Source: an uncultured Bacteroidales bacterium (GTDB lineage: Bacteria; Bacteroidota; Bacteroidia; Bacteroidales; P3). Taken from it: DNA of 64,000 nt. The DNA is taken from the NCBI GenBank assembly GCA_905234695.1, contig CAJOHZ010000002.1:1-64000 (forward strand), in the 5' to 3' direction. Below the pieces are notes generated by a model. The model saw only the letters and a list, made by a program, of their open reading frames with translations, was not told the origin of the DNA and did no database searches. Shown in pieces: positions 1 through 64,000 of this stretch (positions are counted from its first letter, which is position 1; every line of letters begins with the position of its first letter). Position numbers and translations under genes: made by a program.

Positions 1-590
1 CCGGCGCCGGTGTAACCGGTGGTGGAGAGGATGATGTTGGGGATGCCGGCGAAGGTGAGGATCTTGAAGGTGTAGTACTCCATGTCGACGATGTTCTCGC
101 TGGTCAGCTTCTGCATGGCCTTGAGGGCGTTGGGACCCTGGACGGCGAGCTGAGCCCACTGCTCGCTCTCGTTGACGAAGTCCTTGCCGAGCTCCATACC
201 CATCTTGTCGGCAATCTGGCTCATCCAGTTCCAGTCTTTGTCGATGTTGGCGGCGTTGGGCACCATGAAGTACTCGTCGTCATGGACGCGGTAGACGAGC
301 ATGTCGTCGACCACGCCACCCTGACCGTTGGGGAGGCAGGTGTATTGCACCTTGCCGTCGAAGAGGTCCTCAACATTGTTGGTGGTGACATACTGCATGA
401 AGTGCTTGGCGATGGGGCCTTTGGCGCGGAACTCGCCCATGTGGCTGACGTCGAAGACGCCCACGTTGTTGCGGACGTTGTTGTGCTCCTCGACGAGACC
501 GGTGTACTGGATAGGCATGTTGTAGCCTGCAAATTCGGCCATCTTTGCACCAAGGGAGATGTGCAAATCGGTGTACGGTGTGGTTTTCAT
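1..590 (-). CDS. gcvT: Aminomethyltransferase (glycine cleavage T protein), 5' part only
   Basis: GcvT transfers the methylene group from the H-protein-bound aminomethyl intermediate to tetrahydrofolate and releases ammonia. The reverse strand reads from ATG at 590 as MKTTPYTDLHISLGAKMAEF and stays open to the window edge, giving about 196 N-terminal residues of an expected 360 or so. The family pattern EFAGYNMPIQY, followed by FDVSHMGEF and GGVVDDMLVYR, is clear. The ORF track misses it because no stop lies inside the window; the track entries here are shadows. A TATATTTG -7 box about 60 bp upstream suggests its own promoter. Confidence is high for the family. Confidence 0.95.
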   Translation of the reverse strand, partial: MKTTPYTDLHISLGAKMAEFAGYNMPIQYTGLVEEHNNVRNNVGVFDVSHMGEFRAKGPIAKHFMQYVTTNNVEDLFDGKVQYTCLPNGQGGVVDDMLVYRVHDDEYFMVPNAANIDKDWNWMSQIADKMGMELGKDFVNESEQWAQLAVQGPNALKAMQKLTSENIVDMEYYTFKILTFAGIPNIILSTTGYTGA

Positions 591-649
591 TATTTTAAGT
601 ATTTGATTTGTTATTAATTATGCTATATTCTTTGTGAGATATGGATTTA

Positions 650-657
650 CAAATATA
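650..657 (-). promoter_or_regulatory. Bacteroidota -7 promoter element for gcvT
   Basis: The minus strand reads TATATTTG, an exact TAnnTTTG match, 60 bp upstream of the gcvT start. No convincing TTTG element lies about 19 bp further upstream, so this is a -7-only call. Confidence 0.5.
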
Positions 658-708
658 CATTTTTTTTTTGATATATTGCGGTCTGTGCCGTTTTCTCAAT
701 CGGTTGCG

Positions 709-3567
709 TTATCGCACCAGCACTTTTACGGGTTGCTGGTCGCCCACACGCACGATATATATTCCACTGTGTGCCAGCGTGAATGTAATCTCGGCAGAGT
801 GGGAGCGTCCTATGCCTGCCACTTTCCGCCCCATGAGGTCGAACACCTCTATCGGATAATTTTCCGCGCCGGATACGGTGAGTCGCCGCTGGCTGGTGAG
901 AATGAGATATCCCTTGTCGGCCTCGGCTTCGTCGATTCCTATAGTGATTTTCTCGAAATAGGCAACGAACAGGGTGTCTTGTGTCAACACAACATCCCTG
1001 GGGTTGGTGCGGTCGTTGTCGTCCCATTCCACGAACTCATATCCTTGGAAGGGAGTTGCATAAATGCGCAGAGTCTCGTTGGGATTATAGAGTCCTTCGC
1101 CCGCCACGGTGCCCCATTCATCGTTGTTGGAGATGATGCATGCATACACCTGATTCCGGTTGTCGGGGCAGCCTGCGAACTGGATGTTGTTGCGATAGGT
1201 CATGGTAAGGCGTGAACCTTGGATGGTGTCTTGGTTGGGGTCAGGGTTTTTCTCTGTGTCGGAGTAGGTGAGGGTGAGGTGTTCTGTAGTGTTGTGGACG
1301 TAGAACTTCTCGCTTGGCCGAGCGATGTCGCCCGAGTTGTCGTCGATGGCCACGACGAGGTTGTCGGTTCCGTTGTAGTAAAACTGGTTGTCAAGCACAA
1401 TTTCGTTCCATCCTTGGACAAGGGTTAGTGTACCGGTGAATACAGGCGTGAGTTCCGAACCCGGGACGGGGCCTACAGAATCGTTGAATTGGTCAATTGT
1501 AGTGTTGCCCAACAGGATGGTGCAATTCTCGCGCCTTAGGTCGGAAGTGTAAGCGTAATGCAGGAAGATGGAGCCGATGGTCATGGCGCCGACCAATTCG
1601 TTGGCCTTGTATAACTGCTGGGAGTAGTTGTAGTTTTTCCCGCTGGTGTATATCGAACCTGTGCGCTGCTGGGTGAGCGAATTACCAATGGTGTCGACCA
1701 CCGCGTTGTTGCAAAGCATGGTGTGGAATGTTTTCAAGCTAGCCCAGGAGGTGCTGTCGGTATAGGTGTCGTTGATACTGTTTCCATACAATCCACGCAC
1801 AGACCATTCGTAAGTGTTGTCGGACAGGAGGTTGGCGATGGTTGCATGATTAGAGTGAACCAGACGGGTCTTGTATGCGCTGTTGCTTCCACTCAGGCGA
1901 TAGCGGACGCGATAGGCGTCGGCATTGCCGATCCAAGACAGGGAGGCCGATGCTGTGGTAAGACGTTTGGTGGTGAGGTCGGCCGGCACAGGATGGTTGC
2001 TGTATGTGAACGAAATGGTGTTGCCGGCAGAACCGATATTGGTGATGGCGAAACCTGTCTCGCGTGTGCCGTCGGACAGGAACGGGTAGGGGTCGGTAGA
2101 GGGGGAGAACTCGGTGCGGCGGGTATCGCGAGAGAAACTGGCCTTTCCCAGGTTTCCGTTCTCATATCGCGAGGTAGACCCTGGGCGGAAGATCCATATC
2201 TCGTCAAACACAGTTTCGTCGTCATACCCTGCGTTTCCGCCAAAGCGGGTGTCGACACGGTACACAATCAGACCTTTGCCGGGGATGCCCGATTCAAAGT
2301 TGTTCTCGGTATTGCGGTACTCCACCACATAGTATTGGTCGGGGGATGAGCTGGGGAAGCGGTAGCAGTTGTTGGAGTTGGTGCTGTCGGCGACGGAGTT
2401 GAGGGTATAGCGTCCGGGTGTGGTGATCAGGGGGATGCTGTCGATCCAGTTGCCATACTTGTATTTCATGTAAGCCATGGAGTGCTGAGGGGGGTTGGCG
2501 TTTCCGGCCATCAGGTCCCAGCTGCCCACCGGGGTGATGGAGGTGCCGGTGTTGTAGCGGTACAGGTCGGGGGCGCCCAGGGAGTGGAACATCTCGTGGC
2601 AGAAGGTGCTAGGTCCGAAATAGTTTGACCCGGACCCTTCCAGTTGGAAGTTGAAGGTGTTGACCCGTTTGCCATTGATATATACCTCGCGACCGTAGAG
2701 GTTCCACTTGTGAGGCCAGAGGAGGTCGCTCCATCCGGTGTAGGAACCCTTGACGATGAAGTTCACGTTGTCGATACTGCCATCGCCGTCGCAGTCCAAT
2801 ACGTAGTCGGTCGGCACGGGTGCATGGGTATTGATATATTCGACAGCCCCCACAAGGAGTTCGAACTCGCGGTCGGTGCGTTGGTTGTAGTTGGTGTATC
2901 CCACGGGGTTGTTGTCGGCATAAGGCATATAATATCCGCGGGGGTGTGGGGACTGATAGGAATTGATAGTGTCGCCCGTGGGCGCGGGGGCGTAGTAGGT
3001 GCGCATGAATATCTTGTTGTACGAAGCGTGCTTGAAATAGTTGTACAATGAAGGCACGGTGCTGGTTGAAGAGTCGTTGAACATCATGTCGATGGAGTTG
3101 AACGAACGTCGGTACGACGAGTCGTCGGCGAAGCGGATGAAGATGACCAGGTTGCAGTAGTCGCCGTGGTTGCGTCCTTCCGTCTTGGGCTGTGCCGTGC
3201 GGTACTGCGGGGGAATCTCCCATGCGCGGCGGTGCTTGGCCCATTCCTCACGGCTGATGGTGAGGCCGGGGGTGAGCCCCTCGGCGGCGGGGTTTGTGGC
3301 CGGGCTGACCACACAGGACGAGGGAGAGGGGTTGCCTTCCGCATCGGCCACGGCATAGACCCAGTAGCCATCCGTTCGTTGCACAATGGTGTAGTTGTTT
3401 GCGTCGTGGTAGCGGTGGTAGCACTCGTCGCCGGTGACAAAGAAATGCACAGTGTCGCCATTGGGCTGTATTTGTGCCACGGGCATCTTTGTCACGTAGA
3501 CGGCGTGTGCCTGGAGGCCACACAGAAGAAGGATGGGTAAGAGTAGTTTTTCGGTAATGCGTTTCAT
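709..3567 (-). CDS. M6 family metalloprotease with T9SS type A sorting domain
   Basis: This is a predicted secreted zinc protease of 952 residues. An N-terminal signal peptide (MKRITEKLLLPILLLCGLQAHA) is followed by an M6 (immune inhibitor A-like) catalytic domain. The zinc motif CHEMFHSLGAPD (HExxHxxGxxD) lies near residue 325, with a downstream WDLMAG segment. The middle part looks like fibronectin/jelly-roll secretion modules, and a short GEGLYNPNETLRIYATP InlB-like repeat precedes the end. The last 75 or so residues (VFDLMGRKVAG ... YIVRVGDQQPVKVLVR) are a type A Por secretion signal, so export by T9SS to the surface or medium is likely. It begins 11 bp after the MATE gene and is probably the last gene of that operon. 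Substrate unknown. Confidence 0.9.
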   Translation of the reverse strand: MKRITEKLLLPILLLCGLQAHAVYVTKMPVAQIQPNGDTVHFFVTGDECYHRYHDANNYTIVQRTDGYWVYAVADAEGNPSPSSCVVSPATNPAAEGLTPGLTISREEWAKHRRAWEIPPQYRTAQPKTEGRNHGDYCNLVIFIRFADDSSYRRSFNSIDMMFNDSSTSTVPSLYNYFKHASYNKIFMRTYYAPAPTGDTINSYQSPHPRGYYMPYADNNPVGYTNYNQRTDREFELLVGAVEYINTHAPVPTDYVLDCDGDGSIDNVNFIVKGSYTGWSDLLWPHKWNLYGREVYINGKRVNTFNFQLEGSGSNYFGPSTFCHEMFHSLGAPDLYRYNTGTSITPVGSWDLMAGNANPPQHSMAYMKYKYGNWIDSIPLITTPGRYTLNSVADSTNSNNCYRFPSSSPDQYYVVEYRNTENNFESGIPGKGLIVYRVDTRFGGNAGYDDETVFDEIWIFRPGSTSRYENGNLGKASFSRDTRRTEFSPSTDPYPFLSDGTRETGFAITNIGSAGNTISFTYSNHPVPADLTTKRLTTASASLSWIGNADAYRVRYRLSGSNSAYKTRLVHSNHATIANLLSDNTYEWSVRGLYGNSINDTYTDSTSWASLKTFHTMLCNNAVVDTIGNSLTQQRTGSIYTSGKNYNYSQQLYKANELVGAMTIGSIFLHYAYTSDLRRENCTILLGNTTIDQFNDSVGPVPGSELTPVFTGTLTLVQGWNEIVLDNQFYYNGTDNLVVAIDDNSGDIARPSEKFYVHNTTEHLTLTYSDTEKNPDPNQDTIQGSRLTMTYRNNIQFAGCPDNRNQVYACIISNNDEWGTVAGEGLYNPNETLRIYATPFQGYEFVEWDDNDRTNPRDVVLTQDTLFVAYFEKITIGIDEAEADKGYLILTSQRRLTVSGAENYPIEVFDLMGRKVAGIGRSHSAEITFTLAHSGIYIVRVGDQQPVKVLVR

Positions 3568-3578
3568 CTTTTGGGATA

Positions 3579-4949
3579 TTAATGAATTTGATTATATACG
3601 GATTTTTTCAGCCAGAGGGCCTGTAACAGGCCGCGCAGCAAAAGGTAGGCCATGAAGGCGGTCCAGAGGATGTTGTTCCAATGATATTGATATGTGGAAA
3701 TGCCGGTATGTTGATATGACGGGAGACAGCAATGCTTGATGCCGAAATAGAGGGCGAAGAACGCTGCCGAAGCCACGAACATGCTGTTGCGCATGGTGCG
3801 CGAAGCCGTGGCGCCCACGAAGATGCCGTCGAACAGGAAGGCGGCGAAGCCGCATACGGGGATGATGAGTGTCCAGAACATATACGGATGCGCCCCGGCA
3901 ACCAGTTCATCCTGGTCGCTGAACAGTCTCAATATGCCGTCGCCCGCAACGGCGTATATCGCAGTAAAGGCGGCAGTGAGTATCAAGCCCCACATGATCA
4001 GCAGCCGCACGGCCTGTCGCAGCGACTTTCGGTCTTGGGCACCGATGTAGCGGCCCACCAGGCTCTCGCCGGCATAGGCGAAGCCATCCATGATATAGCT
4101 GAAGAGGGTGAAGAACTGCAGCAGCAGGGCGTCGATTGCCAAGACTTCGTCGCTTATCTTGCCGCTGGCGATGGTGATGAAAGTGAACACGGCCGCCAGG
4201 CATACGGTGCGCAAGAAGATATCCCCGTTCACCTTGAAGAAACGGCGCATGGCTTTCCAGCGCAAGGCATCGGCGATGTTGGCTGCTGGCGGCCGGCCGC
4301 CGGCGGTCAAAGTTGCCTTGAAAAGTTTCCCGTACTTCTTTACCACGAAGAAAAGTCCCACGGCCAAGCCGCTATACTGAGCGATGACAGTGCCCAGCGC
4401 CACCCCGCGAATGTCCCAATGGAGCACCAGGACAAAGAGGAGGCTGCACCCGATATTGACAATATTCAGGAAGATGGCTATCCACATGGGGAGGCGGGAA
4501 TTCTGCATCCCGATGAACCACCCCTTGACTGCATACAGCCCCAACGTGGCGGGGGCGGCCCAGATGCGTACATAGAAATATGAGAGAGCCAGCCTTATCA
4601 CATTGTCGCTGCCCTCGAAAAGCATCCGAGCCATCTGAGCCAAAGGCCATTGCAGCGCCAGCAGCAGGATTGCCACCGCCAGGGCGATGGCGAAGGCGCG
4701 TAGGAAGATGTGCACCGCCTCGCGCATGTTCTGCGCGCCGTAAGCCTGGGCGGTGAAGCCGCTGGTGCCCATACGCAGGAATCCGAAATTCCAGTAGATA
4801 AGGTTGAAAATCTGAGTTCCGATGGCAATGGCGCCGATATGGCTGGCGCTGAGGTGCCCGACGATGGCCATATCCACCATACCCAGCAGAGGGACGGTGA
4901 TGTTGGTGACGATATTCGGCAGGGCCAGCCCCAGGATGCGCTTGTTCAA
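3579..4949 (-). CDS. MATE family efflux transporter
   Basis: This is a polytopic inner-membrane cation-coupled exporter of about 456 residues, with roughly 12 hydrophobic segments. The N-terminal part (KRILGLALPNIVTNITVPLL, then VDMAIVGHL) is typical of the DinF-like branch of MATE proteins. The ORF track extends it to 5057, but that adds 36 residues read from inside the preceding gene. A TTG codon at 4949 gives MNKRILGLALPN, the normal family start, and fits the usual length. It follows the Omp28-like gene by about 20 bp and precedes the M6 protease by 11 bp, so it is co-transcribed with a redox/envelope gene set. Its substrate cannot be told from sequence. Confidence 0.88.
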   Translation of the reverse strand: MNKRILGLALPNIVTNITVPLLGMVDMAIVGHLSASHIGAIAIGTQIFNLIYWNFGFLRMGTSGFTAQAYGAQNMREAVHIFLRAFAIALAVAILLLALQWPLAQMARMLFEGSDNVIRLALSYFYVRIWAAPATLGLYAVKGWFIGMQNSRLPMWIAIFLNIVNIGCSLLFVLVLHWDIRGVALGTVIAQYSGLAVGLFFVVKKYGKLFKATLTAGGRPPAANIADALRWKAMRRFFKVNGDIFLRTVCLAAVFTFITIASGKISDEVLAIDALLLQFFTLFSYIMDGFAYAGESLVGRYIGAQDRKSLRQAVRLLIMWGLILTAAFTAIYAVAGDGILRLFSDQDELVAGAHPYMFWTLIIPVCGFAAFLFDGIFVGATASRTMRNSMFVASAAFFALYFGIKHCCLPSYQHTGISTYQYHWNNILWTAFMAYLLLRGLLQALWLKKSVYNQIH

Positions 4950-4969
4950 TTGAAGATTAAAATTGAAAA

Positions 4970-5812
4970 TTAGAGGGATGCTTGAGCCACATTGAGTATC
5001 CTGCGGGAGCTTTTGTCCGATACAAAAGCCACCAGATGGCAATTTTCCGCGTGCCACCGCTCGTTCATATCGAACGGCAGGCGTACCGTGCGTTTTTCGC
5101 CAGCTGCGCCCGAGGCGGCGACATCGGTGCCCCAGGGGTCGGTGATGATGGCCCGCAACACGTGGTTCTGTTCATAGTTTTCGATTCGGGCCTTCGTGCG
5201 GCTGTCCTGGGCGGTGTATATCTTGTCTTCGGTCAGCAGCAAGGTGAGCGTCAGAGAGTCGTCCACCGTCTTTTCGAACGACAGATAGATGTCGGCGCCG
5301 GTGGTCTTGCCCCCGTCAGCCACGGGGACCACCTTGATGGACACCTCCGGTGCGGGGGAGATTACCGCATCAATCTTGTCGTCGAAGTTGCTCGTGGGAG
5401 TGAAAATATCCCATGCGGCACCGTTTTTCGCCCGCATCAGCAGGGCGGCGGGCTGGCCGCTGATGCCGAAATATTCATACCATTTTGAGCCGTCGCCGGT
5501 ACGCAGGTCTTCGTCGCCGCTGTAGGGCTCGCCAAAGGCGCCGGAGTGGATGGCCACCACGACCAGCTGTTCCCCATATTTCGCAAGGGCATCGTGAAGC
5601 ACCACATCGGCCTTGGGGCAGTTTACGCAGCGCACGCCGGTGTATTTCTCCACAAAGGCCCGCTGCACGGCAGGCACGTCCTCATCGGTGTCGTACCATG
5701 TGCCATTGGCGCCGGCATATACCCAATACTGCTCCTCTTCAACCTTGTCACAAGAGACGAGGAGGAATAGGAGGGATGAACTAAGAACCAGGAAGTATAG
5801 GAATCTCTTCAT
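4970..5812 (-). CDS. Omp28-related thioredoxin-fold lipoprotein
   Basis: This is a lipoprotein of about 280 residues. The signal MKRFLYFLVLSSSLLFLLVSC ends in a lipobox cysteine. The mature part carries VEKYTGVRCVNCPKAD, a thioredoxin-like CxxC site (CVNC) typical of the Omp28/thioredoxin-like family. The later part is a beta-rich domain of unknown function. The ATG at 5812 is chosen; the track's 5821 start is a TTG three codons upstream. It lies 17 bp behind a DUF6029 barrel gene and two genes behind a TlpA-type oxidoreductase, so a thiol-redox role at the outer membrane is plausible but inferred. Omp28 in Porphyromonas has been described as a surface adhesin, an alternative role. Confidence 0.8.
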   Translation of the reverse strand: MKRFLYFLVLSSSLLFLLVSCDKVEEEQYWVYAGANGTWYDTDEDVPAVQRAFVEKYTGVRCVNCPKADVVLHDALAKYGEQLVVVAIHSGAFGEPYSGDEDLRTGDGSKWYEYFGISGQPAALLMRAKNGAAWDIFTPTSNFDDKIDAVISPAPEVSIKVVPVADGGKTTGADIYLSFEKTVDDSLTLTLLLTEDKIYTAQDSRTKARIENYEQNHVLRAIITDPWGTDVAASGAAGEKRTVRLPFDMNERWHAENCHLVAFVSDKSSRRILNVAQASL

Positions 5813-5829
5813 AATTATCAATTTTCGAT

Positions 5830-7500
5830 TTAGAACGAGCTAGTCAAACTGAAGGTGAGGCCATTGCTGGCGGGCACAGGGCGGCACACGCCGCCGATAC
5901 ACAGCAGCCCTTCGCGCTGCTTTCCGTAGCCAAGCTGGAGGCGGGTGGCGCCGTGGGTGTAGCCCACGCTGACGTTGTAGTAGTTGCCGATGCCGTCCTT
6001 GTATGCGTATTGGTCGCTGACCGACACAAACCATGCACTGGTGAAGTTATACTCCACCAATCCCATAATCCAGTCGCCGCAGCGTTTGTCGTTCACATTG
6101 TAGTCGTATTTGCTGTCGCTCTCCAACCATTCGGCTTCGAAACGCAGCACGTTTTTCTTGTTGATTTTCCATGTCAGGTCTCCGATGGCAACGATATTGT
6201 GGTGCAAGTCGCCCTCATGGCCTTCCACCACGGGGTTGAACACCTGGTAGCCGCCCGTCACAGTCAGTTTCAGTGACGAAGTCAACTTCCTGGCCACCTC
6301 CAGCGTGGCGTCGCCATAGTATAAATCGCCTGCTCCGAAATAGGTGGCGGTATATCCGTTGGTTCCCATGCCCCCCACTGTTGAGGTGTCAAGACCAGCG
6401 ATGATGGAGGTGTTAAAATGCAAATCCATGCCGTACTTACCCCCCAGCCAGGTGTCTTTCTTCACCTTGTACATCACGTCGCCTTGCAGCCCCGTCTCGC
6501 CAGTGGTCTGGGTGGCATAGGGGTACATGCTGAGAAATGCGTAAGTGTGCTGCTTGGTGATGGCAGGGATATAGTTGATATAGAGCATCTCGCCAGTAAC
6601 CGCGCGCTGAGACTTGAAGCACATGTTGTCCACCCGCTTGGCTTGTACGTTGGCGCTGAATCCCTTTTGCGAATAGGTGAGGTTCAGCATCAGGGCTTCG
6701 CCCTCTTTCATGATATAGTCGTTCATGATGCTCGGGTCTTGGCCCTTGCGGGCGTATTCGGCTTGCAGACCCCAGTTGAGGTAGGCCATATCCATGCGCA
6801 CTGCACCGGCCCCCACATTCAACGGGATATTCAGCTTATAGCTTGGGTTGGCCGGGTTGAGTTGCGTCTCACCCTCCTCGTATTTACTCACGAACCCCGC
6901 ACCAAGGGTCAAGCGGAGCTTGCTCTCGGACATGGGTTTGAGAAGACTGTTGAGGTTTAGCTCACCATCAATGCCGCGCACCAGCCCCTCGCCGTATTCC
7001 CAGAAAAAGCGTTGCTTTCCGGCCAAAGCCTTGATGGTAACACCGTCCACCGGACGCAGGGCGACATTCATGCCCAGCAACGAGTTGTCCAGGCCGAGGT
7101 ACCGATCCTCATAAGCCCGTAAAATCATGCCGCTACCGAATTGTTCATAGAAGGTACCGGCGGTGATGCTCAGTTTTTCGCCCATGTAGCTGACGAAATA
7201 GTTCGAGAAGCCCTGCCCCTTGTAGCGATTGTCGAATCCCAACATTGGGTTCTGGTAAATCTCGAAACGGAGACCTCCGATGAAGTCTCCGTTGGTGTAA
7301 AGGATGTCGGCCCGGCCGTTCAGCAGCACCCTCTCGGGTTTCATTTCGGCACCGATAAGGGTGTCGGTCCGTGTCAGCTGGCCATCCAGTTGAATATTGC
7401 CCGTCACATGGCCACCGGCAATGCCTTGGGCCCGCACCGCAGGTGCGACGAGAAGAAAGAGAGAAGAACTAAGAAGTAAGATGGCTGTTGCCCTTTTCAT
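5830..7500 (-). CDS. DUF6029 family outer-membrane beta-barrel protein
   Basis: This 556-residue protein has a signal peptide (MKRATAILLLSSSLFLLVAPAVRAQ) and a body of alternating aromatic/polar beta strands ending in LTFSLTSSF, as expected for an outer-membrane barrel. I recognise it as DUF6029, a Bacteroidota family of unknown function. It is unusual for a barrel in having several cysteines (DNMCFKS, DKRCGDW, LLCIGGVCRPVP), including a CxxxxC near the C terminus. It sits between a TlpA-like oxidoreductase and a CxxC lipoprotein, so disulfide formation in this barrel may be the operon's theme. Function is not known. Confidence 0.75.
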   Translation of the reverse strand: MKRATAILLLSSSLFLLVAPAVRAQGIAGGHVTGNIQLDGQLTRTDTLIGAEMKPERVLLNGRADILYTNGDFIGGLRFEIYQNPMLGFDNRYKGQGFSNYFVSYMGEKLSITAGTFYEQFGSGMILRAYEDRYLGLDNSLLGMNVALRPVDGVTIKALAGKQRFFWEYGEGLVRGIDGELNLNSLLKPMSESKLRLTLGAGFVSKYEEGETQLNPANPSYKLNIPLNVGAGAVRMDMAYLNWGLQAEYARKGQDPSIMNDYIMKEGEALMLNLTYSQKGFSANVQAKRVDNMCFKSQRAVTGEMLYINYIPAITKQHTYAFLSMYPYATQTTGETGLQGDVMYKVKKDTWLGGKYGMDLHFNTSIIAGLDTSTVGGMGTNGYTATYFGAGDLYYGDATLEVARKLTSSLKLTVTGGYQVFNPVVEGHEGDLHHNIVAIGDLTWKINKKNVLRFEAEWLESDSKYDYNVNDKRCGDWIMGLVEYNFTSAWFVSVSDQYAYKDGIGNYYNVSVGYTHGATRLQLGYGKQREGLLCIGGVCRPVPASNGLTFSLTSSF

Positions 7501-7539
7501 GGTCTGTTAAATCTATCAAGTCTAGGTATCTATAAATCT

Positions 7540-8037
7540 TCAATCCTCCATGGCCTTCTTCACGACCTCCAGCAGCTCTTCCTCGCTGCCTTCGACAAAT
7601 GAGGTATGCTGCCACACGATTTCGCCTTTGCCATTCACCACAAAGGTGTGGGGTACATTGACCACGTTCATAGCGCGTTTGAAGTCCTGATTTTGGTCGA
7701 TGTACACCTCGTAGTCCCATCCGTTGCCGTCAACATGGGGTTTCACACGAGCCGCGCTGCGGGCGTCGTCAATCGAGATGGCCACCAGTTTCACACCGGT
7801 CTCATTCTGCCAGTCCTCATAAACCTCTTTGATGGTGTTCAACTCGCGGTTGCAGGGTTTGCACCAAGTGGCCCAGAAGCTGATGATCATCGGTTTTCCG
7901 TCATTCTGGAGGGCAGAAGTCTGCACACTGCTTCCGTCCAAAGCCTTTATCGTGATGTTTTGGGGCAGTTGGGCGTTCTGTGCCATGCCGATACAAGCCA
8001 TCGCCACAGCGGTCAAGGTTAAGAGAAATCTTTTCAT
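7540..8037 (-). CDS. TlpA-family thiol-disulfide oxidoreductase
   Basis: This is a periplasmic thioredoxin-fold protein of about 165 residues. A signal peptide (MKRFLLTLTAVAMACIGMAQ) precedes an AhpC/TSA-TlpA domain with FWATWCKPCNRELNTI. The WCKPC active site is near residues 62-66, and the cis-proline region VNVPHTFVVNGKG is present. The ATG at 8037 starts a clean signal peptide; the longer track ORF to 8124 adds 29 residues of intergenic translation and is rejected. It is the first gene of an apparent operon with DUF6029, Omp28-like, MATE and M6 protease genes. No clear -7 promoter box is visible upstream. Confidence 0.88.
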   Translation of the reverse strand: MKRFLLTLTAVAMACIGMAQNAQLPQNITIKALDGSSVQTSALQNDGKPMIISFWATWCKPCNRELNTIKEVYEDWQNETGVKLVAISIDDARSAARVKPHVDGNGWDYEVYIDQNQDFKRAMNVVNVPHTFVVNGKGEIVWQHTSFVEGSEEELLEVVKKAMED

Positions 8038-8145
8038 ATACGTCAAAAGTGTTTGTGATACGTAAATATTCTTGCTAAAAACGCATTTTTCCCTATTATA
8101 TTGTATCACCCGTAAAAAATTCATTATGTAAAAGAGCGCTTACCC

Positions 8146-8178
8146 AAAAAGCAGGGCCGCGTACCGCGGCCCTGCTTT
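8146..8178 (-). terminator. Intrinsic terminator after ccsA
   Basis: A 14-bp perfect inverted repeat (aaagcagggccgcg / cgcggccctgcttt) with a 3-nt loop lies 30 bp beyond the ccsA stop. On the minus strand the stem runs into TTTTT. It separates the ccsA operon from the tlpA operon. Confidence 0.8.
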
Positions 8179-8207
8179 GATATAGTCATACCAGGGGTTC
8201 AATGTTG

Positions 8208-10337
8208 TCAGGCGTAGGAGTGCATCCCACCGAGCAACAGGTTGACGCCGAAGTAGGTGATGACAACGCTCAGAAATGCCAACAGACAGTAGAGATGGAA
8301 GAGCCTTGGATGGTGGCGAAGGCTCTTTTCGTAGAGCAGCGGCATGAGGTATATCAGCAGTGTGATAAGCGCCCATACCTCTTTGGGGTCCCAAGACCAA
8401 TAGCAGCCCCATGAGACATTGGCCCATACCGCGCCAATCATGATGCCTATGGCCAGCAATGCAGTCGCGGGGTACAGTAGCAACAGGCTGATGCGTTGCA
8501 GTCGGGTGGTTTGGGAACGCAAGATGAGCCCCGCCAAGCTGTTAAGCATGACGAAAAAGAAAAGGGCATAGGCCATCATGATGATGGTGACGTGGAGTGT
8601 TAGCAGTGGTGAGGACAGCACGGGCATGAGGTTGGTTATCGGCGGGTTGGATCCACTCATCATGGCCACCAGAAGACAAAATCCCATGGCGGGCAACGCG
8701 ATAGAAGGGGCTAGTCTGTGTCGGGGAGTTGCCAGCAGACCGATGACGCCGATGCCGATAGTCATCAGATTCATGCTGTCGAATCCGCCGGCCATGGGCG
8801 CATGGCCTCCCGCCACCCAGCGCAGTATGACGACAAGCAGCAGGAAGAGGGTCAGTGCCGCCACTGCCACCAGGGCAATTCCTTTGTTGATACAGGCCAC
8901 CTTTTCGTGGCGATTGTGGCAGTACAGCGCCAGCGCGAATGTTAGCAGTCCGAGTGTGATGCAGAGCATCGCCAACCATCTTCCGGTAGTGAGGGCATTG
9001 TAGAGTCGTTCGGCATTGATGCGACTCTCTGAGGGTAGCAGGTCTGCAGCTTGTCTCTGCTGAAATTGTCGAGTCTTCTCGAACACCGTTGAAAGCGTCT
9101 CGAAGTCGCCGCTTACCACCAACTCCTGACAATAGCTGAGTTGTTTTCGGACAAAAAGGTATTCGTCGTCGCCAACCCCGAGGGGCAGGTCATCGCTTTG
9201 CGAGTACCAATTGATGGTTCCATTGCTGTCGGCCAGTGGATAGATTTTAAGCATCTGACCGCTGAAAAGCATTTGTACGAGATTGTATTTCTCGTGTATG
9301 GCACGCATTCCACCAGGCATAGGGTGCCTTTCGAACAGGTCCTGATGGGCGGCCAGGTTACTGAACGAGGTATAGGCACCCTCCATGCCCAGTTGCCGAT
9401 GCATATCAACCCCTTTGACTTTTATCATCGGCTCCTGGCTCCAGTCATCGAAATAGAAGACCCATCCAGCCAGTACTTGTTCTGAGGAAAGCCCTTGATA
9501 GGTGGGTTTTCCATAGAGTTTTGTGGTGAAATCTTTTGCGAGGGTCTGCAGCGGAGATATCCGCCCCTTGTACAGCACGTACACCTGACCCATTTGATCC
9601 GCGACAGTTTGCGGCAGGGTGCGTGGAGTGGCGTGGGCAGTAACGCCGAAGGTCAACAGCAAAAGCAATGTGCCACCTTTCAACATACGGCGGAAACGCG
9701 AACCGGGCGTAAGAAACATCCATACCAGTCCCACCAGCAGCATCAGATAACCGAGATAGGTGACGGCGATGCCGACGGGGTCGTGCGCCACGCTCAGCGT
9801 GGAGTTTCCTTCGGAATCGTAGTCCTCTTGGTAGAAGCGGTATCCGTCTTTGCGCAGAATGTGGTTCATGGAAATATCCGCTGATTCTCCCTCTATATTT
9901 ACATGGCTCACGAAGTCCATCGGAGCCCGAGTTCCAGGATAGTTGACCACCTCAAACCGGTCAAGAATCAGCGTGAACGGCAAAATCGCCGTGTCACCAC
10001 TATCAGTTGTAAAAGAGGTGGTTGCCTTGCCGGGCTGCATGGTAACATGACCGTGCTGTCCAGTCCAGAAGGTGAGCGCGCCGCCAAGCAAGATGATTGC
10101 CACCGAGGAGCAGAGCAGCAGTCGGTGAGGAACAAGCCACAGACGGTGCCGTACCACGGCGGCCACCGCCGCCACTCCAAACACGGCTAACAGCAGGCAG
10201 AACCACCAGGAACCATAGAAGAGGTCGACGGCCACCTCATGTCCGCGGCTGCGTTCCACAATGGTACCGACGGCGAACACGCACACCGTCGGCACCATGA
10301 GGATGAGTGGCCATAGTTTCGAGAGTTTCCGTGACAT
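8208..10337 (-). CDS. ccsA: Cytochrome c biogenesis protein CcsBA (ResB-ResC fusion)
   Basis: This is a system II cytochrome c maturation protein that exports heme and attaches it to CxxCH motifs. It has about 709 residues. The N-terminal third is ResB/CcsB-like, with transmembrane segments around a periplasmic domain. The C-terminal third is CcsA, with many transmembrane segments and the tryptophan-rich heme-handling motif WGCYWSWDPKEVW near residue 645. Such fusions are normal in Bacteroidota. The ATG at 10337 is one base after the stop of the di-heme gene (TAGCATG), indicating translational coupling; the track's 10439 start lies inside that gene. It is last in an operon whose preceding gene encodes a two-heme protein, its obvious client. 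Confidence 0.9.
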   Translation of the reverse strand: MSRKLSKLWPLILMVPTVCVFAVGTIVERSRGHEVAVDLFYGSWWFCLLLAVFGVAAVAAVVRHRLWLVPHRLLLCSSVAIILLGGALTFWTGQHGHVTMQPGKATTSFTTDSGDTAILPFTLILDRFEVVNYPGTRAPMDFVSHVNIEGESADISMNHILRKDGYRFYQEDYDSEGNSTLSVAHDPVGIAVTYLGYLMLLVGLVWMFLTPGSRFRRMLKGGTLLLLLTFGVTAHATPRTLPQTVADQMGQVYVLYKGRISPLQTLAKDFTTKLYGKPTYQGLSSEQVLAGWVFYFDDWSQEPMIKVKGVDMHRQLGMEGAYTSFSNLAAHQDLFERHPMPGGMRAIHEKYNLVQMLFSGQMLKIYPLADSNGTINWYSQSDDLPLGVGDDEYLFVRKQLSYCQELVVSGDFETLSTVFEKTRQFQQRQAADLLPSESRINAERLYNALTTGRWLAMLCITLGLLTFALALYCHNRHEKVACINKGIALVAVAALTLFLLLVVILRWVAGGHAPMAGGFDSMNLMTIGIGVIGLLATPRHRLAPSIALPAMGFCLLVAMMSGSNPPITNLMPVLSSPLLTLHVTIIMMAYALFFFVMLNSLAGLILRSQTTRLQRISLLLLYPATALLAIGIMIGAVWANVSWGCYWSWDPKEVWALITLLIYLMPLLYEKSLRHHPRLFHLYCLLAFLSVVITYFGVNLLLGGMHSYA

Positions 10338-10338
10338 G

Positions 10339-11937
10339 CTAGATGGCGTTGATGAATTTGACCACGGCTTCCCGATCTTCTTTCGACAGTTGGCGGAATT
10401 TCTCCACTGTCCAGCGGGCATCGCTGCCGGGGCAACCATGCCACATGATGGCTTCCATTACGTTACGGGCACGGCAGTCGTGCAGACGATCAGCATGACC
10501 GCTGCATACAGGCGATAACCCACGCCCCCACAGCGGGGTGGTGCGGCACCAGCCTGTGCGAATGTCGTTGGGCATACGGAGACGGTGCTGGACCATGTCG
10601 CTATACGGCCATATTTTCTGATAAGGATAGCGTGGCAGCCGTGCGTCGGCATCGCTGAAAAAGCCGTTGGGGTCAGTGAAGTTGTCGGGACCTGTGGTCC
10701 AACTGGGACGGTGGCAGGCAGCACATCCCAGGTCGCGGAACAGCTTGCGTCCCCGTTGAACGGTGGGGTCGGCTAGGTTACGGGCGGCAGGTACTGCCAA
10801 ACCACGATGCCACACCATGAAGTCTACATAATTCTGGTCACTCATCTCGGCGGGCAACGTGTCGCACATCAGGTAATTGTAGATGTCGGTCTCGGGGTCG
10901 CCACTCTTGTTCCATTGGGGGAAGTAGCGGTAAAAATCGGCCTGTACTTCGGGGTCTTGCGAGGCGCGGGTGGCATAGATACTCTTGTTGAGACTGAGAT
11001 AATGGCTCCGGCGGTCACTGCGGTTGACGTTTGTGATATTCCAGATGGCATTGGCGCCAGCGGCATCCTGCAAGGGTCCGCGGCTCAGCGCGTAGGTGAA
11101 CCGTTTGGGGTGGGTAGTGTTGCCGTACAATGATGCCCAGTCAGCGCCGGCCCAGATAGCAGGATTGAGGTCCGCACCAGCCTCGTATTCTTTCAGGTAC
11201 TGCGCTTTGAGCGAGTCGTCGGGGATGGCGTCAAGTAACCCTGTACCATAGATACCGATGGTGCTTTCCAAACGGAATCCCAGATTGGCATAGGGTACGG
11301 AAAGCGGTGCGTAAAAAGCATCTTCAGGGATGGTGACTTCAGGGTATATCAGGCTGTAACTCTCGCCGTCGGGGAAGGTGTTTCCCCATTCGTCAGTGTA
11401 ACTGAGCCAAGCAATGTCAATTTTGCTTTCGTCAATGGAGGGTTTGAAGGGAGCCACCGCCTTTGTTTGTGGCATTCCGGCCACCGAGGTCTCGTAGGGT
11501 TCATTGGGGAGGGTTTTGTTATACACTACCAGCAGGTATCCGTTGCCCCAGTCGTCGGCGCGATAGCGCTCCATACGGCGGCCGTGGCCATAGCCTGGAT
11601 GGCAGGCCTCGCATGACGAACGTACATACAACGGTCCTAAACCGTTGAATGGCGGGTTGTTTTGGGTGACCGTGTGTTCAAAGAAGAATTCCCCGTATTT
11701 GAAGGCATTCACCATGCCAGCCTGCTCAACGGCAGGGGTGGGGTCCTCGAAGGCCGAGGCCGATTGGTTGAAGGTGGTCCCCAGTCGTCCACCGGCATAG
11801 GTCTCTTCTTCAACTCCCTCGGCGGCAGGACTGCCGGGTTCTATAGGGGTGATCTCTTCCGGATCCTTATTGCATGCCACTAGCCCCACCAGAGTGAAAG
11901 CAGCAACCAAAGAGAATAAACGTGTGTGTCTCATCAT
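10339..11937 (-). CDS. Di-heme oxidoreductase (DUF1111) lipoprotein
   Basis: This 532-residue protein has a lipoprotein signal (LVGLVACNKD) and two c-type heme sites, CEACH near residue 109 and CAACH near residue 404. The C-terminal RTTPLWGRGLSP and AIMWHG segments are typical of the MauG/cytochrome c peroxidase-related DUF1111 family. It is likely anchored in a membrane facing the periplasm. A neighbouring imelysin lipoprotein and a porin suggest a role in iron or other metal handling; that is inference, and a peroxidase-like activity is the alternative. CcsBA, which would attach its hemes, is coupled directly downstream. A cysteine-rich stretch (WCRTTPLWGRGLSPVCSGHADRLHDC) is unusual for the family as I know it. 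Confidence 0.87.
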   Translation of the reverse strand: MMRHTRLFSLVAAFTLVGLVACNKDPEEITPIEPGSPAAEGVEEETYAGGRLGTTFNQSASAFEDPTPAVEQAGMVNAFKYGEFFFEHTVTQNNPPFNGLGPLYVRSSCEACHPGYGHGRRMERYRADDWGNGYLLVVYNKTLPNEPYETSVAGMPQTKAVAPFKPSIDESKIDIAWLSYTDEWGNTFPDGESYSLIYPEVTIPEDAFYAPLSVPYANLGFRLESTIGIYGTGLLDAIPDDSLKAQYLKEYEAGADLNPAIWAGADWASLYGNTTHPKRFTYALSRGPLQDAAGANAIWNITNVNRSDRRSHYLSLNKSIYATRASQDPEVQADFYRYFPQWNKSGDPETDIYNYLMCDTLPAEMSDQNYVDFMVWHRGLAVPAARNLADPTVQRGRKLFRDLGCAACHRPSWTTGPDNFTDPNGFFSDADARLPRYPYQKIWPYSDMVQHRLRMPNDIRTGWCRTTPLWGRGLSPVCSGHADRLHDCRARNVMEAIMWHGCPGSDARWTVEKFRQLSKEDREAVVKFINAI

Positions 11938-11962
11938 ATTTGTTTTTTTAGATTAGATGGGT

Positions 11963-13135
11963 TTAGTTATTACGCAGATAGTCGATGGCAGTACCTAATG
12001 CATCGCTCAACTCAGCACAGGCTTCCACGGCAGCCCCGTTAGCGGCATCGCTATAGTGCAATACAAAGGGAACTGGCATGGCATCAATCTTGGCCAGAGC
12101 GTTGTCGATGGCGGCACAAATGGTGGCATCCAGCGAGGCGTTACGGTCGCTGAGGTATTTGTGCAACGATTTGTCGTTGTTGCGCTGCCCCACCACGCCG
12201 CCATAGTACACATTCTGGATGCTGACGATGTTGTTATGGAAGTCGATGATGGATTTTTGGCTGTAGGGCGACTCGATATAAGTGATGTCCTCGCCGTGCC
12301 ATGCAGCGTAGATTTTCGAACTGCCCACTTCGTCGGCAATATCCGAGCAGCCCTGCATGATGGCCATGAGGGCAGCGTTCCGGCTGGCATAGGTGCTTCC
12401 AGCCTTGCCGGCATTCTTCATGTTTTGGCCGTAACTGCTGCTGCCACCAGCCACGGTATAGCTCATCTCCATTTCGTCGAGTTTAGAGATATGGCTCGCC
12501 GGGGCATTGTCGCCCATCCAGCCCACCTCTAGCTGATAGCAACGGTTGCGCAAATCGCCCGACACAGCCACGACGTATGTCCATTGGTCGGCAGTGATGT
12601 CCGAGATATTCTTGGCATGTCCGTCAGTAAACAGGATGTATTCGATGCCGTGGAATCCCAACAGGGCGTTTCCCAGTCGCTCACCAGCTACCACATCGCC
12701 ATCATCGCCCTCAAGGGCGGCTAGCATAGCGGGACTGTTCATCAGTGTGTGGAAGGCATCTTCGTCCAACGGCCATGAGTCGATATGCGGGTCAATGCCG
12801 AAATCGCCCGCTGCGCCGAAGAGGAAGGCTTCGCTTTTCTCCCATTCCTCGCGGGCGGCAAGGAATGTCTCGCAGGCAGTCTGCAAACCAGATTGGGAAG
12901 GATTGGCCTTCAACGCAGCCAGCTGATCGGCCAACAACTCGGCTTTGGCAGCCAAGGCACCATATGTGGGGGCCACGGTGTGGTCCACAAACTGGGCGGC
13001 CACTTCCGCTGCCGCTTGCTCGTCGTTGGTAAGTGTTCCGGGTTCAGGGACTGGCTCATCTTTTTTGCAGCCCGACAGGCATACAGCGGCAGTCAACGCC
13101 ACCGCCATGCAGAGTTTTACTAAAGGTTTTTTCAT
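11963..13135 (-). CDS. Imelysin (M75) family iron-binding lipoprotein
   Basis: This 390-residue lipoprotein (signal LTAAVCLSGCKK) has the all-helical imelysin fold. The conserved GxHxxE motif appears as GFHGIEY near residue 161, and a second half-domain repeat follows. Imelysins (ICMP, EfeO M75 domain) are linked to iron uptake rather than proven proteolysis. It lies 25 bp before the di-heme oxidoreductase and 37 bp after the porin gene, in the same direction, so these are very likely one transcript. The exact ligand is not shown by the sequence. Confidence 0.9.
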   Translation of the reverse strand: MKKPLVKLCMAVALTAAVCLSGCKKDEPVPEPGTLTNDEQAAAEVAAQFVDHTVAPTYGALAAKAELLADQLAALKANPSQSGLQTACETFLAAREEWEKSEAFLFGAAGDFGIDPHIDSWPLDEDAFHTLMNSPAMLAALEGDDGDVVAGERLGNALLGFHGIEYILFTDGHAKNISDITADQWTYVVAVSGDLRNRCYQLEVGWMGDNAPASHISKLDEMEMSYTVAGGSSSYGQNMKNAGKAGSTYASRNAALMAIMQGCSDIADEVGSSKIYAAWHGEDITYIESPYSQKSIIDFHNNIVSIQNVYYGGVVGQRNNDKSLHKYLSDRNASLDATICAAIDNALAKIDAMPVPFVLHYSDAANGAAVEACAELSDALGTAIDYLRNN

Positions 13136-13172
13136 GGTATTGAAGTTTAGTTGATGTATTGATTTCGGATAT

Positions 13173-14462
13173 CTAGTTAAAAAATCCCGCCCATGTCATG
13201 CCGACGGCTACCCAGGGTTCAGGGTTGTATTGGCTACTGAACCGGCGTAGTCCCCATTCGGCTTTGACGGCGATTTTAGGCAGCGGAAAATAGTTCACGC
13301 CGATAGTCAGCACTTGCCGGGCAGTCCATTCGATATCGGCAAATCCCTCGGCAGGCACATAACTGTCATACTGGTCATAACGGCCGAAAAGGTAAAGTTT
13401 CTGGTCAGTCGAACTCCAGGCCATGAGATTGAGCCCCACCTCGTGAGAGATGTCATAAGCATTACGCCCCACAGGTGTGTGGGGATAGGGATTGCCCGTC
13501 ATAGTGGTCTGATTCTTGTTGCGAGTCGAGACAAGGTCGGCATCATCCAGATAGCCGTAGTCCACGTTTCCGCGCACCATGAAATACTTATTTTTGAAGG
13601 CGAAGTCGAAGGCTCCTACCAGCACTGTCCCAGTGGCACCATAGTATTTCGATGTCTCTTGATATACGGTGGTGGTTATGTCGTTGTTGAATGTGTTGCC
13701 CGCATAGCCCGAGATGCTCATCCGCAAGCCACGGACACCGATCCAGTCTACACGGAACGCTCCTGCCAAACTGTTGGCAGGACGGAACTCGTATGGTGAG
13801 GCAGATCCATTGTGAATCCATCCTGCCTCGTTGAACAGGTTACTATTCAAGGCAGGTAACAATTGCACTTCATACCGCCAAGCACCCGCACGCCCCCACA
13901 GGCTCACACCCGTCTCGTGCCATGTACAGGGCAAAATAGTATTCTCGCCCTCAGGTCGATAAACGGTAAAGAACTGCGTGGGCAGGTGGCTGTTGTTGGT
14001 CATGCCTACAGGCACTACGATATGCCCTGCACGGATGTTCAACGCGGGGCTGAAGCTCTTCTGTACCCAGAACTGCTCCAATGCCACCTCACCACCACGC
14101 TCCACTTCTTGCTCGAATTCGCCAGTTTCTTCTGTCTCTTTCTCAACTGCGGCTTCCACACCTCCGTGTTCGAACTCTATTTCAGTGCCCATGCTCCATC
14201 CGTGGCCATAATCATAGCCTAGCATCAGTACAGCATGAGGCAGGTCCACCCGTCCGTGACCACGGCTGTCAGCATAGCGGTCGGCGTGGGAATACCGGAA
14301 CACATTGTCGCTATAGAAATTGTATTTGTATACAGCCTCTCCGTAACCACCAATAGTGAGGCGGTTCGCTTTGGCGGAGCTGTCCTGTTGGGCCGACACA
14401 GAAATGGTTGCGGCTCCCATCAACAATGTGCAAACAACTGCTTTTGTGATAATTCTGCTCAT
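13173..14462 (-). CDS. Porin-like outer-membrane beta-barrel protein
   Basis: This protein of about 429 residues has a signal peptide (MSRIITKAVVCTLLMGAATISVSAQ), then a beta-strand-rich body with barrel features (LTIGGYGEAVYKYNF, HIVVPVGMTNN, YEVQLLPALNSNLFN) and a C-terminal phenylalanine-containing strand (VGMTWAGFFN). It resembles phosphate-selective-porin-type barrels. An acidic loop (VEKETEETGEFEQEVE) near residue 110 could be an external or pore loop. The track start at 14513 lies upstream of the -7 promoter box, so ATG 14462 (or 14471, MYAMSRI) is used. It is first in the porin-imelysin-di-heme-ccsA operon, where it probably gives outer-membrane passage to the operon's ligand. Confidence 0.82.
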   Translation of the reverse strand: MSRIITKAVVCTLLMGAATISVSAQQDSSAKANRLTIGGYGEAVYKYNFYSDNVFRYSHADRYADSRGHGRVDLPHAVLMLGYDYGHGWSMGTEIEFEHGGVEAAVEKETEETGEFEQEVERGGEVALEQFWVQKSFSPALNIRAGHIVVPVGMTNNSHLPTQFFTVYRPEGENTILPCTWHETGVSLWGRAGAWRYEVQLLPALNSNLFNEAGWIHNGSASPYEFRPANSLAGAFRVDWIGVRGLRMSISGYAGNTFNNDITTTVYQETSKYYGATGTVLVGAFDFAFKNKYFMVRGNVDYGYLDDADLVSTRNKNQTTMTGNPYPHTPVGRNAYDISHEVGLNLMAWSSTDQKLYLFGRYDQYDSYVPAEGFADIEWTARQVLTIGVNYFPLPKIAVKAEWGLRRFSSQYNPEPWVAVGMTWAGFFN

Positions 14463-14484
14463 GGCATACATTGATTTTGTTTTG

Positions 14485-14515
14485 CAAAGATCGTAAATGC
14501 CGCATGTCTGCACAA
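14485..14515 (-). promoter_or_regulatory. Promoter of the porin-imelysin-di-heme-ccsA operon
   Basis: On the minus strand GATCTTTG (one mismatch to TAnnTTTG) at 14492-14485 is preceded, at 20 bp spacing, by TTG at 14515-14513. The expected transcript start is within about 20 nt of the porin ATG. This is the evidence against the longer porin ORF. Confidence 0.5.
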
Positions 14516-14559
14516 TCCCTATTAGTGGTTATTTTTAGTGCCGGCTAAACGCGACAAAC

Positions 14560-14582
14560 TTCCGCAATAATCCTTTGCGGAA
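14560..14582. terminator. Inverted repeat, possible weak terminator
   Basis: The sequence ttccgcaa - 7 nt - ttgcggaa forms an 8-bp perfect stem between the polyprenyl synthetase stop and the porin promoter. It lacks a U-run on either strand, so a regulatory hairpin or operator is equally possible. Confidence 0.35.
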
Positions 14583-14664
14583 AATCTAACGAATTGTGTG
14601 ATAGTTTGTAATGAAAAGAATCCCGTTATGTACGCGACTCACTACTGTTAATGATTCTCTCACC

Positions 14665-15480
14665 CTATTCCGGAAGGGGGGCGGAAGGGGAGAGCAATGT
14701 GAGCAGGGTGGTACGGGCGAGGGTCTCGGGAATTCCTTCAAGGGCCTGACGGGCCTGACGGGCATGGTCTGCAATCAATCCGAGAGGGTCAATGCCTTCG
14801 GGTAAAGCTGCGTCATGGAACTTGTCGAGGCTCTTCATGTCATCCTGCAATTGAAATATCATTCCGTAATGGTAACCAAACTGTTGCATATTTTCAATAT
14901 ACACTCCTGTAGGAGTCTCTCCAAAGGACATAGCACCCAGTCGACAGCAGGTGTCCATCAGTGAAGCGGTTTTATATCCGATGACCGTGAGGTAATCTTT
15001 CAGGGAGGTCCTTTTTTGCCGGGTAAGAGAAAGTTGCCAAAGCTCACCTTGGCTCATGGCGGCAACGGTATGGCTCACTAGTTTTGATATCTCGTTGTCG
15101 CCCACCTCGTGCAGCAGCGTCATCACCTGTGCCAGATAGTAGTCGCCGCACAGTACTGCCGTTTGGTTGTCCCAGTGGTGTCGCACAGAGTCGTGTCCGC
15201 GCCGTTGGTCAGATTCGTCCACCACGTCATCGTGCATTAGGGTGGCATTGTGTAGCAGTTCCATGGCTACCGCCAGTCGGATATGATGAGGGTGCATTGT
15301 ACCGCATGCCTTGGCCGACAATAAGACTAACAGAGGCCGCAATTGCTTCCCGGGACAAGAGGCCAGATAGCGGCCCACTTCGTCCAACAAGGGCGTCTGG
15401 TGCCAGATGCGGCGGCCGTATTCTTCTGCGAACTGTTGGAATTCGCTGGCTACAGGGGCTCGTAGTTGGTCGAGGGTCAT
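14665..15480 (-). CDS. Polyprenyl synthetase family protein, short and divergent
   Basis: The family condenses isopentenyl diphosphate onto allylic diphosphates. This 271-residue copy keeps the first aspartate-rich motif (HDDVVDESDQRRG, residues about 78-90) and the GKQLRP substrate motif near residue 44. The second motif reads FQLQDDMKSLDK instead of DDxxD. The usual GKPxGxD and K-TLPLI segment that follows it is missing, making the protein about 50 residues shorter than typical members. It may be an altered chain-length enzyme or a partner subunit. It follows the hotdog thioesterase gene by 15 bp and is the apparent last gene of a long operon. Confidence 0.8.
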   Translation of the reverse strand: MTLDQLRAPVASEFQQFAEEYGRRIWHQTPLLDEVGRYLASCPGKQLRPLLVLLSAKACGTMHPHHIRLAVAMELLHNATLMHDDVVDESDQRRGHDSVRHHWDNQTAVLCGDYYLAQVMTLLHEVGDNEISKLVSHTVAAMSQGELWQLSLTRQKRTSLKDYLTVIGYKTASLMDTCCRLGAMSFGETPTGVYIENMQQFGYHYGMIFQLQDDMKSLDKFHDAALPEGIDPLGLIADHARQARQALEGIPETLARTTLLTLLSPSAPLPE

Positions 15481-15495
15481 GCGGAATGAGTGGTG

Positions 15496-15927
15496 TTAGT
15501 TGATTTTGCTTTGCGGAAGGTGGATGCCTGAGGTAGTGACCATGGCGATAGGGGTTCCTTCCTCATCGCTGACAGTGATGGAATAGGCGCACGTGGTGCG
15601 TCCCTGCCGTAAGCAGGTGGCCGTCGCGGTGAGGGTGTTGCCATGGGGCTGTGCGAGATACTGGACATGGGTATCAAACGAGACCCATGCCAGCGGGGTG
15701 TTGTCTGCCAGACAGCCGCTGTTAGCGGCAGCGGCAAAGGCCAGGTCTGCCAGCGTGAAGATTACGCCGCCCATCACCGCACCCATAGCGTTGCGATGGC
15801 GCGGAAGCAGCGCCACCGAGCATCGGGCATGGTTAGGCTGCACCTCCTCAATGCTAATGCCAGTGGCCTCTGTGGCGTAACGGTCGTATGCAAACGTCTC
15901 GCGAGCCTTAAGCGTTAAACTCGTCAT
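15496..15927 (-). CDS. PaaI-family hotdog-fold thioesterase
   Basis: This 143-residue hotdog-fold acyl-CoA thioesterase carries HRNAMGAVMGGVIFTLADLAFAAAAN, the HGGxxxxLAD-type region of the PaaI family, near residues 44-70. Its start overlaps the end of dapA by 20 bp, so it is translationally linked. The substrate is unknown; phenylacetyl-CoA or general acyl-CoA housekeeping are family precedents. Confidence 0.87.
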   Translation of the reverse strand: MTSLTLKARETFAYDRYATEATGISIEEVQPNHARCSVALLPRHRNAMGAVMGGVIFTLADLAFAAAANSGCLADNTPLAWVSFDTHVQYLAQPHGNTLTATATCLRQGRTTCAYSITVSDEEGTPIAMVTTSGIHLPQSKIN

Positions 15928-16792
15928 AGAGTGAGGAAATCTTGTTGTACAGCGGTTTGCTCACCTTCACCAAGGGCATACGCAACACGTTATTGGCATA
16001 GCCTTCAATCTCGATGAGTGCCTTGATGCCGGCAGGGTTGCCCTCCTCGAAAATGGCGTTCATCAAAGGTAACATGCGGTAGTGGAGGGGTAGCGCCTTC
16101 TTGAGGTCGCCTTTGAGCGCGAATTTGACCATTGACGACATTTCCTGCGGCAGTGCGTTGGCCAGCACCGAGATAACCCCCGATGCGCCCAGTGTGAGCA
16201 TAGGATAGGTGAGAGCGTCATCGCCCGAGATGACGGAGAACCGTTCCGGCTTGTTTCGGATAATATGCATCACTTGCGCAAGATTGCCCGAAGCCTCTTT
16301 GATGCCAATGATATTGGGACATTCATTGGCCAGTTGGAGGGTTGTTTCGGCGGCGATATTGACCCCCGTCCGGCCGGGAACATTATAAATCACCACTGGC
16401 ACAGGCGACACTTCCGACACCATCTTGAAATGCTGGGCCAGTCCCCGTTGGTTGGGCTTGTTGTAGTAAGGCGCCACAGAGAGGATACCGCTGATGCCGT
16501 CGAAGTTGGTCTTGGCAATAGCGTCGGTGAGAGCCTGTGTGTTGTTGCCACCCATGCCAAGCATGATGGGTTTGCGTCCTCCGACACACTCCACGATGAA
16601 GTCCTGCACAGCGTGCCGTTCAGTTTCGGTCATGGTGGCCGCCTCGCTGGTCGTGCCCAGGGCGACAATATAGTCTACTCCGCTGTTGAGATTATAGTTA
16701 ATCAATGCTTCCAGCTTGCTGAAATCGATGGTGTCCTGCTTTCTGAACGGGGTGATTAGTGCAACCCCGGTACCGGTGAATGGATTTTTCAT
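15908..16792 (-). CDS. dapA: 4-hydroxy-tetrahydrodipicolinate synthase
   Basis: DapA condenses pyruvate with aspartate semialdehyde in lysine and diaminopimelate synthesis. The protein has 294 residues and a TIM-barrel pattern: ALGTTSEAATMTETER near residue 45, PVVIYNVPGRTG (tyrosine of the proton relay) near 135, and IIGIKEASGN with the Schiff-base lysine near 162. The ATG at 16792 gives MKNPFTGTGVALITPF, the normal start. It sits 24 bp after the DUF6913 gene. The asd gene, which makes its substrate, lies elsewhere in this window (55.4-56.4 kb). Confidence 0.96.
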   Translation of the reverse strand: MKNPFTGTGVALITPFRKQDTIDFSKLEALINYNLNSGVDYIVALGTTSEAATMTETERHAVQDFIVECVGGRKPIMLGMGGNNTQALTDAIAKTNFDGISGILSVAPYYNKPNQRGLAQHFKMVSEVSPVPVVIYNVPGRTGVNIAAETTLQLANECPNIIGIKEASGNLAQVMHIIRNKPERFSVISGDDALTYPMLTLGASGVISVLANALPQEMSSMVKFALKGDLKKALPLHYRMLPLMNAIFEEGNPAGIKALIEIEGYANNVLRMPLVKVSKPLYNKISSLYDEFNA

Positions 16793-16816
16793 GGATGTAG
16801 TATCTGTACTTTCTGT

Positions 16817-17329
16817 TTATTTTCTGATTTGGGTGAGGTAGGTGAGGAGCTGGGTGAGGTATTCTGCCAACACCCGCGGTCCACGGCCGCGTAGGAAGAG
16901 ATCGTAACATTGCTCGGCCAGTGGTGAAGGCAATTGGGTGGTGTCGTCGTAAGCTACCCGCAACAACGCTCTGCTCTTCATTGTGACATATAGACCAAAG
17001 GGGTCGTCGGCAGTGGCGATGTTGACCAACAGGTCATAGGATTCCTTGATAAAGAAAGCAATGAAGTCCATTGTGGGCAAACCGTTGTGGTCTTGCACTG
17101 TGGCGGTGTCGGCAGGCATCTCTATTGTGGTGACTTTGATGCCGCGGTTGGTCATGTGGCGGGTGAACTGGTTGAGGGTAACCTTGTCATCGTCGCTCAA
17201 AGCACGGGCGACAATGCCGATGGAGTGTATATCATCCAAATGCATAATCTTCTTCCTGCGAGGCAGTGAGGCCAACCGCTGGAGGGTGCGGACACGCTGT
17301 TGTTCCTTTATGGGAGAGAGGGTGGCCAT
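16817..17329 (-). CDS. DUF6913 domain protein
   Basis: This protein of about 170 residues, function unknown, begins MATLSPIKEQQRVRTLQ. It has a basic N terminus with RRKKIMH and a body predicted to be alpha/beta (IHSIGIVARAL, TMDFIAFFIKESYDLLVNIA). It resembles the Bacteroidota DUF6913 family. The ATG at 17329 is one base after the rnhB stop; the track start at 17404 lies inside rnhB. It is cotranscribed with rnhB and dapA. Confidence 0.75.
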   Translation of the reverse strand: MATLSPIKEQQRVRTLQRLASLPRRKKIMHLDDIHSIGIVARALSDDDKVTLNQFTRHMTNRGIKVTTIEMPADTATVQDHNGLPTMDFIAFFIKESYDLLVNIATADDPFGLYVTMKSRALLRVAYDDTTQLPSPLAEQCYDLFLRGRGPRVLAEYLTQLLTYLTQIRK

Positions 17330-17330
17330 G

Positions 17331-17921
17331 TTATGCTTGGATTGGTTTAGACAATTTGAAACTCTTGCGGTGCAATGGCGTGGGGCCATACTGTGCCAGT
17401 GCACGGTAATGTTCGGCGGTAGGATAGCCCTTGTTACGATCCCACCCGTATTGTGGGTAGCGGCGATGCAGTTCCTGCATGTAGTCGTCCCTGTAGGTCT
17501 TGGCCAGTATCGAGGCTGCGGCGATGGAGAGGTATTTTCCGTCGCCTTTTACCACGGTGAAGTAGGGGATGAGCCCTTCGTTGTAAAATCGGTTGCCGTC
17601 AATCAAAAGCAACTCGGGGGTAAGGGAGAGTTGTTGCACGGCTATGTTCATGGCGTGCATCGATGCCCGCAGTATGTTTCGGCGGTCAATCTCGTCGGCT
17701 TCCACCCGTGCCACTGCCCATGCCAGCGCATCGCGCTCAATCTCGTCACGCAGTTCGTAACGCTGAGCCTCGGTAAACTGCTTGGAGTCGTTGAGTCGGT
17801 CGTTGCGATAGTCTTTGGGCAAGACAACGGCGCCCGCAAATACCGCTCCAGCAAGACATCCGCGGCCGGCTTCGTCGCAGCCGCATTCAATCAAATCGGG
17901 CGTATGTTGTGACAGCAGCAT
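17331..17921 (-). CDS. rnhB: Ribonuclease HII
   Basis: RNase HII nicks the RNA strand at ribonucleotides in DNA-RNA hybrids. The protein has about 196 residues. It shows the family GCDEAGRGCLAGAVFAGAV (catalytic Asp and Glu) near residue 14, LNDSKQFTEAQR, and LLIDGN with VVKGDGKYLSIAAASILAK. The ATG at 17921 (MLLSQHTPDLIE) gives the usual length; the track extension to 18032 is read from inside the upstream DUF6427 gene. Confidence 0.95.
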   Translation of the reverse strand: MLLSQHTPDLIECGCDEAGRGCLAGAVFAGAVVLPKDYRNDRLNDSKQFTEAQRYELRDEIERDALAWAVARVEADEIDRRNILRASMHAMNIAVQQLSLTPELLLIDGNRFYNEGLIPYFTVVKGDGKYLSIAAASILAKTYRDDYMQELHRRYPQYGWDRNKGYPTAEHYRALAQYGPTPLHRKSFKLSKPIQA

Positions 17922-17929
17922 ATCAGGGA

Positions 17930-18898
17930 TTATAGCAGATTCCAGGCGACGAATAGGGCGATGACGACAAGTAGCAGGAGGTTCCACAGCCATTCCATAC
18001 GTTTTTTCTCGTAGAACAGTGCCGTGGCACAACAGGCAAAGGGGATAGCATAGGCTTGAGTGGGCATCGGTACCACAAGGTTATAGGCCGTCATGGCCAC
18101 CCCTCCGAGGATGAATAGTGACACCACAGTGGTGTTCTTTTTGTAGTTGATTACCTTACTCTGGCTGTCGACAATCAAGGCTGCAAGACCGAAGACCAGC
18201 AGTAGTGTGAAAAGGAGGCTTCCGCCCCAGTCAACCAGACGGCCGTCTGTGCGCAAATGCAGGTCAGTGAGGTCGTACAGTAGCAGGTAGTTTCGATAGA
18301 ACGACTGGTCGGACATATAGAAATAGGTCTCCAGCACAACATAGGGAGCCAGCAAACCCAACACCACCATCATCCAGTTGCGCCAGCCATATTGGCTGTA
18401 ATTGATGATGGTCACCAGCATAGGCAACAGGAACACCACCATCGAGGGGCAACAGAGGGTGGCTAACCCAAGACAAGCCGATGCTCCAAACAGGTTGGAA
18501 AGTGAGAGTGCCAGCAGGGTGCCATCGTATAGCAGCATCTGGTCGATGGTGAGAATCAAAAAGAGACTGCCCGCCAGCATAGGGGTGAAGGTGAGTTGCT
18601 GTGGCCCCAAGCTCATGGCGACAATGAAGAACAGCATCGGCATCAGCGTGCCTTTGTTGGCCAATCGGTGACGGTACAATATCATGTTGAACAGATATCC
18701 TTCGACCAGCAGCAGTCCGATGGCGGTGAGGGTGGCCGCCAATGGGCTGAGCCTCCCTGCCCAGAGGCAGAAAAGGTATCCGCCTCCTTGCAGCAACACC
18801 GGTTGGGGATTCATCAGTGCGTCTAGCCACAACGCAGCCGTCACCACCAAGATGATGACGGCTTGCAAGAAGATGTCGTTGCGGAATATCTTGAGCAT
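17930..18898 (-). CDS. DUF6427 family integral membrane protein
   Basis: This 322-residue protein has about nine hydrophobic segments spread over its full length. It begins MLKIFRNDIFLQAVIILVVTAALWL and matches the Bacteroidota DUF6427 pattern as I know it. No catalytic motif is visible, and its function is unknown. It starts 9 bp after the S8 protease stop and ends 8 bp before rnhB, so it belongs to the same operon. Confidence 0.75.
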   Translation of the reverse strand: MLKIFRNDIFLQAVIILVVTAALWLDALMNPQPVLLQGGGYLFCLWAGRLSPLAATLTAIGLLLVEGYLFNMILYRHRLANKGTLMPMLFFIVAMSLGPQQLTFTPMLAGSLFLILTIDQMLLYDGTLLALSLSNLFGASACLGLATLCCPSMVVFLLPMLVTIINYSQYGWRNWMMVVLGLLAPYVVLETYFYMSDQSFYRNYLLLYDLTDLHLRTDGRLVDWGGSLLFTLLLVFGLAALIVDSQSKVINYKKNTTVVSLFILGGVAMTAYNLVVPMPTQAYAIPFACCATALFYEKKRMEWLWNLLLLVVIALFVAWNLL

Positions 18899-18907
18899 GT
18901 GTCAGTA

Positions 18908-21046
18908 TCAATGAACCAAACGGGCGGTGCGTGCGCCGCAGCGCACAAAGTAGATACCCCGTGCCAAACGGGAGATATCAAGGGTGCCCTCCATCGTGAT
19001 TTCTTTCTGAATAACAGGACGGCCCTCCATTGTGTAGACGGTGACCCGCTCAGGCGTGTGGCGCCCCGTAAGCACGGTAACTGTCGTGGCGGCGGGATTA
19101 GGATAGAGTTGTAACGATTTGGCAAAGAACTCCTCGCTGGCTGTCTGTATATCTACACGGGACAATGCTTCGTTAACAGCGGCCATGGCATCCACCTTGC
19201 CCCATCCCCAGCGGTCACTGATGCTGTCGCGCTCATGCAGGGGTCCGGTAACAGAATCGTTGCGAGCGGTGCTGCACAGAATTTCACGCACTTCCGCTGA
19301 AGTGAGATCAGGATTGGCCTGCAGCAGCAAGGCAACAATGCCTGTGACGGCGGGCGACGACATTGAGGTGCCGCTCATGGCAGCCCACACATAGGTACGT
19401 CCATTGAAGGAGTATGTCATCGAAGATGTATAGCTGCTGGTAGTATATGAGCTTATGGAAGAGATTACATTGGAACCAGGGGCAGAGATTTCTGGTTTCA
19501 TGCGGCCGTCGATGACTGGTCCCTGGCTGGAGAATGTCGTCAAACCTCCCGGTACTATGGTGCCGTCGGGCTTGCGGGTTTCAGCACGATGGGCAGCAAC
19601 GGCAATGCAGTTGGCTGCAGCCGCAGGCTCGCCGATACCACTGATGTTGTCGCCTGCACTATAGCCCTGCAGGTTGTGGTGGGCATATACACAGCCCATA
19701 TTGCCTGCCCCGTTGGAGAGGTTACAGACATTCCATGCGTGTACTTTTCCCTCCGTGGCAGTAATAAAGAGATGGATGAGGTAGTTGGGATTTTTGTCCA
19801 CATTAATAAGCACATGCGGCCGCTGGTTAAAACGGCAAGACTGTTCCACCGTCATGTTGAAATGGAGCGTGTCGTAGCCCGTGCTGTCATTGCCGGCCAC
19901 CAGTGCGCTGTCCAGATAACGGTCGCCATCAGTGGTGCTGACCCACCGCATCTGGGTGGGCTCACCGTTGCGCACCATGGCAAACGAGACATCGAATGCC
20001 TTGCCTGGCTCCCCCCAGAGGATAAGGGCCTGGCCAATTTCGCTGCCTCCATAGTATTCGGCCACCGTGCGTAACGTATCAGCGCTGTCGGCGGTGAAAG
20101 TACGGGAGATATGAAAGAGGTCGTCGCCACAGTTGCCTGCACTGGTCACAAAGACGATGCCGCTGTCGCTGTAGCTGTTGAGGGCCTGGCTAAGGTATGA
20201 GGTGCCGTCAATTGGGCCAAGGGTGTACATGCCCCAGCTGCTATTGATGACCAGTCGTTTCTGCTCCTGTTTCGATACCTGCCACATCCATTCCACCGCG
20301 TCAAGCCACGAGTATTCATCGAGCATGAAGGTGGCGAACAGTAGGTTGGCGTCAGGGGCTTGGCCTACATACCTGTCGTCAATGCCGCGTCCTGCCGCTA
20401 TGCCCGCCACATGAGTACCATGGGTGCCATAGTCGTAGATGTTAGCCGTGTCGCCACCGGCGGCTTTCAATTCCTCACGGGTGTTGAACACAGTGCCATA
20501 GTCGAACCCGTCAGGAGCAGGTCCTGCTTGCCGGAACTGATCCCATGCACGGAGCAGGCGGAAATTGCTGCGCCCCTTGTTGTTGTAATTAATATGCATG
20601 TAGTCGAACCCCCAGTCGGTGATACCTACCAACACACCCTGACCTGTGTAGGCCTGCGGGAGACCATTGCCGGCATGAACGCTGTCGGTTCGGGTATCGA
20701 CACGGGTCTTGTTGAGGTGCGGATAGAGCGGGCGTGCCACGCTGTAGCCCACAATCTCGGGACACTGGTCCACTTCGCCGAGCAATGCCAGTGGGAGTCG
20801 CAAGGTGACAATGTGGCCGGCACGGACACCCACCGTGATACCTTTGGCCCGGAAGGCGTCGGCATCAAACCGTTCGCTTACTTCGGCCAACAGCTTTACT
20901 TCTGCCGCACTGCTTTTGGTTTGGCTTTGGCGCAGCAACGCCACACGGGAGGTGGCGTCGCATTTCGGATGACTGTCAAGACGCACGGTCTGTCCCACCG
21001 CGCTGAAGGCGGTCAGCAGGGCCGCCACAAGGAGTATCTTCTTCAT
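18908..21046 (-). CDS. S8 (subtilisin-like) serine protease with T9SS type A sorting domain
   Basis: This secreted protease has about 712 residues. A signal peptide (MKKILLVAALLTAFSAVGQ) and a short prodomain-like part precede the peptidase S8 domain. The triad is visible: Asp in GITDWGFDYMH (about 148), His in YGTHGTHVAGIAAG (about 209) and Ser in AMSGTSMSSPAV (about 559). A large insert separates His and Ser. The end (LQLYPNPAATTVTV ... RGIYFVRCGARTARLVH) is a type A Por secretion signal. The ATG at 21046 begins a clean signal peptide; the longer track ORF is rejected. It lies 29 bp after the MORN gene. Substrate unknown. Confidence 0.93.
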   Translation of the reverse strand: MKKILLVAALLTAFSAVGQTVRLDSHPKCDATSRVALLRQSQTKSSAAEVKLLAEVSERFDADAFRAKGITVGVRAGHIVTLRLPLALLGEVDQCPEIVGYSVARPLYPHLNKTRVDTRTDSVHAGNGLPQAYTGQGVLVGITDWGFDYMHINYNNKGRSNFRLLRAWDQFRQAGPAPDGFDYGTVFNTREELKAAGGDTANIYDYGTHGTHVAGIAAGRGIDDRYVGQAPDANLLFATFMLDEYSWLDAVEWMWQVSKQEQKRLVINSSWGMYTLGPIDGTSYLSQALNSYSDSGIVFVTSAGNCGDDLFHISRTFTADSADTLRTVAEYYGGSEIGQALILWGEPGKAFDVSFAMVRNGEPTQMRWVSTTDGDRYLDSALVAGNDSTGYDTLHFNMTVEQSCRFNQRPHVLINVDKNPNYLIHLFITATEGKVHAWNVCNLSNGAGNMGCVYAHHNLQGYSAGDNISGIGEPAAAANCIAVAAHRAETRKPDGTIVPGGLTTFSSQGPVIDGRMKPEISAPGSNVISSISSYTTSSYTSSMTYSFNGRTYVWAAMSGTSMSSPAVTGIVALLLQANPDLTSAEVREILCSTARNDSVTGPLHERDSISDRWGWGKVDAMAAVNEALSRVDIQTASEEFFAKSLQLYPNPAATTVTVLTGRHTPERVTVYTMEGRPVIQKEITMEGTLDISRLARGIYFVRCGARTARLVH

Positions 21047-21075
21047 GCTGGAAAGATAATGTTTCGCTGTTGTTT

Positions 21076-21786
21076 TCAATCGAGGTACTTCAAGACTTCC
21101 CCCCCTTTGAACAAGGCATGTATCACGGTGCCGTCCTTCTCGGTCAAGACCCCTTCGCCGTCGTATTTTCCGTTCTTCCACTCACCTTTGTAGTGCGAAC
21201 CGTCGGAATAGAGCACGGTGCCTTTGCCGTCGAACTTGCCGTTCTTCCACTGGCCCTTGTAGTTGGAGCCGTCTTCGTACACGATTTCGCCTTTGCCGTC
21301 CATACGGCCGAACATCCACTTGCCTTTGTACACGGTGCCGTTGGCCCAGTGACGCTCACCATAGCCATGGCAAACACCATTCACAAAATCACCTTCATAA
21401 TAGTCTTTGGGATCGGGGGCAAAGGTGTAGATGCCCTTCCCGGTACGGTTCTCGTCGAAAGTGCCGGTCAGTTTGTCTCCGTTGGCATAGTAATAGGTGC
21501 CTTCTCCTTTGGGACTACCTTTCACCCAAGTGCCCTCATAGCGACCACCATCGTGGTATTTATACACTCCTTGGCCGTGGAACACATCGTTCTTCCACTC
21601 GCCGTCATAACGGTCGCCATTGGCAAATTCCAAGGTGCCATAGCCTGCACGGCGTTCGTGCGAGTCACGGGTACCAGTATAACGGTCGCCATTGCCATAG
21701 ACTTTCGTGCCCACATCCTGAGTGTATCCGAGTTGACTGTAAAGCAGTGCAATAACAAGTATTGCAAAAGATAATTTATGTGTCAT
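21076..21786 (-). CDS. MORN repeat protein, exported
   Basis: This 236-residue protein has a signal peptide (MTHKLSFAILVIALLYSQLGYTQ) followed by about eight MORN repeats of the form YxGxWKNGKxDGxG (for example YKGQWKNGKFDGKGTV). MORN arrays form elongated beta sheets used for binding or scaffolding; no enzyme domain is present. It has its own promoter box and is followed by the S8 protease gene. Confidence 0.92.
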   Translation of the reverse strand: MTHKLSFAILVIALLYSQLGYTQDVGTKVYGNGDRYTGTRDSHERRAGYGTLEFANGDRYDGEWKNDVFHGQGVYKYHDGGRYEGTWVKGSPKGEGTYYYANGDKLTGTFDENRTGKGIYTFAPDPKDYYEGDFVNGVCHGYGERHWANGTVYKGKWMFGRMDGKGEIVYEDGSNYKGQWKNGKFDGKGTVLYSDGSHYKGEWKNGKYDGEGVLTEKDGTVIHALFKGGEVLKYLD

Positions 21787-21806
21787 GATGAGTGTAAATT
21801 TTTTTG

Positions 21807-21814
21807 CAAAGATA
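21807..21814 (-). promoter_or_regulatory. -7 promoter element for the MORN gene and downstream operon
   Basis: The minus strand reads TATCTTTG, an exact TAnnTTTG match, 20 bp before the MORN ATG. No clear -33 element was found. Confidence 0.6.
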
Positions 21815-21980
21815 CAAAAAAAATCTAATTTCAGGTGTTTTTATTTTTTTCCCACCCCCATTCAGACAACTTCGTTGTAGTCCTTGAGTGCTCTCGGTGA
21901 GGCTTTTATGTCCCTTTTTCCATCCTTTTACTCTTATCTTACACATACCCAACACTTTTCCCACACTTCTCCCAATCTAC

Positions 21981-22046
21981 ATTGGAGAAGTATTGGAGAA
22001 GTATTAGAGAAACATTGGAGAAGGACCGAAGGAACACCGAAAGAAC
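21981..22046. repeat. Degenerate 11-bp tandem repeat, six units
   Basis: Units read attggagaagt, attggagaagt, attagagaaac, attggagaagg, accgaaggaac and accgaaagaac, each exactly 11 bp. The period is not a multiple of three, so it is not a protein repeat. It sits in the gene-free stretch upstream of korA. Confidence 0.7.
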
Positions 22047-22110
22047 ATAAGCGTCACATAAGGACCACACCGGGATTACTTTCTCACCACGGAGACGATT
22101 CGGTAAGACA

Positions 22111-22169
22111 CACACTTTAGCATTTTGGTTTCACCAAAAGTGTGGGTTAGGCAATCCCTAAAAGCCTAA
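22111..22169 (+). other. Two consecutive hairpins upstream of korA
   Basis: The first hairpin has an inner stem ttttggt-ttc-accaaaa (22123-22139) and an outer cacac/gtgtg pair (22111-22115 with 22140-22144). The second is ttaggc/gcctaa (22147-22152 with 22164-22169). Neither ends in a long T-run, and no known riboswitch consensus was recognised. Confidence 0.35.
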
Positions 22170-22269
22170 TGAGGGGAAAGACAAAATATCAACCCCCAAC
22201 CGACGTGGCGGTAAAGGAGTTCCAACAGTTTGAACAGAATTGTGTAGATAATCTTTTCCGCGGGAAGTA

Positions 22270-22299
22270 TTGCACTATTAAATAAAATTTGTATCTTTG
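22270..22299 (+). promoter_or_regulatory. korA-korB promoter
   Basis: TTG at 22270-22272 and TATCTTTG at 22292-22299 are separated by exactly 19 bp, the Bacteroidota spacing. The -7 box overlaps the start of the longer track ORF (22289), which therefore cannot be the translation start. Confidence 0.75.
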
Positions 22300-22342
22300 C
22301 ATTCTCAATTTTTCTGTAAAAGAACTAAAAAACAATATTAAA

Positions 22343-24181
22343 ATGTCCAACAATCAGATAGTTAATAAAGACGACCTCGTCGTCCGCTTCGCTGGTGATT
22401 CCGGCGACGGTATGCAGTTGTCGGGTACCCTCTTTTCCGACGCTTCTGCCCTGACAGGAAACGACATCGCCACCTTCCCCGACTATCCTGCTGAAATCCG
22501 TGCCCCGCACAATACCATCGCGGGTGTGTCGGGCTATCAGGTGCATGTCGGAAACCACATCTACAGCTCCGGCGACAAATGCGACATCCTCGTTGCCATG
22601 AACCCCGCGGCTTTCAAGTCGCAACTGAAATGGGCCAAGAAAGGTGCCACCGTCATTGTTGACATCGACACCTTCACCGACGAGGCCATGGAGAAGGCCG
22701 GTTACAAGGACAATCCCTTCACCGACGAACTTGAGCGTGCCTACACTATCATCAAAGCACCCGTCACCAGTTTCACCGAACGCATCGGTGAGGCACAGGG
22801 AGTTGACAAGAAGACCGCCGACAAGAGCCGCAACATGTTTGCCCTCGGCATCATCTTCTATGCAACCCACAAGACGCTGGACCAGACCTTCGCCTATCTG
22901 GAACGTAAATTTGCCAAGAAACCCGCCGTCGTGGCCTTGAACAAGGCTGTGCTGACCGAGGGCTATGAATATGCCGACAAACTGGAGGTGATGCACTCGC
23001 ACATCTTCGAGGTCGCCAAGGCCGACAAGATGGAGCACGGCCGCTACCGCAATATCACCGGTAACGTGGCTACTGCTTGGGGTCTTCTGGCTGCCAGCGA
23101 AAAGAGCGGTCGCCGTCTCTTCCTCGGAAGTTATCCTATCACCCCCGCCACCGACGTCATGGTCGAACTGGCCAAACACAAGAGCCTTGGCGCCCGTGTG
23201 TTCCAAGCCGAAGACGAGATTGCCGGTGTCTGCTCCGCTATTGGCGCCAGCTATGCCGGTGCATTGGCATGCACTAGCACTTCCGGCCCCGGTCTCTCGC
23301 TGAAGAGTGAAGCGCTGGGTCTGGCAGTGATGACCGAACTCCCGCTTGTGGTTGTCGACGTGCAGCGTGGCGGTCCCTCCACGGGTCTGCCCACCAAGAC
23401 CGAGCAGAGCGACCTCGGCCAGGCCCTCTACGGCCGCAACGGCGAGGCTCCCCTCGTGGTTGTCGCTGCATCGAGCAGTGCCAACTGTTTCTACTGGGCT
23501 TTCAACGCCGCCAAGATTGCCCTTGAGCACATGACCCCCGTCGTCCTGCTCACTGACGGCTATCTGGGCAACGGCAGCCAGCTGTTCCGCATTCCCAGCA
23601 TGAAGGACATGCCCGAAATCAAGCCGCGTCTGGCCAAGGAGAACGACCCGGATTACCGTCCGTTCCGTCGCGACGAGGAGAAATTCGCCCGTGAGTGGGC
23701 TCTGCCTGGAATGGCCGGCCTGAGCCACCGTGTCGGCGGTCTCGAGAAATGCCCCGACGGGCCTCTGAGCACCGACCCCGAAAATCACGCTCTCATGACC
23801 AAGAACCGTCAGGAGAAGGTCAACCGCGTAGCCAACTACATCCCCGACCAGGAAGTCACTGGCAACCCCGATGCCGACCTGCTTGTGGTGGGTTGGGGCG
23901 GCACCGCCGGTGCTCTCACCCTCGCCGTCGAGGAGATGAACAACGAAGGCAAGAAAGTGGCCTATACCCACTTCAACTACATCTGCCCGCTGCCGAAGAA
24001 TACTGGCGACATCCTGCGCAAATACAAGAAGATTGTGGTCTGCGAACTGAATAACGGCCAGTTCGCCGGCTACCTGCGCACCCAGTTCCCAGAGTGTCCC
24101 ATGACCCAGTACAACAAAATCATGGGCCTGCCCTTCGAAGTTGGTGAGCTGAAAGAACACTTCAATAGTTTAATTGGATAA
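22343..24181 (+). CDS. korA: 2-oxoacid:ferredoxin oxidoreductase alpha subunit (gamma-alpha fusion)
   Basis: With KorB this protein oxidatively decarboxylates a 2-oxoacid, probably 2-oxoglutarate, to acyl-CoA while reducing ferredoxin. It has 612 residues. An N-terminal gamma-type domain (VVRFAGDSGDGMQLSGTLF, about 10-185) is fused to the pyrimidine-binding alpha domain (GSYPITPATDVMVELAKH and the QAEDEIAGVCSAIGASYAGA segment), followed by the C-terminal transketolase-like domain. The ATG at 22343 follows the promoter; the track start 22289 is upstream of the expected transcript. The gene's reading is supported throughout by family motifs, so the 611-residue antisense ORF is a shadow. Confidence 0.93.
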   Translation: MSNNQIVNKDDLVVRFAGDSGDGMQLSGTLFSDASALTGNDIATFPDYPAEIRAPHNTIAGVSGYQVHVGNHIYSSGDKCDILVAMNPAAFKSQLKWAKKGATVIVDIDTFTDEAMEKAGYKDNPFTDELERAYTIIKAPVTSFTERIGEAQGVDKKTADKSRNMFALGIIFYATHKTLDQTFAYLERKFAKKPAVVALNKAVLTEGYEYADKLEVMHSHIFEVAKADKMEHGRYRNITGNVATAWGLLAASEKSGRRLFLGSYPITPATDVMVELAKHKSLGARVFQAEDEIAGVCSAIGASYAGALACTSTSGPGLSLKSEALGLAVMTELPLVVVDVQRGGPSTGLPTKTEQSDLGQALYGRNGEAPLVVVAASSSANCFYWAFNAAKIALEHMTPVVLLTDGYLGNGSQLFRIPSMKDMPEIKPRLAKENDPDYRPFRRDEEKFAREWALPGMAGLSHRVGGLEKCPDGPLSTDPENHALMTKNRQEKVNRVANYIPDQEVTGNPDADLLVVGWGGTAGALTLAVEEMNNEGKKVAYTHFNYICPLPKNTGDILRKYKKIVVCELNNGQFAGYLRTQFPECPMTQYNKIMGLPFEVGELKEHFNSLIG

Positions 24182-24226
24182 CTAGAACCTCTAGATAATC
24201 TAGATTTTCTAGAGCATCTAGGAAAA
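24182..24226. repeat. Five CTAG units at exact 9-bp spacing
   Basis: CTAG occurs at 24182, 24191, 24200, 24209 and 24218, giving units ctagaacct, ctagataat, ctagatttt, ctagagcat and ctaggaaaa. The array fills the 56-bp gap between the korA stop and the korB ATG. Confidence 0.85.
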
Positions 24227-24237
24227 AGAAAAAAATC

Positions 24238-25266
24238 ATGGAAAAGCATTTTGTTCCCAAAGCGGATAAAGAATATACCAAGGCGGATTTCCAAAGCGAC
24301 CAGATGGTGAAATGGTGTCCCGGTTGTGGCGACCACGCCATCCTCGCCGCCCTGTTGGCCACCTTCCCCAAGACGGGTTACAAGAAAGAGAACGTCTGCA
24401 TGGTCTCTGGCATTGGCTGTTCCAGCCGTATTCCTTACTATGTTGACACCTATGGTTTCCACAGCATCCACGGTCGCGCCTGCGCTATCGCCACGGGTGT
24501 AAAACTCGCCAATCCCGCCCTCAGCGTGTGGGTGAACATGGGCGACGGTGACTCGATGGCCATCGGTGGCAACCACCTCATCCACGCGGTGCGCCGTAAC
24601 CAGGACCTCAACATCACGATTTTCAACAACGAAATCTATGGTCTTACCAAAGGTCAGTACAGCCCCACGACGAAGTTCGGCCAAGTTACCAAAACCTCGC
24701 CCTTCGGTACCATCGACTACCCCTTCAACCCTGGCGAGTTGGTCATGGGTGCCCAGGGCACCTTCTTCGCCCGCACCCTCGACTGCGTGCCGCAGTTGAG
24801 CACCGAATGCATGACCCGCGCAGCCAAGCATGACGGCTGCTCTGTGGTTGAGGTACTGCAGAACTGCGTTATCTTCAACGACAAGACACATGCCGCCATC
24901 ACCGACCGCGCTGTCCGTGACGACCGCACCATCGTGCTGGAACACGGCAAGCCCATGCTCTTCGGCAAGAACAAGGAAAAAGGTCTGCGCTTCAATGGCC
25001 GTCAGCTCGAAGTGGTTACCCTCGGCGAAAACGGCATCACCATTGACGACATCATGGTACACGACGAGACTACTGAGGACACCGGCATCCACATGATGCT
25101 GGCCCACATGGGCGGCGACCTCCCCGTGGCACTCGGCGTTATCCGCAATGTCAAGAAAGTCAGCTATACCCAGCTCTACGAGGAGCAGATGGACGAGCAG
25201 ATGACCAACGGCAAGTACAAATGCATGGACGACCTGCTCAACTCTGGCGACACCTGGGAAGTCTGA
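24238..25266 (+). CDS. korB: 2-oxoacid:ferredoxin oxidoreductase beta subunit
   Basis: This is the TPP-binding subunit of the KorAB enzyme, 342 residues. CPGCGDHAILAAL near residue 24 and GIGCSSRIPYY near 62 are followed by the TPP/Mg motif GDGDSMAIGGNHLIHA near 102 and FNNEIYGLTKGQ. There is no separate delta ferredoxin gene next to it, which is usual for two-gene KorAB systems. It is preceded by the CTAG array and followed by a repeat-rich hairpin region before valS. Confidence 0.94.
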   Translation: MEKHFVPKADKEYTKADFQSDQMVKWCPGCGDHAILAALLATFPKTGYKKENVCMVSGIGCSSRIPYYVDTYGFHSIHGRACAIATGVKLANPALSVWVNMGDGDSMAIGGNHLIHAVRRNQDLNITIFNNEIYGLTKGQYSPTTKFGQVTKTSPFGTIDYPFNPGELVMGAQGTFFARTLDCVPQLSTECMTRAAKHDGCSVVEVLQNCVIFNDKTHAAITDRAVRDDRTIVLEHGKPMLFGKNKEKGLRFNGRQLEVVTLGENGITIDDIMVHDETTEDTGIHMMLAHMGGDLPVALGVIRNVKKVSYTQLYEEQMDEQMTNGKYKCMDDLLNSGDTWEV

Positions 25267-25278
25267 TATTCAGGTAAA

Positions 25279-25336
25279 AGGTAAAAACTAAAAACTAAAA
25301 GGGCGGGAGACGCGCTTTTGGCTTTTAGTTTTTACC
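25279..25336 (+). terminator. Long imperfect hairpin after korB, possible terminator
   Basis: The left arm ggtaaaaactaaaaactaaaag pairs with cttttggcttttagtttttacc over 22 positions with two mismatches, with a GC-rich loop (ggcgggagacgcg). A third copy of the same word, inverted, follows at about 25349-25372, immediately before valS. It may stop korAB transcription. Confidence 0.5.
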
Positions 25337-25374
25337 ATTATAATGATTCTTTTACTTTTTAGTTTTTACTTTTC

Positions 25375-28119
25375 ATGTCTCTTGCTTCAAAATACGATCC
25401 CAGCATTGTGGAGGAGAAATGGTATTCCTTCTGGCTGGAGAAGAAACTCTTCCATTCCGAACCCGACCCGGTGTCCGGGCAGACGACTCGCCGCAAGGCC
25501 TACACAGTCGTCATCCCGCCGCCCAACGTAACAGGCGTCCTGCACATGGGCCACATGCTCAACAACACCATTCAGGATGTGCTGGTTCGCCGTGCCCGTA
25601 TGTTAGGGTTCAACGCCTGTTGGGTACCTGGCACCGACCATGCTAGCATCGCCACCGAGGCCAAAGTGGTGAACATGCTCAAGGAACGTGGTATCGACAA
25701 GCGCGACCTCAGCCGCGAGGATTTCATGAAGTATGCGTGGGAATGGAAAGAGGAGCACGGAGGCATCATACTCAAACAACTGCGCCGCCTCGGCACCTCG
25801 TGCGACTGGGACCGTACAGCATTCACCATGGATCCCATCCGCTATGAGAGCGTCATCCGCGTATTCGTGGACCTCTACAACAAAGGCCTTATCTACCGCG
25901 GCGTACGCATGGTCAACTGGGATCCCAAAGCCCTCACCGCAGTCAGCGATGAAGAGGTTATCTACAAGGAGAGCCACGGCAAGTTGTTTTATCTGAAGTA
26001 TTATTTGTCCGACCTATCGGATGTGTCAGTCCCGTCGAACGAAGTCGACAACTCCGGCATCAAGAAAGACGCGAAGGGCCTTTATATCGTGGTGGCCACC
26101 ACACGCCCGGAAACCATCCTCGGCGACACTGCTGTGTGCGTCCACCCCGAAGACCCACGCTACAGCGCCCTGAAAGGCAAGCATGTCATTGTTCCCGGTG
26201 TAGGTCGCAGCGTGCAGATTATCATGGATGAGTATGTAGACCGCGAATTCGGTACGGGTGCCTTGAAAATCACCCCTGCCCACGACATCAACGACTACAA
26301 CCTCGGCATGAAGTACGGACTGGAGACCATCGATATCTTCAACGACAACGGCACCCTCAATGATAAAGGTATGCAGTATGCCGGGATGGATCGCTTCGTC
26401 TGCCGTAAGCAAATCATGAAAGACCTCGACGAGGCTGGCCTTGTCGAAAAAATTGAGGACTACACCAACAAAGTGGGCCATTCCGAGCGCACCGATGCCG
26501 TCATCGAGCCTAAACTCAGCACACAGTGGTTCATGCGTATGACCGATGTGGCCAAGAAAGCTCTCGAGGTGGTTGAGAACGACACCATCCAGTTTCACCC
26601 CGCCAAGTTCAAGAACACATACCGCCATTGGCTGGAGAACATCAAGGACTGGTGCATCAGCCGCCAGCTCTGGTGGGGACAGCGTATACCGGCTTGGTAC
26701 ATCGACATCAACGGCAAAACTGAAGTCATCGTCGCCGTTACCGAAGAGGATGCCGCCCACATCGCCAAAGAAAAATATGGCTATACCGGTACTCTCCGTC
26801 AAGACGAAGACGTGCTGGACACCTGGTTCAGCAGCTGGCTCTGGCCCATCAGCCTCTTCGACGGTATCCGCAACCCCGACAACGACGAGATTAAGTACTA
26901 TTATCCTACCGAAACCCTCATCACTGCCCCCGACATCATCTTCTTCTGGGTGGCACGAATGATTATGGCGGGCGAAGAGTACCGCCACGAGGTACCTTTC
27001 CGCCATGTCTATTTCACCGGCATTGTGCGCGACAAGTTAGGCCGCAAGATGAGCAAGAGCCTCGGCAACAGCCCGGATCCCATAGGACTAATTGACAAGT
27101 TCGGCGCCGATGGCGTGCGCATGGGTATGTTGCTCACTGCCCCCGCAGGCAACGACATTCCTTTTGACGAGGTAATCTGCGAGCAGGGCCGCAACTTCTC
27201 CAACAAGATGTGGAACGCACTGCGTCTCATTAAAGGATGGACGGTGTCCGACGGTTCGGACAAATCTGTCCAATCCGACACCCTCCGCAACAACGAAGTC
27301 GCAGTCCAATGGATGGAGATGCGTATGGCTCAGGTACTGGAAGAGATTGAAAAGGATTTCGACGACTTCCGCCTTAGCGAAGCCCTCATGAAGAGTTACA
27401 AGCTGGCATGGGATGATTTCTGCTCGTGGTATCTGGAGATGGTCAAGCCCGCCTACGGCGAACCCATCGACAACGAGACCCTTTCGGCCACCCTCGGAAT
27501 CTTCGACCGTCTGATGCGCATCTTGCACCCCTTCATGCCCTTTGTCACCGAGGAAATATGGCACGAAATACAGACCTTCGGAAAGAGCGATGAGGAAACT
27601 GCATTCATCAATGCCAATTACAGCATCATGAACCAGCACATGCCGCACAGTGTCTTCTACGACGAGCGGCTGTTGGCCGACTTCGACCAAGCGCGCGAGA
27701 TTATCACGGGCCTGCGCAACCTTCGCAGCAGCAAAGGCCTTGCCCCGAAGGAACAACTTGACCTCTACATCAAGGGAACCTGCGCAGATACCTTCCACGG
27801 CATCATTCGCAAATTGGGCAATGCCGGCAAGATTGAGCGAGTGGAAGAGAAGGTCGACGGTGCGCTGAGTTTCCTTGTGGGCACCACGGAGTGCTTTGTC
27901 CCCATGAGCCAAAACATCGACAAGGAGGCCGAACTGAAGAAACTGCAGGAAGAGTTGCGTTACACCGAAGGATTCCTGGCCAGCGTGGAGAAGAAACTCG
28001 GCAACGAGAAGTTTGTCAACGGAGCCCCTGAGAAGGTGGTAGCCGTGGAACGACAGAAGAAAGCCGATGCAGAGAGCAAGATTGCCGCCCTCAAAGCCCA
28101 GATTGCCTCTCTGACATAA
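25375..28119 (+). CDS. valS: Valine--tRNA ligase
   Basis: ValRS charges tRNA-Val. The protein has 914 residues. It has the class I HIGH-type signature in [17 protein letters not shown] (about 48-64), the editing domain ([16 protein letters not shown] near 240), [20 protein letters not shown], and KMSKS in [14 protein letters not shown] near 558. The C terminus is a valyl-tRNA synthetase coiled-coil arm ([24 protein letters not shown]). The start [17 protein letters not shown] is the normal family N terminus. Confidence 0.97.
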
Positions 28120-28140
28120 CCCTCAGTTCAACAAATAGCA

Positions 28141-29130
28141 GTGCATTCTCCCGCAGTCACTGTCATAATACCCTTCTACGACACGGCGCCCTATCTTGAA
28201 CGGTGTGCCGTGTCATTATTTGAGCAGACCCTCGACGAGATGCAGTTCATCTTCGTCGATGATGGCTCCACGGATGGAGGGCCAGAGATTGTTGAGAAAG
28301 TGTTGCAGCGCTATCCACACCGACAGCCACAGACCCTCCTGCTGCGGCTGAAAGGCAACAACGGAATTCCTACCGCACGCAAAGAAGGGTTGAAACTCGT
28401 TGAAGGGGAATATGTGGCCCACTGCGACAGCGACGACTACATAGAACCGGAAATGTACGCCACCCTTTACCAGAAAGCGGTACAAGAAAGTGACGACATG
28501 GTGCTATGCGATTTCTACCAAGGGATAGGGAGTGGCAACCGCCCGCGCAGCCATACCCCTTCACACGGGGGCGACTACGTGCGCGATTTTCTCCATGGCC
28601 GGCTGTGGCCGTTCCTCTGGTGCGGCATCAGCCGCACGGAATTGCACCGGCAGTTGACATTTCCGACCGCTAGTTACCTAGAAGACTGGGTACAGACGGT
28701 GCAGCTGCTTCATCTATGCAAGAAACTGGCGGTGGTACATCAGCCGTTGTATCACTACTGCTACCACAAGACCTCTGTCAGCCATAAAACCAACGTATAC
28801 AACTGCATGAGGCAGCTTAAGGAATGCATGGAGAACTACACGCTTATGCACGACTATGTAATGCAGCACTGCCCGGTGGACGAAACTGAATTTGTAGAGA
28901 AGAAGGTACTTGTACGGGGCAAGCTGCTGCCTGTGCTGGAGAAGTGGGGGAGTGGCCGCTGGCGGAAACTCTATCTACACACCTTCCCCGAGGTGAACCG
29001 TATTATTTTGTTCAATTCCTCGCTTCCGCGGGAGCGCAAGACGGAGTATCTGGCAGTCGTCATGGGGATGTATCCCCTGATGGCGTGGCTCCGCCGAGGG
29101 TTCAGAAGACTCTCTCCAGTACAAGATTGA
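28141..29130 (+). CDS. Glycosyltransferase family 2
   Basis: This 329-residue cytoplasmic GT-A glycosyltransferase begins with VTVIIPFYDTAPYLERC and has FVDDGSTDGG near residue 40 and HCDSDDYIEP (DxD-like metal/nucleotide site) near 100. It starts with GTG at 28141. It lies 21 bp after valS. Donor and acceptor sugars are unknown; capsule, LPS or protein glycosylation are all possible. Confidence 0.88.
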   Translation: MHSPAVTVIIPFYDTAPYLERCAVSLFEQTLDEMQFIFVDDGSTDGGPEIVEKVLQRYPHRQPQTLLLRLKGNNGIPTARKEGLKLVEGEYVAHCDSDDYIEPEMYATLYQKAVQESDDMVLCDFYQGIGSGNRPRSHTPSHGGDYVRDFLHGRLWPFLWCGISRTELHRQLTFPTASYLEDWVQTVQLLHLCKKLAVVHQPLYHYCYHKTSVSHKTNVYNCMRQLKECMENYTLMHDYVMQHCPVDETEFVEKKVLVRGKLLPVLEKWGSGRWRKLYLHTFPEVNRIILFNSSLPRERKTEYLAVVMGMYPLMAWLRRGFRRLSPVQD

Positions 29131-29175
29131 TATCTGTGCCTCACAATAAAACCGTTATTTGTTCGTTATACATGC

Positions 29176-31590
29176 ATGAGGCTGTTAAGATGTATCATAC
29201 TGCTGTGCTTATTGTCTTTTAGGGCAGTGACGTCGGTATGTTATGCCCAAGACTCGGACAATGCAATGGTGGGACAGGACTTCTGGGTCGCACTGCCATT
29301 GAACATGGGCACGCAGACACCTCGGTATTACAAACTGATTGCGCTTGGTGACACACCTTGTTCCGTCACCGTCACGCATCCCTCCAGCGGATGGTCGCAG
29401 ACGGCCTCGCTTACGGCGAGCGGCTATCTCTACATTACCCTTCCTGAAACCTATGCTCGCTACACCGTGTTTGGCGTGGCCACAGAAAATGCGTTCCATG
29501 TTACCTCCACGGCCAATATATCGCTCTGTGTAGTGGACAACCAACTGGCCAGTTGTGGTATCACGCAGGTGCTCGCCACCCCTTCGTTGCGTAGCCACTA
29601 CATGGTGCAGGACTACCCCGGGAACACCAACCATAGCTCGCAGTCATCGTCCCAAGTGGTTCTTGTGGCGGTGGAGGACAGCACCATGCTCTCGATGCTT
29701 CTGCCATGTATGGCATCAGGATGTCCGGTAGGGGCTGGCAACACCTATACCTTACACCTTTCCCAAGGGCAGACATGTCTGCTTTCCGCCCCCGCCCCCG
29801 CTTCCTTCTCAGGCATGACCGTGACAGGCAATAAATCCTTCGCCCTGTTCCAAGGAAACTCGCTGGCGTACATTCCCGCCAACAGCAGCAGCGGCGACTA
29901 TATCATGGAGCAGGCCATCCCCTCCGATTTCTGGGGGATGGAATTTCTGTTGGTATCCACGCCTTCCCGAACGATGGATGATATCGTGCGAGTAACTTCA
30001 CTGGAGGACAACTGCCAAATTGCACTTACCGACGGAAGTCTGCACGACACTCTGCAGTGTGGACAGACCCGCGAGTTCACCCTCTGTTCCAATACCGTCA
30101 AACGTCTCACCGCAACCAAACCCGTATGCGTCGGCATCTACCAACCCTGTTCCGACTACTACGGCGAAAACGGCGATGGGACACAGTTGATGATACATCC
30201 GTTAAGCAGGGGAATCAGACAAGCCAGTTTCAAACCTTTTGAATCAGTCCGCATCCACAGTCACCATCTTACCATCGTCACACAAAATGAATATGTGGCC
30301 GGGATGACCCTTGACGGGAGCAGTGTGGCGTCCTCATTCACCGTCATCGACAACAACTATAGTTTTGCCCGTATACAGGTGGACAGCACCCTGCACCGCC
30401 TCAGTAACAGCCTGGGCCCATTCCAAGCCTGCGTCTATGGCCATGGAAGGGTGGAGAGTTATGCTTACAATTTGGGGGCACCCATGGCACCGCTGCCGTG
30501 TGATACCATACGTCTGTACGATACCATCTGCCTAGCCCAGCCCTACGAGGAACATGGATTCAGAATCACGGCCATGCAGACAGGCATTGCAGGCGACTAC
30601 TTATTTGAACGGTCGACCGTAGAGGACACGGTGCGCCACTATTATCTGCTATTCCTCACCGTCCTGCCAGTATCCACGGCCGATGTGTCGCAGACCCTCC
30701 ATCCTGGCGACACGCTGTACTTTAACGGTCATGCACTAACCGCCGCAGGCGATTACCGTTTTGTGCTCACCGCCGCCAACGGATGCGACTCCATCCTTTT
30801 CCTGCATCTGACCATGGAAGAGGTGATCGGGCGGCTGACCGCCAGTGCCGACACCATCTGCATAGGCAATTCCGTCACCCTCACCGCCAGCGGCACGGAA
30901 CCCCTCTACCATTGGAGGGCGATACCCGATGACCCGCAGCTGAACGCCTTACAGGGGCAGAATACTATTGTGGTTCGTCCCACCGTCGCCACCACCTATT
31001 ATCTATGTTCCACCACCGATGAGGTGTTGGACTCGACAAGGGTCATCGTCGAAGAACTTCCAGTGCCTTGCCTTGTCGTTGAAACCGACAGCGTGGATGC
31101 CACCTTGCCGCTGGCCCGCTTTCAGGACTGCACAGCAAACCAGGCCACCACCCAGTGGAGTTATGGCGACGGGCAGGAAAGCACAGGTGCACAGGTCACC
31201 CTCAGGTTTTCCCCACCGCTAGACGATAGCGTATGGGTGACCATGACCACCTGCTGCCGACACGGATGCTGTGCCGACACCACGTTGGGACTGCCGGTAT
31301 TTATTCCCGAAATACAGCCCAGTGAGGTGTGGTTTCCCAATGTCTTCACTCCCGAGGGCGAGAGCAACCGAGAGTTCCGTGTGATAGGTGTTGGGGTTAG
31401 CGATTTCGAGTTGTGGATTTTCAATCGCTGGGGCGAGAATATCTTCCACACCACCGACATCAACGAGGGATGGGACGGAACCTACCGCGGACAGCTTTGC
31501 CGCAAGGCGGCCTACGTCTATCGCTGTCACTGCACCACCACTGCATTTCCCAACAAAACATACGTGGGAACTGTCCTCCTGCTCCGCTAA
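29176..31590 (+). CDS. T9SS type B secreted protein with IgGFc-binding-like N-terminal domain
   Basis: This 804-residue surface or secreted protein has a signal peptide (MRLLRCIILLCLLSFRAVTSVCYAQ). The first 420 or so residues resemble the IgGFc-binding N-terminal-like domain of Bacteroidota (GQDFWVALPLNMG ... QAIPSDFWGMEFLLVSTP). The middle includes Cys-containing modules (NGCDSILFLHL) and a PKD-like part. The last 85 residues (EVWFPNVFTPEGESNREF ... DFELWIFNRWGENIF) are a gliding motility-associated C-terminal, type B sorting domain. It is followed by the BspA-like gene. An adhesin role is inferred. Confidence 0.87.
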   Translation: MRLLRCIILLCLLSFRAVTSVCYAQDSDNAMVGQDFWVALPLNMGTQTPRYYKLIALGDTPCSVTVTHPSSGWSQTASLTASGYLYITLPETYARYTVFGVATENAFHVTSTANISLCVVDNQLASCGITQVLATPSLRSHYMVQDYPGNTNHSSQSSSQVVLVAVEDSTMLSMLLPCMASGCPVGAGNTYTLHLSQGQTCLLSAPAPASFSGMTVTGNKSFALFQGNSLAYIPANSSSGDYIMEQAIPSDFWGMEFLLVSTPSRTMDDIVRVTSLEDNCQIALTDGSLHDTLQCGQTREFTLCSNTVKRLTATKPVCVGIYQPCSDYYGENGDGTQLMIHPLSRGIRQASFKPFESVRIHSHHLTIVTQNEYVAGMTLDGSSVASSFTVIDNNYSFARIQVDSTLHRLSNSLGPFQACVYGHGRVESYAYNLGAPMAPLPCDTIRLYDTICLAQPYEEHGFRITAMQTGIAGDYLFERSTVEDTVRHYYLLFLTVLPVSTADVSQTLHPGDTLYFNGHALTAAGDYRFVLTAANGCDSILFLHLTMEEVIGRLTASADTICIGNSVTLTASGTEPLYHWRAIPDDPQLNALQGQNTIVVRPTVATTYYLCSTTDEVLDSTRVIVEELPVPCLVVETDSVDATLPLARFQDCTANQATTQWSYGDGQESTGAQVTLRFSPPLDDSVWVTMTTCCRHGCCADTTLGLPVFIPEIQPSEVWFPNVFTPEGESNREFRVIGVGVSDFELWIFNRWGENIFHTTDINEGWDGTYRGQLCRKAAYVYRCHCTTTAFPNKTYVGTVLLLR

Positions 31591-31657
31591 ACCATTATTG
31601 CGGTCGACATTGAAATGGAGTTGAAAAATATTTTCCCTCCGTTTGAGAAAAAATACG

Positions 31658-31665
31658 TATCTTTG
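31658..31665 (+). promoter_or_regulatory. -7 promoter element for the BspA-like gene
   Basis: TATCTTTG matches TAnnTTTG exactly and ends 21 bp before ATG 31687. The track ORF starts upstream of it (31615), so 31687 is the start. No clear -33 was found. Confidence 0.6.
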
Positions 31666-31686
31666 CAGTCTCTAAAAGTATTCACT

Positions 31687-33516
31687 ATGAAGAAATATTA
31701 TCTCCTTTTGACAAGTCTGTTTCTGATGGCAGGCACTGTCTGTGCACAGAGTTTCACCGATACTACATCCAACGGCATCCCGTTGGAATATACCGTTAAC
31801 AGTGGTACGGCAACGGTAACGCTGACGGGGCACGGCACGCCATGCGCCGGAACGCTAAACATTCCCGCCACAGTGAGCAATAATAGTACCACCTATACTG
31901 TTACTGCTATTGGTTCTGGTGCCTTTGTTTTTTGTAGAAATCTCACCACTGTTTCTATTCCCAATACAGTTACATTAATTGACACTGGTGCTTTTTATAA
32001 TTGTGATAGCCTTGTATCCATTAACATACCTTCCTCCGTCACCAGCATCAGGACTGAGGCTTTTTATATGTGTAAAAGTTTGACAACCATTACGCTTCCC
32101 GAAAATATTGACACTATTGAGCCATATACTTTCTGGCAGTGCAATAACCTGACTTCAATAACTATACCTAATTCTGTTACGACTATACGCGATTATGCTT
32201 TCGCATCGTGTAGAAAATTGACGTCCATTATTATTCCTACTTCCGTTATTACTATTGGTGTATGTGGTTTTGGGGGGTGTACAAGTGTGCTTTCCATTAC
32301 TATACCAAATGCCGTTTCCACTATCGGAATTAACGCTTTCCAACTAGTTTCTAATATTGTATATCACGGTAATGCCGCAGGAATTCCTTGGGGAGCATTA
32401 AGTGTTAATGGTTTTATTGAGAATGGTTTTGTGTATTCTGACAGCACAAAGACTACCCTTTTGGCGTACAGAGGTCCGCAAACGTCCGTTACCATTCCTA
32501 GTACGGTAGATTCTATTGGAGAAAATGTCTTCTATTATACAGATGTGACGTCAATCACATTATTGTCCCAAATTCCACCGGCTTTGGCTAATAATATTGG
32601 AATTTCTAGCAATTCACAAATATATGTTCCCTGCGGGGCAGAGGCGGCATATCGTGCCGATGCAAATTGGAACCTCTTCACTAATATACTAAGCATTTGC
32701 CCAAGTATAACAGCCCAATCATCAGACAGCACAATGGGAACTGTTCTTGGTGGCGGATCGTACGCTGAGGGCGATACGGCGACACTGACGGCAATGGCTA
32801 ACTGCGGCTACCGCTTCGACCGCTGGAACGACAGCGTGACGGACAACCCCAGACAGGTGATTGTAGCCACAGACACAACATTTACCGCCTTCTTCGTCAG
32901 TGATGCCGACACGGTATTCATCCACGACACCACGACTGTCCGCGACACCCTCATGCTGCATGATACCCTCTTGGTACACGACACGCTGACCATCACGGAC
33001 ACCCTTCTGGTCCACGATACCCTCACGGTGTACGACACACTGACTATACATGACACGGTAGGTGTTGCGTTGGCATATTACACCCTTACGGTCAGTGCAG
33101 ACCCGCTGTCGGGCATCGCCGTCGGCAGCGGCCGTTTCAGCGACAGCACCATCGTGGAGATTGCCGCCATCCCAGTGGAAGGCAATTTCTTTGTGGAGTG
33201 GAGCGACGGCAGTACAGAAAACCCGCGCCATGTGGTGATGACGGAGGATATCACGCTGCAGGCCCTATTCGACATGCCACCTGTGCCCACAGGCGTTTCC
33301 GAGGCGGAATTCCCCGAGGCCGAGGTGACCGTCAGCGGCACCACCATCACCGTGCGAGGCGCCGAAGGAGTTAGGATACGTGTATATGATGTGCAAGGCC
33401 GGCTGATGGGCAGCACCCCGCAGGCCACCGCCAACCAGCGTTTCCGTATGCCCGTCACGGGGGTCTACCTTGTCCAGCTGGGCAACGGCGCTGCCCGTCG
33501 TGTGGTGTTGCGTTAA
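31687..33516 (+). CDS. BspA-like leucine-rich repeat protein with T9SS type A sorting domain
   Basis: This surface protein has about 609 residues. Signal peptide MKKYYLLLTSLFLMAGTVCAQ. About seven 23-residue LRR_5/BspA repeats follow (for example CDSLVSINIPSSVTSIRTEAF, residues about 70-240). Then come an InlB B-repeat-like domain (GYRFDRWNDSVTDNPRQVIVA), eight DT-rich hexapeptide repeats, a second B-repeat-like domain (GNFFVEWSDGSTENPRHVVM) and a type A sorting domain (VRIRVYDVQGRLMGS ... GVYLVQLGNGAARRVVLR). BspA proteins bind host or bacterial surfaces. The LRR-coding part is clearly more AT-rich than the flanks. A terminator hairpin follows. Confidence 0.92.
   Translation: MKKYYLLLTSLFLMAGTVCAQSFTDTTSNGIPLEYTVNSGTATVTLTGHGTPCAGTLNIPATVSNNSTTYTVTAIGSGAFVFCRNLTTVSIPNTVTLIDTGAFYNCDSLVSINIPSSVTSIRTEAFYMCKSLTTITLPENIDTIEPYTFWQCNNLTSITIPNSVTTIRDYAFASCRKLTSIIIPTSVITIGVCGFGGCTSVLSITIPNAVSTIGINAFQLVSNIVYHGNAAGIPWGALSVNGFIENGFVYSDSTKTTLLAYRGPQTSVTIPSTVDSIGENVFYYTDVTSITLLSQIPPALANNIGISSNSQIYVPCGAEAAYRADANWNLFTNILSICPSITAQSSDSTMGTVLGGGSYAEGDTATLTAMANCGYRFDRWNDSVTDNPRQVIVATDTTFTAFFVSDADTVFIHDTTTVRDTLMLHDTLLVHDTLTITDTLLVHDTLTVYDTLTIHDTVGVALAYYTLTVSADPLSGIAVGSGRFSDSTIVEIAAIPVEGNFFVEWSDGSTENPRHVVMTEDITLQALFDMPPVPTGVSEAEFPEAEVTVSGTTITVRGAEGVRIRVYDVQGRLMGSTPQATANQRFRMPVTGVYLVQLGNGAARRVVLR
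32908..33057 (+). repeat. 18-bp coding tandem repeat, eight units (DTxxxx hexapeptide)
   Basis: Eight in-frame units encode DTVFIH, DTTTVR, DTLMLH, DTLLVH, DTLTIT, DTLLVH, DTLTVY and DTLTIH, followed by a partial DT. It forms a spacer between two B-repeat-like domains of the BspA-like protein. Confidence 0.9.
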
Positions 33517-33537
33517 AAATCAACAGAATTGAGACAC

Positions 33538-33576
33538 AAAGGGGGGAACGCTATCACATGTACGTTCCCCCTTTTC
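33538..33576. terminator. Bidirectional terminator between BspA-like gene and priA
   Basis: An inverted repeat aaaggggggaacg - 12 nt - cgttcccccttttc lies between the converging ends of the LRR gene and priA. The A and T flanks would serve both strands. Confidence 0.75.
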
Positions 33577-33596
33577 TATAGGGTCATGTCACGTCT

Positions 33597-36098
33597 TTAC
33601 TGCGGGTCGACGTCGAAGTGAACTTGAAGTGCGGTAAAGCGCTTGTCGGATTTGAGTTTGTCGGCGATGTCAAGGATTATACGCTTGGCCTCAGCAATAG
33701 GTTCCGTGCGTTCGAAACGCAAAATGATTTTCTTGAGATACAACCCCCGTACACGGGTGATGCTAGGGTATTCGGGTCCCATGACACGGGTAGAGAAGAC
33801 ACCACGCAACTGTGAGGCATAGAGGTCGGCGACTTCGTTGAGGAGATCGCTCACCCGGTGTTTGAGGGTGATGTCAATCAGCCGGTAATAGGGCGGATAG
33901 CGGAACACCCTGCGCTCCACAATCTGGCTTTCGTACATGGCGGTATAGTCGTTGTCGATGACATTGCGGATGGCCTCGTGGTAGGGGTTGTAGGTTTGGA
34001 TGATGACCTTGCCCTGCCGACCGTGGCGACCGGCGCGACCGCTCACCTGCGTCATCTGCTGAAAGGCCCGCTCGAAGGCACGAAAATCGGGGAAATAGAT
34101 AAGGTTGTCGGCACTGACGATACCTACTACGCTCACATGGTCGAAGTCGAGCCCTTTGGTGACCATCTGTGTGCCTACCAGAATGTCGATGCGGCGGTCT
34201 TGGAAGTCGTTGATGATTTCAAGGTAGCGGTTCTTCTGCAGGGTGCTGTCGAGGTCCATGCGTGCCACTTTGGCTTTGGGGAAGATTATGCTTAGGTCGT
34301 CCTCGATGCGTTCGGTGCCGAAGCCTTTCATGGAGAGGTGCTGCGAGTGGCAGGCGGGGCATTCGGTGGGCAGCGGTACAGAATAGCCGCAGTAGTGGCA
34401 CCGCATACTGTTGGAGGCCTTGTGGTAGACCAGCGAGACATCGCAGTGCTGGCACTTGGGGGTCCAGTGGCAATCGTCGCACTCTATACGCAGCGAGAAT
34501 CCGCGCCGATTCTGGAATAGGATGACCTGCTCGTGTCGGTCAAGGGCTTCGCGGATGTGGTCGAGGAGGAATTTGGAGAAGTGGGTAGCCATCGGCGCCG
34601 TGCCACCCGACTCGCGTCGGAGGCGATTGGACTCTTCCTTCATATCGGCACACAACACCTCGGGCAGTTGCAGGCCACCAAACCGCTTGTGCATCTCGCA
34701 GAAACCGTATTTCCCCTGTTTGGCATTGAAATAGCTCTCGACGGAGGGCGTGGCCGACCCGAGGACCGTGCGGGCATTCCAGAGGTGGGCAAGGTAGATG
34801 GCGGCATCGCGCCCGTGATAACGGGGGGCGGGGTCGTATTGTTTGTAGGAACTGTCGTGTTCTTCATCGATTATGACCAATCCCAAATCGCGGAAAGGGA
34901 GGAATGTGGCGCTGCGAGCACCGAGGAGCACCTGATAACGTTGCGCCGGGTCGGAATGCATGGTGCGATACCATACCTCTGCCCGTTGTGAGGCATTGAA
35001 ACGGGAGTGGTAGACTCCCACACGGTCACCGAAATAGCGTCGCAATCGATTGATGATTTGTGCTGTGAGGGCAATCTCCGGCAACAGGAAGAGCGCCTGA
35101 CGACCTTGGCGGATGCAGTCAGCGATAAGGCGGATGTAGACTTCCGTCTTGCCCGACGAAGTGACCCCGTGGAGCAGTGCCACCGGCTTGTCGCAATGGG
35201 TAAGATAGTTGTAGGCCGCCTGTTGCTCGTCGTTGAGTTGTATGCTGTCGGGAGAGGATGTGCTGTCAAAATGCTGGAGGCGCGACTCCACACGCTCTTC
35301 CAACACCAGCACACCGTTGCGCACCAGCGTCTTGAGGGCCGACTCGGAGAGAGATGACCCTTCTGGGGTGGGTTCCATCAAGGTACGACGGGCCACAGCC
35401 TCGTGACCAAAGTTGCTGAGCTGCATGAATCGCATCAGCAAATCCACCTGCTTCTGAGTGCTTTTCTTCCGCTCTAACGTGTCAAATAGCATTCGGGCAC
35501 GGTCAGAGTCATGGTATTCAGAAGCCAGCGAGAGATAGGTCGATGTGCGTGGCACATAACGCTCACGCAACTCCTCATCCATCACAATGATGCCCTGTTC
35601 TATCATGGTGTTGAGCAATGGCATCATCTTCTGCAGCCCGATGGCCTTGCCAATCTCATCGACCGTCATGACAGGATGATCGCTGAGCAGGTTGACCACA
35701 CGCAGTTCGTTAGCCGATAGGTCAGATAATTCGCCCGAGAAATCGGGATGAATGGTCACAGAGGCCTCGCTGGCCAGCCGAAACGCCGATGGCAGCGCGA
35801 TGGCCATCACATCGCCCACATAACTCATATAATATTCCGCCAGCCACTCCCAAAAGCAGAGTTCATGCTCGTCGACGATAGGATTGACATCAAGGATGGA
35901 GAGCAGGTATTTCACCTTGTATTGCGGCACCTCCTCATGGATGCGCCGTACCACAGCAGCATATAGTTTACGAGTACCGAATTGTACTACAACTCGTTGC
36001 CCGACTTTTATAGCATCATTATACTCCTGCGGTACCCGATAGGTGTAGGTACCGTGGATGTGCAGTGGCAATATGACGTCGACGAAATATGTATGCAT
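33597..36098 (-). CDS. priA: Primosomal protein N' (replication restart helicase PriA)
   Basis: PriA recognises stalled forks and reloads the replisome. The protein has 833 residues. It shows the N-terminal 3'-end-binding domain (YFVDVILPLHIHGTYTYRVP), Walker A in LLHGVTSSGKTEVY near 311, a DEEH box in IIDEEHDSSYKQYDP near 408, a zinc cluster (CDDCHWTPKCQHC ... CHYCGY ... CPACHS, about 540-590) and helicase motif VSGRAGRHGRQG. The start is the normal family N terminus, yet only about 10 nt separate it from the -7 box. Confidence 0.96.
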   Translation of the reverse strand: MHTYFVDVILPLHIHGTYTYRVPQEYNDAIKVGQRVVVQFGTRKLYAAVVRRIHEEVPQYKVKYLLSILDVNPIVDEHELCFWEWLAEYYMSYVGDVMAIALPSAFRLASEASVTIHPDFSGELSDLSANELRVVNLLSDHPVMTVDEIGKAIGLQKMMPLLNTMIEQGIIVMDEELRERYVPRTSTYLSLASEYHDSDRARMLFDTLERKKSTQKQVDLLMRFMQLSNFGHEAVARRTLMEPTPEGSSLSESALKTLVRNGVLVLEERVESRLQHFDSTSSPDSIQLNDEQQAAYNYLTHCDKPVALLHGVTSSGKTEVYIRLIADCIRQGRQALFLLPEIALTAQIINRLRRYFGDRVGVYHSRFNASQRAEVWYRTMHSDPAQRYQVLLGARSATFLPFRDLGLVIIDEEHDSSYKQYDPAPRYHGRDAAIYLAHLWNARTVLGSATPSVESYFNAKQGKYGFCEMHKRFGGLQLPEVLCADMKEESNRLRRESGGTAPMATHFSKFLLDHIREALDRHEQVILFQNRRGFSLRIECDDCHWTPKCQHCDVSLVYHKASNSMRCHYCGYSVPLPTECPACHSQHLSMKGFGTERIEDDLSIIFPKAKVARMDLDSTLQKNRYLEIINDFQDRRIDILVGTQMVTKGLDFDHVSVVGIVSADNLIYFPDFRAFERAFQQMTQVSGRAGRHGRQGKVIIQTYNPYHEAIRNVIDNDYTAMYESQIVERRVFRYPPYYRLIDITLKHRVSDLLNEVADLYASQLRGVFSTRVMGPEYPSITRVRGLYLKKIILRFERTEPIAEAKRIILDIADKLKSDKRFTALQVHFDVDPQ

Positions 36099-36108
36099 TT
36101 TTCGAATG

Positions 36109-36116
36109 CAAAGGTA
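36109..36116 (-). promoter_or_regulatory. -7 promoter element for priA
   Basis: The minus strand reads TACCTTTG, an exact TAnnTTTG match, ending 10 nt before the priA ATG. The implied 5' leader is only about 4-6 nt. Confidence 0.55.
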
Positions 36117-36160
36117 CGAAAAAAATCTTTCTTGCGTTATAAGGGAGGAAAAAAAATTGA

Positions 36161-37363
36161 ATGAGAGAGCAGAAATTGCATATCGTCGTAGCCGTTACAA
36201 ACGACCTTGTCACCGACCAGCGAGTAGGGCGCACATGCAGTGCCCTCGTCGAGGCGGGCTACCACGTCACACTTGTGGGAAGACGGCTGCCATGGAGCAG
36301 TGACCCCGGCCCACGACCCTACCGCATGGAACGTATGCGGCTGTTGTTTCGCCGCAAAGCAGTGTTCTATGCCGAGTATAACCTGCGGCTGTGGCTGAAA
36401 CTGATGTGCAAGCGTGCCGATGCCTTCTATGCCAACGACACCGATACCCTGCTGGCCTGCTGCTGGGCGGCACGACTGCGTCGCAAGCGACTTTTGTTCG
36501 ATGCCCATGAACTCTTCCCCGAGGTGCCCGAATTGGTGGAGAAACCCCGCGTGCGAGCCGTATGGATGTGGATTGAGAAACACAGCCTGCCCTATGTGGA
36601 CGAAGCCTTCAGCGTGTGCCAAAGCGTGGCCGATGAATACGAACGACGCTACGGCGTGCCCATGAAGGTGATGCGCAACGTGCCCGACTGGCACTACGCC
36701 GCAGAGCCTCTGCCCGCAGAGAAAAGCGATGGATACACCATTCTGTACCAAGGGGCCGTCAATGTGGGACGCGGTGTACGTGAAGTGGTCGACGCACTAG
36801 AATTTCTACCCAATTGTCGTTTTGTGGTGGCCGGTGACGGAGATGAACTGGAGGCCATGCGCCGCTATGTGGGCACGCTTTCCTGGAAGGATCGGATTAC
36901 CCTTTTGGGGCGTGTCGAGCCAGAACAGTTGCACCGCTTGACCGTCACCGCCGACCTAGGCATCTGCCTACTCGAAGACCGCGGTCTGAACTACCGCTTT
37001 TCGCTGCCTAATCGTATCGCCGATTTCGCCATGGCGGGGGTGCCAATACTGGCCACCGATTTCCCTGAGATACACCGTGTGCTGGAAGAATACGGCACCG
37101 GCACACTCACTGAGCCTTGTCCTGCAGAGAAGAGCGGTAAAACTTACCAGTCGTATATCCATCGTCTAGCCGACACGTTGAGGCAAACCCTCTATCACTG
37201 GGCCGAGATGCCGAAGGAGGAGAAGGCGAGTCGTTTCAAAAGGGCAGGGGAGGAGCTCTGCTGGGAGCGGGAAAAAAACATACTTGTAAAGGCGGTGGAT
37301 ACAATAATGTATTGCACCCGCCGTTATATAGACGCAATGCCCTCGGGCGAAGTTACCCAATAA
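36161..37363 (+). CDS. Glycosyltransferase family 4-type protein
   Basis: This 400-residue GT-B glycosyltransferase begins LHIVVAVTNDLVTDQRVGRTC. It has FDAHELFPEVPEL near residue 115, RNVPDW, and a C-terminal donor-binding half (TILYQGAVNVGRGVREV, FVVAGDGDELEAM). The start ATG follows a purine-rich GGGAGG about 10 nt upstream, one of the few Shine-Dalgarno-like sites in the window. It is divergent from priA and 30 bp before the signal peptidase gene. The sugar is unknown. Confidence 0.87.
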   Translation: MREQKLHIVVAVTNDLVTDQRVGRTCSALVEAGYHVTLVGRRLPWSSDPGPRPYRMERMRLLFRRKAVFYAEYNLRLWLKLMCKRADAFYANDTDTLLACCWAARLRRKRLLFDAHELFPEVPELVEKPRVRAVWMWIEKHSLPYVDEAFSVCQSVADEYERRYGVPMKVMRNVPDWHYAAEPLPAEKSDGYTILYQGAVNVGRGVREVVDALEFLPNCRFVVAGDGDELEAMRRYVGTLSWKDRITLLGRVEPEQLHRLTVTADLGICLLEDRGLNYRFSLPNRIADFAMAGVPILATDFPEIHRVLEEYGTGTLTEPCPAEKSGKTYQSYIHRLADTLRQTLYHWAEMPKEEKASRFKRAGEELCWEREKNILVKAVDTIMYCTRRYIDAMPSGEVTQ

Positions 37364-37393
37364 ACCAATAACAATTAAACAATTTCGCAACAC

Positions 37394-38944
37394 ATGCTAT
37401 ACGACATCCTTCTCATTCTTTATTTTCTGGGCTGCATTTTCGGCCTGTGGTTCGTGTTCAAGAAAGCCGGTGTGGCCCCCTGGAAAGCGCTGATACCCAT
37501 CTACCATTTCGTGGTGTGGGTCAAGCTCTGCGGCAAAAGCCGGTGGTGGTATCTATACCTATTGCTGCCGGGCATCAATATCTTCATCTTCCTGCTGCTG
37601 GTGGTCGAAACCGCCAAGATATTCCGTCGCCAAAACTTCTGGGAGCAGTTGGCCGCTGTCATCGTGCCGTGGATTTACCTGCCTATCGTGGGCCTCAGTC
37701 AATGGCAGTACCACGACCCCGCCGTTGAGCCACCCCTTAAGGTAAGCGAGGGCCGCGACTGGATGGAGGCCATTGCCTTCGCTTTGGTGGCAGCCGTCAT
37801 TATTCGCGGCAACGTAGGCGAGTTCTACAATATTCCTTCCAGCTCTATGGAGAAGTCGCTCATGACGGGCGACTACCTGCTGGTATCAAAATTGGCCTAT
37901 GGTCCCCGTGTGACGATGACGCCGCTGGCCATTCCGCTAGTTCATAACACCATGCCCTTCACCAAAGGCCAATGTGAGTCATTTCTCGACTGGATACAGT
38001 TGCCCTACCACCGCTATCCTGGATTTGGCAAGGTGAAGCGTTTCGACGCGGTGGTATTCAACTACCCCGACGGCGACACCGTATGTACCGCGTGGAGCCA
38101 TGACCGCAGTTACCACGATGTGGTGCGTGAGATGGGGCGCGAAGCCACCCTAAATGCAAAACAGCTCCTCGTTTACGGACGGATGGTGGAGAACCACATC
38201 CGGGTACGTCCTGTCGATAAACGTGAAAATTTTATCAAACGTTGTGTCGGCCTGCCTGGCGAAGAACTCCAAATCATCAACCAGCAGGTCTTTATCAATG
38301 GCAACGCCGTAGAACAGCCGCCCCAAAGCCAGCAGACCTACGCGGTGCGATTCCGCAGCGATGTAAATATTGGCCGCCTGCTGAGCCGCATTGGGGTTAG
38401 CGAAGAAGATATGACGAATGCCTATAACCTGATGATATACACGGATAACACCCACTATGAACTACCCCTCACTACCGAAATGGCAGAGTCGCTGAAACTT
38501 AGCGATGGTGTACTGGACATCCAGCCTATCGTCTACCCTGAGGCCGACAACTCCAGAGAACTCTTCCCTTATGCCGATGGCTACCATTGGAGCGTTGACA
38601 ACTTCGGCCCCCTACATATCCCCGCCAAAGGCGAGACCTTGCCTCTTAATCTCGAAAACCTGCCATTATACAGACGTGTCATAGAGGTGTATGAAGGCAA
38701 TGAGTTGGAGATTCGCGACGGACAGATACTCATCAACGGTCAAGTGGCCAACTCCTACACATTCAAGATGGACTATTACTGGATGATGGGCGACAACCGC
38801 CATAACTCTGTCGATAGCCGCTATTGGGGTTTCGTCCCCGAAGACCACATTGCGGGTAAGGCCAGCCTCATCCTCTTCTCATGGGACAAAGAACATCATA
38901 AAATGCGGTGGAACCGCACGTTCCGTAGTGCCTCGAAATTCTGA
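37394..38944 (+). CDS. lepB: Signal peptidase I
   Basis: This enzyme cleaves Sec signal peptides at the inner membrane. It has 516 residues. Unlike enterobacterial enzymes it carries an extra N-terminal domain of about three hydrophobic segments (residues 1-110, DUF5684-like). The catalytic part has the serine in NIPSSSMEKSLMTGDYLLVSK near 149 and the lysine in ENFIKRCVGLPGEEL near 281. The conserved end YYWMMGDNRHNSVDSRYWGFVP is near 455. Long inserts between the boxes are common in Bacteroidota. Confidence 0.94.
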   Translation: MLYDILLILYFLGCIFGLWFVFKKAGVAPWKALIPIYHFVVWVKLCGKSRWWYLYLLLPGINIFIFLLLVVETAKIFRRQNFWEQLAAVIVPWIYLPIVGLSQWQYHDPAVEPPLKVSEGRDWMEAIAFALVAAVIIRGNVGEFYNIPSSSMEKSLMTGDYLLVSKLAYGPRVTMTPLAIPLVHNTMPFTKGQCESFLDWIQLPYHRYPGFGKVKRFDAVVFNYPDGDTVCTAWSHDRSYHDVVREMGREATLNAKQLLVYGRMVENHIRVRPVDKRENFIKRCVGLPGEELQIINQQVFINGNAVEQPPQSQQTYAVRFRSDVNIGRLLSRIGVSEEDMTNAYNLMIYTDNTHYELPLTTEMAESLKLSDGVLDIQPIVYPEADNSRELFPYADGYHWSVDNFGPLHIPAKGETLPLNLENLPLYRRVIEVYEGNELEIRDGQILINGQVANSYTFKMDYYWMMGDNRHNSVDSRYWGFVPEDHIAGKASLILFSWDKEHHKMRWNRTFRSASKF

Positions 38945-39060
38945 TGACGTGTTTCTTCGCTAAAAAGTTTTCAAAAAGACACAATAATTTGCAATTTTTT
39001 AAGTTAATATTGTACTAAAACTTAAAATTTGATCGCAATTTTTCACAAATACGCAACGAG

Positions 39061-39516
39061 ATGTACGCAGAAATCAAGACACCCAAAGGAACCATGAAAG
39101 TGGACCTATATGAGAAAGATGTTCCAAATACTGTGGCGAACTTCGTCAAACTGGCCAAATCTGGTTTTTATGACGGACTCCGCTTCCATCGTGTTATTCC
39201 TGATTTCGTCATTCAGGGAGGCTGTCCGTTCAGCCGCACCCCAGGCGACCCACGTGTGGGTACCGGTGGTCCTGGCTGGCAAATCAAGTGCGAGACCTCG
39301 GCCCCGCGCCAACGACACGACCGCGGTGTCCTCTCCATGGCACATGCTGGCAAAGACACCGGCGGCAGCCAGTTCTTCATCTGCCACAACCGCATGAATA
39401 CACAGCACCTTGATGGTGTACATACCTGCTTCGGACAGGTGGTCGAAGGCATGGATGTCATTGACAAAATCCGGCAAGGCGACCTAATTGAGAAAATCAC
39501 CATTGTCGAAGAATAA
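39061..39516 (+). CDS. Peptidyl-prolyl cis-trans isomerase, cyclophilin type
   Basis: This 151-residue cytoplasmic cyclophilin lacks a signal peptide. It contains [27 protein letters not shown] (catalytic arginine in FHRV) near 27-53, [19 protein letters not shown] near 105 and [20 protein letters not shown]. It is preceded by 116 bp of AT-rich sequence without a perfect promoter box, and followed after 11 bp by the response regulator gene. Confidence 0.95.
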
Positions 39517-39527
39517 TCCCAAGCGCT

Positions 39528-40223
39528 ATGAATCTAGGTATAAAACTGCTTGTTGCAGAAGACGATCCGAACCTGGGCACTATCCTGAAGGCATACCTGA
39601 CACAAAAAGGGTATACGGTGTCGCTGGCCCCCGACGGCCAAGCTGCCCTTGACGCCTATCAGAATGATGACGTGGATGCATGCATCCTCGATATCATGAT
39701 GCCCGTCAAGGACGGTTTCACAGTGGCAAAAGAAATCCGTCGCGTGGACAAGCGCATTCCCATTATATTCCTCACTGCCAAAAATCTGGAGGCTGATAAG
39801 CTCAAAGGTTTCGAAATTGGAGCCGATGACTATGTCACTAAGCCTTTCAGCATGGAAGAATTGTTGGCCCGCGTCAACGCCACCATCCGCCGCTCGTTCG
39901 ACGATGGAAAACCGGACAAGAATATCTTCCATGTGGGAAACTTCGTGTTCGACTATAGCCATCAGACCCTCACCTGTGGTGAAGAGGTACAACGGCTCAC
40001 CATGAAGGAGTGCGAACTGCTTCGCATGTTCGCCATGAACTACAACCAGTTGGTCGACCGTAACAGTACCCTGCAGAAGATTTGGAAGGATGACAGTTAC
40101 TTCGCCGCTCGAAGCATGGACGTCTATATCACCAAGTTGCGCAAATACCTGAAATCCGACCCACGTGTACAGATTGTCAATGTCCATGGCGTGGGATTCA
40201 GGCTAACGCTAAAGAACGACTGA
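39528..40223 (+). CDS. OmpR/PhoB-type response regulator
   Basis: This 231-residue DNA-binding regulator has a receiver domain with acidic pocket (VAEDDPN), phospho-acceptor aspartate in CILDIMMPVKDG near 53, FLTAKN and the KPF lysine. A winged-helix output domain follows (LTMKECELLRMFAMNYNQLVDRN, SMDVYITKLRKYLKSDPRVQIVNVHGVGFRL). It resembles the RprY group. No histidine kinase gene is adjacent, so its sensor is encoded elsewhere. It overlaps the next gene by one base (TGATG). Confidence 0.93.
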   Translation: MNLGIKLLVAEDDPNLGTILKAYLTQKGYTVSLAPDGQAALDAYQNDDVDACILDIMMPVKDGFTVAKEIRRVDKRIPIIFLTAKNLEADKLKGFEIGADDYVTKPFSMEELLARVNATIRRSFDDGKPDKNIFHVGNFVFDYSHQTLTCGEEVQRLTMKECELLRMFAMNYNQLVDRNSTLQKIWKDDSYFAARSMDVYITKLRKYLKSDPRVQIVNVHGVGFRLTLKND

Positions 40224-40990
40224 TGACACTGACTTTTCTAGGAACGGGTACTTCACAAGGAGTGCCCGTTATTGCATGTAAATGTGCGGTCTGTACCTCG
40301 CATGACCCTCACGACCGCCATCTCCGCACCTCGGCTCTTATCACTACCGACCGGGGCGAGAATATCCTTATCGATATCGGTCCCGACTTCCGCGAACAGA
40401 TGCTGCGCCACGATGTTTCGCACCTCGACGGAATTCTCATTACCCATGCTCACCGCGACCATGTGGGAGGATTGGACGATATACGCTCGTTTAACTACGT
40501 GCAGCATAAGAAGATGGACATTTACTGCAACTGCGAGGCGCGCATCGCCATCGAACGAGACTATCGCTATGTGTTCCTTCCCCACGAGTTTCCTGGCCTG
40601 CCCGAAGCCGAATTGCATGAACTCGATGGCGACCACACTTTCATCGTAGGCCACACGGAGGTGATGCCGGTCAAGGCTATGCACAAAGATCTCCCCATCC
40701 TAGGATTCCGCATTGGACAATTAGCCTACATCACCGATGCCAATTTTATCGCACCTAAAGAGATTGATAAGTTAAAAGGAGTTGACGTATTGGTTATAAA
40801 CTCCTTGAGAAAGGAAAAACATTTCTCTCACTACTGCCTTCCTGAGGCATTGGAGGTCATTAAGGCAATTGCTCCACGTGAGGCCTACCTCACCCATGTA
40901 AGCCACGAAATGGGCCTGTATGCCGAAGTCAACGCCAGTCTGCCACCGCATGTACAACTTGCGTACGATGGTCTAACCCTCAACATCTGA
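40223..40990 (+). CDS. MBL-fold metallohydrolase (PhnP-like)
   Basis: This 255-residue metallo-beta-lactamase-fold hydrolase begins LTFLGTGTSQGVPVIAC, with CKCAVC (a metal-binding cysteine set as in PhnP), the HxHxDH motif ITHAHRDHVGGLDD near 75 and ITDANF. The PhnP branch includes phosphodiesterases of cyclic ribose phosphates; the real substrate here is unknown. It is translationally coupled to the response regulator by a one-base overlap. Confidence 0.88.
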   Translation: MTLTFLGTGTSQGVPVIACKCAVCTSHDPHDRHLRTSALITTDRGENILIDIGPDFREQMLRHDVSHLDGILITHAHRDHVGGLDDIRSFNYVQHKKMDIYCNCEARIAIERDYRYVFLPHEFPGLPEAELHELDGDHTFIVGHTEVMPVKAMHKDLPILGFRIGQLAYITDANFIAPKEIDKLKGVDVLVINSLRKEKHFSHYCLPEALEVIKAIAPREAYLTHVSHEMGLYAEVNASLPPHVQLAYDGLTLNI

Positions 40991-41003
40991 TTCCACCCGG
41001 CCT

Positions 41004-42107
41004 ATGCATCTGCACCTTGTTTCGTTTGATGTTCCCTATCCGCCCGACTATGGTGGTATCATCGATGTATACAACCGCGTCTGCACACTCTCTGCGGCAG
41101 GGGTGAAGGTGCATCTACACTGCTACGCCTACGGGAGAGCCGAGGCCCCAGAACTGGCGAATATATGCGAAGAAGTGCACTACTACCCACGAGAAACTGG
41201 CTGGCGGCACCAATTCGACCGACGACCTTATATTGTAGCTTCGCGCTGTTCGCAAGCACTGTTGCAACGCCTGCGCTGCGATAACTACCCTATTGTGCTG
41301 GAAGGCCTTCATAACGCATTTGTGTTGGAGCAGTTGGCTCCTGAAGGACGTAAAATCGCCGTTCGGGCACACAACGTGGAACACGACTACTACCTTGGAC
41401 TGGCGCAAGCAGAGCCTGTCGCATGGAAACGTTGGTTTTACCGCATTGAAGCCCGTAAACTACGCCGCTATGAACCCGTTTTGCGGCAAGCCACTCTAGT
41501 GATGGCGGTGACTGACGAGGATGCACGTCATTTCAAGGAGTTAGGATGTAATGAGGTGGTGCAGGTGACCTCATTCCACGGACACACCACTGTCGAGTCT
41601 AGGTCCGGTCGTGGCGAGTACGTGCTATACCATGGAAACCTCTCCGTCATCGAAAACCGCCAAGCTGCCATCTATCTCCTCGACAACGTGTTTCCTAATA
41701 CCGAAATCCCGCTGGTCATCGCAGGTCGCAACCCCGATAATGTCCTACAGGAGCGGGTAGCGCAATGCCCCAATGTGCAGTTGGTTTCCAACCCCGATGA
41801 TGACACCATGCGACGACTGATACGGGAGGCACACGTCAATCTGCTTGTCACCGCACAGCCCACGGGTCTGAAACTCAAACTACTCAATGCCCTTTACGAA
41901 GGACGGCATTGTTTGGTCAACAGTGCAATGCTCAGCGGGACACCTTTTGCCGAGGTGTGTCATGTAGCCGATACCCCCGAAGCCCAGCGGGAAACATTGC
42001 AGCGCCTTATGCAACAAGATTTCTCGGAAGAGGAACTCGCCCACCGTACCTGCTTGTTGCAGCACACCGCCGCCGCCTCACTGCAGTGGCTCCAATACCT
42101 AGCTTGA
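41004..42107 (+). CDS. Glycosyltransferase, GT-B fold
   Basis: This 367-residue protein begins MHLHLVSFDVPYPPDYGG (N-terminal acceptor domain). It has AVRAHNVEHDYYLGLA near 115 and a C-terminal donor domain (YVLYHGNLSVIENRQAAIYLL; VIAGRNPDNVLQERV). It follows the MBL hydrolase by 13 bp. Sugar specificity cannot be read from the sequence. Confidence 0.83.
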   Translation: MHLHLVSFDVPYPPDYGGIIDVYNRVCTLSAAGVKVHLHCYAYGRAEAPELANICEEVHYYPRETGWRHQFDRRPYIVASRCSQALLQRLRCDNYPIVLEGLHNAFVLEQLAPEGRKIAVRAHNVEHDYYLGLAQAEPVAWKRWFYRIEARKLRRYEPVLRQATLVMAVTDEDARHFKELGCNEVVQVTSFHGHTTVESRSGRGEYVLYHGNLSVIENRQAAIYLLDNVFPNTEIPLVIAGRNPDNVLQERVAQCPNVQLVSNPDDDTMRRLIREAHVNLLVTAQPTGLKLKLLNALYEGRHCLVNSAMLSGTPFAEVCHVADTPEAQRETLQRLMQQDFSEEELAHRTCLLQHTAAASLQWLQYLA

Positions 42108-42193
42108 ACAATTTGAGAATTGTCCGAATCCATTTTGCAAAGGAAGAAAGCGTGTATTTTTCGCTGTAATTTATATATATGCGCTTTTTTTCT

Positions 42194-42201
42194 TATCTTT
42201 G
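42194..42201 (+). promoter_or_regulatory. -7 promoter element for the DUF4199-GT2-ychF-porW block
   Basis: TATCTTTG is an exact TAnnTTTG match 16 bp before ATG 42218. The track ORF starts upstream at 42179 and is shortened accordingly. No clear -33 was seen. Confidence 0.55.
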
Positions 42202-42217
42202 CAATTTAGCAATTGTT

Positions 42218-42784
42218 ATGGCGAAGTTTTTTAGACGATATAATTCAACAATTTACGGAAATTACCGCAAAGCATACTTGCTATATGGGCTATTGACAGG
42301 GGCTTTGATGGCACTGGTGGCGACGGTGTGGAATGCATCTTCCGACAAACCATTGGCCGAGCCGGAAAACCTCGTCACGGAAGCCGTTCTGCTTATCTGC
42401 ACCATGTTCGCCACCTACCGATACCGCCTCGGATTGCCCGAAGGGCGGGTAACCCTCAAAGAGCTGATGTTACTGGGATTGGGCATCGGGGTGGTGAGCG
42501 CCGTAGTCTACGGCCTGTGGACGTGGTTTTATTGCGGTGTGTGGCAGACGGGGCTGGTGCAGCATTATATCGACAGCCGTATCGCCGCAATGCAACAGTC
42601 GTCCAATGGCACGACAGAGCAGTCCATCGCTCTGGTGCGAGCCTATACGGCTGGCGACTGGGCTCTTATTGGAGCCATCCGGTCAGCGGTGATGAGCATC
42701 ATCATCACCTTCTTCGCCGCTTTGCTGTTCCGCACAGAGAAGAGTCCCGTACGGGAGAGGAAATCTACAAAAGAAACAAAATAA
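42218..42784 (+). CDS. DUF4199 family membrane protein
   Basis: This protein of about 188 residues has four predicted membrane segments (AYLLYGLLTGALMALVATVW; AVLLICTMFATYRYRL; LMLLGLGIGVVSAVVYGLWTW; a C-terminal SIIITFFAALLF). It matches the Bacteroidota DUF4199 layout. It lies 12 bp before a GT2 gene; in Bacteroidota this pairing is familiar to me, suggesting an envelope-lipid role that is not proven. Confidence 0.8.
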   Translation: MAKFFRRYNSTIYGNYRKAYLLYGLLTGALMALVATVWNASSDKPLAEPENLVTEAVLLICTMFATYRYRLGLPEGRVTLKELMLLGLGIGVVSAVVYGLWTWFYCGVWQTGLVQHYIDSRIAAMQQSSNGTTEQSIALVRAYTAGDWALIGAIRSAVMSIIITFFAALLFRTEKSPVRERKSTKETK

Positions 42785-42796
42785 AACATTTACAAT

Positions 42797-43729
42797 ATGG
42801 ACATTACAATAGTTGTACCGCTCTATAACGAAGACGAGTCGCTACCCCATCTGGCCGAATGGATTGACCGAGTGATGGAGGAGCACCATTTCGATTACGA
42901 AGTCCTGATGGTCGACGACGGCAGCAAGGACCGTTCATGGGCCGTCATCGAAGAACTGCATGAACGTAACCCGCGTTACCGCGGAATCAAGTTCCGCCGC
43001 AACTACGGCAAGTCGGCCGCTTTGAACGTAGGCTTCCAGCATGCCAATGGCGATGTGATTATTACCATGGATGCCGATTTGCAGGATAGCCCTGACGAGG
43101 TGCCCGAACTGTACCGCATGATTAAAGAAGACGGATACGACCTAGTGAGTGGATGGAAAAAGAAACGCTACGACTCAAAACTTGCCAAGAACATACCTTC
43201 CAAGTTCTTCAACTGGACAACCCGTCGTATGAGCGGCATCATGCTGCATGACTTCAACTGTGGTCTAAAGGCCTATCGTCATGATGTAGTGAAAAGCATC
43301 GAAGTGTATGGAGAAATGCACCGTTATATCCCCGTCATTGCCAAATGGGCAGGATTCTCCAAAATAGGGGAGAAGGTGGTGCAGCATCGCAAACGCGAAT
43401 TTGGCGTCACAAAATTCGGCCTGAACCGTTTTATCAACGGCTACCTTGACTTGATGAGCATCATGTTCATGTCGAAGTTCGGCAAGCAACCGATGCACTT
43501 CTTCGGTCTTATCGGCAGCATGGCCTTCCTGCTGGGCTTCGTGGCCTTTGTGGTGGTTTGCATCCTGCGGCTGTGTGGCCACATCTCGCTAACAAACAGC
43601 GTATGGTTCTACATTTCTATGCTTTCCATCCTATTGGGCACCATGCTCTTCTTGGCCGGATTCCTCGGTGAACTAATATGCCGCAACTCTTCTACACGTA
43701 ACCAATACCTGATTGAAACTGAATTATGA
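42797..43729 (+). CDS. Polyprenyl-phosphate glycosyltransferase (GT2, DPM/ArnC-like)
   Basis: This 310-residue GT2 enzyme has an N-terminal catalytic domain (VVPLYNEDESLPHL, VDDGSKDRSW, DADLQDSPDEVPEL near 94, and RRMSGIMLHDFNCGLKAY) and two C-terminal transmembrane helices (FGLIGSMAFLLGFVAFVVVCIL; FYISMLSILLGTMLFLAGFL). This layout is that of enzymes which load a sugar onto undecaprenyl or dolichyl phosphate. It overlaps ychF by 4 bp (ATGA). Confidence 0.92.
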   Translation: MDITIVVPLYNEDESLPHLAEWIDRVMEEHHFDYEVLMVDDGSKDRSWAVIEELHERNPRYRGIKFRRNYGKSAALNVGFQHANGDVIITMDADLQDSPDEVPELYRMIKEDGYDLVSGWKKKRYDSKLAKNIPSKFFNWTTRRMSGIMLHDFNCGLKAYRHDVVKSIEVYGEMHRYIPVIAKWAGFSKIGEKVVQHRKREFGVTKFGLNRFINGYLDLMSIMFMSKFGKQPMHFFGLIGSMAFLLGFVAFVVVCILRLCGHISLTNSVWFYISMLSILLGTMLFLAGFLGELICRNSSTRNQYLIETEL

Positions 43730-44826
43730 GCCTCCAATGTGGTATCGTCGGACTTCCTAATGTGGGCAAGTCAACACTTTTCAACTGCCTGAGCAATGCC
43801 AAGGCACAGGCTGCCAATTTCCCGTTCTGCACCATCGAGCCCAATGTGGGTGTCATTACCGTGCCTGACGAGCGGCTGGCCAAACTGGTGGAAATGGAAC
43901 GTCCCGCCAGCGTAGTGCCCGCTACAGTCGAGATTGTGGACATCGCGGGACTGGTAAAAGGTGCTTCCAAAGGCGAGGGTTTGGGCAACAAGTTTTTGGG
44001 TGATATCCGCACCACAGATGCCATCATCCATGTGCTGCGCTGCTTTGACGACGACAACGTCACCCATGTCGACGGTAGCGTGGATCCCATACGCGACAAA
44101 CAGACCATCGACCTGGAACTGCAGTTCAAAGACCTTGAAACCATCGAGAACCGGTATGACAAGGAGGTGAAGAAAGCCAAGGCAGGGGGCGATGCCAAAG
44201 CCCGCAAGCTGGTAGAGGTAATGGACCTCTACCGCGAAGCCCTGCTGGCCGGCCGTAGTGCCCGTACCGTCAAACTGGACGAAGGACAAGCTGAGGCCGC
44301 AAAAGATCTGATGCTCCTCACCGCCAAACCCATCCTGTATGTGTGCAATGTGGACGAGGCTTCGGTAGTAAACGGGAACAAGTATGTCGAGGCTGTGCGA
44401 CAAGCTGTGGCTGACGAAGAGGCTGAAGTGCTAGTCATTGGAGCCGCTATCGAGGCTGATATCGCCGAGCTGGAAACCTACGAGGAAAAACAGATGTTCC
44501 TCGAAGACCTAGGGCTAAAAGAGTCGGGTGTCAATCGCCTCATTAAAGCCGCCTACAAACTGCTTAACTTGCAGACATTCCTCACGGCCGGGCCTAAAGA
44601 GTGTCGCGCATGGACTTTCAAGAAAGGGATGAAAGCCCCTCAAACTGCAGGTATTATACATAGCGACTTCGAGCGTGGCTTTATCCGAGCCGAAGTCATC
44701 AAATACGAAGATTATGTAACCCTTGGTAGCGAAGCCAAATGCCGTGAGGCAGGCAAGATTGCTGTCGAAGGGAAAGACTATGTGGTGCAGGACGGCGACA
44801 TCATGCACTTCAGATTCAATGTCTAA
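43726..44826 (+). CDS. ychF: Redox-regulated ATPase YchF (Obg-family)
   Basis: This 366-residue P-loop protein has G1 in GIVGLPNVGKSTLFNCLSNAKAQAANFPFCTIEPNVG, DIAGLVKGASKGEGLGNKFL (G3), a coiled middle, and a C-terminal TGS domain (AWTFKKGMKAPQTAGIIHSDFERGFIRAEVI). YchF prefers ATP over GTP and binds ribosomes. Its start overlaps the GT2 stop by 4 bp. Confidence 0.97.
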   Translation: MSLQCGIVGLPNVGKSTLFNCLSNAKAQAANFPFCTIEPNVGVITVPDERLAKLVEMERPASVVPATVEIVDIAGLVKGASKGEGLGNKFLGDIRTTDAIIHVLRCFDDDNVTHVDGSVDPIRDKQTIDLELQFKDLETIENRYDKEVKKAKAGGDAKARKLVEVMDLYREALLAGRSARTVKLDEGQAEAAKDLMLLTAKPILYVCNVDEASVVNGNKYVEAVRQAVADEEAEVLVIGAAIEADIAELETYEEKQMFLEDLGLKESGVNRLIKAAYKLLNLQTFLTAGPKECRAWTFKKGMKAPQTAGIIHSDFERGFIRAEVIKYEDYVTLGSEAKCREAGKIAVEGKDYVVQDGDIMHFRFNV

Positions 44827-44864
44827 ACAGAAGTAGAATCCACGACTTCAAGAACTAAGATAAT

Positions 44865-47654
44865 ATGCGACACAAGATGTTCAATACAATGAGATTCCGA
44901 AGCCTCCCCGGCATCCATCTCTTAGTTCTTAGTTCTTCCCTCATACTTCTCGCAGGGTGTTCCACACAGAAGGCCACTTGGCCCAACGTGCAGTATCACA
45001 ACATTACCACCCACTACAACATCTGGTGGAATGGTAACGAAAGTTTGAAAAGTGCCGTGGCCCAACTGGAGAAAAGCAGCAAGGACGACTACACACGCCT
45101 GCTACCAGTATACAAACTGGGGAGCAAGGAGGAAAGCATGTCGGCCAGTCCGCAGTTGGATAGAGCCGTGGAAAAGGGTGTGAAAGGCATCAAGAAACAC
45201 AGCATCTTTGTCGATGGACAGGAGCATGTACCCTATATCGCCAACTGCTATCTGCTGACGGCCTATGCCACCTTCTACAAACACGACCTTACCACCACCG
45301 CGGGTACGTGCCAAACCCTGGTGTATCAGTACAGCGGCACCGCCGTGGGTGACGAGGCAGCCGTGTTGCTGGCCCGCTGTTCAACCCAAGAACAACGCTA
45401 TCAAGAAGCCGAGACGGCTTTGGACGAACTGGTGGTGGCGGCAAGCAAGGGAAACTTTGACAAACACCAGCGACTGAACCTCTATCTGGCCATGGCAGAA
45501 TGCACCTTACCTCAAGAAAAATACAAGAAAGGGGTGCAGTTTCTCAAGCAAGCCCTCGACGAGAAACCCACACGAGCTCAGAAAGCCCGCATTTGCTATA
45601 TTTTGGGACAAGTATACCAGCAACAAGACAAGCGCCCTACTGCCTCCAAATACTACGAGAAGGCGTTGAAATACACCACTGACTACGAGATGGAATTCAA
45701 TGCACGGCTCAGTATCGCCTCATGCGCCGACCTGCAACATACAGACCGCGCCAAGTTGGAGAAACTGTTGGACAAGATGCTCAAAGACAAGAAAAACGAA
45801 GAGTTCGTAGACCAGATATACTATGCCAAAGGCGAGATGTATATGGGCATCCGCGAGTACAAGAAAGCCTGTGAGAACTTCCGCACTTCTGTGGCGAAAT
45901 CGACAACCAACCCCGCACAAAAGGCCCGTTCTGCCATTCGTCTGGCGGGTGTGCTTTACGACAAATTCCAGGACTATGACAAATCGCAACTGTACTATGA
46001 CACAGCCATGACCATCATCAAGTCCGATTATCCACATTACACTCAAATCAAGTCGCGCTACGACCTACTGACATCATTGGTGGCCTACACCCGCGTCATT
46101 GACCGTAACGACAGCCTCATCACGGTGTCCGAGATGCCCGAATCGCAGCGGTTGAACCTTATCAACGAGAAGATCGAGCAGGTGAAGAAAGCCGAGGCCG
46201 AAGCCAAAGAAAAAGAGTTGCTTGAGCAACTGGCCGCCGACGGAAAATCGCAGCAGAACACCCTGCAAGGCGATTGGTACTTCTACAACAGCAACACTGT
46301 ACAAAAAGGCAAAGAAACCTTCCGCCAGCGATGGGGAATGCGGATGCTGGAAGATTATTGGTTTCTCTCCAAGAAAGGACTGTTGGGGATGAATATGACT
46401 GCCATGGGCGACGCCGACAACGGAAGCGACGAAGAGGACAAGAATGAGAAAGACGAATCCAAAGACAGCGTGGATGTAAAGAAAATCCCCGGTGGCAACC
46501 CCGATGACCCGCACGATGTGGCCTACTACCTCAAAGACCTGCCCAAAAGTCAGGCGGAGAAAGACTCCATGCAACTGACCACCGCCTCAGGACTGCTCAA
46601 CGCAGGCTATATCTATTACGACGGCATCCACAACATCCCCAAGGCATTGGAATGCTACCTGAGGATGGCCAACAACTACACCACGAACCCCGAAATTGTG
46701 CAGGCATTCTACATGCTGTACAAAATCTATGACAAACAGGGGAATACCCCTAGTGCCAACTACTATCGCGACATGGTGCTGATGGGATTTCCCGACAGCG
46801 ACTTCGCCAACTTGATTCTGGACGAGGATTATTACAAGGAAATCATGCGTCGCAGCCAGCTGGTAAGGGAGGACTACGAAGCTGTATACACCCATTACCG
46901 CAAGCGTCGCTATGACGATGTGCTACGTGGGGTAGCAGCGGCCAAGGAGGTGTATGACGGAGACCCAATGCTGGGCAAATTCCGCTACTGGGAAGGTCTG
47001 TCCTATGCCCGCATGGACAACAAGGCACAGGCAGTAGCCACCTTCGAGGCCATCGTACGCGACTACCCCTCTACCGACAGCATTGTTCCGCTGGCCCAGG
47101 CCCAGTTGGATTACCTGCGCGGAGAAGGTGGCGAGTATATGGGCAACAGCGGGGGAGACGAGACCGTTGCCGACACACCCGATGGGCTGAAGCCCGAAAA
47201 TGCCACCCGTCGGCGTGCCGAAGACAGCCGCACATCTGCCACAATCGGCAATGAAGACGACGGTCTGCCACCCGAAGCACAGTTGTTTCGCTATAAGGAA
47301 GCGATGCCTCACTATGTCATTATCCTCATCAACGACCGTAAAATCCGTGCCACCGACCTACAGTTGAAGATTGGCGACTTTAACGCGGTATACTACACCA
47401 ACGCAGGTTATCGCGTCAGCCCATTGATGTTTACCGACACGACACAGATGATTACCATCAACCAGTTCCGCAACGCCACCGAGGCATACGACTACTGCCG
47501 TCACCTGCAACGTGAAGAGAGCCCGCTGATGAAATATTCATCGGAGGACTATCAAGTATTCGCTATCTCAAAACAGAATTATACCACCTTCTACAACCGC
47601 AAACGGGTGGATGCATACTCCCTGTTCTACCAAAAATATTACAAGAAAAAATAA
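44865..47654 (+). CDS. porW: T9SS periplasmic TPR lipoprotein PorW/SprE
   Basis: This 929-residue lipoprotein (signal HLLVLSSSLILLAGC) has multiple tetratricopeptide-like repeats from about residue 170 to 400 and again around 590-760. PorW/SprE proteins are needed for type IX secretion and link the motor to the outer-membrane translocon. Opening residues YHNITTHYNIWWNGNESL and the C-terminal MPHYVIILINDRKIRATDLQLKIGDFNAVYY fit that family. An acidic, low-complexity stretch (DNGSDEEDKNEKDESKDSVD) lies near 530. Possible alternative starts are M5 and M9. The mRNA leader carries a sequence complementary to its signal-peptide codons. Confidence 0.82.
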   Translation: MRHKMFNTMRFRSLPGIHLLVLSSSLILLAGCSTQKATWPNVQYHNITTHYNIWWNGNESLKSAVAQLEKSSKDDYTRLLPVYKLGSKEESMSASPQLDRAVEKGVKGIKKHSIFVDGQEHVPYIANCYLLTAYATFYKHDLTTTAGTCQTLVYQYSGTAVGDEAAVLLARCSTQEQRYQEAETALDELVVAASKGNFDKHQRLNLYLAMAECTLPQEKYKKGVQFLKQALDEKPTRAQKARICYILGQVYQQQDKRPTASKYYEKALKYTTDYEMEFNARLSIASCADLQHTDRAKLEKLLDKMLKDKKNEEFVDQIYYAKGEMYMGIREYKKACENFRTSVAKSTTNPAQKARSAIRLAGVLYDKFQDYDKSQLYYDTAMTIIKSDYPHYTQIKSRYDLLTSLVAYTRVIDRNDSLITVSEMPESQRLNLINEKIEQVKKAEAEAKEKELLEQLAADGKSQQNTLQGDWYFYNSNTVQKGKETFRQRWGMRMLEDYWFLSKKGLLGMNMTAMGDADNGSDEEDKNEKDESKDSVDVKKIPGGNPDDPHDVAYYLKDLPKSQAEKDSMQLTTASGLLNAGYIYYDGIHNIPKALECYLRMANNYTTNPEIVQAFYMLYKIYDKQGNTPSANYYRDMVLMGFPDSDFANLILDEDYYKEIMRRSQLVREDYEAVYTHYRKRRYDDVLRGVAAAKEVYDGDPMLGKFRYWEGLSYARMDNKAQAVATFEAIVRDYPSTDSIVPLAQAQLDYLRGEGGEYMGNSGGDETVADTPDGLKPENATRRRAEDSRTSATIGNEDDGLPPEAQLFRYKEAMPHYVIILINDRKIRATDLQLKIGDFNAVYYTNAGYRVSPLMFTDTTQMITINQFRNATEAYDYCRHLQREESPLMKYSSEDYQVFAISKQNYTTFYNRKRVDAYSLFYQKYYKKK

Positions 47655-47662
47655 CCCATACC

Positions 47663-48019
47663 ATGAGCAATACTGTCAACAGTTCCATCAACACCATCAC
47701 CGAAGGCACCTCCATCAAAGGTGACATCACCGCCAACGGAGACTTCCGTCTCGACGGGATACTGGAGGGCAATATCACCCTGACCGGCAAACTGGTGGTA
47801 GGAGAGAAAGGTGCGGTAAAGGGCAATATCATCTGCCAGAACGCCAACATCATCGGTGTAGTCACGGGAAATGTGTCGGTAAAGGAATTCCTGACCCTCT
47901 TTGCTTCGTCAAGGGTGCAAGGCGACATCATCACCGACCGGCTCTCGATAGAACCCGGTGCCCGTTTCTCGGGCTCGTGCCGGATGCTTGACGAACTTTC
48001 CGAACCCACCAAATCATGA
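47663..48019 (+). CDS. Bactofilin (polymer-forming cytoskeletal protein)
   Basis: This 118-residue protein consists almost wholly of a right-handed beta-helix DUF583 domain with repeated hydrophobic/glycine steps (GDITANGDFRLDGILEGNITLTG; GAVKGNIICQNANIIGVVTGNV). Bactofilins polymerise without nucleotide and organise wall synthesis or hydrolysis. It begins 8 bp after porW and overlaps the next gene by 4 bp. Confidence 0.93.
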   Translation: MSNTVNSSINTITEGTSIKGDITANGDFRLDGILEGNITLTGKLVVGEKGAVKGNIICQNANIIGVVTGNVSVKEFLTLFASSRVQGDIITDRLSIEPGARFSGSCRMLDELSEPTKS

Positions 48020-49434
48020 ATCCCGAAGAGACCATCGTAAGTCTGTTCGAGCAGTGGTCCGGCACACGCTGCATGGAGTACCAATCACTGCACGCCAATG
48101 GAAGCAACCGCCTCTACTGGCGGATGCACGGCCTTACAGGACAACAATGCATCGCCGCCTACAACGAGGATGTGCGTGAGAACGAAGCCTTCTTCTACTA
48201 TTGTCGTGCCTTACGCGACCGCGGAATACACGTCCCTGAACTATATTCCGTAAGTGACGACCATAAGTACTATCTGCAGCAGGACCTCGGCGATGTTACC
48301 CTCTTCAGCCATCTCTCTGACCACCGAAAAGCGGGCGGAGGCTTCGATGCCGGAATGCTAACGTTATACAAACAGGTGTTAGCCGACCTGGCACAGATGC
48401 AAGTGGCTGGCCGCGACATGGATTTCACCCACGCCTATCCTCGGAGCGACTTCGATAGACAATCCATCCAATGGGATTTGAACTATTTCAAGTACTACTT
48501 CCTTAAACTCACCCATACTCCTTTCGACGAAGAACTGCTAGAGCGCGACTTCAGCCTCTTAACAGACTACCTGTTGGAAGCCGACTGCGGATTCTTTCTT
48601 TACCGTGATTTCCAGGCACGGAACATCATGCTATACGAAAACACCCCATACTACATAGATTTCCAAGGGGGAAGGAGAGGGGCTGCCCAATATGATGTGG
48701 CTTCTCTGCTGTACAGCGCCAGAAGTGAAATACCCGAAGTCATCCGCCAAGAGCTGTTGGAATACTATATCCAATGCTTGGCCAATCGGTATCCGATAGA
48801 CACGAAAGTGTTTCGCCAACAGTTTCATGCTTATGTGCGCATCCGCATCATGCAGACCCTGGGAGCATACGGTTTCCGAGGACTTCTGGAAAAGAAAGAG
48901 CAGTTCATCTCCAGTATCCCATTGGCACTTCACAACCTACGCATCGTCACGGAGAACCAACCACTGCCAATAGCATTGCCCCATCTGGAACAGGTGTGGC
49001 GCACCCTGGCTGAACGCAGTATCAGTCCCGAGCCTCCGGCAGCGGAGGGCCTGACTGTGGAGGTGGGCAGTTTCTCATACAAGAAAGGCCTCCCACAAGA
49101 CACCTCGGGCAACGGCGGCGGTTTCATCTTCGACTGCCGCGCGCTGCCCAACCCCGGCCGTTATCCAGAATATCTCAACTATACCGGAAAAGACCGTCCA
49201 GTGATAGAGTTCCTACAAGACGCCCCCGCGGTGAAATACTTCCTCAACGCGGCAAAACAGATGGTAGGTCCCTCTGTGAAACGGTATCTGGAACGCAACT
49301 TCACCCATCTATCTGTCTATTTCGGTTGTACCGGAGGACAGCACCGCTCAGTATATTGCGCCGAACGACTCGCCGAATGGCTGTCGGAAAACTTTGATTG
49401 CCACGTAGTTCTAATACATCGGGAACAGCAATAA
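48016..49434 (+). CDS. Fusion of APH-type (AmgK-like) sugar kinase and RapZ C-terminal domain
   Basis: This 472-residue two-domain protein has residues about 1-335 as an aminoglycoside-phosphotransferase-fold kinase, with the catalytic segment YRDFQARNIM and DFQGGRRG near 195-220, closest to AmgK-type amino-sugar kinases. Residues about 345-472 are a RapZ C-terminal domain: FIFDCRALPNPGRYPEYLNY and the signature FGCTGGQHRSVYCAERLAEWL. The RapZ N-terminal P-loop kinase is absent. No MurU-like nucleotidyltransferase, the usual AmgK partner, is in the window. The ATGA overlap with bactofilin suggests a cell-wall link. Substrate inferred only. Confidence 0.87.
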   Translation: MNPEETIVSLFEQWSGTRCMEYQSLHANGSNRLYWRMHGLTGQQCIAAYNEDVRENEAFFYYCRALRDRGIHVPELYSVSDDHKYYLQQDLGDVTLFSHLSDHRKAGGGFDAGMLTLYKQVLADLAQMQVAGRDMDFTHAYPRSDFDRQSIQWDLNYFKYYFLKLTHTPFDEELLERDFSLLTDYLLEADCGFFLYRDFQARNIMLYENTPYYIDFQGGRRGAAQYDVASLLYSARSEIPEVIRQELLEYYIQCLANRYPIDTKVFRQQFHAYVRIRIMQTLGAYGFRGLLEKKEQFISSIPLALHNLRIVTENQPLPIALPHLEQVWRTLAERSISPEPPAAEGLTVEVGSFSYKKGLPQDTSGNGGGFIFDCRALPNPGRYPEYLNYTGKDRPVIEFLQDAPAVKYFLNAAKQMVGPSVKRYLERNFTHLSVYFGCTGGQHRSVYCAERLAEWLSENFDCHVVLIHREQQ

Positions 49435-49477
49435 AAAAAACTTTCCACAATTTTCTCTCCACTTCTCACTTTTTTCG

Positions 49478-49485
49478 TATCTTTG
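49478..49485 (+). promoter_or_regulatory. -7 promoter element for the 49.5 kb gene
   Basis: TATCTTTG is an exact TAnnTTTG match, 37 bp before ATG 49523, in an AT-rich 88-bp intergenic gap. No obvious -33. Confidence 0.6.
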
Positions 49486-49522
49486 CACATCATTTGAAGA
49501 AATAAAAAACAAAACTATACAC

Positions 49523-50194
49523 ATGAAAAGCAGAACAATAGTCTCTATCTTGCTGGCCGTCGTTGCAGCGGCTCTCGCCTATTTAGTGTACAACTCGATT
49601 CACTCCTCCGTCAAATTCAACGACGAGTATGAGGTGCGTCGCGAAGCCAGTGCCGACAAGCTGAAAGCCATCCGCACACTGGAAGAGGCTTACAAGTCCA
49701 CCTATGGCCACTATACCGGCAGTTTCGACACCCTGTTCAACCGTCTGCTCAACGAGGACAGTCTGAGTGTGGTAAGCAAGGTTATCAACTACGACAAGAT
49801 TCCCGAAGATGTGGAAATCGACGAAATGACCGAGGCCGACAAAATCAAGGCTGGTTACATGACCAAAGTTGTCGAGTTTGTTAACCCCGTTGAGAACCTG
49901 CGTAAGACCCCGAAGGCGAAATTCAACCTCACCGACGAGGAAATTCTCAACCTCCGTTACATTCCCTATCCCAAGGGTACCGACAAGCAGTTCCAGCTGC
50001 AGGCTGGCTTTATCGAGAAGTCTGGCTACCAGTTGCCTGTGTTCGAATGCTTGGTAATGATGGAAGACCTGCTTTCGGATCTTCCCGAGCAGTTAGTCAT
50101 CAACAAGATTGACGAGCTTATCAAGAACAAACGCTTCCCAGGATGGAAAGTGGGCGATATGACCCAGGCAATCACCGACGGCAACTTCGAATAA
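49523..50194 (+). CDS. Uncharacterised membrane-anchored protein
   Basis: This 223-residue protein has one N-terminal membrane anchor (TIVSILLAVVAAALAYLVYNSI) and a predicted extracytoplasmic helical domain that opens with EYEVRREASADKLKAIRTLEEAYKSTYGHYTGSFDTL. That stretch has the look of pilin-like minor proteins but no prepilin cleavage site. I do not recognise a family with certainty. It has its own promoter and is 3 bp before the DUF3822 gene, so the two are coupled. Confidence 0.8.
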   Translation: MKSRTIVSILLAVVAAALAYLVYNSIHSSVKFNDEYEVRREASADKLKAIRTLEEAYKSTYGHYTGSFDTLFNRLLNEDSLSVVSKVINYDKIPEDVEIDEMTEADKIKAGYMTKVVEFVNPVENLRKTPKAKFNLTDEEILNLRYIPYPKGTDKQFQLQAGFIEKSGYQLPVFECLVMMEDLLSDLPEQLVINKIDELIKNKRFPGWKVGDMTQAITDGNFE

Positions 50195-50197
50195 ACG

Positions 50198-51022
50198 ATG
50201 TCATATAAAGTCACAACTCTTATCACGACAGATAAAGCGGTGGCCAATAACGATTCAAGATTATCCATTTGCCTCCGGTCAAATGGATTTTCTTTTTCGG
50301 TAACCGCCGCCGATGTGCTGCTCACACTGGGCGAAGTTGAGTGTGACCTCAACCGACCACTGGGGGAGACGGTAAGCCTTGTCAAGGCATTCTTCGCAGA
50401 ACAAGGCATTGACACCCTGAATACCGCACAAATGCGGCTCATCGTGCCGAGCGACCAATTTGTGTGGATTCCTGAAGAGTTATACGACCCAACACGCGAC
50501 CGCCAGTATCTACAGATGGTCGCCACCGTGGAACGTGAGCAGAGCATCTGCCATATTCTTTCGCAGTCATTGAAAGCCTATATGGTCTTTACAGCCCCTC
50601 AGGCCGCCACCACAGCTTTCAAAGTGGCCCTGCCAGGTATCGACATCCACAATCAGCATTCCATGCTGGTCAACGAACTGATACTGAAAAAGAGTTTAGG
50701 ACACCCATGTCTGCTGATGCATGTGCGCGACTGCAAGGCCGACTTCGAGGCGTTCTACGACGGCCATCTGCTGCTGAGCAACACTCTGCCTGCCGCCGAC
50801 GAAAATGAATGCCTATACCATGCCCTCGGCATTATGAAAAACCTTCACATGGAGACCCCCGACATGGAGTTGGCGATATGCGGACAGGTGGGACGTGACA
50901 TCTATCGGAAACTGCAACACTATTTCCCATCCGTCACTCTCTACACAGGACGTTCCTATAAATACCTCAATCCCGAATTGCAAACCCTCCACATCTACCG
51001 CCACACACTATTGTTGGCATAG
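50198..51022 (+). CDS. DUF3822 family protein
   Basis: This 274-residue protein (MSYKVTTLITTDKAVANNDSRLSICL) of the Bacteroidota DUF3822 family has an actin-like-fold appearance with two beta-rich halves. It is regularly found beside rsmD, as here (19 bp upstream). The function is unknown; no catalytic motif is evident. Confidence 0.83.
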   Translation: MSYKVTTLITTDKAVANNDSRLSICLRSNGFSFSVTAADVLLTLGEVECDLNRPLGETVSLVKAFFAEQGIDTLNTAQMRLIVPSDQFVWIPEELYDPTRDRQYLQMVATVEREQSICHILSQSLKAYMVFTAPQAATTAFKVALPGIDIHNQHSMLVNELILKKSLGHPCLLMHVRDCKADFEAFYDGHLLLSNTLPAADENECLYHALGIMKNLHMETPDMELAICGQVGRDIYRKLQHYFPSVTLYTGRSYKYLNPELQTLHIYRHTLLLA

Positions 51023-51041
51023 ACCACAACCTCCACCCACC

Positions 51042-51581
51042 ATGCGTATCATTGCAGGATCTCTCAAAGGCCGCCGCCTCAACCCGCCTACCTCGCTGCC
51101 AGTGCGTCCTACCACTGACATGGCTCGCGAGGGGTTGTTCAATATCCTCAACAACTATGTGGACTACGAAGAGTGCACTGTGATGGATCTTTTTGCCGGC
51201 ACCGGTGCAATGTCGCTTGAGTTTGTGTCGCGAGGAGCCAAAGAAGTGACCGCAATAGAGATCAACAATCAATGCACCGATTTCATCAAGTCGGCGGCGC
51301 AGCAGTTCGGTGTCCAGAACCTTCATGTGGTGCGTACAGATGTTTTCGATTTGTTAAAACGAGCCTATAAGAAGTTCGACATCATCTTCGCCGACCCTCC
51401 CTATGCACTGGAAACTCTCCCACAACTGCCTGACCTCGTCTTCACCCACGACCTGCTGACCGACGACGGAATCTTCATTCTGGAGCACCCAGAGGAATTC
51501 CAATTTGAAGATCATCCCCATTTCTGGCAGCATCGACACTACGGGCGGGTGAATTTCACCTTCTTTGCAAAAACATTATAA
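51042..51581 (+). CDS. rsmD: 16S rRNA (guanine-N2)-methyltransferase RsmD
   Basis: This 179-residue SAM-dependent methyltransferase modifies G966 of 16S rRNA. It starts MRIIAGSLKGRRLNPP, has MDLFAGTGAMSLEFVSRGA (SAM site) near 50 and the catalytic DPPY in IIFADPPYAL near 122. The track ORF from 50895 adds residues read out of the DUF3822 gene and is trimmed to ATG 51042. Confidence 0.93.
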   Translation: MRIIAGSLKGRRLNPPTSLPVRPTTDMAREGLFNILNNYVDYEECTVMDLFAGTGAMSLEFVSRGAKEVTAIEINNQCTDFIKSAAQQFGVQNLHVVRTDVFDLLKRAYKKFDIIFADPPYALETLPQLPDLVFTHDLLTDDGIFILEHPEEFQFEDHPHFWQHRHYGRVNFTFFAKTL

Positions 51582-51593
51582 AATATATTCCCA

Positions 51594-52544
51594 ATGGACG
51601 CAATAATCAAAACTAATTTCTCCTTCCCCAAGCAGAAAGGTCTGTATGTGGGCAAGGTGCGCGACGTGTACAATATCGATGACAAATACATGGCCATGGT
51701 GGTGAGCGACCGCATCTCTGCCTTCGATGTGGTGCTACCCAAGGGCATTCCCTACAAAGGTCAGGTGCTCAACCAGATTGCCGCCAAGTTCTTGGATGCC
51801 ACAGCTGATATTGTCCCGAACTGGAAGATGGCCACCCCTGACCCCATGGTCACCGTGGGTTTGAAATGCGAAGGATTCCGAGTAGAGATGATTGTGCGCG
51901 GATACCTCGCCGGCTCGGCCTGGCGCGAATACAAAGCCGGCACCCGCACACTTTGCGGTGTGCCGCTGCCTGAAGGAATGAAAGAAAACCAAAAGTTCCC
52001 CACACCGATTGTCACCCCCACGACCAAAGCTGACGAAGGTCATGACGAGAATATCTCGCGGGAAGAGATTATCCGCACCGGCTTGGTATCTAAAGAAGAC
52101 TACGACCAACTGGAAAAATACGCTCTGGCCCTGTTCCAGCGCGGCACGGAAATAGCCGCCTCCAAAGGTTTGATATTGGTGGATACCAAATACGAGTTTG
52201 GCAAACGCGACGGGAAAATTTATCTTATCGATGAAATCCACACACCCGACAGCAGCCGCTATTTTTATGCCGACGGTTACGAGGAACGACTGGCCAAAGG
52301 CGAACATCAACGGCAACTTTCCAAGGAGTTTGTACGTGAATGGCTGATGGATAACGGATTCCAAGGCAAGGAAGGCCAGAAGGTGCCCGAAATGACAGAC
52401 GCAATTGTCAACAGCATCACCGACCGCTATATCGAACTCTACGAACACATTACTGGCGAGAAGTTCCAGAAAGCGGAAGATTGTGCCGACGTCACCGGCC
52501 GCATCGAAAAGAATGTCAGCCGGTATCTTGCCACGCTGGCATAA
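51594..52544 (+). CDS. purC: Phosphoribosylaminoimidazole-succinocarboxamide synthase
   Basis: PurC adds aspartate to CAIR in purine synthesis. This 316-residue protein has the long, yeast-like SAICAR synthetase form: [41 protein letters not shown] near the start, [14 protein letters not shown] near 99 and [19 protein letters not shown] near 210. It lies 12 bp after rsmD and 13 bp before the CYTH gene. Confidence 0.97.
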
Positions 52545-52557
52545 GTCTATACCACAC

Positions 52558-53040
52558 ATGGAGATAGAACGGAAATATCTCGTAAAATCCCTGCCTGAAT
52601 CTCTTGACAGTTACCCCCATATAGGGATTGAGCAAGGCTACCTCTGCACATCGCCCACCCTGCGCATTCGCAGGATGGGCGATGTGTATTGGCTTACCGT
52701 AAAGGAGAAGGTCTGCACAGGTTCGTCTGCCATCCACAACAGAGAAGAGGAATTCCACCTAACAGCAGAGAAATACATCCTGTTAAAAGAGAAATGCGAT
52801 GGTCTGATGGTTCAAAAAACGCGCTACCGTATTCCGCTGGATGGACCAATGCCATTGACCGCCGAACTAGACCTGTTTCATGGTGCCCACGAAGGGCTGA
52901 GACTGGTGGAGGTAGAATTTCCCAATACCGCAGTAGCAGATACTTTTGTACCTCCTTGCTGGTTCGGCGAAGAGGTAAGTGCCATCCCAAATTATCGGAA
53001 TAGTTGGCTGGCGCACCATCCCTACAATCCCGGACTCTAG
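52558..53040 (+). CDS. CYTH domain protein
   Basis: This 160-residue protein has the CYTH signature MEIERKYLVKS at its start (ExExK motif) and alternating charged strands (TLRIRRMGDVYWLTVKEK, KTRYRIPL, AELDLFHGAHEGLRLVEVEF) lining a tunnel. CYTH proteins hydrolyse triphosphates such as inorganic tripolyphosphate. The track ORF from 52405 overlaps purC and is trimmed. Its stop codon shares bases with the converging uvrC stop. Confidence 0.92.
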   Translation: MEIERKYLVKSLPESLDSYPHIGIEQGYLCTSPTLRIRRMGDVYWLTVKEKVCTGSSAIHNREEEFHLTAEKYILLKEKCDGLMVQKTRYRIPLDGPMPLTAELDLFHGAHEGLRLVEVEFPNTAVADTFVPPCWFGEEVSAIPNYRNSWLAHHPYNPGL

Positions 53041-54896
53041 TCGCTGGGATTGGCCTGGAAATAATCAATGATCACTCTTGCCTTCGCCGGTCCCACCACC
53101 TTGGCAAGGTCGGATTCTGTCTGTAAGCGTACCGCTTTTACCGACCCGAATTTTAGCAACAGGTTGCGGGCGGTAGTGTCGCCGATGCCTGGGATATCAG
53201 AGAGGCGAGTGCGGAACGTGCCTTTGCTACGCTTGTCTTTGTGGAAGGTGATGGCAAAACGGTGTACCTCGTTCTGCAACTGCTCCAGAAGGAGGAAGAG
53301 GGGATCGGTAGGTTTGAGTCCCACCACCTGGGGAGGAAATCCATATAGCAATTCGGAAGTGTGGTGCCGGTCATCCTTGGCCAATCCCGCAATAGGGATG
53401 TCGAGGTGCAGTCGGTCATACAGCACTTCTCGTGCCACCTCCATCTGTCCCTTACCTCCATCGACTACCAGCAGCTCTGGCAACGGCTGTCCCTCTTCTG
53501 AGAGACGTTTATAGCGCCGATAAATCACCTCTGCCATCGAAGCGTAGTCGTCTGGACCTTCGACAGTTTTGATATTGTATTTGCGGTATTCCTTGCGATT
53601 TGGGCGACCATTGGTGAAACGTACCATGGCAGCCACGGGATAGGCACCTTGAATGTTGGAGTTATCGAAACACTCGATATTGACAGGCAAAGCGGGCAAC
53701 TGCAAGGCTTTCTGTATACGTTCCAGAAGTTTGTCGTTGCGACGCACCGAGGCCGCCTCGTCAGGATCGACCAGCGCACGCTGATGGCGACATTGGATTT
53801 GATATGCCCGAACATTGCGCAGCGAGAGTTCCAACAACTGTAGCTTGTCACCCCGTGTGGGGACGGTCTGCCGCAGATACTCCTCAGGCAACTCCGTCAC
53901 CTTGAAGGGGAGGACTGCCTCGACAGCGGTGCTCTCGGTCTGCTCGTGCAAAGCCGGAACCACGGTGGCAAGAATCTCCTCGTCACTTTCGTCCAACTGC
54001 TTGCGGATTTCGTTGGAGAAACTGTAGATTATCCCGCCATGCTTAATGCGCATCATGTTGACATAGGCATACTTCTCATCGGAGAGTATGCTGTATACAT
54101 CTACGTCCTTAACATTGGTGTTGACTACCGTGGAGCGACTTTGATACTCCTCCAAAAGACGAATCTTACGTTTCATGCTGTCGGCCTCTTCGAACCGCAG
54201 CTCATCAGCCAGGGCCATCATCTGCCGCTTCATGTCGCCGAGAATATCATCGAAATCACCCTTGAGAATGCTTCGGATATTCTCGATGTCAGCCATATAC
54301 TCCTTCTGTGACTGGAGACCTGCACAGGGTGCCTTGCATAACCCCAACTGGTATTTCATGCAGGGGCGCGTCTTTCCCTGTTCCTTTTCCGACTCTCCCC
54401 ATTTGGGACGTGCGCCGCAAGTACGATAGGAGAAAAGTTGACGGATAATGTCTTGCAACTCACGCAGGATGCGCTGGTTGGGATAGGGTCCAAAATATTG
54501 TCCCTTGGTCTGTCGGTTGCGGGTGAAAAGGATGCGGGGGTAGGGTTCGTCGGTGATGCAGAGGTACGGATAGGTCTTGTCGTCCTTCAACATACTGTTG
54601 TAGCGCGGCTGGTAGTGCTTGATAAGGTTGTTCTCCAGTAGCAGGGCATCGACCTCGGTGGCCACCACTGTGACCCGTATGTCGTAGATATGTCGCACCA
54701 ACATACGAATCTTGGCGCTTTTGTCGTCGTAATGTGAGAAATAAGAGCTGACCCTTCGTTGAAGGTTGCGGGCTTTACCGACATAAATCACATTGCCCGC
54801 CTCATCGAGGTGCTGATAGACCCCCGGCGTCTCAGGAATAGTCTTGAGCCGCAAGGCAATACGGTCAATATGCCGGTTGATGCTCTTGTCTATCAT
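53037..54896 (-). CDS. uvrC: Excinuclease ABC subunit C
   Basis: UvrC makes the dual incisions of nucleotide excision repair. The protein has 619 residues: GIY-YIG domain (ETPGVYQHLDEAGNVIYVGKARNLQRRVSSYF, about 18-50), a Cys-rich site (CMKYQLGLCKAPCAG), a UVR motif around 205-250, the RNase H-like endonuclease part (IECFDNSNIQGAYPVAAMVRF ... LLVVDGGKGQMEVA) and tandem HhH (LSDIPGIGDTTARNLLLKFGS). Its start overlaps gldH by 4 bp and its stop overlaps the CYTH stop. Confidence 0.97.
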   Translation of the reverse strand: MIDKSINRHIDRIALRLKTIPETPGVYQHLDEAGNVIYVGKARNLQRRVSSYFSHYDDKSAKIRMLVRHIYDIRVTVVATEVDALLLENNLIKHYQPRYNSMLKDDKTYPYLCITDEPYPRILFTRNRQTKGQYFGPYPNQRILRELQDIIRQLFSYRTCGARPKWGESEKEQGKTRPCMKYQLGLCKAPCAGLQSQKEYMADIENIRSILKGDFDDILGDMKRQMMALADELRFEEADSMKRKIRLLEEYQSRSTVVNTNVKDVDVYSILSDEKYAYVNMMRIKHGGIIYSFSNEIRKQLDESDEEILATVVPALHEQTESTAVEAVLPFKVTELPEEYLRQTVPTRGDKLQLLELSLRNVRAYQIQCRHQRALVDPDEAASVRRNDKLLERIQKALQLPALPVNIECFDNSNIQGAYPVAAMVRFTNGRPNRKEYRKYNIKTVEGPDDYASMAEVIYRRYKRLSEEGQPLPELLVVDGGKGQMEVAREVLYDRLHLDIPIAGLAKDDRHHTSELLYGFPPQVVGLKPTDPLFLLLEQLQNEVHRFAITFHKDKRSKGTFRTRLSDIPGIGDTTARNLLLKFGSVKAVRLQTESDLAKVVGPAKARVIIDYFQANPSD

Positions 54897-55387
54897 TTGG
54901 GGTATTCCAGCTCAGCCTTGTTGATGGTAAGCCTCAGTTCTTTGATACCCTTGATTTCGTATTTGCTGGTACGCTGGCCCAACGTCAGCGTATGCACGCC
55001 TTTGCTGTTAAAGAAATAATAGTCACGTACCGTCTGGTGGCACACCAGATAGCCCTCGTCGGTAAAGGTACCGAGGCAGTTGCCGTTGAGATTGCGCAAG
55101 GGAAGTGTGCTGAAAAGGGTTCTCTTCTCGTGGTCGGGGCTCTCCACCTCCAGCATCAGGGGGATGGAGGACTCCCGGTAGCGGGCGGTATCAACGGTGA
55201 CAAAGACCTCGATATTGAAACAGTCGTCCGTATTGGTCACGTTGACCATGAAATGTTCCGGCTCGAACCGCATCCAAGTGTCGTTGGCGAAGGTGCGCGA
55301 TTCATCGTGTAGTGGTTTCTGGCCACAGCCGGCACAAAGCAGCAATATCGCTGAGGCAAGTGCAAAAAGTTTTCGGTTGAGTATCAT
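54893..55387 (-). CDS. gldH: Gliding motility lipoprotein GldH
   Basis: This 164-residue lipoprotein (signal LASAILLLCAGCGQ) of the GldH family has a beta-sandwich body (DTWMRFEPEHFMVNVTN; LRNLNGNCLGTFTDEGYLVC). GldH is required for gliding in Flavobacterium and is kept in many T9SS-bearing but non-motile Bacteroidales. It overlaps asd and uvrC by 4 bp each, so it is translationally coupled on both sides. Confidence 0.88.
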   Translation of the reverse strand: MILNRKLFALASAILLLCAGCGQKPLHDESRTFANDTWMRFEPEHFMVNVTNTDDCFNIEVFVTVDTARYRESSIPLMLEVESPDHEKRTLFSTLPLRNLNGNCLGTFTDEGYLVCHQTVRDYYFFNSKGVHTLTLGQRTSKYEIKGIKELRLTINKAELEYPK

Positions 55388-56436
55388 ACGTGAGAGCGTT
55401 CTGTCAGTCGTTTGAGTATCTGTATGGCATTGGTGGCGGCACCTTTGCGCAGATTATCCGAAACACACCAAAGGTTGAGTGTGTTGGGCTGCGAGAAGTC
55501 GCGCCGCAGACGCCCCACATACACCGCGTCGGTATCTTCGGCCATCACCGGCATCGGATAACGGTTTTCATCGGGGTTGTCGCACAACACCACTCCCGGG
55601 GTTCCGGCAATCAGTCGACGCACCTCGTCGAGGTCATAGTCTTGCCGCAATTCCACGTTGACGGCCTCGCTGTGACCTCCCACCACTGGCACACGGGCTA
55701 CCGTGGAGGTAATCTGAATGGTGTCGTCGCCCAATATTTTACGAGTCTCGTTGACCAGCTTCAACTCCTCGGTAGTATATCCGTCGGGAGTGAAGTCGCC
55801 TCCGTGGGGGAAGAGGTTGCGGAATATCTGGTTGGGGTAGGCGGGCTGGTAGCTGTCGCCAAGTTCCGTCTGCATAGTCTCCCGCAGACGGGCGCTGGGC
55901 ACCTGATGGTCGGCGAAGTACCGCTCTTCGGACTCCAGTTGGCGGATGGCCTTGATGCCGGTACCGGTTACGCTCTGGTATGTTGAAATGACCAGTCTTC
56001 GGATGCCATAGCGGCGGTGCAGGCTGGAGATGGCCAATACCATTTGGATGGTGGAGCAGTTGGGGTTGGCGATAATGCGATGGTCGCTCCCTACGGCATC
56101 CATATTGATTTCCGGCACCACCAGCGGCACGTTGGGATCCATGCGCCAGCACGACGAGTTGTCAATCACCGTGCATCCAGTGGCGGCGAATAGCGGCGCA
56201 TATTGCCGCGAAGCGGAAGCTCCGGCGGAGAATACCGCATATTGGGGTTTGCGGGCGATGGCCTCTTCCACGCTGACCACCGTCAAATGGCGGCCAGCAA
56301 ATTCAATTTCCTTGCCGATGGACTTGGGCGAGGCGGCTGCAATGATGTCGCACCCTGCAAAGCCTTGCTCTTGCAACACTTGCAACATCTTTCCGCCCAC
56401 AAGTCCTGTGGCTCCTACAATGGCAATAGTAATCAT
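55384..56436 (-). CDS. asd: Aspartate-semialdehyde dehydrogenase
   Basis: Asd reduces aspartyl phosphate to the semialdehyde for lysine, threonine and methionine synthesis. The protein has 350 residues: Rossmann start ITIAIVGATGLVGGKMLQVLQE, DNSSCWRMDPNVPLVVPEIN, the catalytic cysteine in IIANPNCSTIQM near 132 and RVPVVGGHSEAVNVEL. It starts 8 bp after the frameshifted surface-protein gene ends and overlaps gldH. Confidence 0.96.
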   Translation of the reverse strand: MITIAIVGATGLVGGKMLQVLQEQGFAGCDIIAAASPKSIGKEIEFAGRHLTVVSVEEAIARKPQYAVFSAGASASRQYAPLFAATGCTVIDNSSCWRMDPNVPLVVPEINMDAVGSDHRIIANPNCSTIQMVLAISSLHRRYGIRRLVISTYQSVTGTGIKAIRQLESEERYFADHQVPSARLRETMQTELGDSYQPAYPNQIFRNLFPHGGDFTPDGYTTEELKLVNETRKILGDDTIQITSTVARVPVVGGHSEAVNVELRQDYDLDEVRRLIAGTPGVVLCDNPDENRYPMPVMAEDTDAVYVGRLRRDFSQPNTLNLWCVSDNLRKGAATNAIQILKRLTERSHV

Positions 56437-56444
56437 GAGTTTGT

Positions 56445-58804
56445 TTATCTAACGAGTGTGACGGTCCCGGTTGTCTCCTGAGTGACGTTTGGCTCCAACG
56501 AGTGGCGGTATCGCATCATGTAGACGTATGTCCCTTGCGGGCAGCGTCCGCCGTGAACGTCGGTGCCGTCCCAGTAGCCGTCAGGACCTTTGAAATAGTA
56601 TACTTGTTGACCCCTCCTGTCGAAAATCCACACCTGCACCTCGCTGACATTTCCTTTGAGGCTAGGGTAGAACCGGTTATTGTCGTTCCTGTCGGGGGTG
56701 AATACATTGGGCACAAAACTGGACACCTTGTGTAGCGGGATAACCACTGCAGCAGTGTCGTCGCACCCATAGTTGTTGTGTACCGCCAGCAGCACCCGCA
56801 TCGAATCCACACCGGTGAGCGGAAAATTGACATAGTGGTCTGCCCAGTGGAGGTGGTGCCGTCGGGCATCAGCCACTTGCGGCTGTCGTGCCCGTAGCTC
56901 TGGTCGGTGAGCTCGATGGTAAGGTCGTCGAGCGTGGCCACTTCGGGAGTGTGGGCGATAATGGCCTTCATCGGGATAAAGGTAAAATCAAGAGACACCG
57001 TACTGTCGCAGCCCCATGCGTTATGCAGCAAGATGGTGTCCTCTGCCCGAGTGGCGACGTTGGATGCATGGTATGTGGTGCCGTTTATCCAGGTATAGGG
57101 GGCGCAGTCGAGCACCGTGTCGACGGTGTAGCTGGGCGCGAAATTCATCAGATGAAGGTGCATGGTGCTGTCGCATTGCGTCTCCGAGGTGAAATGCCGA
57201 GAGTAGTCGCCGGGGTGGGAATAGTTCTGCCCACACCACGTATAACTGCCGCCTTGGCAGATGCCCATAGTGTCGTAATAATCGTAATTGGGGAACGTAC
57301 GTATCATCATACTGTCTATATGTCTGCAACCGTTCTTGAACTGTGCCGTGCAGAACATCCACACCGTGTCGATATGGTTGGGTGGCAGCGTACCCGCTTG
57401 GTTTCGGAGAATGACAGAGGTGAAGTTGTCGGTAAGGGCGGAAGCTGGCATCAATGTGCGGACTCCGTTATATTCTTTCTCGGCATACCATGTGCAGGAG
57501 TCGAGTGTCTGCTGTTGCGCAGGATAGATTAGATTGACCGACGAGGCCTGTCCTTCGCAGATACTGGAATTCTCGCTGTAAAGCTCACACGATGCCGCCG
57601 TATCCACCCCCACGATAATTGAGTCGATAAGGGTGTAGAAGTCGCCCGTGGCGCTCTCATATATCGTTTTCACAAGATACTTGGTCACACATGTCGGGGT
57701 GACGGAGACCTTCATCTTGTCCCGTTGCATATAGTAGCCGTTGGTATCCATCGGGTCAAACGAAAACTCCACCGTATCGTAGGGATGAGTTGGATTGCCG
57801 GGCCTCTCTATCAGCCGCCACCAGGTGACGTTCTTCTGGGTATCGCCTTGCGGTGTAAAGCGCCACGCACGCTGGTGGATGGAGGTGGTGAACGGGTTGA
57901 GCCCTTCGGGGGCGAAAAATCCCGGCTTGTTGGCCTCGATATAATACGTGGGGTCCGAGATATGCTGGTAATCGTGGTAGTGCGACTCCTGTGTGGTGCC
58001 CGTGGCGTTCTGTATGCCGATGATGCCCCTGGAGCCATTCCACGAAGTTGCCGGCATTCGGTCCGCCACATGCACCTCTATGATATTGGTACCCTCATAA
58101 ATGACAATCTGGTAGGTGCAGTTATGCGTCGACGAATCGGAACCGCTGTGGTCGAATTGCGGCACATGGTTCCAACTGAAGCAGATGTGACGACACGGAT
58201 AGTCCGAGGCGGGCGAAACCCCATAATAAATGCCTCGGGGCGCCGGCGCCGCAGGAGGGTAGGTGTCCTCATATACCCCGTAGATTGCATCTCGCATATA
58301 GGTCAGTGTGGGCGCGCCGCTGGTTCCGTTCGGCCACGGCAACCCCGCCGAGTATTGCCACGGACAGCCTTGGTTGCCAGCACCCTGCGTAAATGTCCCC
58401 AACCCGTTGGCGCCAATGGTGATTTGCGTCTTTCGGTAACCGAAAAAACAGAACGGGAAATTGATTGCTATCGTGGGACCGAAATCATCGTCGGTTCCGA
58501 TAGGCATCCGCGTGCCGAAGGTGAACGGCTCGGGCGGATTGTATGGTATCTCTTCCACAAGATAGGTGCCGTTGAAATGCTGCGTCGTCACAAACAAATC
58601 GGCATTCATGACAATCGTCTGCGAGCGGCAGTTCACCACGGTATCCCATCCATTGGCTCGGCACAAACGGGAACGAGTATGGTCCACACGCTCGTGAATC
58701 GTGATATTGGGGCATTGCGCGTGGGCCGTATATAGGCTGACAGCTAGAAATACAAAGGATGTGAATCGTCTCAGAAAACCATGGTCACTCATAAAACAGA
58801 ACAT
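56445..58804 (-). pseudogene. T9SS type B surface protein, broken by a frameshift
   Basis: The main ORF (56516-58804) encodes a signal peptide (SFVFLAVSLYTAHAQ), a nidogen-like N-terminal region (FGYRKTQITIGANGLGTFTQG), Cys-pair modules (GGSYTWCGQNYSHPGDYSRHF; NAWGCDSTVSLDFTF) and the start of a PKD domain, but then runs into nonsense. The missing C-terminal part (SFVPNVFTPDRNDNNRFYP, WIFDRRGQQVYYF) continues in another frame as ORF 56445-56876. One lost base near 56835-56840, in a short G run, explains it. As written, the product lacks its type B sorting signal. The start may be 58804 or 58792. It could be a real mutation or a sequence error. Confidence 0.85.
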
Positions 58805-58815
58805 GAAATCGTCTG

Positions 58816-58845
58816 CAAAAATACACTTTTTTATTGATATAACAA
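58816..58845 (-). promoter_or_regulatory. Promoter of the T9SS-B / asd / gldH / uvrC operon
   Basis: On the minus strand TTG (58845-58843) and TATTTTTG (58823-58816) are separated by 19 bp, the same arrangement as the korA promoter. The -7 box ends 11 nt before the first ATG. Confidence 0.65.
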
Positions 58846-58895
58846 TATATTGGGCATATTTTTTAATTTTTTCACATTGTGACGGTTCTCGTCAC

Positions 58896-58927
58896 AAAAA
58901 ATGGCCGCCCAACAAGGCGGCCATTTT
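58896..58927 (-). terminator. Intrinsic terminator of the pyrophosphatase gene
   Basis: A 12-bp perfect stem aaaatggccgcc / ggcggccatttt with a 6-nt loop ends, on the minus strand, in TTTTTT. It lies just after the hppA stop. Confidence 0.9.
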
Positions 58928-58954
58928 CATGATTATTGCAGTTGTTCCTCCGTT

Positions 58955-61432
58955 TTACTTGATGCGCATCCTGTAGAACGAACGGTACACAAAGTACAGC
59001 GCAATCAGCAGGAACGCAATGCCCACATACGGGGCATACGTATGGAAACCGTCACTGATGGCAATCTCCATCGCAAGAACTCCAAACAGGGTGGTGAACT
59101 TGATGATGGGGTTGAGCGATACCGACGAGGTGTCCTTGAATGGGTCACCCACCGTGTCGCCTACCACACTGGCGTCGTGCAGCGGCGTTCCTTTGGCCTG
59201 CATATCCACCTCAACCACCTTCTTCGCATTGTCCCATGCACCTCCCGCGTTGGCCATAAACACCGCCTGGAACAATCCGAACACTGCAATGCTGATAAGG
59301 TAGCTGATAAAGAGGCAAACAGGGGCGTTATTGAGGGTCTCGCCTTCACCCGTCGGGGCCGAGAGGCAGGCAAACGCCAGCGCAAAGCAGAAGATGGCAA
59401 TAAAGATATTGATCATGCCGCGCTGCGCATAGTTCGTGCATATCTTCACCACCTCCTGGCTCTTGGCCGTATCGGCCTTCTTCGGAGCGTTGGTGTCCAG
59501 CTTGATATTCTCCTTGATATACTCCACAGCCCGGTTGGCGCCCGTCGTCACGGCCTGCATTGAGGCACCCGTGAACCAGTAAATCACGCAGCCGCCGAGG
59601 ATGAAGCCCAGGATGCTGTACGGGTTGAGCAAATTCAGAACCGTCTCGGGCTCTATGCCGAGTTTCTCCTGAATCATGAGGATAAGGCTGAAAATCATCG
59701 TTGTCGCGCCCACCACGGCAGTGCCTATCAGCACCGGCTTCGCAGTGGCCTTGAAGGTATTGCCCGCTCCGTCGTTGGCTTCGAGGTAATACTTGGCTTT
59801 CTCGAAATCAGGCGTGAAACCGAACTCCTCCTTCACCTCTCGCGTGGTCTTCTCCACATCGTCCTCTATAAGCGAAAGCTCGTAAACACTTTGGGCGTTG
59901 TCGGTCACAGGCCCATAGCTGTCCACCGCGATGGTCACAGGACCCATACCCAGCATTCCAAAGGCCACCAGGCCGAAGGCGAAGATACTGTAGTAGCTCC
60001 CGAACACATCGCCGATGCCGAACGCCGTCGAAGCAATGTAGGCCACAATCATCAGCACAAAGAAGACGATGCCAGTCCAGAAACCGCCGAAGTTGCCCGC
60101 CACAAGTCCGCTGAGGATATTGAGCGATGCTCCGCCCTGTTCCGAAGCCTTCACAACTTCGTTCACATGCTTCGAAGTGGGGGAGGTGAACAGCTTCGTG
60201 AACTCGGGGATAAGTGCTGCACCCAGCGTTCCACAGCTGATAATGACCGAGAGCGCCAGCCACAGATTCGGCACAATCGAGTTAACCTCCTCCGTGTTAA
60301 GGATAAAGTGGCTAGCCAGGAAAGTTCCCAGTATGCTGATGATGGAGGTAATCCACACCAACGAGGTCAACGGCTTCTCGAAATTGATGTCGTCTGCCTT
60401 GCTGTACCGTGCTTTCGCCAGGACTCCATTGATATAATACGACAGCACCGAAGCCACGATGCCGAGAATACGCATCACAAATATCCACACCAGCAGCTTC
60501 ACCTGCACCGACGACGCAATTGCCGTCGCGGCTTCAAGGTCGCCGCCACACCGCTCCATAAACAGGTCCGGACGAATCGCCAACAGGATGAAACTCACCA
60601 ACGCCACGCCCGTCACACCGTACGTCTCGAAACCGTCAGCGGTAGGTCCAATGCTGTCACCGGCATTGTCGCCCGTGCAGTCGGCAATGACACCAGGGTT
60701 GCGCGGGTCGTCCTCACCAATCTTGAAGACCACCTTCATCAAATCGCTTCCGATATCGGCAATCTTCGTGAAGATACCGCCCGCAATGCGCAACGCACTC
60801 GCGCCCAAGCTCTCGCCGATGGCAAAGCCGATAAAACAGCTCCCCGCCAAGTCTCCCATAAAGAGCAATATCACAAGCATCAGCACTAATTCAATACAAA
60901 TCAGCACAATGCCGATACTCATACCCGCCCGCAAAGGAATATTCAGCAGGTCGAGCGGTTTGCGACGGAGCGAGGCAAAAGCCATACGGGCATTGGCATA
61001 CGTGTTCATTCTCACACCAAACCATGCCACACCGTAGGAACCCAGGATACCGACAACCGTCCAACCGAGAATCAGGCAAACCGAGCCAAACGGCATACCC
61101 GACAGCACACCGAAATACAACGCGATGGCCGCTCCGATAAAGACGAAAAGCACCACTAAAAACTTCCCTTGCTGTCTGAGATATGTGGAACAGGTCTTGA
61201 AGATTACGTTTCCTATCTCAAGCATTGATTGATGAGCCTTCAGCCTGCGGACCTTCGCAAACTGAAGCAACCCGAACAGCAGTCCCACGGCCACAATCAA
61301 AAATCCCCAATAAAGTATTCGCGTGTCGGGTTGCGAGGCAAATCCTTCGGGCATCTTCAGGTCGGCTTCCCCGCCTGCAAACGCCAAAACAGGCGCCATA
61401 AAAATGGCTAGCAATAAAATTAACTTCTTCAT
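58955..61432 (-). CDS. hppA: Membrane-bound ion-pumping pyrophosphatase
   Basis: This enzyme couples pyrophosphate hydrolysis to H+ or Na+ export across the inner membrane. The protein has about 825 residues and 16 or so membrane segments. The catalytic loop GEDDPRNPGVIADCTGDNAGDSIGPTADGFETYG is near 250-285, with VDSYGPVTDNAQSVYELS and WDNAKKVVE further on. An N-terminal extra segment (MKKLILLLAIFMAPVLAFAGG) looks like a signal peptide. The segment AGNTFKATAKP carries Lys at the position that, in this family, distinguishes K+-independent from K+-dependent enzymes. ATG 61432 is used because 61477 lies inside the -7 box. Confidence 0.93.
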   Translation of the reverse strand: MKKLILLLAIFMAPVLAFAGGEADLKMPEGFASQPDTRILYWGFLIVAVGLLFGLLQFAKVRRLKAHQSMLEIGNVIFKTCSTYLRQQGKFLVVLFVFIGAAIALYFGVLSGMPFGSVCLILGWTVVGILGSYGVAWFGVRMNTYANARMAFASLRRKPLDLLNIPLRAGMSIGIVLICIELVLMLVILLFMGDLAGSCFIGFAIGESLGASALRIAGGIFTKIADIGSDLMKVVFKIGEDDPRNPGVIADCTGDNAGDSIGPTADGFETYGVTGVALVSFILLAIRPDLFMERCGGDLEAATAIASSVQVKLLVWIFVMRILGIVASVLSYYINGVLAKARYSKADDINFEKPLTSLVWITSIISILGTFLASHFILNTEEVNSIVPNLWLALSVIISCGTLGAALIPEFTKLFTSPTSKHVNEVVKASEQGGASLNILSGLVAGNFGGFWTGIVFFVLMIVAYIASTAFGIGDVFGSYYSIFAFGLVAFGMLGMGPVTIAVDSYGPVTDNAQSVYELSLIEDDVEKTTREVKEEFGFTPDFEKAKYYLEANDGAGNTFKATAKPVLIGTAVVGATTMIFSLILMIQEKLGIEPETVLNLLNPYSILGFILGGCVIYWFTGASMQAVTTGANRAVEYIKENIKLDTNAPKKADTAKSQEVVKICTNYAQRGMINIFIAIFCFALAFACLSAPTGEGETLNNAPVCLFISYLISIAVFGLFQAVFMANAGGAWDNAKKVVEVDMQAKGTPLHDASVVGDTVGDPFKDTSSVSLNPIIKFTTLFGVLAMEIAISDGFHTYAPYVGIAFLLIALYFVYRSFYRMRIK

Positions 61433-61474
61433 ACACAGAGTGTTTACAAGATAAGTGCAGTTGATTAAGATTTG

Positions 61475-61482
61475 CAAATATA
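61475..61482 (-). promoter_or_regulatory. -7 promoter element for hppA
   Basis: The minus strand reads TATATTTG, an exact TAnnTTTG match, 43 bp before ATG 61432. It overlaps the track ORF start at 61477, ruling that start out. Confidence 0.6.
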
Positions 61483-61513
61483 GTACTTATTTATGGAATA
61501 CGAAAAAAAATCG

Positions 61514-61521
61514 TATCTTTG
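61514..61521 (+). promoter_or_regulatory. -7 promoter element for argS
   Basis: TATCTTTG is an exact TAnnTTTG match, 46 bp before ATG 61568. The divergent hppA -7 box is only 31 bp away, so the upstream elements of the two promoters overlap. Confidence 0.6.
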
Positions 61522-61567
61522 CATTTTCAAAAAATACAACAAACCCTTTTATATCCCTCATTGAGAA

Positions 61568-63361
61568 ATGATAGAGAAGAAGCTCCAACAAGCTGTTGCC
61601 ACTGCACTGAAGAATCTGTACGGTATAGAAGCCGCTCCTGAGACGGTGACCCTGCAGACCACCAAGAAAGAATTTAACGGAGACTATACCGTTGTGGTGT
61701 TCCCCTATGTGAAACAGGCCCGCAAGAGTCCCGAACAGGTTGGAAACGACCTCGGGGCCGCCGTCATACAAATGGTGGAGGAAGTGTCCGACTTCAACGT
61801 CATCAAGGGCTTTTTGAACTTCTCCGTCGCCGACAGCTACTGGATGCAGTTTGTCGCCGAAAGGGTAGGGGACACGGCGTATGGCCTGACGAATGCCGCC
61901 CCCGACGCAAAGCCGGTCGTGGTGGAATATTCGTCTCCCAACACCAACAAACCTCTGCACCTCGGCCATATCCGCAACAACCTGTTAGGCTGGTCGGTAA
62001 GCGAACTGTTGGCCGCCAACGGCGCCAACGTCAAGAAGGTCAACCTGGTCAACGACCGTGGCATCCATATCTGCAAATCCATGCTGGCATGGCTGCGTTA
62101 CGGAAACGGCGAGACCCCTGAAAGCAGCGGCATGAAAGGCGACCATCTGGTGGGGAAATACTACGTGGAATTCGACAAACATTATAAGGAAGAGGTGTCG
62201 GCACTGGTGAAGGAGGGCATGGAAGAGGAAGAGGCAAAGAAACAGGCCCCGCTGATGCTCGAAGCCCAGCAGATGCTCAAACGTTGGGAAGAGGGCGATA
62301 AGGAAATCCGCGACCTTTGGAGCAAGATGAACGGCTGGGTCTATGCCGGCTTCGACGAGACCTACCGCCGTTTGGGGGTGGGGTTCGATAAAATCTACTA
62401 CGAATCCAATACCTATCTGCTCGGTAAAGAGTTGGTACAGAAAGGGCTTGATTTGGGTGTCCTCTTCCGCAAAGAGGACGGCTCTGTATGGTGCGACCTC
62501 ACCGGCGACGGCCTCGACCAAAAACTCCTGCTGCGCAGGGACGGCACATCGGTATACATGACCCAAGACTTGGGCACGGCACTGCTGCGTCACAACGACT
62601 TCGGCGCGGAACAACTGATATATGTTGTGGGTAACGAGCAAGACTATCACTTCAAAGTGCTGAAACTCATCCTTGGGAAACTGGGATTCGACTGGGCCGA
62701 CAAAGTCTACCACCTCTCGTATGGCATGGTGGAACTGCCCAACGGCAAGATGAAGAGCCGCGAGGGCACCGTGGTCGACGCCGACGACCTCATCACAGAG
62801 ATGGAAGCCACCGCCGAAGAGATGTGCCGCGAACACGGAAAGAACGACGACCTAACAGAAGATCAGCGCAGAGAGCTATACCACATCCTGGCTTTGGGCG
62901 CACTCAAATACTTCATTCTGAAAGTAGACCCCGCCAAGAATATGCTCTTCAACCCCGCCGAGAGCATCGACTTCAACGGCAACACAGGTCCCTTCATCCA
63001 GTACACCTATGCCCGTATCCGCAGCATCGTCCGGAAAGCCGAGGAACAATGTATTACCCTGAGCGACAAATTGAATATCTCCAACCACAGCCTGGACGAT
63101 AAAGAGCGTGCGGTCATCAAATGCCTCCACGACCTGCCCGGCACCATTGCCACGGCGGCCGAGAATTTCAGTCCCGCCATGGTGGCCAACTACGCCTACG
63201 ATTTGGCCAAGAACTTCAACAGTTTCTATCAGGATACCCCCATCCTTCGCGAAGAGAATGCCGACATCAAGGCATTCCGCGTACAGTTGTGCGCCGTCGT
63301 TGCCCAGGCTCTCTACAACACAATGAAGATATTAGGCATCCAATTACCTGAAAGAATGTAA
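61568..63361 (+). CDS. argS: Arginine--tRNA ligase
   Basis: ArgRS charges tRNA-Arg. The protein has 597 residues: N-terminal Add-1 domain, then the HIGH-type signature in VVEYSSPNTNKPLHLGHIRNN near 120-140, NDRGIHICKSM, GNEQDYHF, the KMSKS-equivalent in LPNGKMKSREGTVVDADDL near 395 and a C-terminal anticodon-binding DALR domain ending IQLPERM. It is 7 bp before the thioesterase gene. Confidence 0.96.
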   Translation: MIEKKLQQAVATALKNLYGIEAAPETVTLQTTKKEFNGDYTVVVFPYVKQARKSPEQVGNDLGAAVIQMVEEVSDFNVIKGFLNFSVADSYWMQFVAERVGDTAYGLTNAAPDAKPVVVEYSSPNTNKPLHLGHIRNNLLGWSVSELLAANGANVKKVNLVNDRGIHICKSMLAWLRYGNGETPESSGMKGDHLVGKYYVEFDKHYKEEVSALVKEGMEEEEAKKQAPLMLEAQQMLKRWEEGDKEIRDLWSKMNGWVYAGFDETYRRLGVGFDKIYYESNTYLLGKELVQKGLDLGVLFRKEDGSVWCDLTGDGLDQKLLLRRDGTSVYMTQDLGTALLRHNDFGAEQLIYVVGNEQDYHFKVLKLILGKLGFDWADKVYHLSYGMVELPNGKMKSREGTVVDADDLITEMEATAEEMCREHGKNDDLTEDQRRELYHILALGALKYFILKVDPAKNMLFNPAESIDFNGNTGPFIQYTYARIRSIVRKAEEQCITLSDKLNISNHSLDDKERAVIKCLHDLPGTIATAAENFSPAMVANYAYDLAKNFNSFYQDTPILREENADIKAFRVQLCAVVAQALYNTMKILGIQLPERM

Positions 63362-63368
63362 TCTACCG

Positions 63369-64000
63369 ATGTACTTAACGATACCTTATACCATTCCGGG
63401 CTTCATCTGCGACCGCAACGACCAACTGACCATGTGGGGCATGGCCAGGTTGTTTCAGGAAGCCGCCGACGCACATGTACAGAACAATAAAATTGGGTTC
63501 AAAGAACTGAAAAACAACGGTAAAGCATGGGTTCTTTGCCGTGTGTTCTATCATGTCGACAGACTCCCCCAAGCAGGGGAGAGGGTCACCCTGAAAACAT
63601 GGTCTCGGGGCACTGACGGGCTCTTCGCCGTCCGCGAATACCAGATGCTCGACCCCGACGGGAACGCCATTGTATCTGGCACATCCTATTGGGCGGTCAT
63701 CGATTTTGAAACCCGCCATGTCATCCGTATCAACACCCTTATGGAGCAATTCGAAGCGCATCCAGATGTGGCAACCGCTCGCGAGAAACTCTTCAAGATG
63801 CGACTTCCCGGCAACGGCGAAAGCCTGCAGCCGGTATTCTCCATGCCAGTGAAAAATTCCATGCTTGACCACACACAGCACGTCAACAACGCCGAATACA
63901 TCAAGCTGATATTTGACGAGTATCAGGACATCAACAGCCAGTCCATCGATTTCGAGATTCATTATATACTGGAAACACAACCCAACGACACCGTCTCAGT
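63369..64000 (+). CDS. Acyl-ACP thioesterase, 5' part
   Basis: This hotdog-fold enzyme releases fatty acids from acyl carrier protein. Reading from ATG 63369, the plus strand gives MYLTIPYTIPGFICDRNDQL and remains open to the window end (about 210 residues). MARLFQEAADAHV near 24, WSRGTDGLFAVREYQM and the second-hotdog HVNNAEYIKL near 172 are typical of the bacterial FatA-like family. The track lists only shadows here because no stop is in the window. It follows argS by 7 bp. Confidence 0.9.
   Translation, partial: MYLTIPYTIPGFICDRNDQLTMWGMARLFQEAADAHVQNNKIGFKELKNNGKAWVLCRVFYHVDRLPQAGERVTLKTWSRGTDGLFAVREYQMLDPDGNAIVSGTSYWAVIDFETRHVIRINTLMEQFEAHPDVATAREKLFKMRLPGNGESLQPVFSMPVKNSMLDHTQHVNNAEYIKLIFDEYQDINSQSIDFEIHYILETQPNDTVS

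Follow-up and report, generated by a model that had tools for sequence, protein, structure and literature searches.

The window analyzed here, a 64,000-nucleotide stretch of DNA from an uncultured Bacteroidales bacterium, encodes a protein in which a kinase of the APH/AmgK type is fused to the C-terminal domain of RapZ (RapZ-C). This fusion is ancient and conserved in Bacteroidota and related phyla and, to judge from its sequence and genomic associations, very probably belongs to the MurNAc salvage pathway. We lean, with a little less than even confidence, toward a bifunctional salvage enzyme, in which RapZ-C would be a MurNAc-6-phosphate phosphatase and the kinase half a MurNAc 1-kinase, with MurU acting next. 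The domains and the pathway are all known; as far as we searched the literature, their joining in one protein, where that protein occurs, and the step proposed for it have not been described, and no paper joining RapZ with AmgK was found there.

The first-pass annotation of this gene, made from the sequence alone, had described an APH/AmgK-like kinase (signatures YRDFQARNIM and DFQGGRRG) fused to RapZ-C (signature GCTGGQHRSV), with the P-loop half of RapZ missing. All three signatures are found as described, the open reading frame starts with an ATG codon (Table 1), and the Pfam search confirmed the fusion: APH, at residues 53 to 253, exceeds its gathering score (E value, 4.1e-10), and RapZ_C (PF22740), at residues 347 to 471, scores 115.8 bits against a gathering score of 27 (E value, 1.7e-33). 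The N-terminal Walker-A kinase-like half of RapZ is indeed absent, with APH found in its place, and Pfam detects no HAD domain in the fusion. Sequence matches in the PDB are to 3csv (APH) and to 5o5s and 5o5o (RapZ). In NCBIfam, two AmgK models and the RapZ model match the fusion, all below their cut-offs; the RapZ equivalog is missed with 101.9 bits against 244. Structure prediction, which the annotation had set as a test of both halves, recovered a kinase fold and a RapZ fold. The AlphaFold2 model of the full-length fusion, built with 60 homologues (mean pLDDT, 92.5), has two confident domains and disordered residues 337 to 343, and in Foldseek it matches the APH protein 3csv (E value, 3.7e-14) and E. 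coli RapZ. RapZ-C modeled alone (pLDDT, 94.6) matches 5o5s with an E value of 3.4e-9, TM scores of 0.88/0.91, and an rmsd of 1.8.

Table 1. Coordinates of the fusion gene, its parts, and the overlapping bactofilin gene in the window
Feature	Position	Strand	Basis
Fusion gene, AmgK-like kinase plus RapZ C-terminal domain, 472 aa	48016..49434	+	ORF, Pfam, 59 full-length homologues
Kinase half, APH/AmgK type, residues 1-334	48016..49017	+	NCBIfam NF045759, Foldseek 3csv
Catalytic loop YRDFQARN, residues 196-203	48601..48624	+	D198 and N203 invariant in 60 fusions
Metal-binding motif DFQ, residues 215-217	48658..48666	+	D215 and Q217 invariant
Interdomain linker, residues 335-345	49018..49050	+	pLDDT <50 at 337-343
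RapZ C-terminal domain, residues 346-472	49051..49431	+	Pfam PF22740, AlphaFold2, Foldseek
Gly-rich GNGGG loop, residues 365-369	49108..49122	+	Typical of the fusion family, not in canonical RapZ
Phosphate loop C-TGGQH-R-S, CX5RS type, residues 438-445	49327..49350	+	Alignment
Bactofilin gene, 4-bp overlap with fusion start	47663..48019	+	ORF

At least 554 relatives of the fusion were confirmed in species genomes. The best 80 of these come from Bacteroidota and from records named Ignavibacteriales, Calditrichota, KSB1, and Marinimicrobia, and 59 relatives align with the fusion over its full length. Among 60 aligned fusions, there is no variation at the kinase residues R197, D198, N203, and D215 or at the RapZ-domain residues C438, T439, G440, G441, H443, R444, and S445; more than 550 relatives and invariant motifs rule out a chance open reading frame or a frame artefact. 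The fusion occurs widely among Bacteroidota and related phyla, gut Bacteroides and Parabacteroides included. In the public records of Bacteroides finegoldii and Parabacteroides distasonis, it is labeled “RNase adapter RapZ,” a name that hides its tie to wall-sugar salvage, and the next gene in both is MurU-like, recorded as “nucleotidyltransferase family protein.” The genome from which the window comes has no second RapZ_C domain above the cut-off; a second, full-length RapZ was not found there, one weak match with an E value of 0.013 being set aside.

AmgK of Pseudomonas is an anomeric kinase of MurNAc and GlcNAc, with MurNAc-alpha-1-phosphate as its product. The fusion resembles AmgK (NF045759/NF045698) in its APH fold, catalytic residues, MurU partner, and the presence of AnmK in the genome, and differs from it in carrying the extra RapZ-C domain and in having Tyr in place of the Brenner His (YRD instead of HRD). 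Searched alone against NCBIfam, the kinase half has AmgK as its only curated family at E values below 0.001, and the match to NF045759 (E value, 4e-14) scores about 52 bits, far short of the cut-off of 550; a Xanthomonas AmgK-like protein encoded beside an annotated murU also falls under that cut-off, with 259 bits. The catalytic Asp/Asn loop and the DFQ-type metal motif are common to the kinase half and proteobacterial AmgK-like proteins, in a comparison of three rows that leaves out the Xanthomonas row; the AmgK and canonical RapZ sequences used for comparison were taken from plasmid-collection records. We favor viewing the fusion as the form that AmgK takes in the FCB group (Bacteroidota and relatives), with a predicted 1-kinase activity. 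Given the missed curated cut-offs for both AmgK and MurU and the many substrates of APH-fold kinases, the kinase half might act on some other small molecule, such as another amino sugar or an antibiotic, and the MurU-like protein might be another sugar nucleotidyltransferase. This appears improbable in view of the exclusive match to AmgK, the best match of the partner (MurU), and an AnmK/MurQ gene content that fits MurNAc salvage.

Gene neighborhoods were surveyed for the best 80 of the at least 554 relatives. Directly downstream of the fusion, about 25 of the 80 encode a MurU-like nucleotidyltransferase, whose best curated match is MurU, below the MurU cut-off. Upstream in the window lies the bactofilin gene, and its overlap with the fusion (ATGA), pointed out in the annotation, is real. 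However, bactofilin as a functional partner was not supported: bactofilin precedes the fusion in 25 of the 80 relatives, all of them close to the window, the other 55 have no bactofilin neighbor, and none of the 80 loci has both bactofilin and the MurU-like gene. Bactofilin was rejected as a conserved partner since the adjacency does not extend beyond close relatives. That the fusion acts together with bactofilin at a defined site of wall synthesis, as the overlap and the 25 adjacencies might suggest, thus seems most improbable. The close relatives keep the gene order of the window from 44865 to 52544 (TPR lipoprotein, bactofilin, fusion, 223-aa protein, 274-aa protein, RsmD-like protein, and SAICAR synthase), and the last genes of this series have no obvious tie to wall metabolism.

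The annotation had advised looking for a distant murU, and a MurU-like gene is found in the same genome on contig 25 (18581 to 19285; E value, 2.3e-88). This gene (L160:8552-9301) lies apart from the fusion, between capsule/polysaccharide export genes and a gene for a 932-aa protein. An IspD-like gene (C2:78776) was rejected as murU on its sequence.

Co-occurrence was assessed across 198 genomes sampled evenly from the phylum, with RapZ-C counted above the cut-off and MurU-like genes counted at E values below 1e-50. RapZ-C is encoded in 24 of the 198 genomes, and a MurU-like gene is present in 24 of these 24 versus 1 (G009) of the 174 others, counts that are not phylogenetically independent, as genomes within one family are not independent of each other. 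Eight weaker MurU-like matches, with E values near 1e-41, come from one family and are of a different type. In three genomes (G031, G095, and G012), AmgK, RapZ-C, and MurU are encoded by three consecutive separate genes, and in a fourth (G180), RapZ-C is encoded by itself, apart from AmgK and MurU, which lie on other contigs. Fusion, neighborhood, and co-occurrence thus agree in pointing to a joint function of RapZ-C with AmgK and MurU. The stand-alone RapZ-C gene of G180 (L148:4935-5336) has a 4-bp overlap with the start of a gene for a 545-aa nuclease-like protein.

G009 has an AmgK-like gene without RapZ-C, as do 41 genomes of a single family (f17), which we take to be possibly Chlorobiaceae; all of these genomes are without AnmK and MurQ. 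G009 is also without BadF-type kinases, and its AmgK and MurU genes, encoded without RapZ-C, overlap by 4 bp (L159:5090-6801). In the f17 genomes, which are 2 to 3 Mb in size, a divergent AmgK-like gene adjoins a weak MurU-like gene (e.g., G181:C6:7568-9231).

The Pseudomonas salvage route runs through AnmK, MupP, AmgK, and MurU (PMC5371407). The genome with the window encodes AnmK and MurA, and no MurQ match in it rises above background. The one full-length HAD_2 protein of this genome was rejected as MupP (NF009696) because it matches PpaX/Gph far better (152 bits, versus 58 bits for MupP), and MupP was not detected in this genome, the one genome searched for it, via one Pfam family. With AnmK present, MurQ absent, and MupP not detected, MurNAc-6-phosphate is left there without a known outlet. 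AnmK is found in 136 of the 198 sampled genomes. Among the rows listed, MurQ accompanies AnmK in all of them but eight (G000, G012, G017, G095, G005, G087, G128, and G180), and RapZ-C and MurU are both present in all 8 of these. MurQ is also present in 10 of the 24 RapZ-C genomes, so the proposed phosphatase would not always be the sole outlet. AnmK is missing from 7 of the 24, all 7 of which encode a kinase of the BadF type, about 300 aa long, a type that is common anyway in the families of these genomes. MurK of Tannerella forsythia is presumably a member of the BadF-type Pfam family. It forms MurNAc-6P (PMC5790795). The cell-wall sugar-salvage context suggested in the annotation is supported, and the pattern of gene content, in counts that here too are not phylogenetically independent, fits a domain that would deal with MurNAc-6P.

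The residues kept and lost in the RapZ half were compared between 51 fusions plus 4 stand-alone domains and E. coli RapZ plus seven other canonical RapZ proteins. The phosphate-loop residues C, T, G, G, H, R, and S (438 to 445) are kept in 51 of 51 fusions and in the 4 stand-alone domains, with Q442 varying. In E. coli RapZ numbering, C247, T248, G249, G250, H252, R253, S254, and D202 are kept in all fusions (for the phosphate pocket, C247, T248, G249, H252, and R253 in 51 of 51). H190, a further pocket residue at which canonical RapZ proteins have His or Tyr, is replaced with Gly in 51 of 51 fusions and in 4 of 4 stand-alone domains, which leaves the putative GlcN6P pocket of E. coli RapZ only partly retained, and N236 is replaced with Arg in 51 of 51 fusions. 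The domain has the same fold and the same C-T-G-G-x-H-R-S loop as the C-terminal domain of E. coli RapZ (5o5s, 5o5o, and 8b0i), whereas the fusion differs from that protein in lacking its N-terminal P-loop kinase domain and its basic RNA-binding tail, in the replacements of H190 and N236, in the extra GNGGG loop, and in its AmgK/MurU partner.

By alignment, the phosphate loop is strictly constrained and the RNA-binding features are lost: the RNA-contact residues K194, R211, R238, K251, and K270 are replaced (R238 with Phe or Tyr), and the basic C-terminal tail of canonical RapZ is absent from the fusions. RNA binding of the E. coli type, in which RapZ presents a small RNA to RNase E, is therefore unlikely. 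A regulator resembling E. coli RapZ, acting on a glmS-type mRNA or small RNA with the kinase half as the signal input, could be argued from the similarity in sequence and fold to the RapZ C-terminal domain, which binds RNA alone, and from K170 and R184, which are mostly retained. Such a role is quite improbable for a protein with a metabolic enzyme as its gene partner, although the residue loss weakens rather than excludes it, since R211, K251, K270, and the tail also vary in several canonical RapZ proteins.

The main competing explanation, adapted from the feedback control by an amino-sugar sensor that the annotation had suggested, is that RapZ-C is a sensor that would bind a phosphorylated amino sugar, such as GlcN6P or MurNAc-6P, without hydrolysis and tune AmgK so that salvage follows precursor supply. 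The C-terminal domain of E. coli RapZ does bind GlcN6P with nanomolar affinity (PMC7073468), the T, G, H, and R residues of the phosphate pocket are invariant in the fusions, and RapZ-C, tied to AmgK and MurU in all the ways described above, is retained also in genomes that have MurQ or lack AnmK. However, the changes of H190 to Gly and N236 to Arg suggest that the ligand probably differs from GlcN6P, and stand-alone RapZ-C genes would need protein-protein contact to regulate the kinase. Moreover, a pure sensor leaves unexplained both the strict retention of the Cys residue and the fate of MurNAc-6P in genomes with AnmK and without MurQ. We regard this explanation as rather doubtful, if by no means remote; the gene content agrees no less well with a catalytic, phosphatase-like role of RapZ-C.

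A phosphatase-like role draws attention to the loop itself. C438, R444, and S445 form a CX5R(S/T) loop, which in the AlphaFold2 model is preceded by a strand (431 to 438) and followed by a helix (444 to 459), an arrangement shared with Cys-dependent protein tyrosine phosphatases. However, Foldseek found no protein tyrosine phosphatase fold match for the RapZ-C model, returning RapZ itself only, so the likeness is local. Since C247 is just as invariant in canonical RapZ, its retention is no proof of catalysis in the fusion. For E. coli RapZ, the phosphatase-loop likeness has already been published by Khan and Gorke, who proposed slow hydrolysis of GlcN6P (PMC7199280); a link to AmgK/MurU was not found in the literature searched. 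The C247S replacement abolishes the function of E. coli RapZ, for which the authors suspect a catalytic -SH group, and the pocket in the crystal probably holds a transformed product of GlcN6P (Islam et al., PMC9841335).

In the bifunctional enzyme toward which we lean, AnmK would convert anhydro-MurNAc to MurNAc-6-phosphate, and RapZ-C would take off the 6-phosphate via its cysteine phosphate loop, with Cys438 as the nucleophile, the phosphate held by Arg444 and the backbone, and Asp393 as the candidate acid. Free MurNAc would then be handed to the attached kinase and phosphorylated at C1, and the separately encoded MurU-like enzyme would produce UDP-MurNAc for peptidoglycan. We infer in this scheme the kinase substrate, the phosphatase activity and its substrate, and the channeling of the intermediate, by which the fusion would replace the MupP phosphatase of Pseudomonas. 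MupP, a HAD-type MurNAc-6-phosphate phosphatase, carries out the step proposed here for RapZ-C (PMC5371407) and has an unrelated fold, with a HAD Asp mechanism as opposed to the proposed Cys loop. If RapZ-C is such a phosphatase, the invariant Arg427 and Gly381 would fit its pocket to the larger, carboxylate-bearing MurNAc-6P.

On the same assumption, RapZ-C would supply the reaction that links AnmK to AmgK in these bacteria, explain the essential cysteine of E. coli RapZ and the transformed-looking GlcN6P in its crystal, and provide an enzyme origin for an RNA-binding regulator. A broader proposal is that RapZ-C is at root a Cys-dependent amino-sugar-6-phosphate phosphatase, which in Bacteroidota and related phyla would act as the missing phosphatase for MurNAc-6-phosphate, joined with AmgK in a bifunctional salvage enzyme, and from which the E. 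coli RNA regulator would be derived; we offer it tentatively, at a probability somewhat below even. MurNAc salvage bears on fosfomycin tolerance and on those Bacteroidota that depend on MurNAc, Tannerella among them (PMC5371407, PMC7670621).

Short stand-alone RapZ-C-like proteins are also borne by linear plasmids of Streptomyces, Nocardiopsis, and Planobispora (L177:3001-3483; L184). Most of them are labeled “RNase adapter RapZ,” and the one from Planobispora shares the C-x-G-G-x-H-R-S loop. Elsewhere in the window, a 611-aa open frame (22325 to 24160, minus strand) runs antisense to a gene for a 2-oxoacid oxidoreductase and is probably a by-product of codon use.
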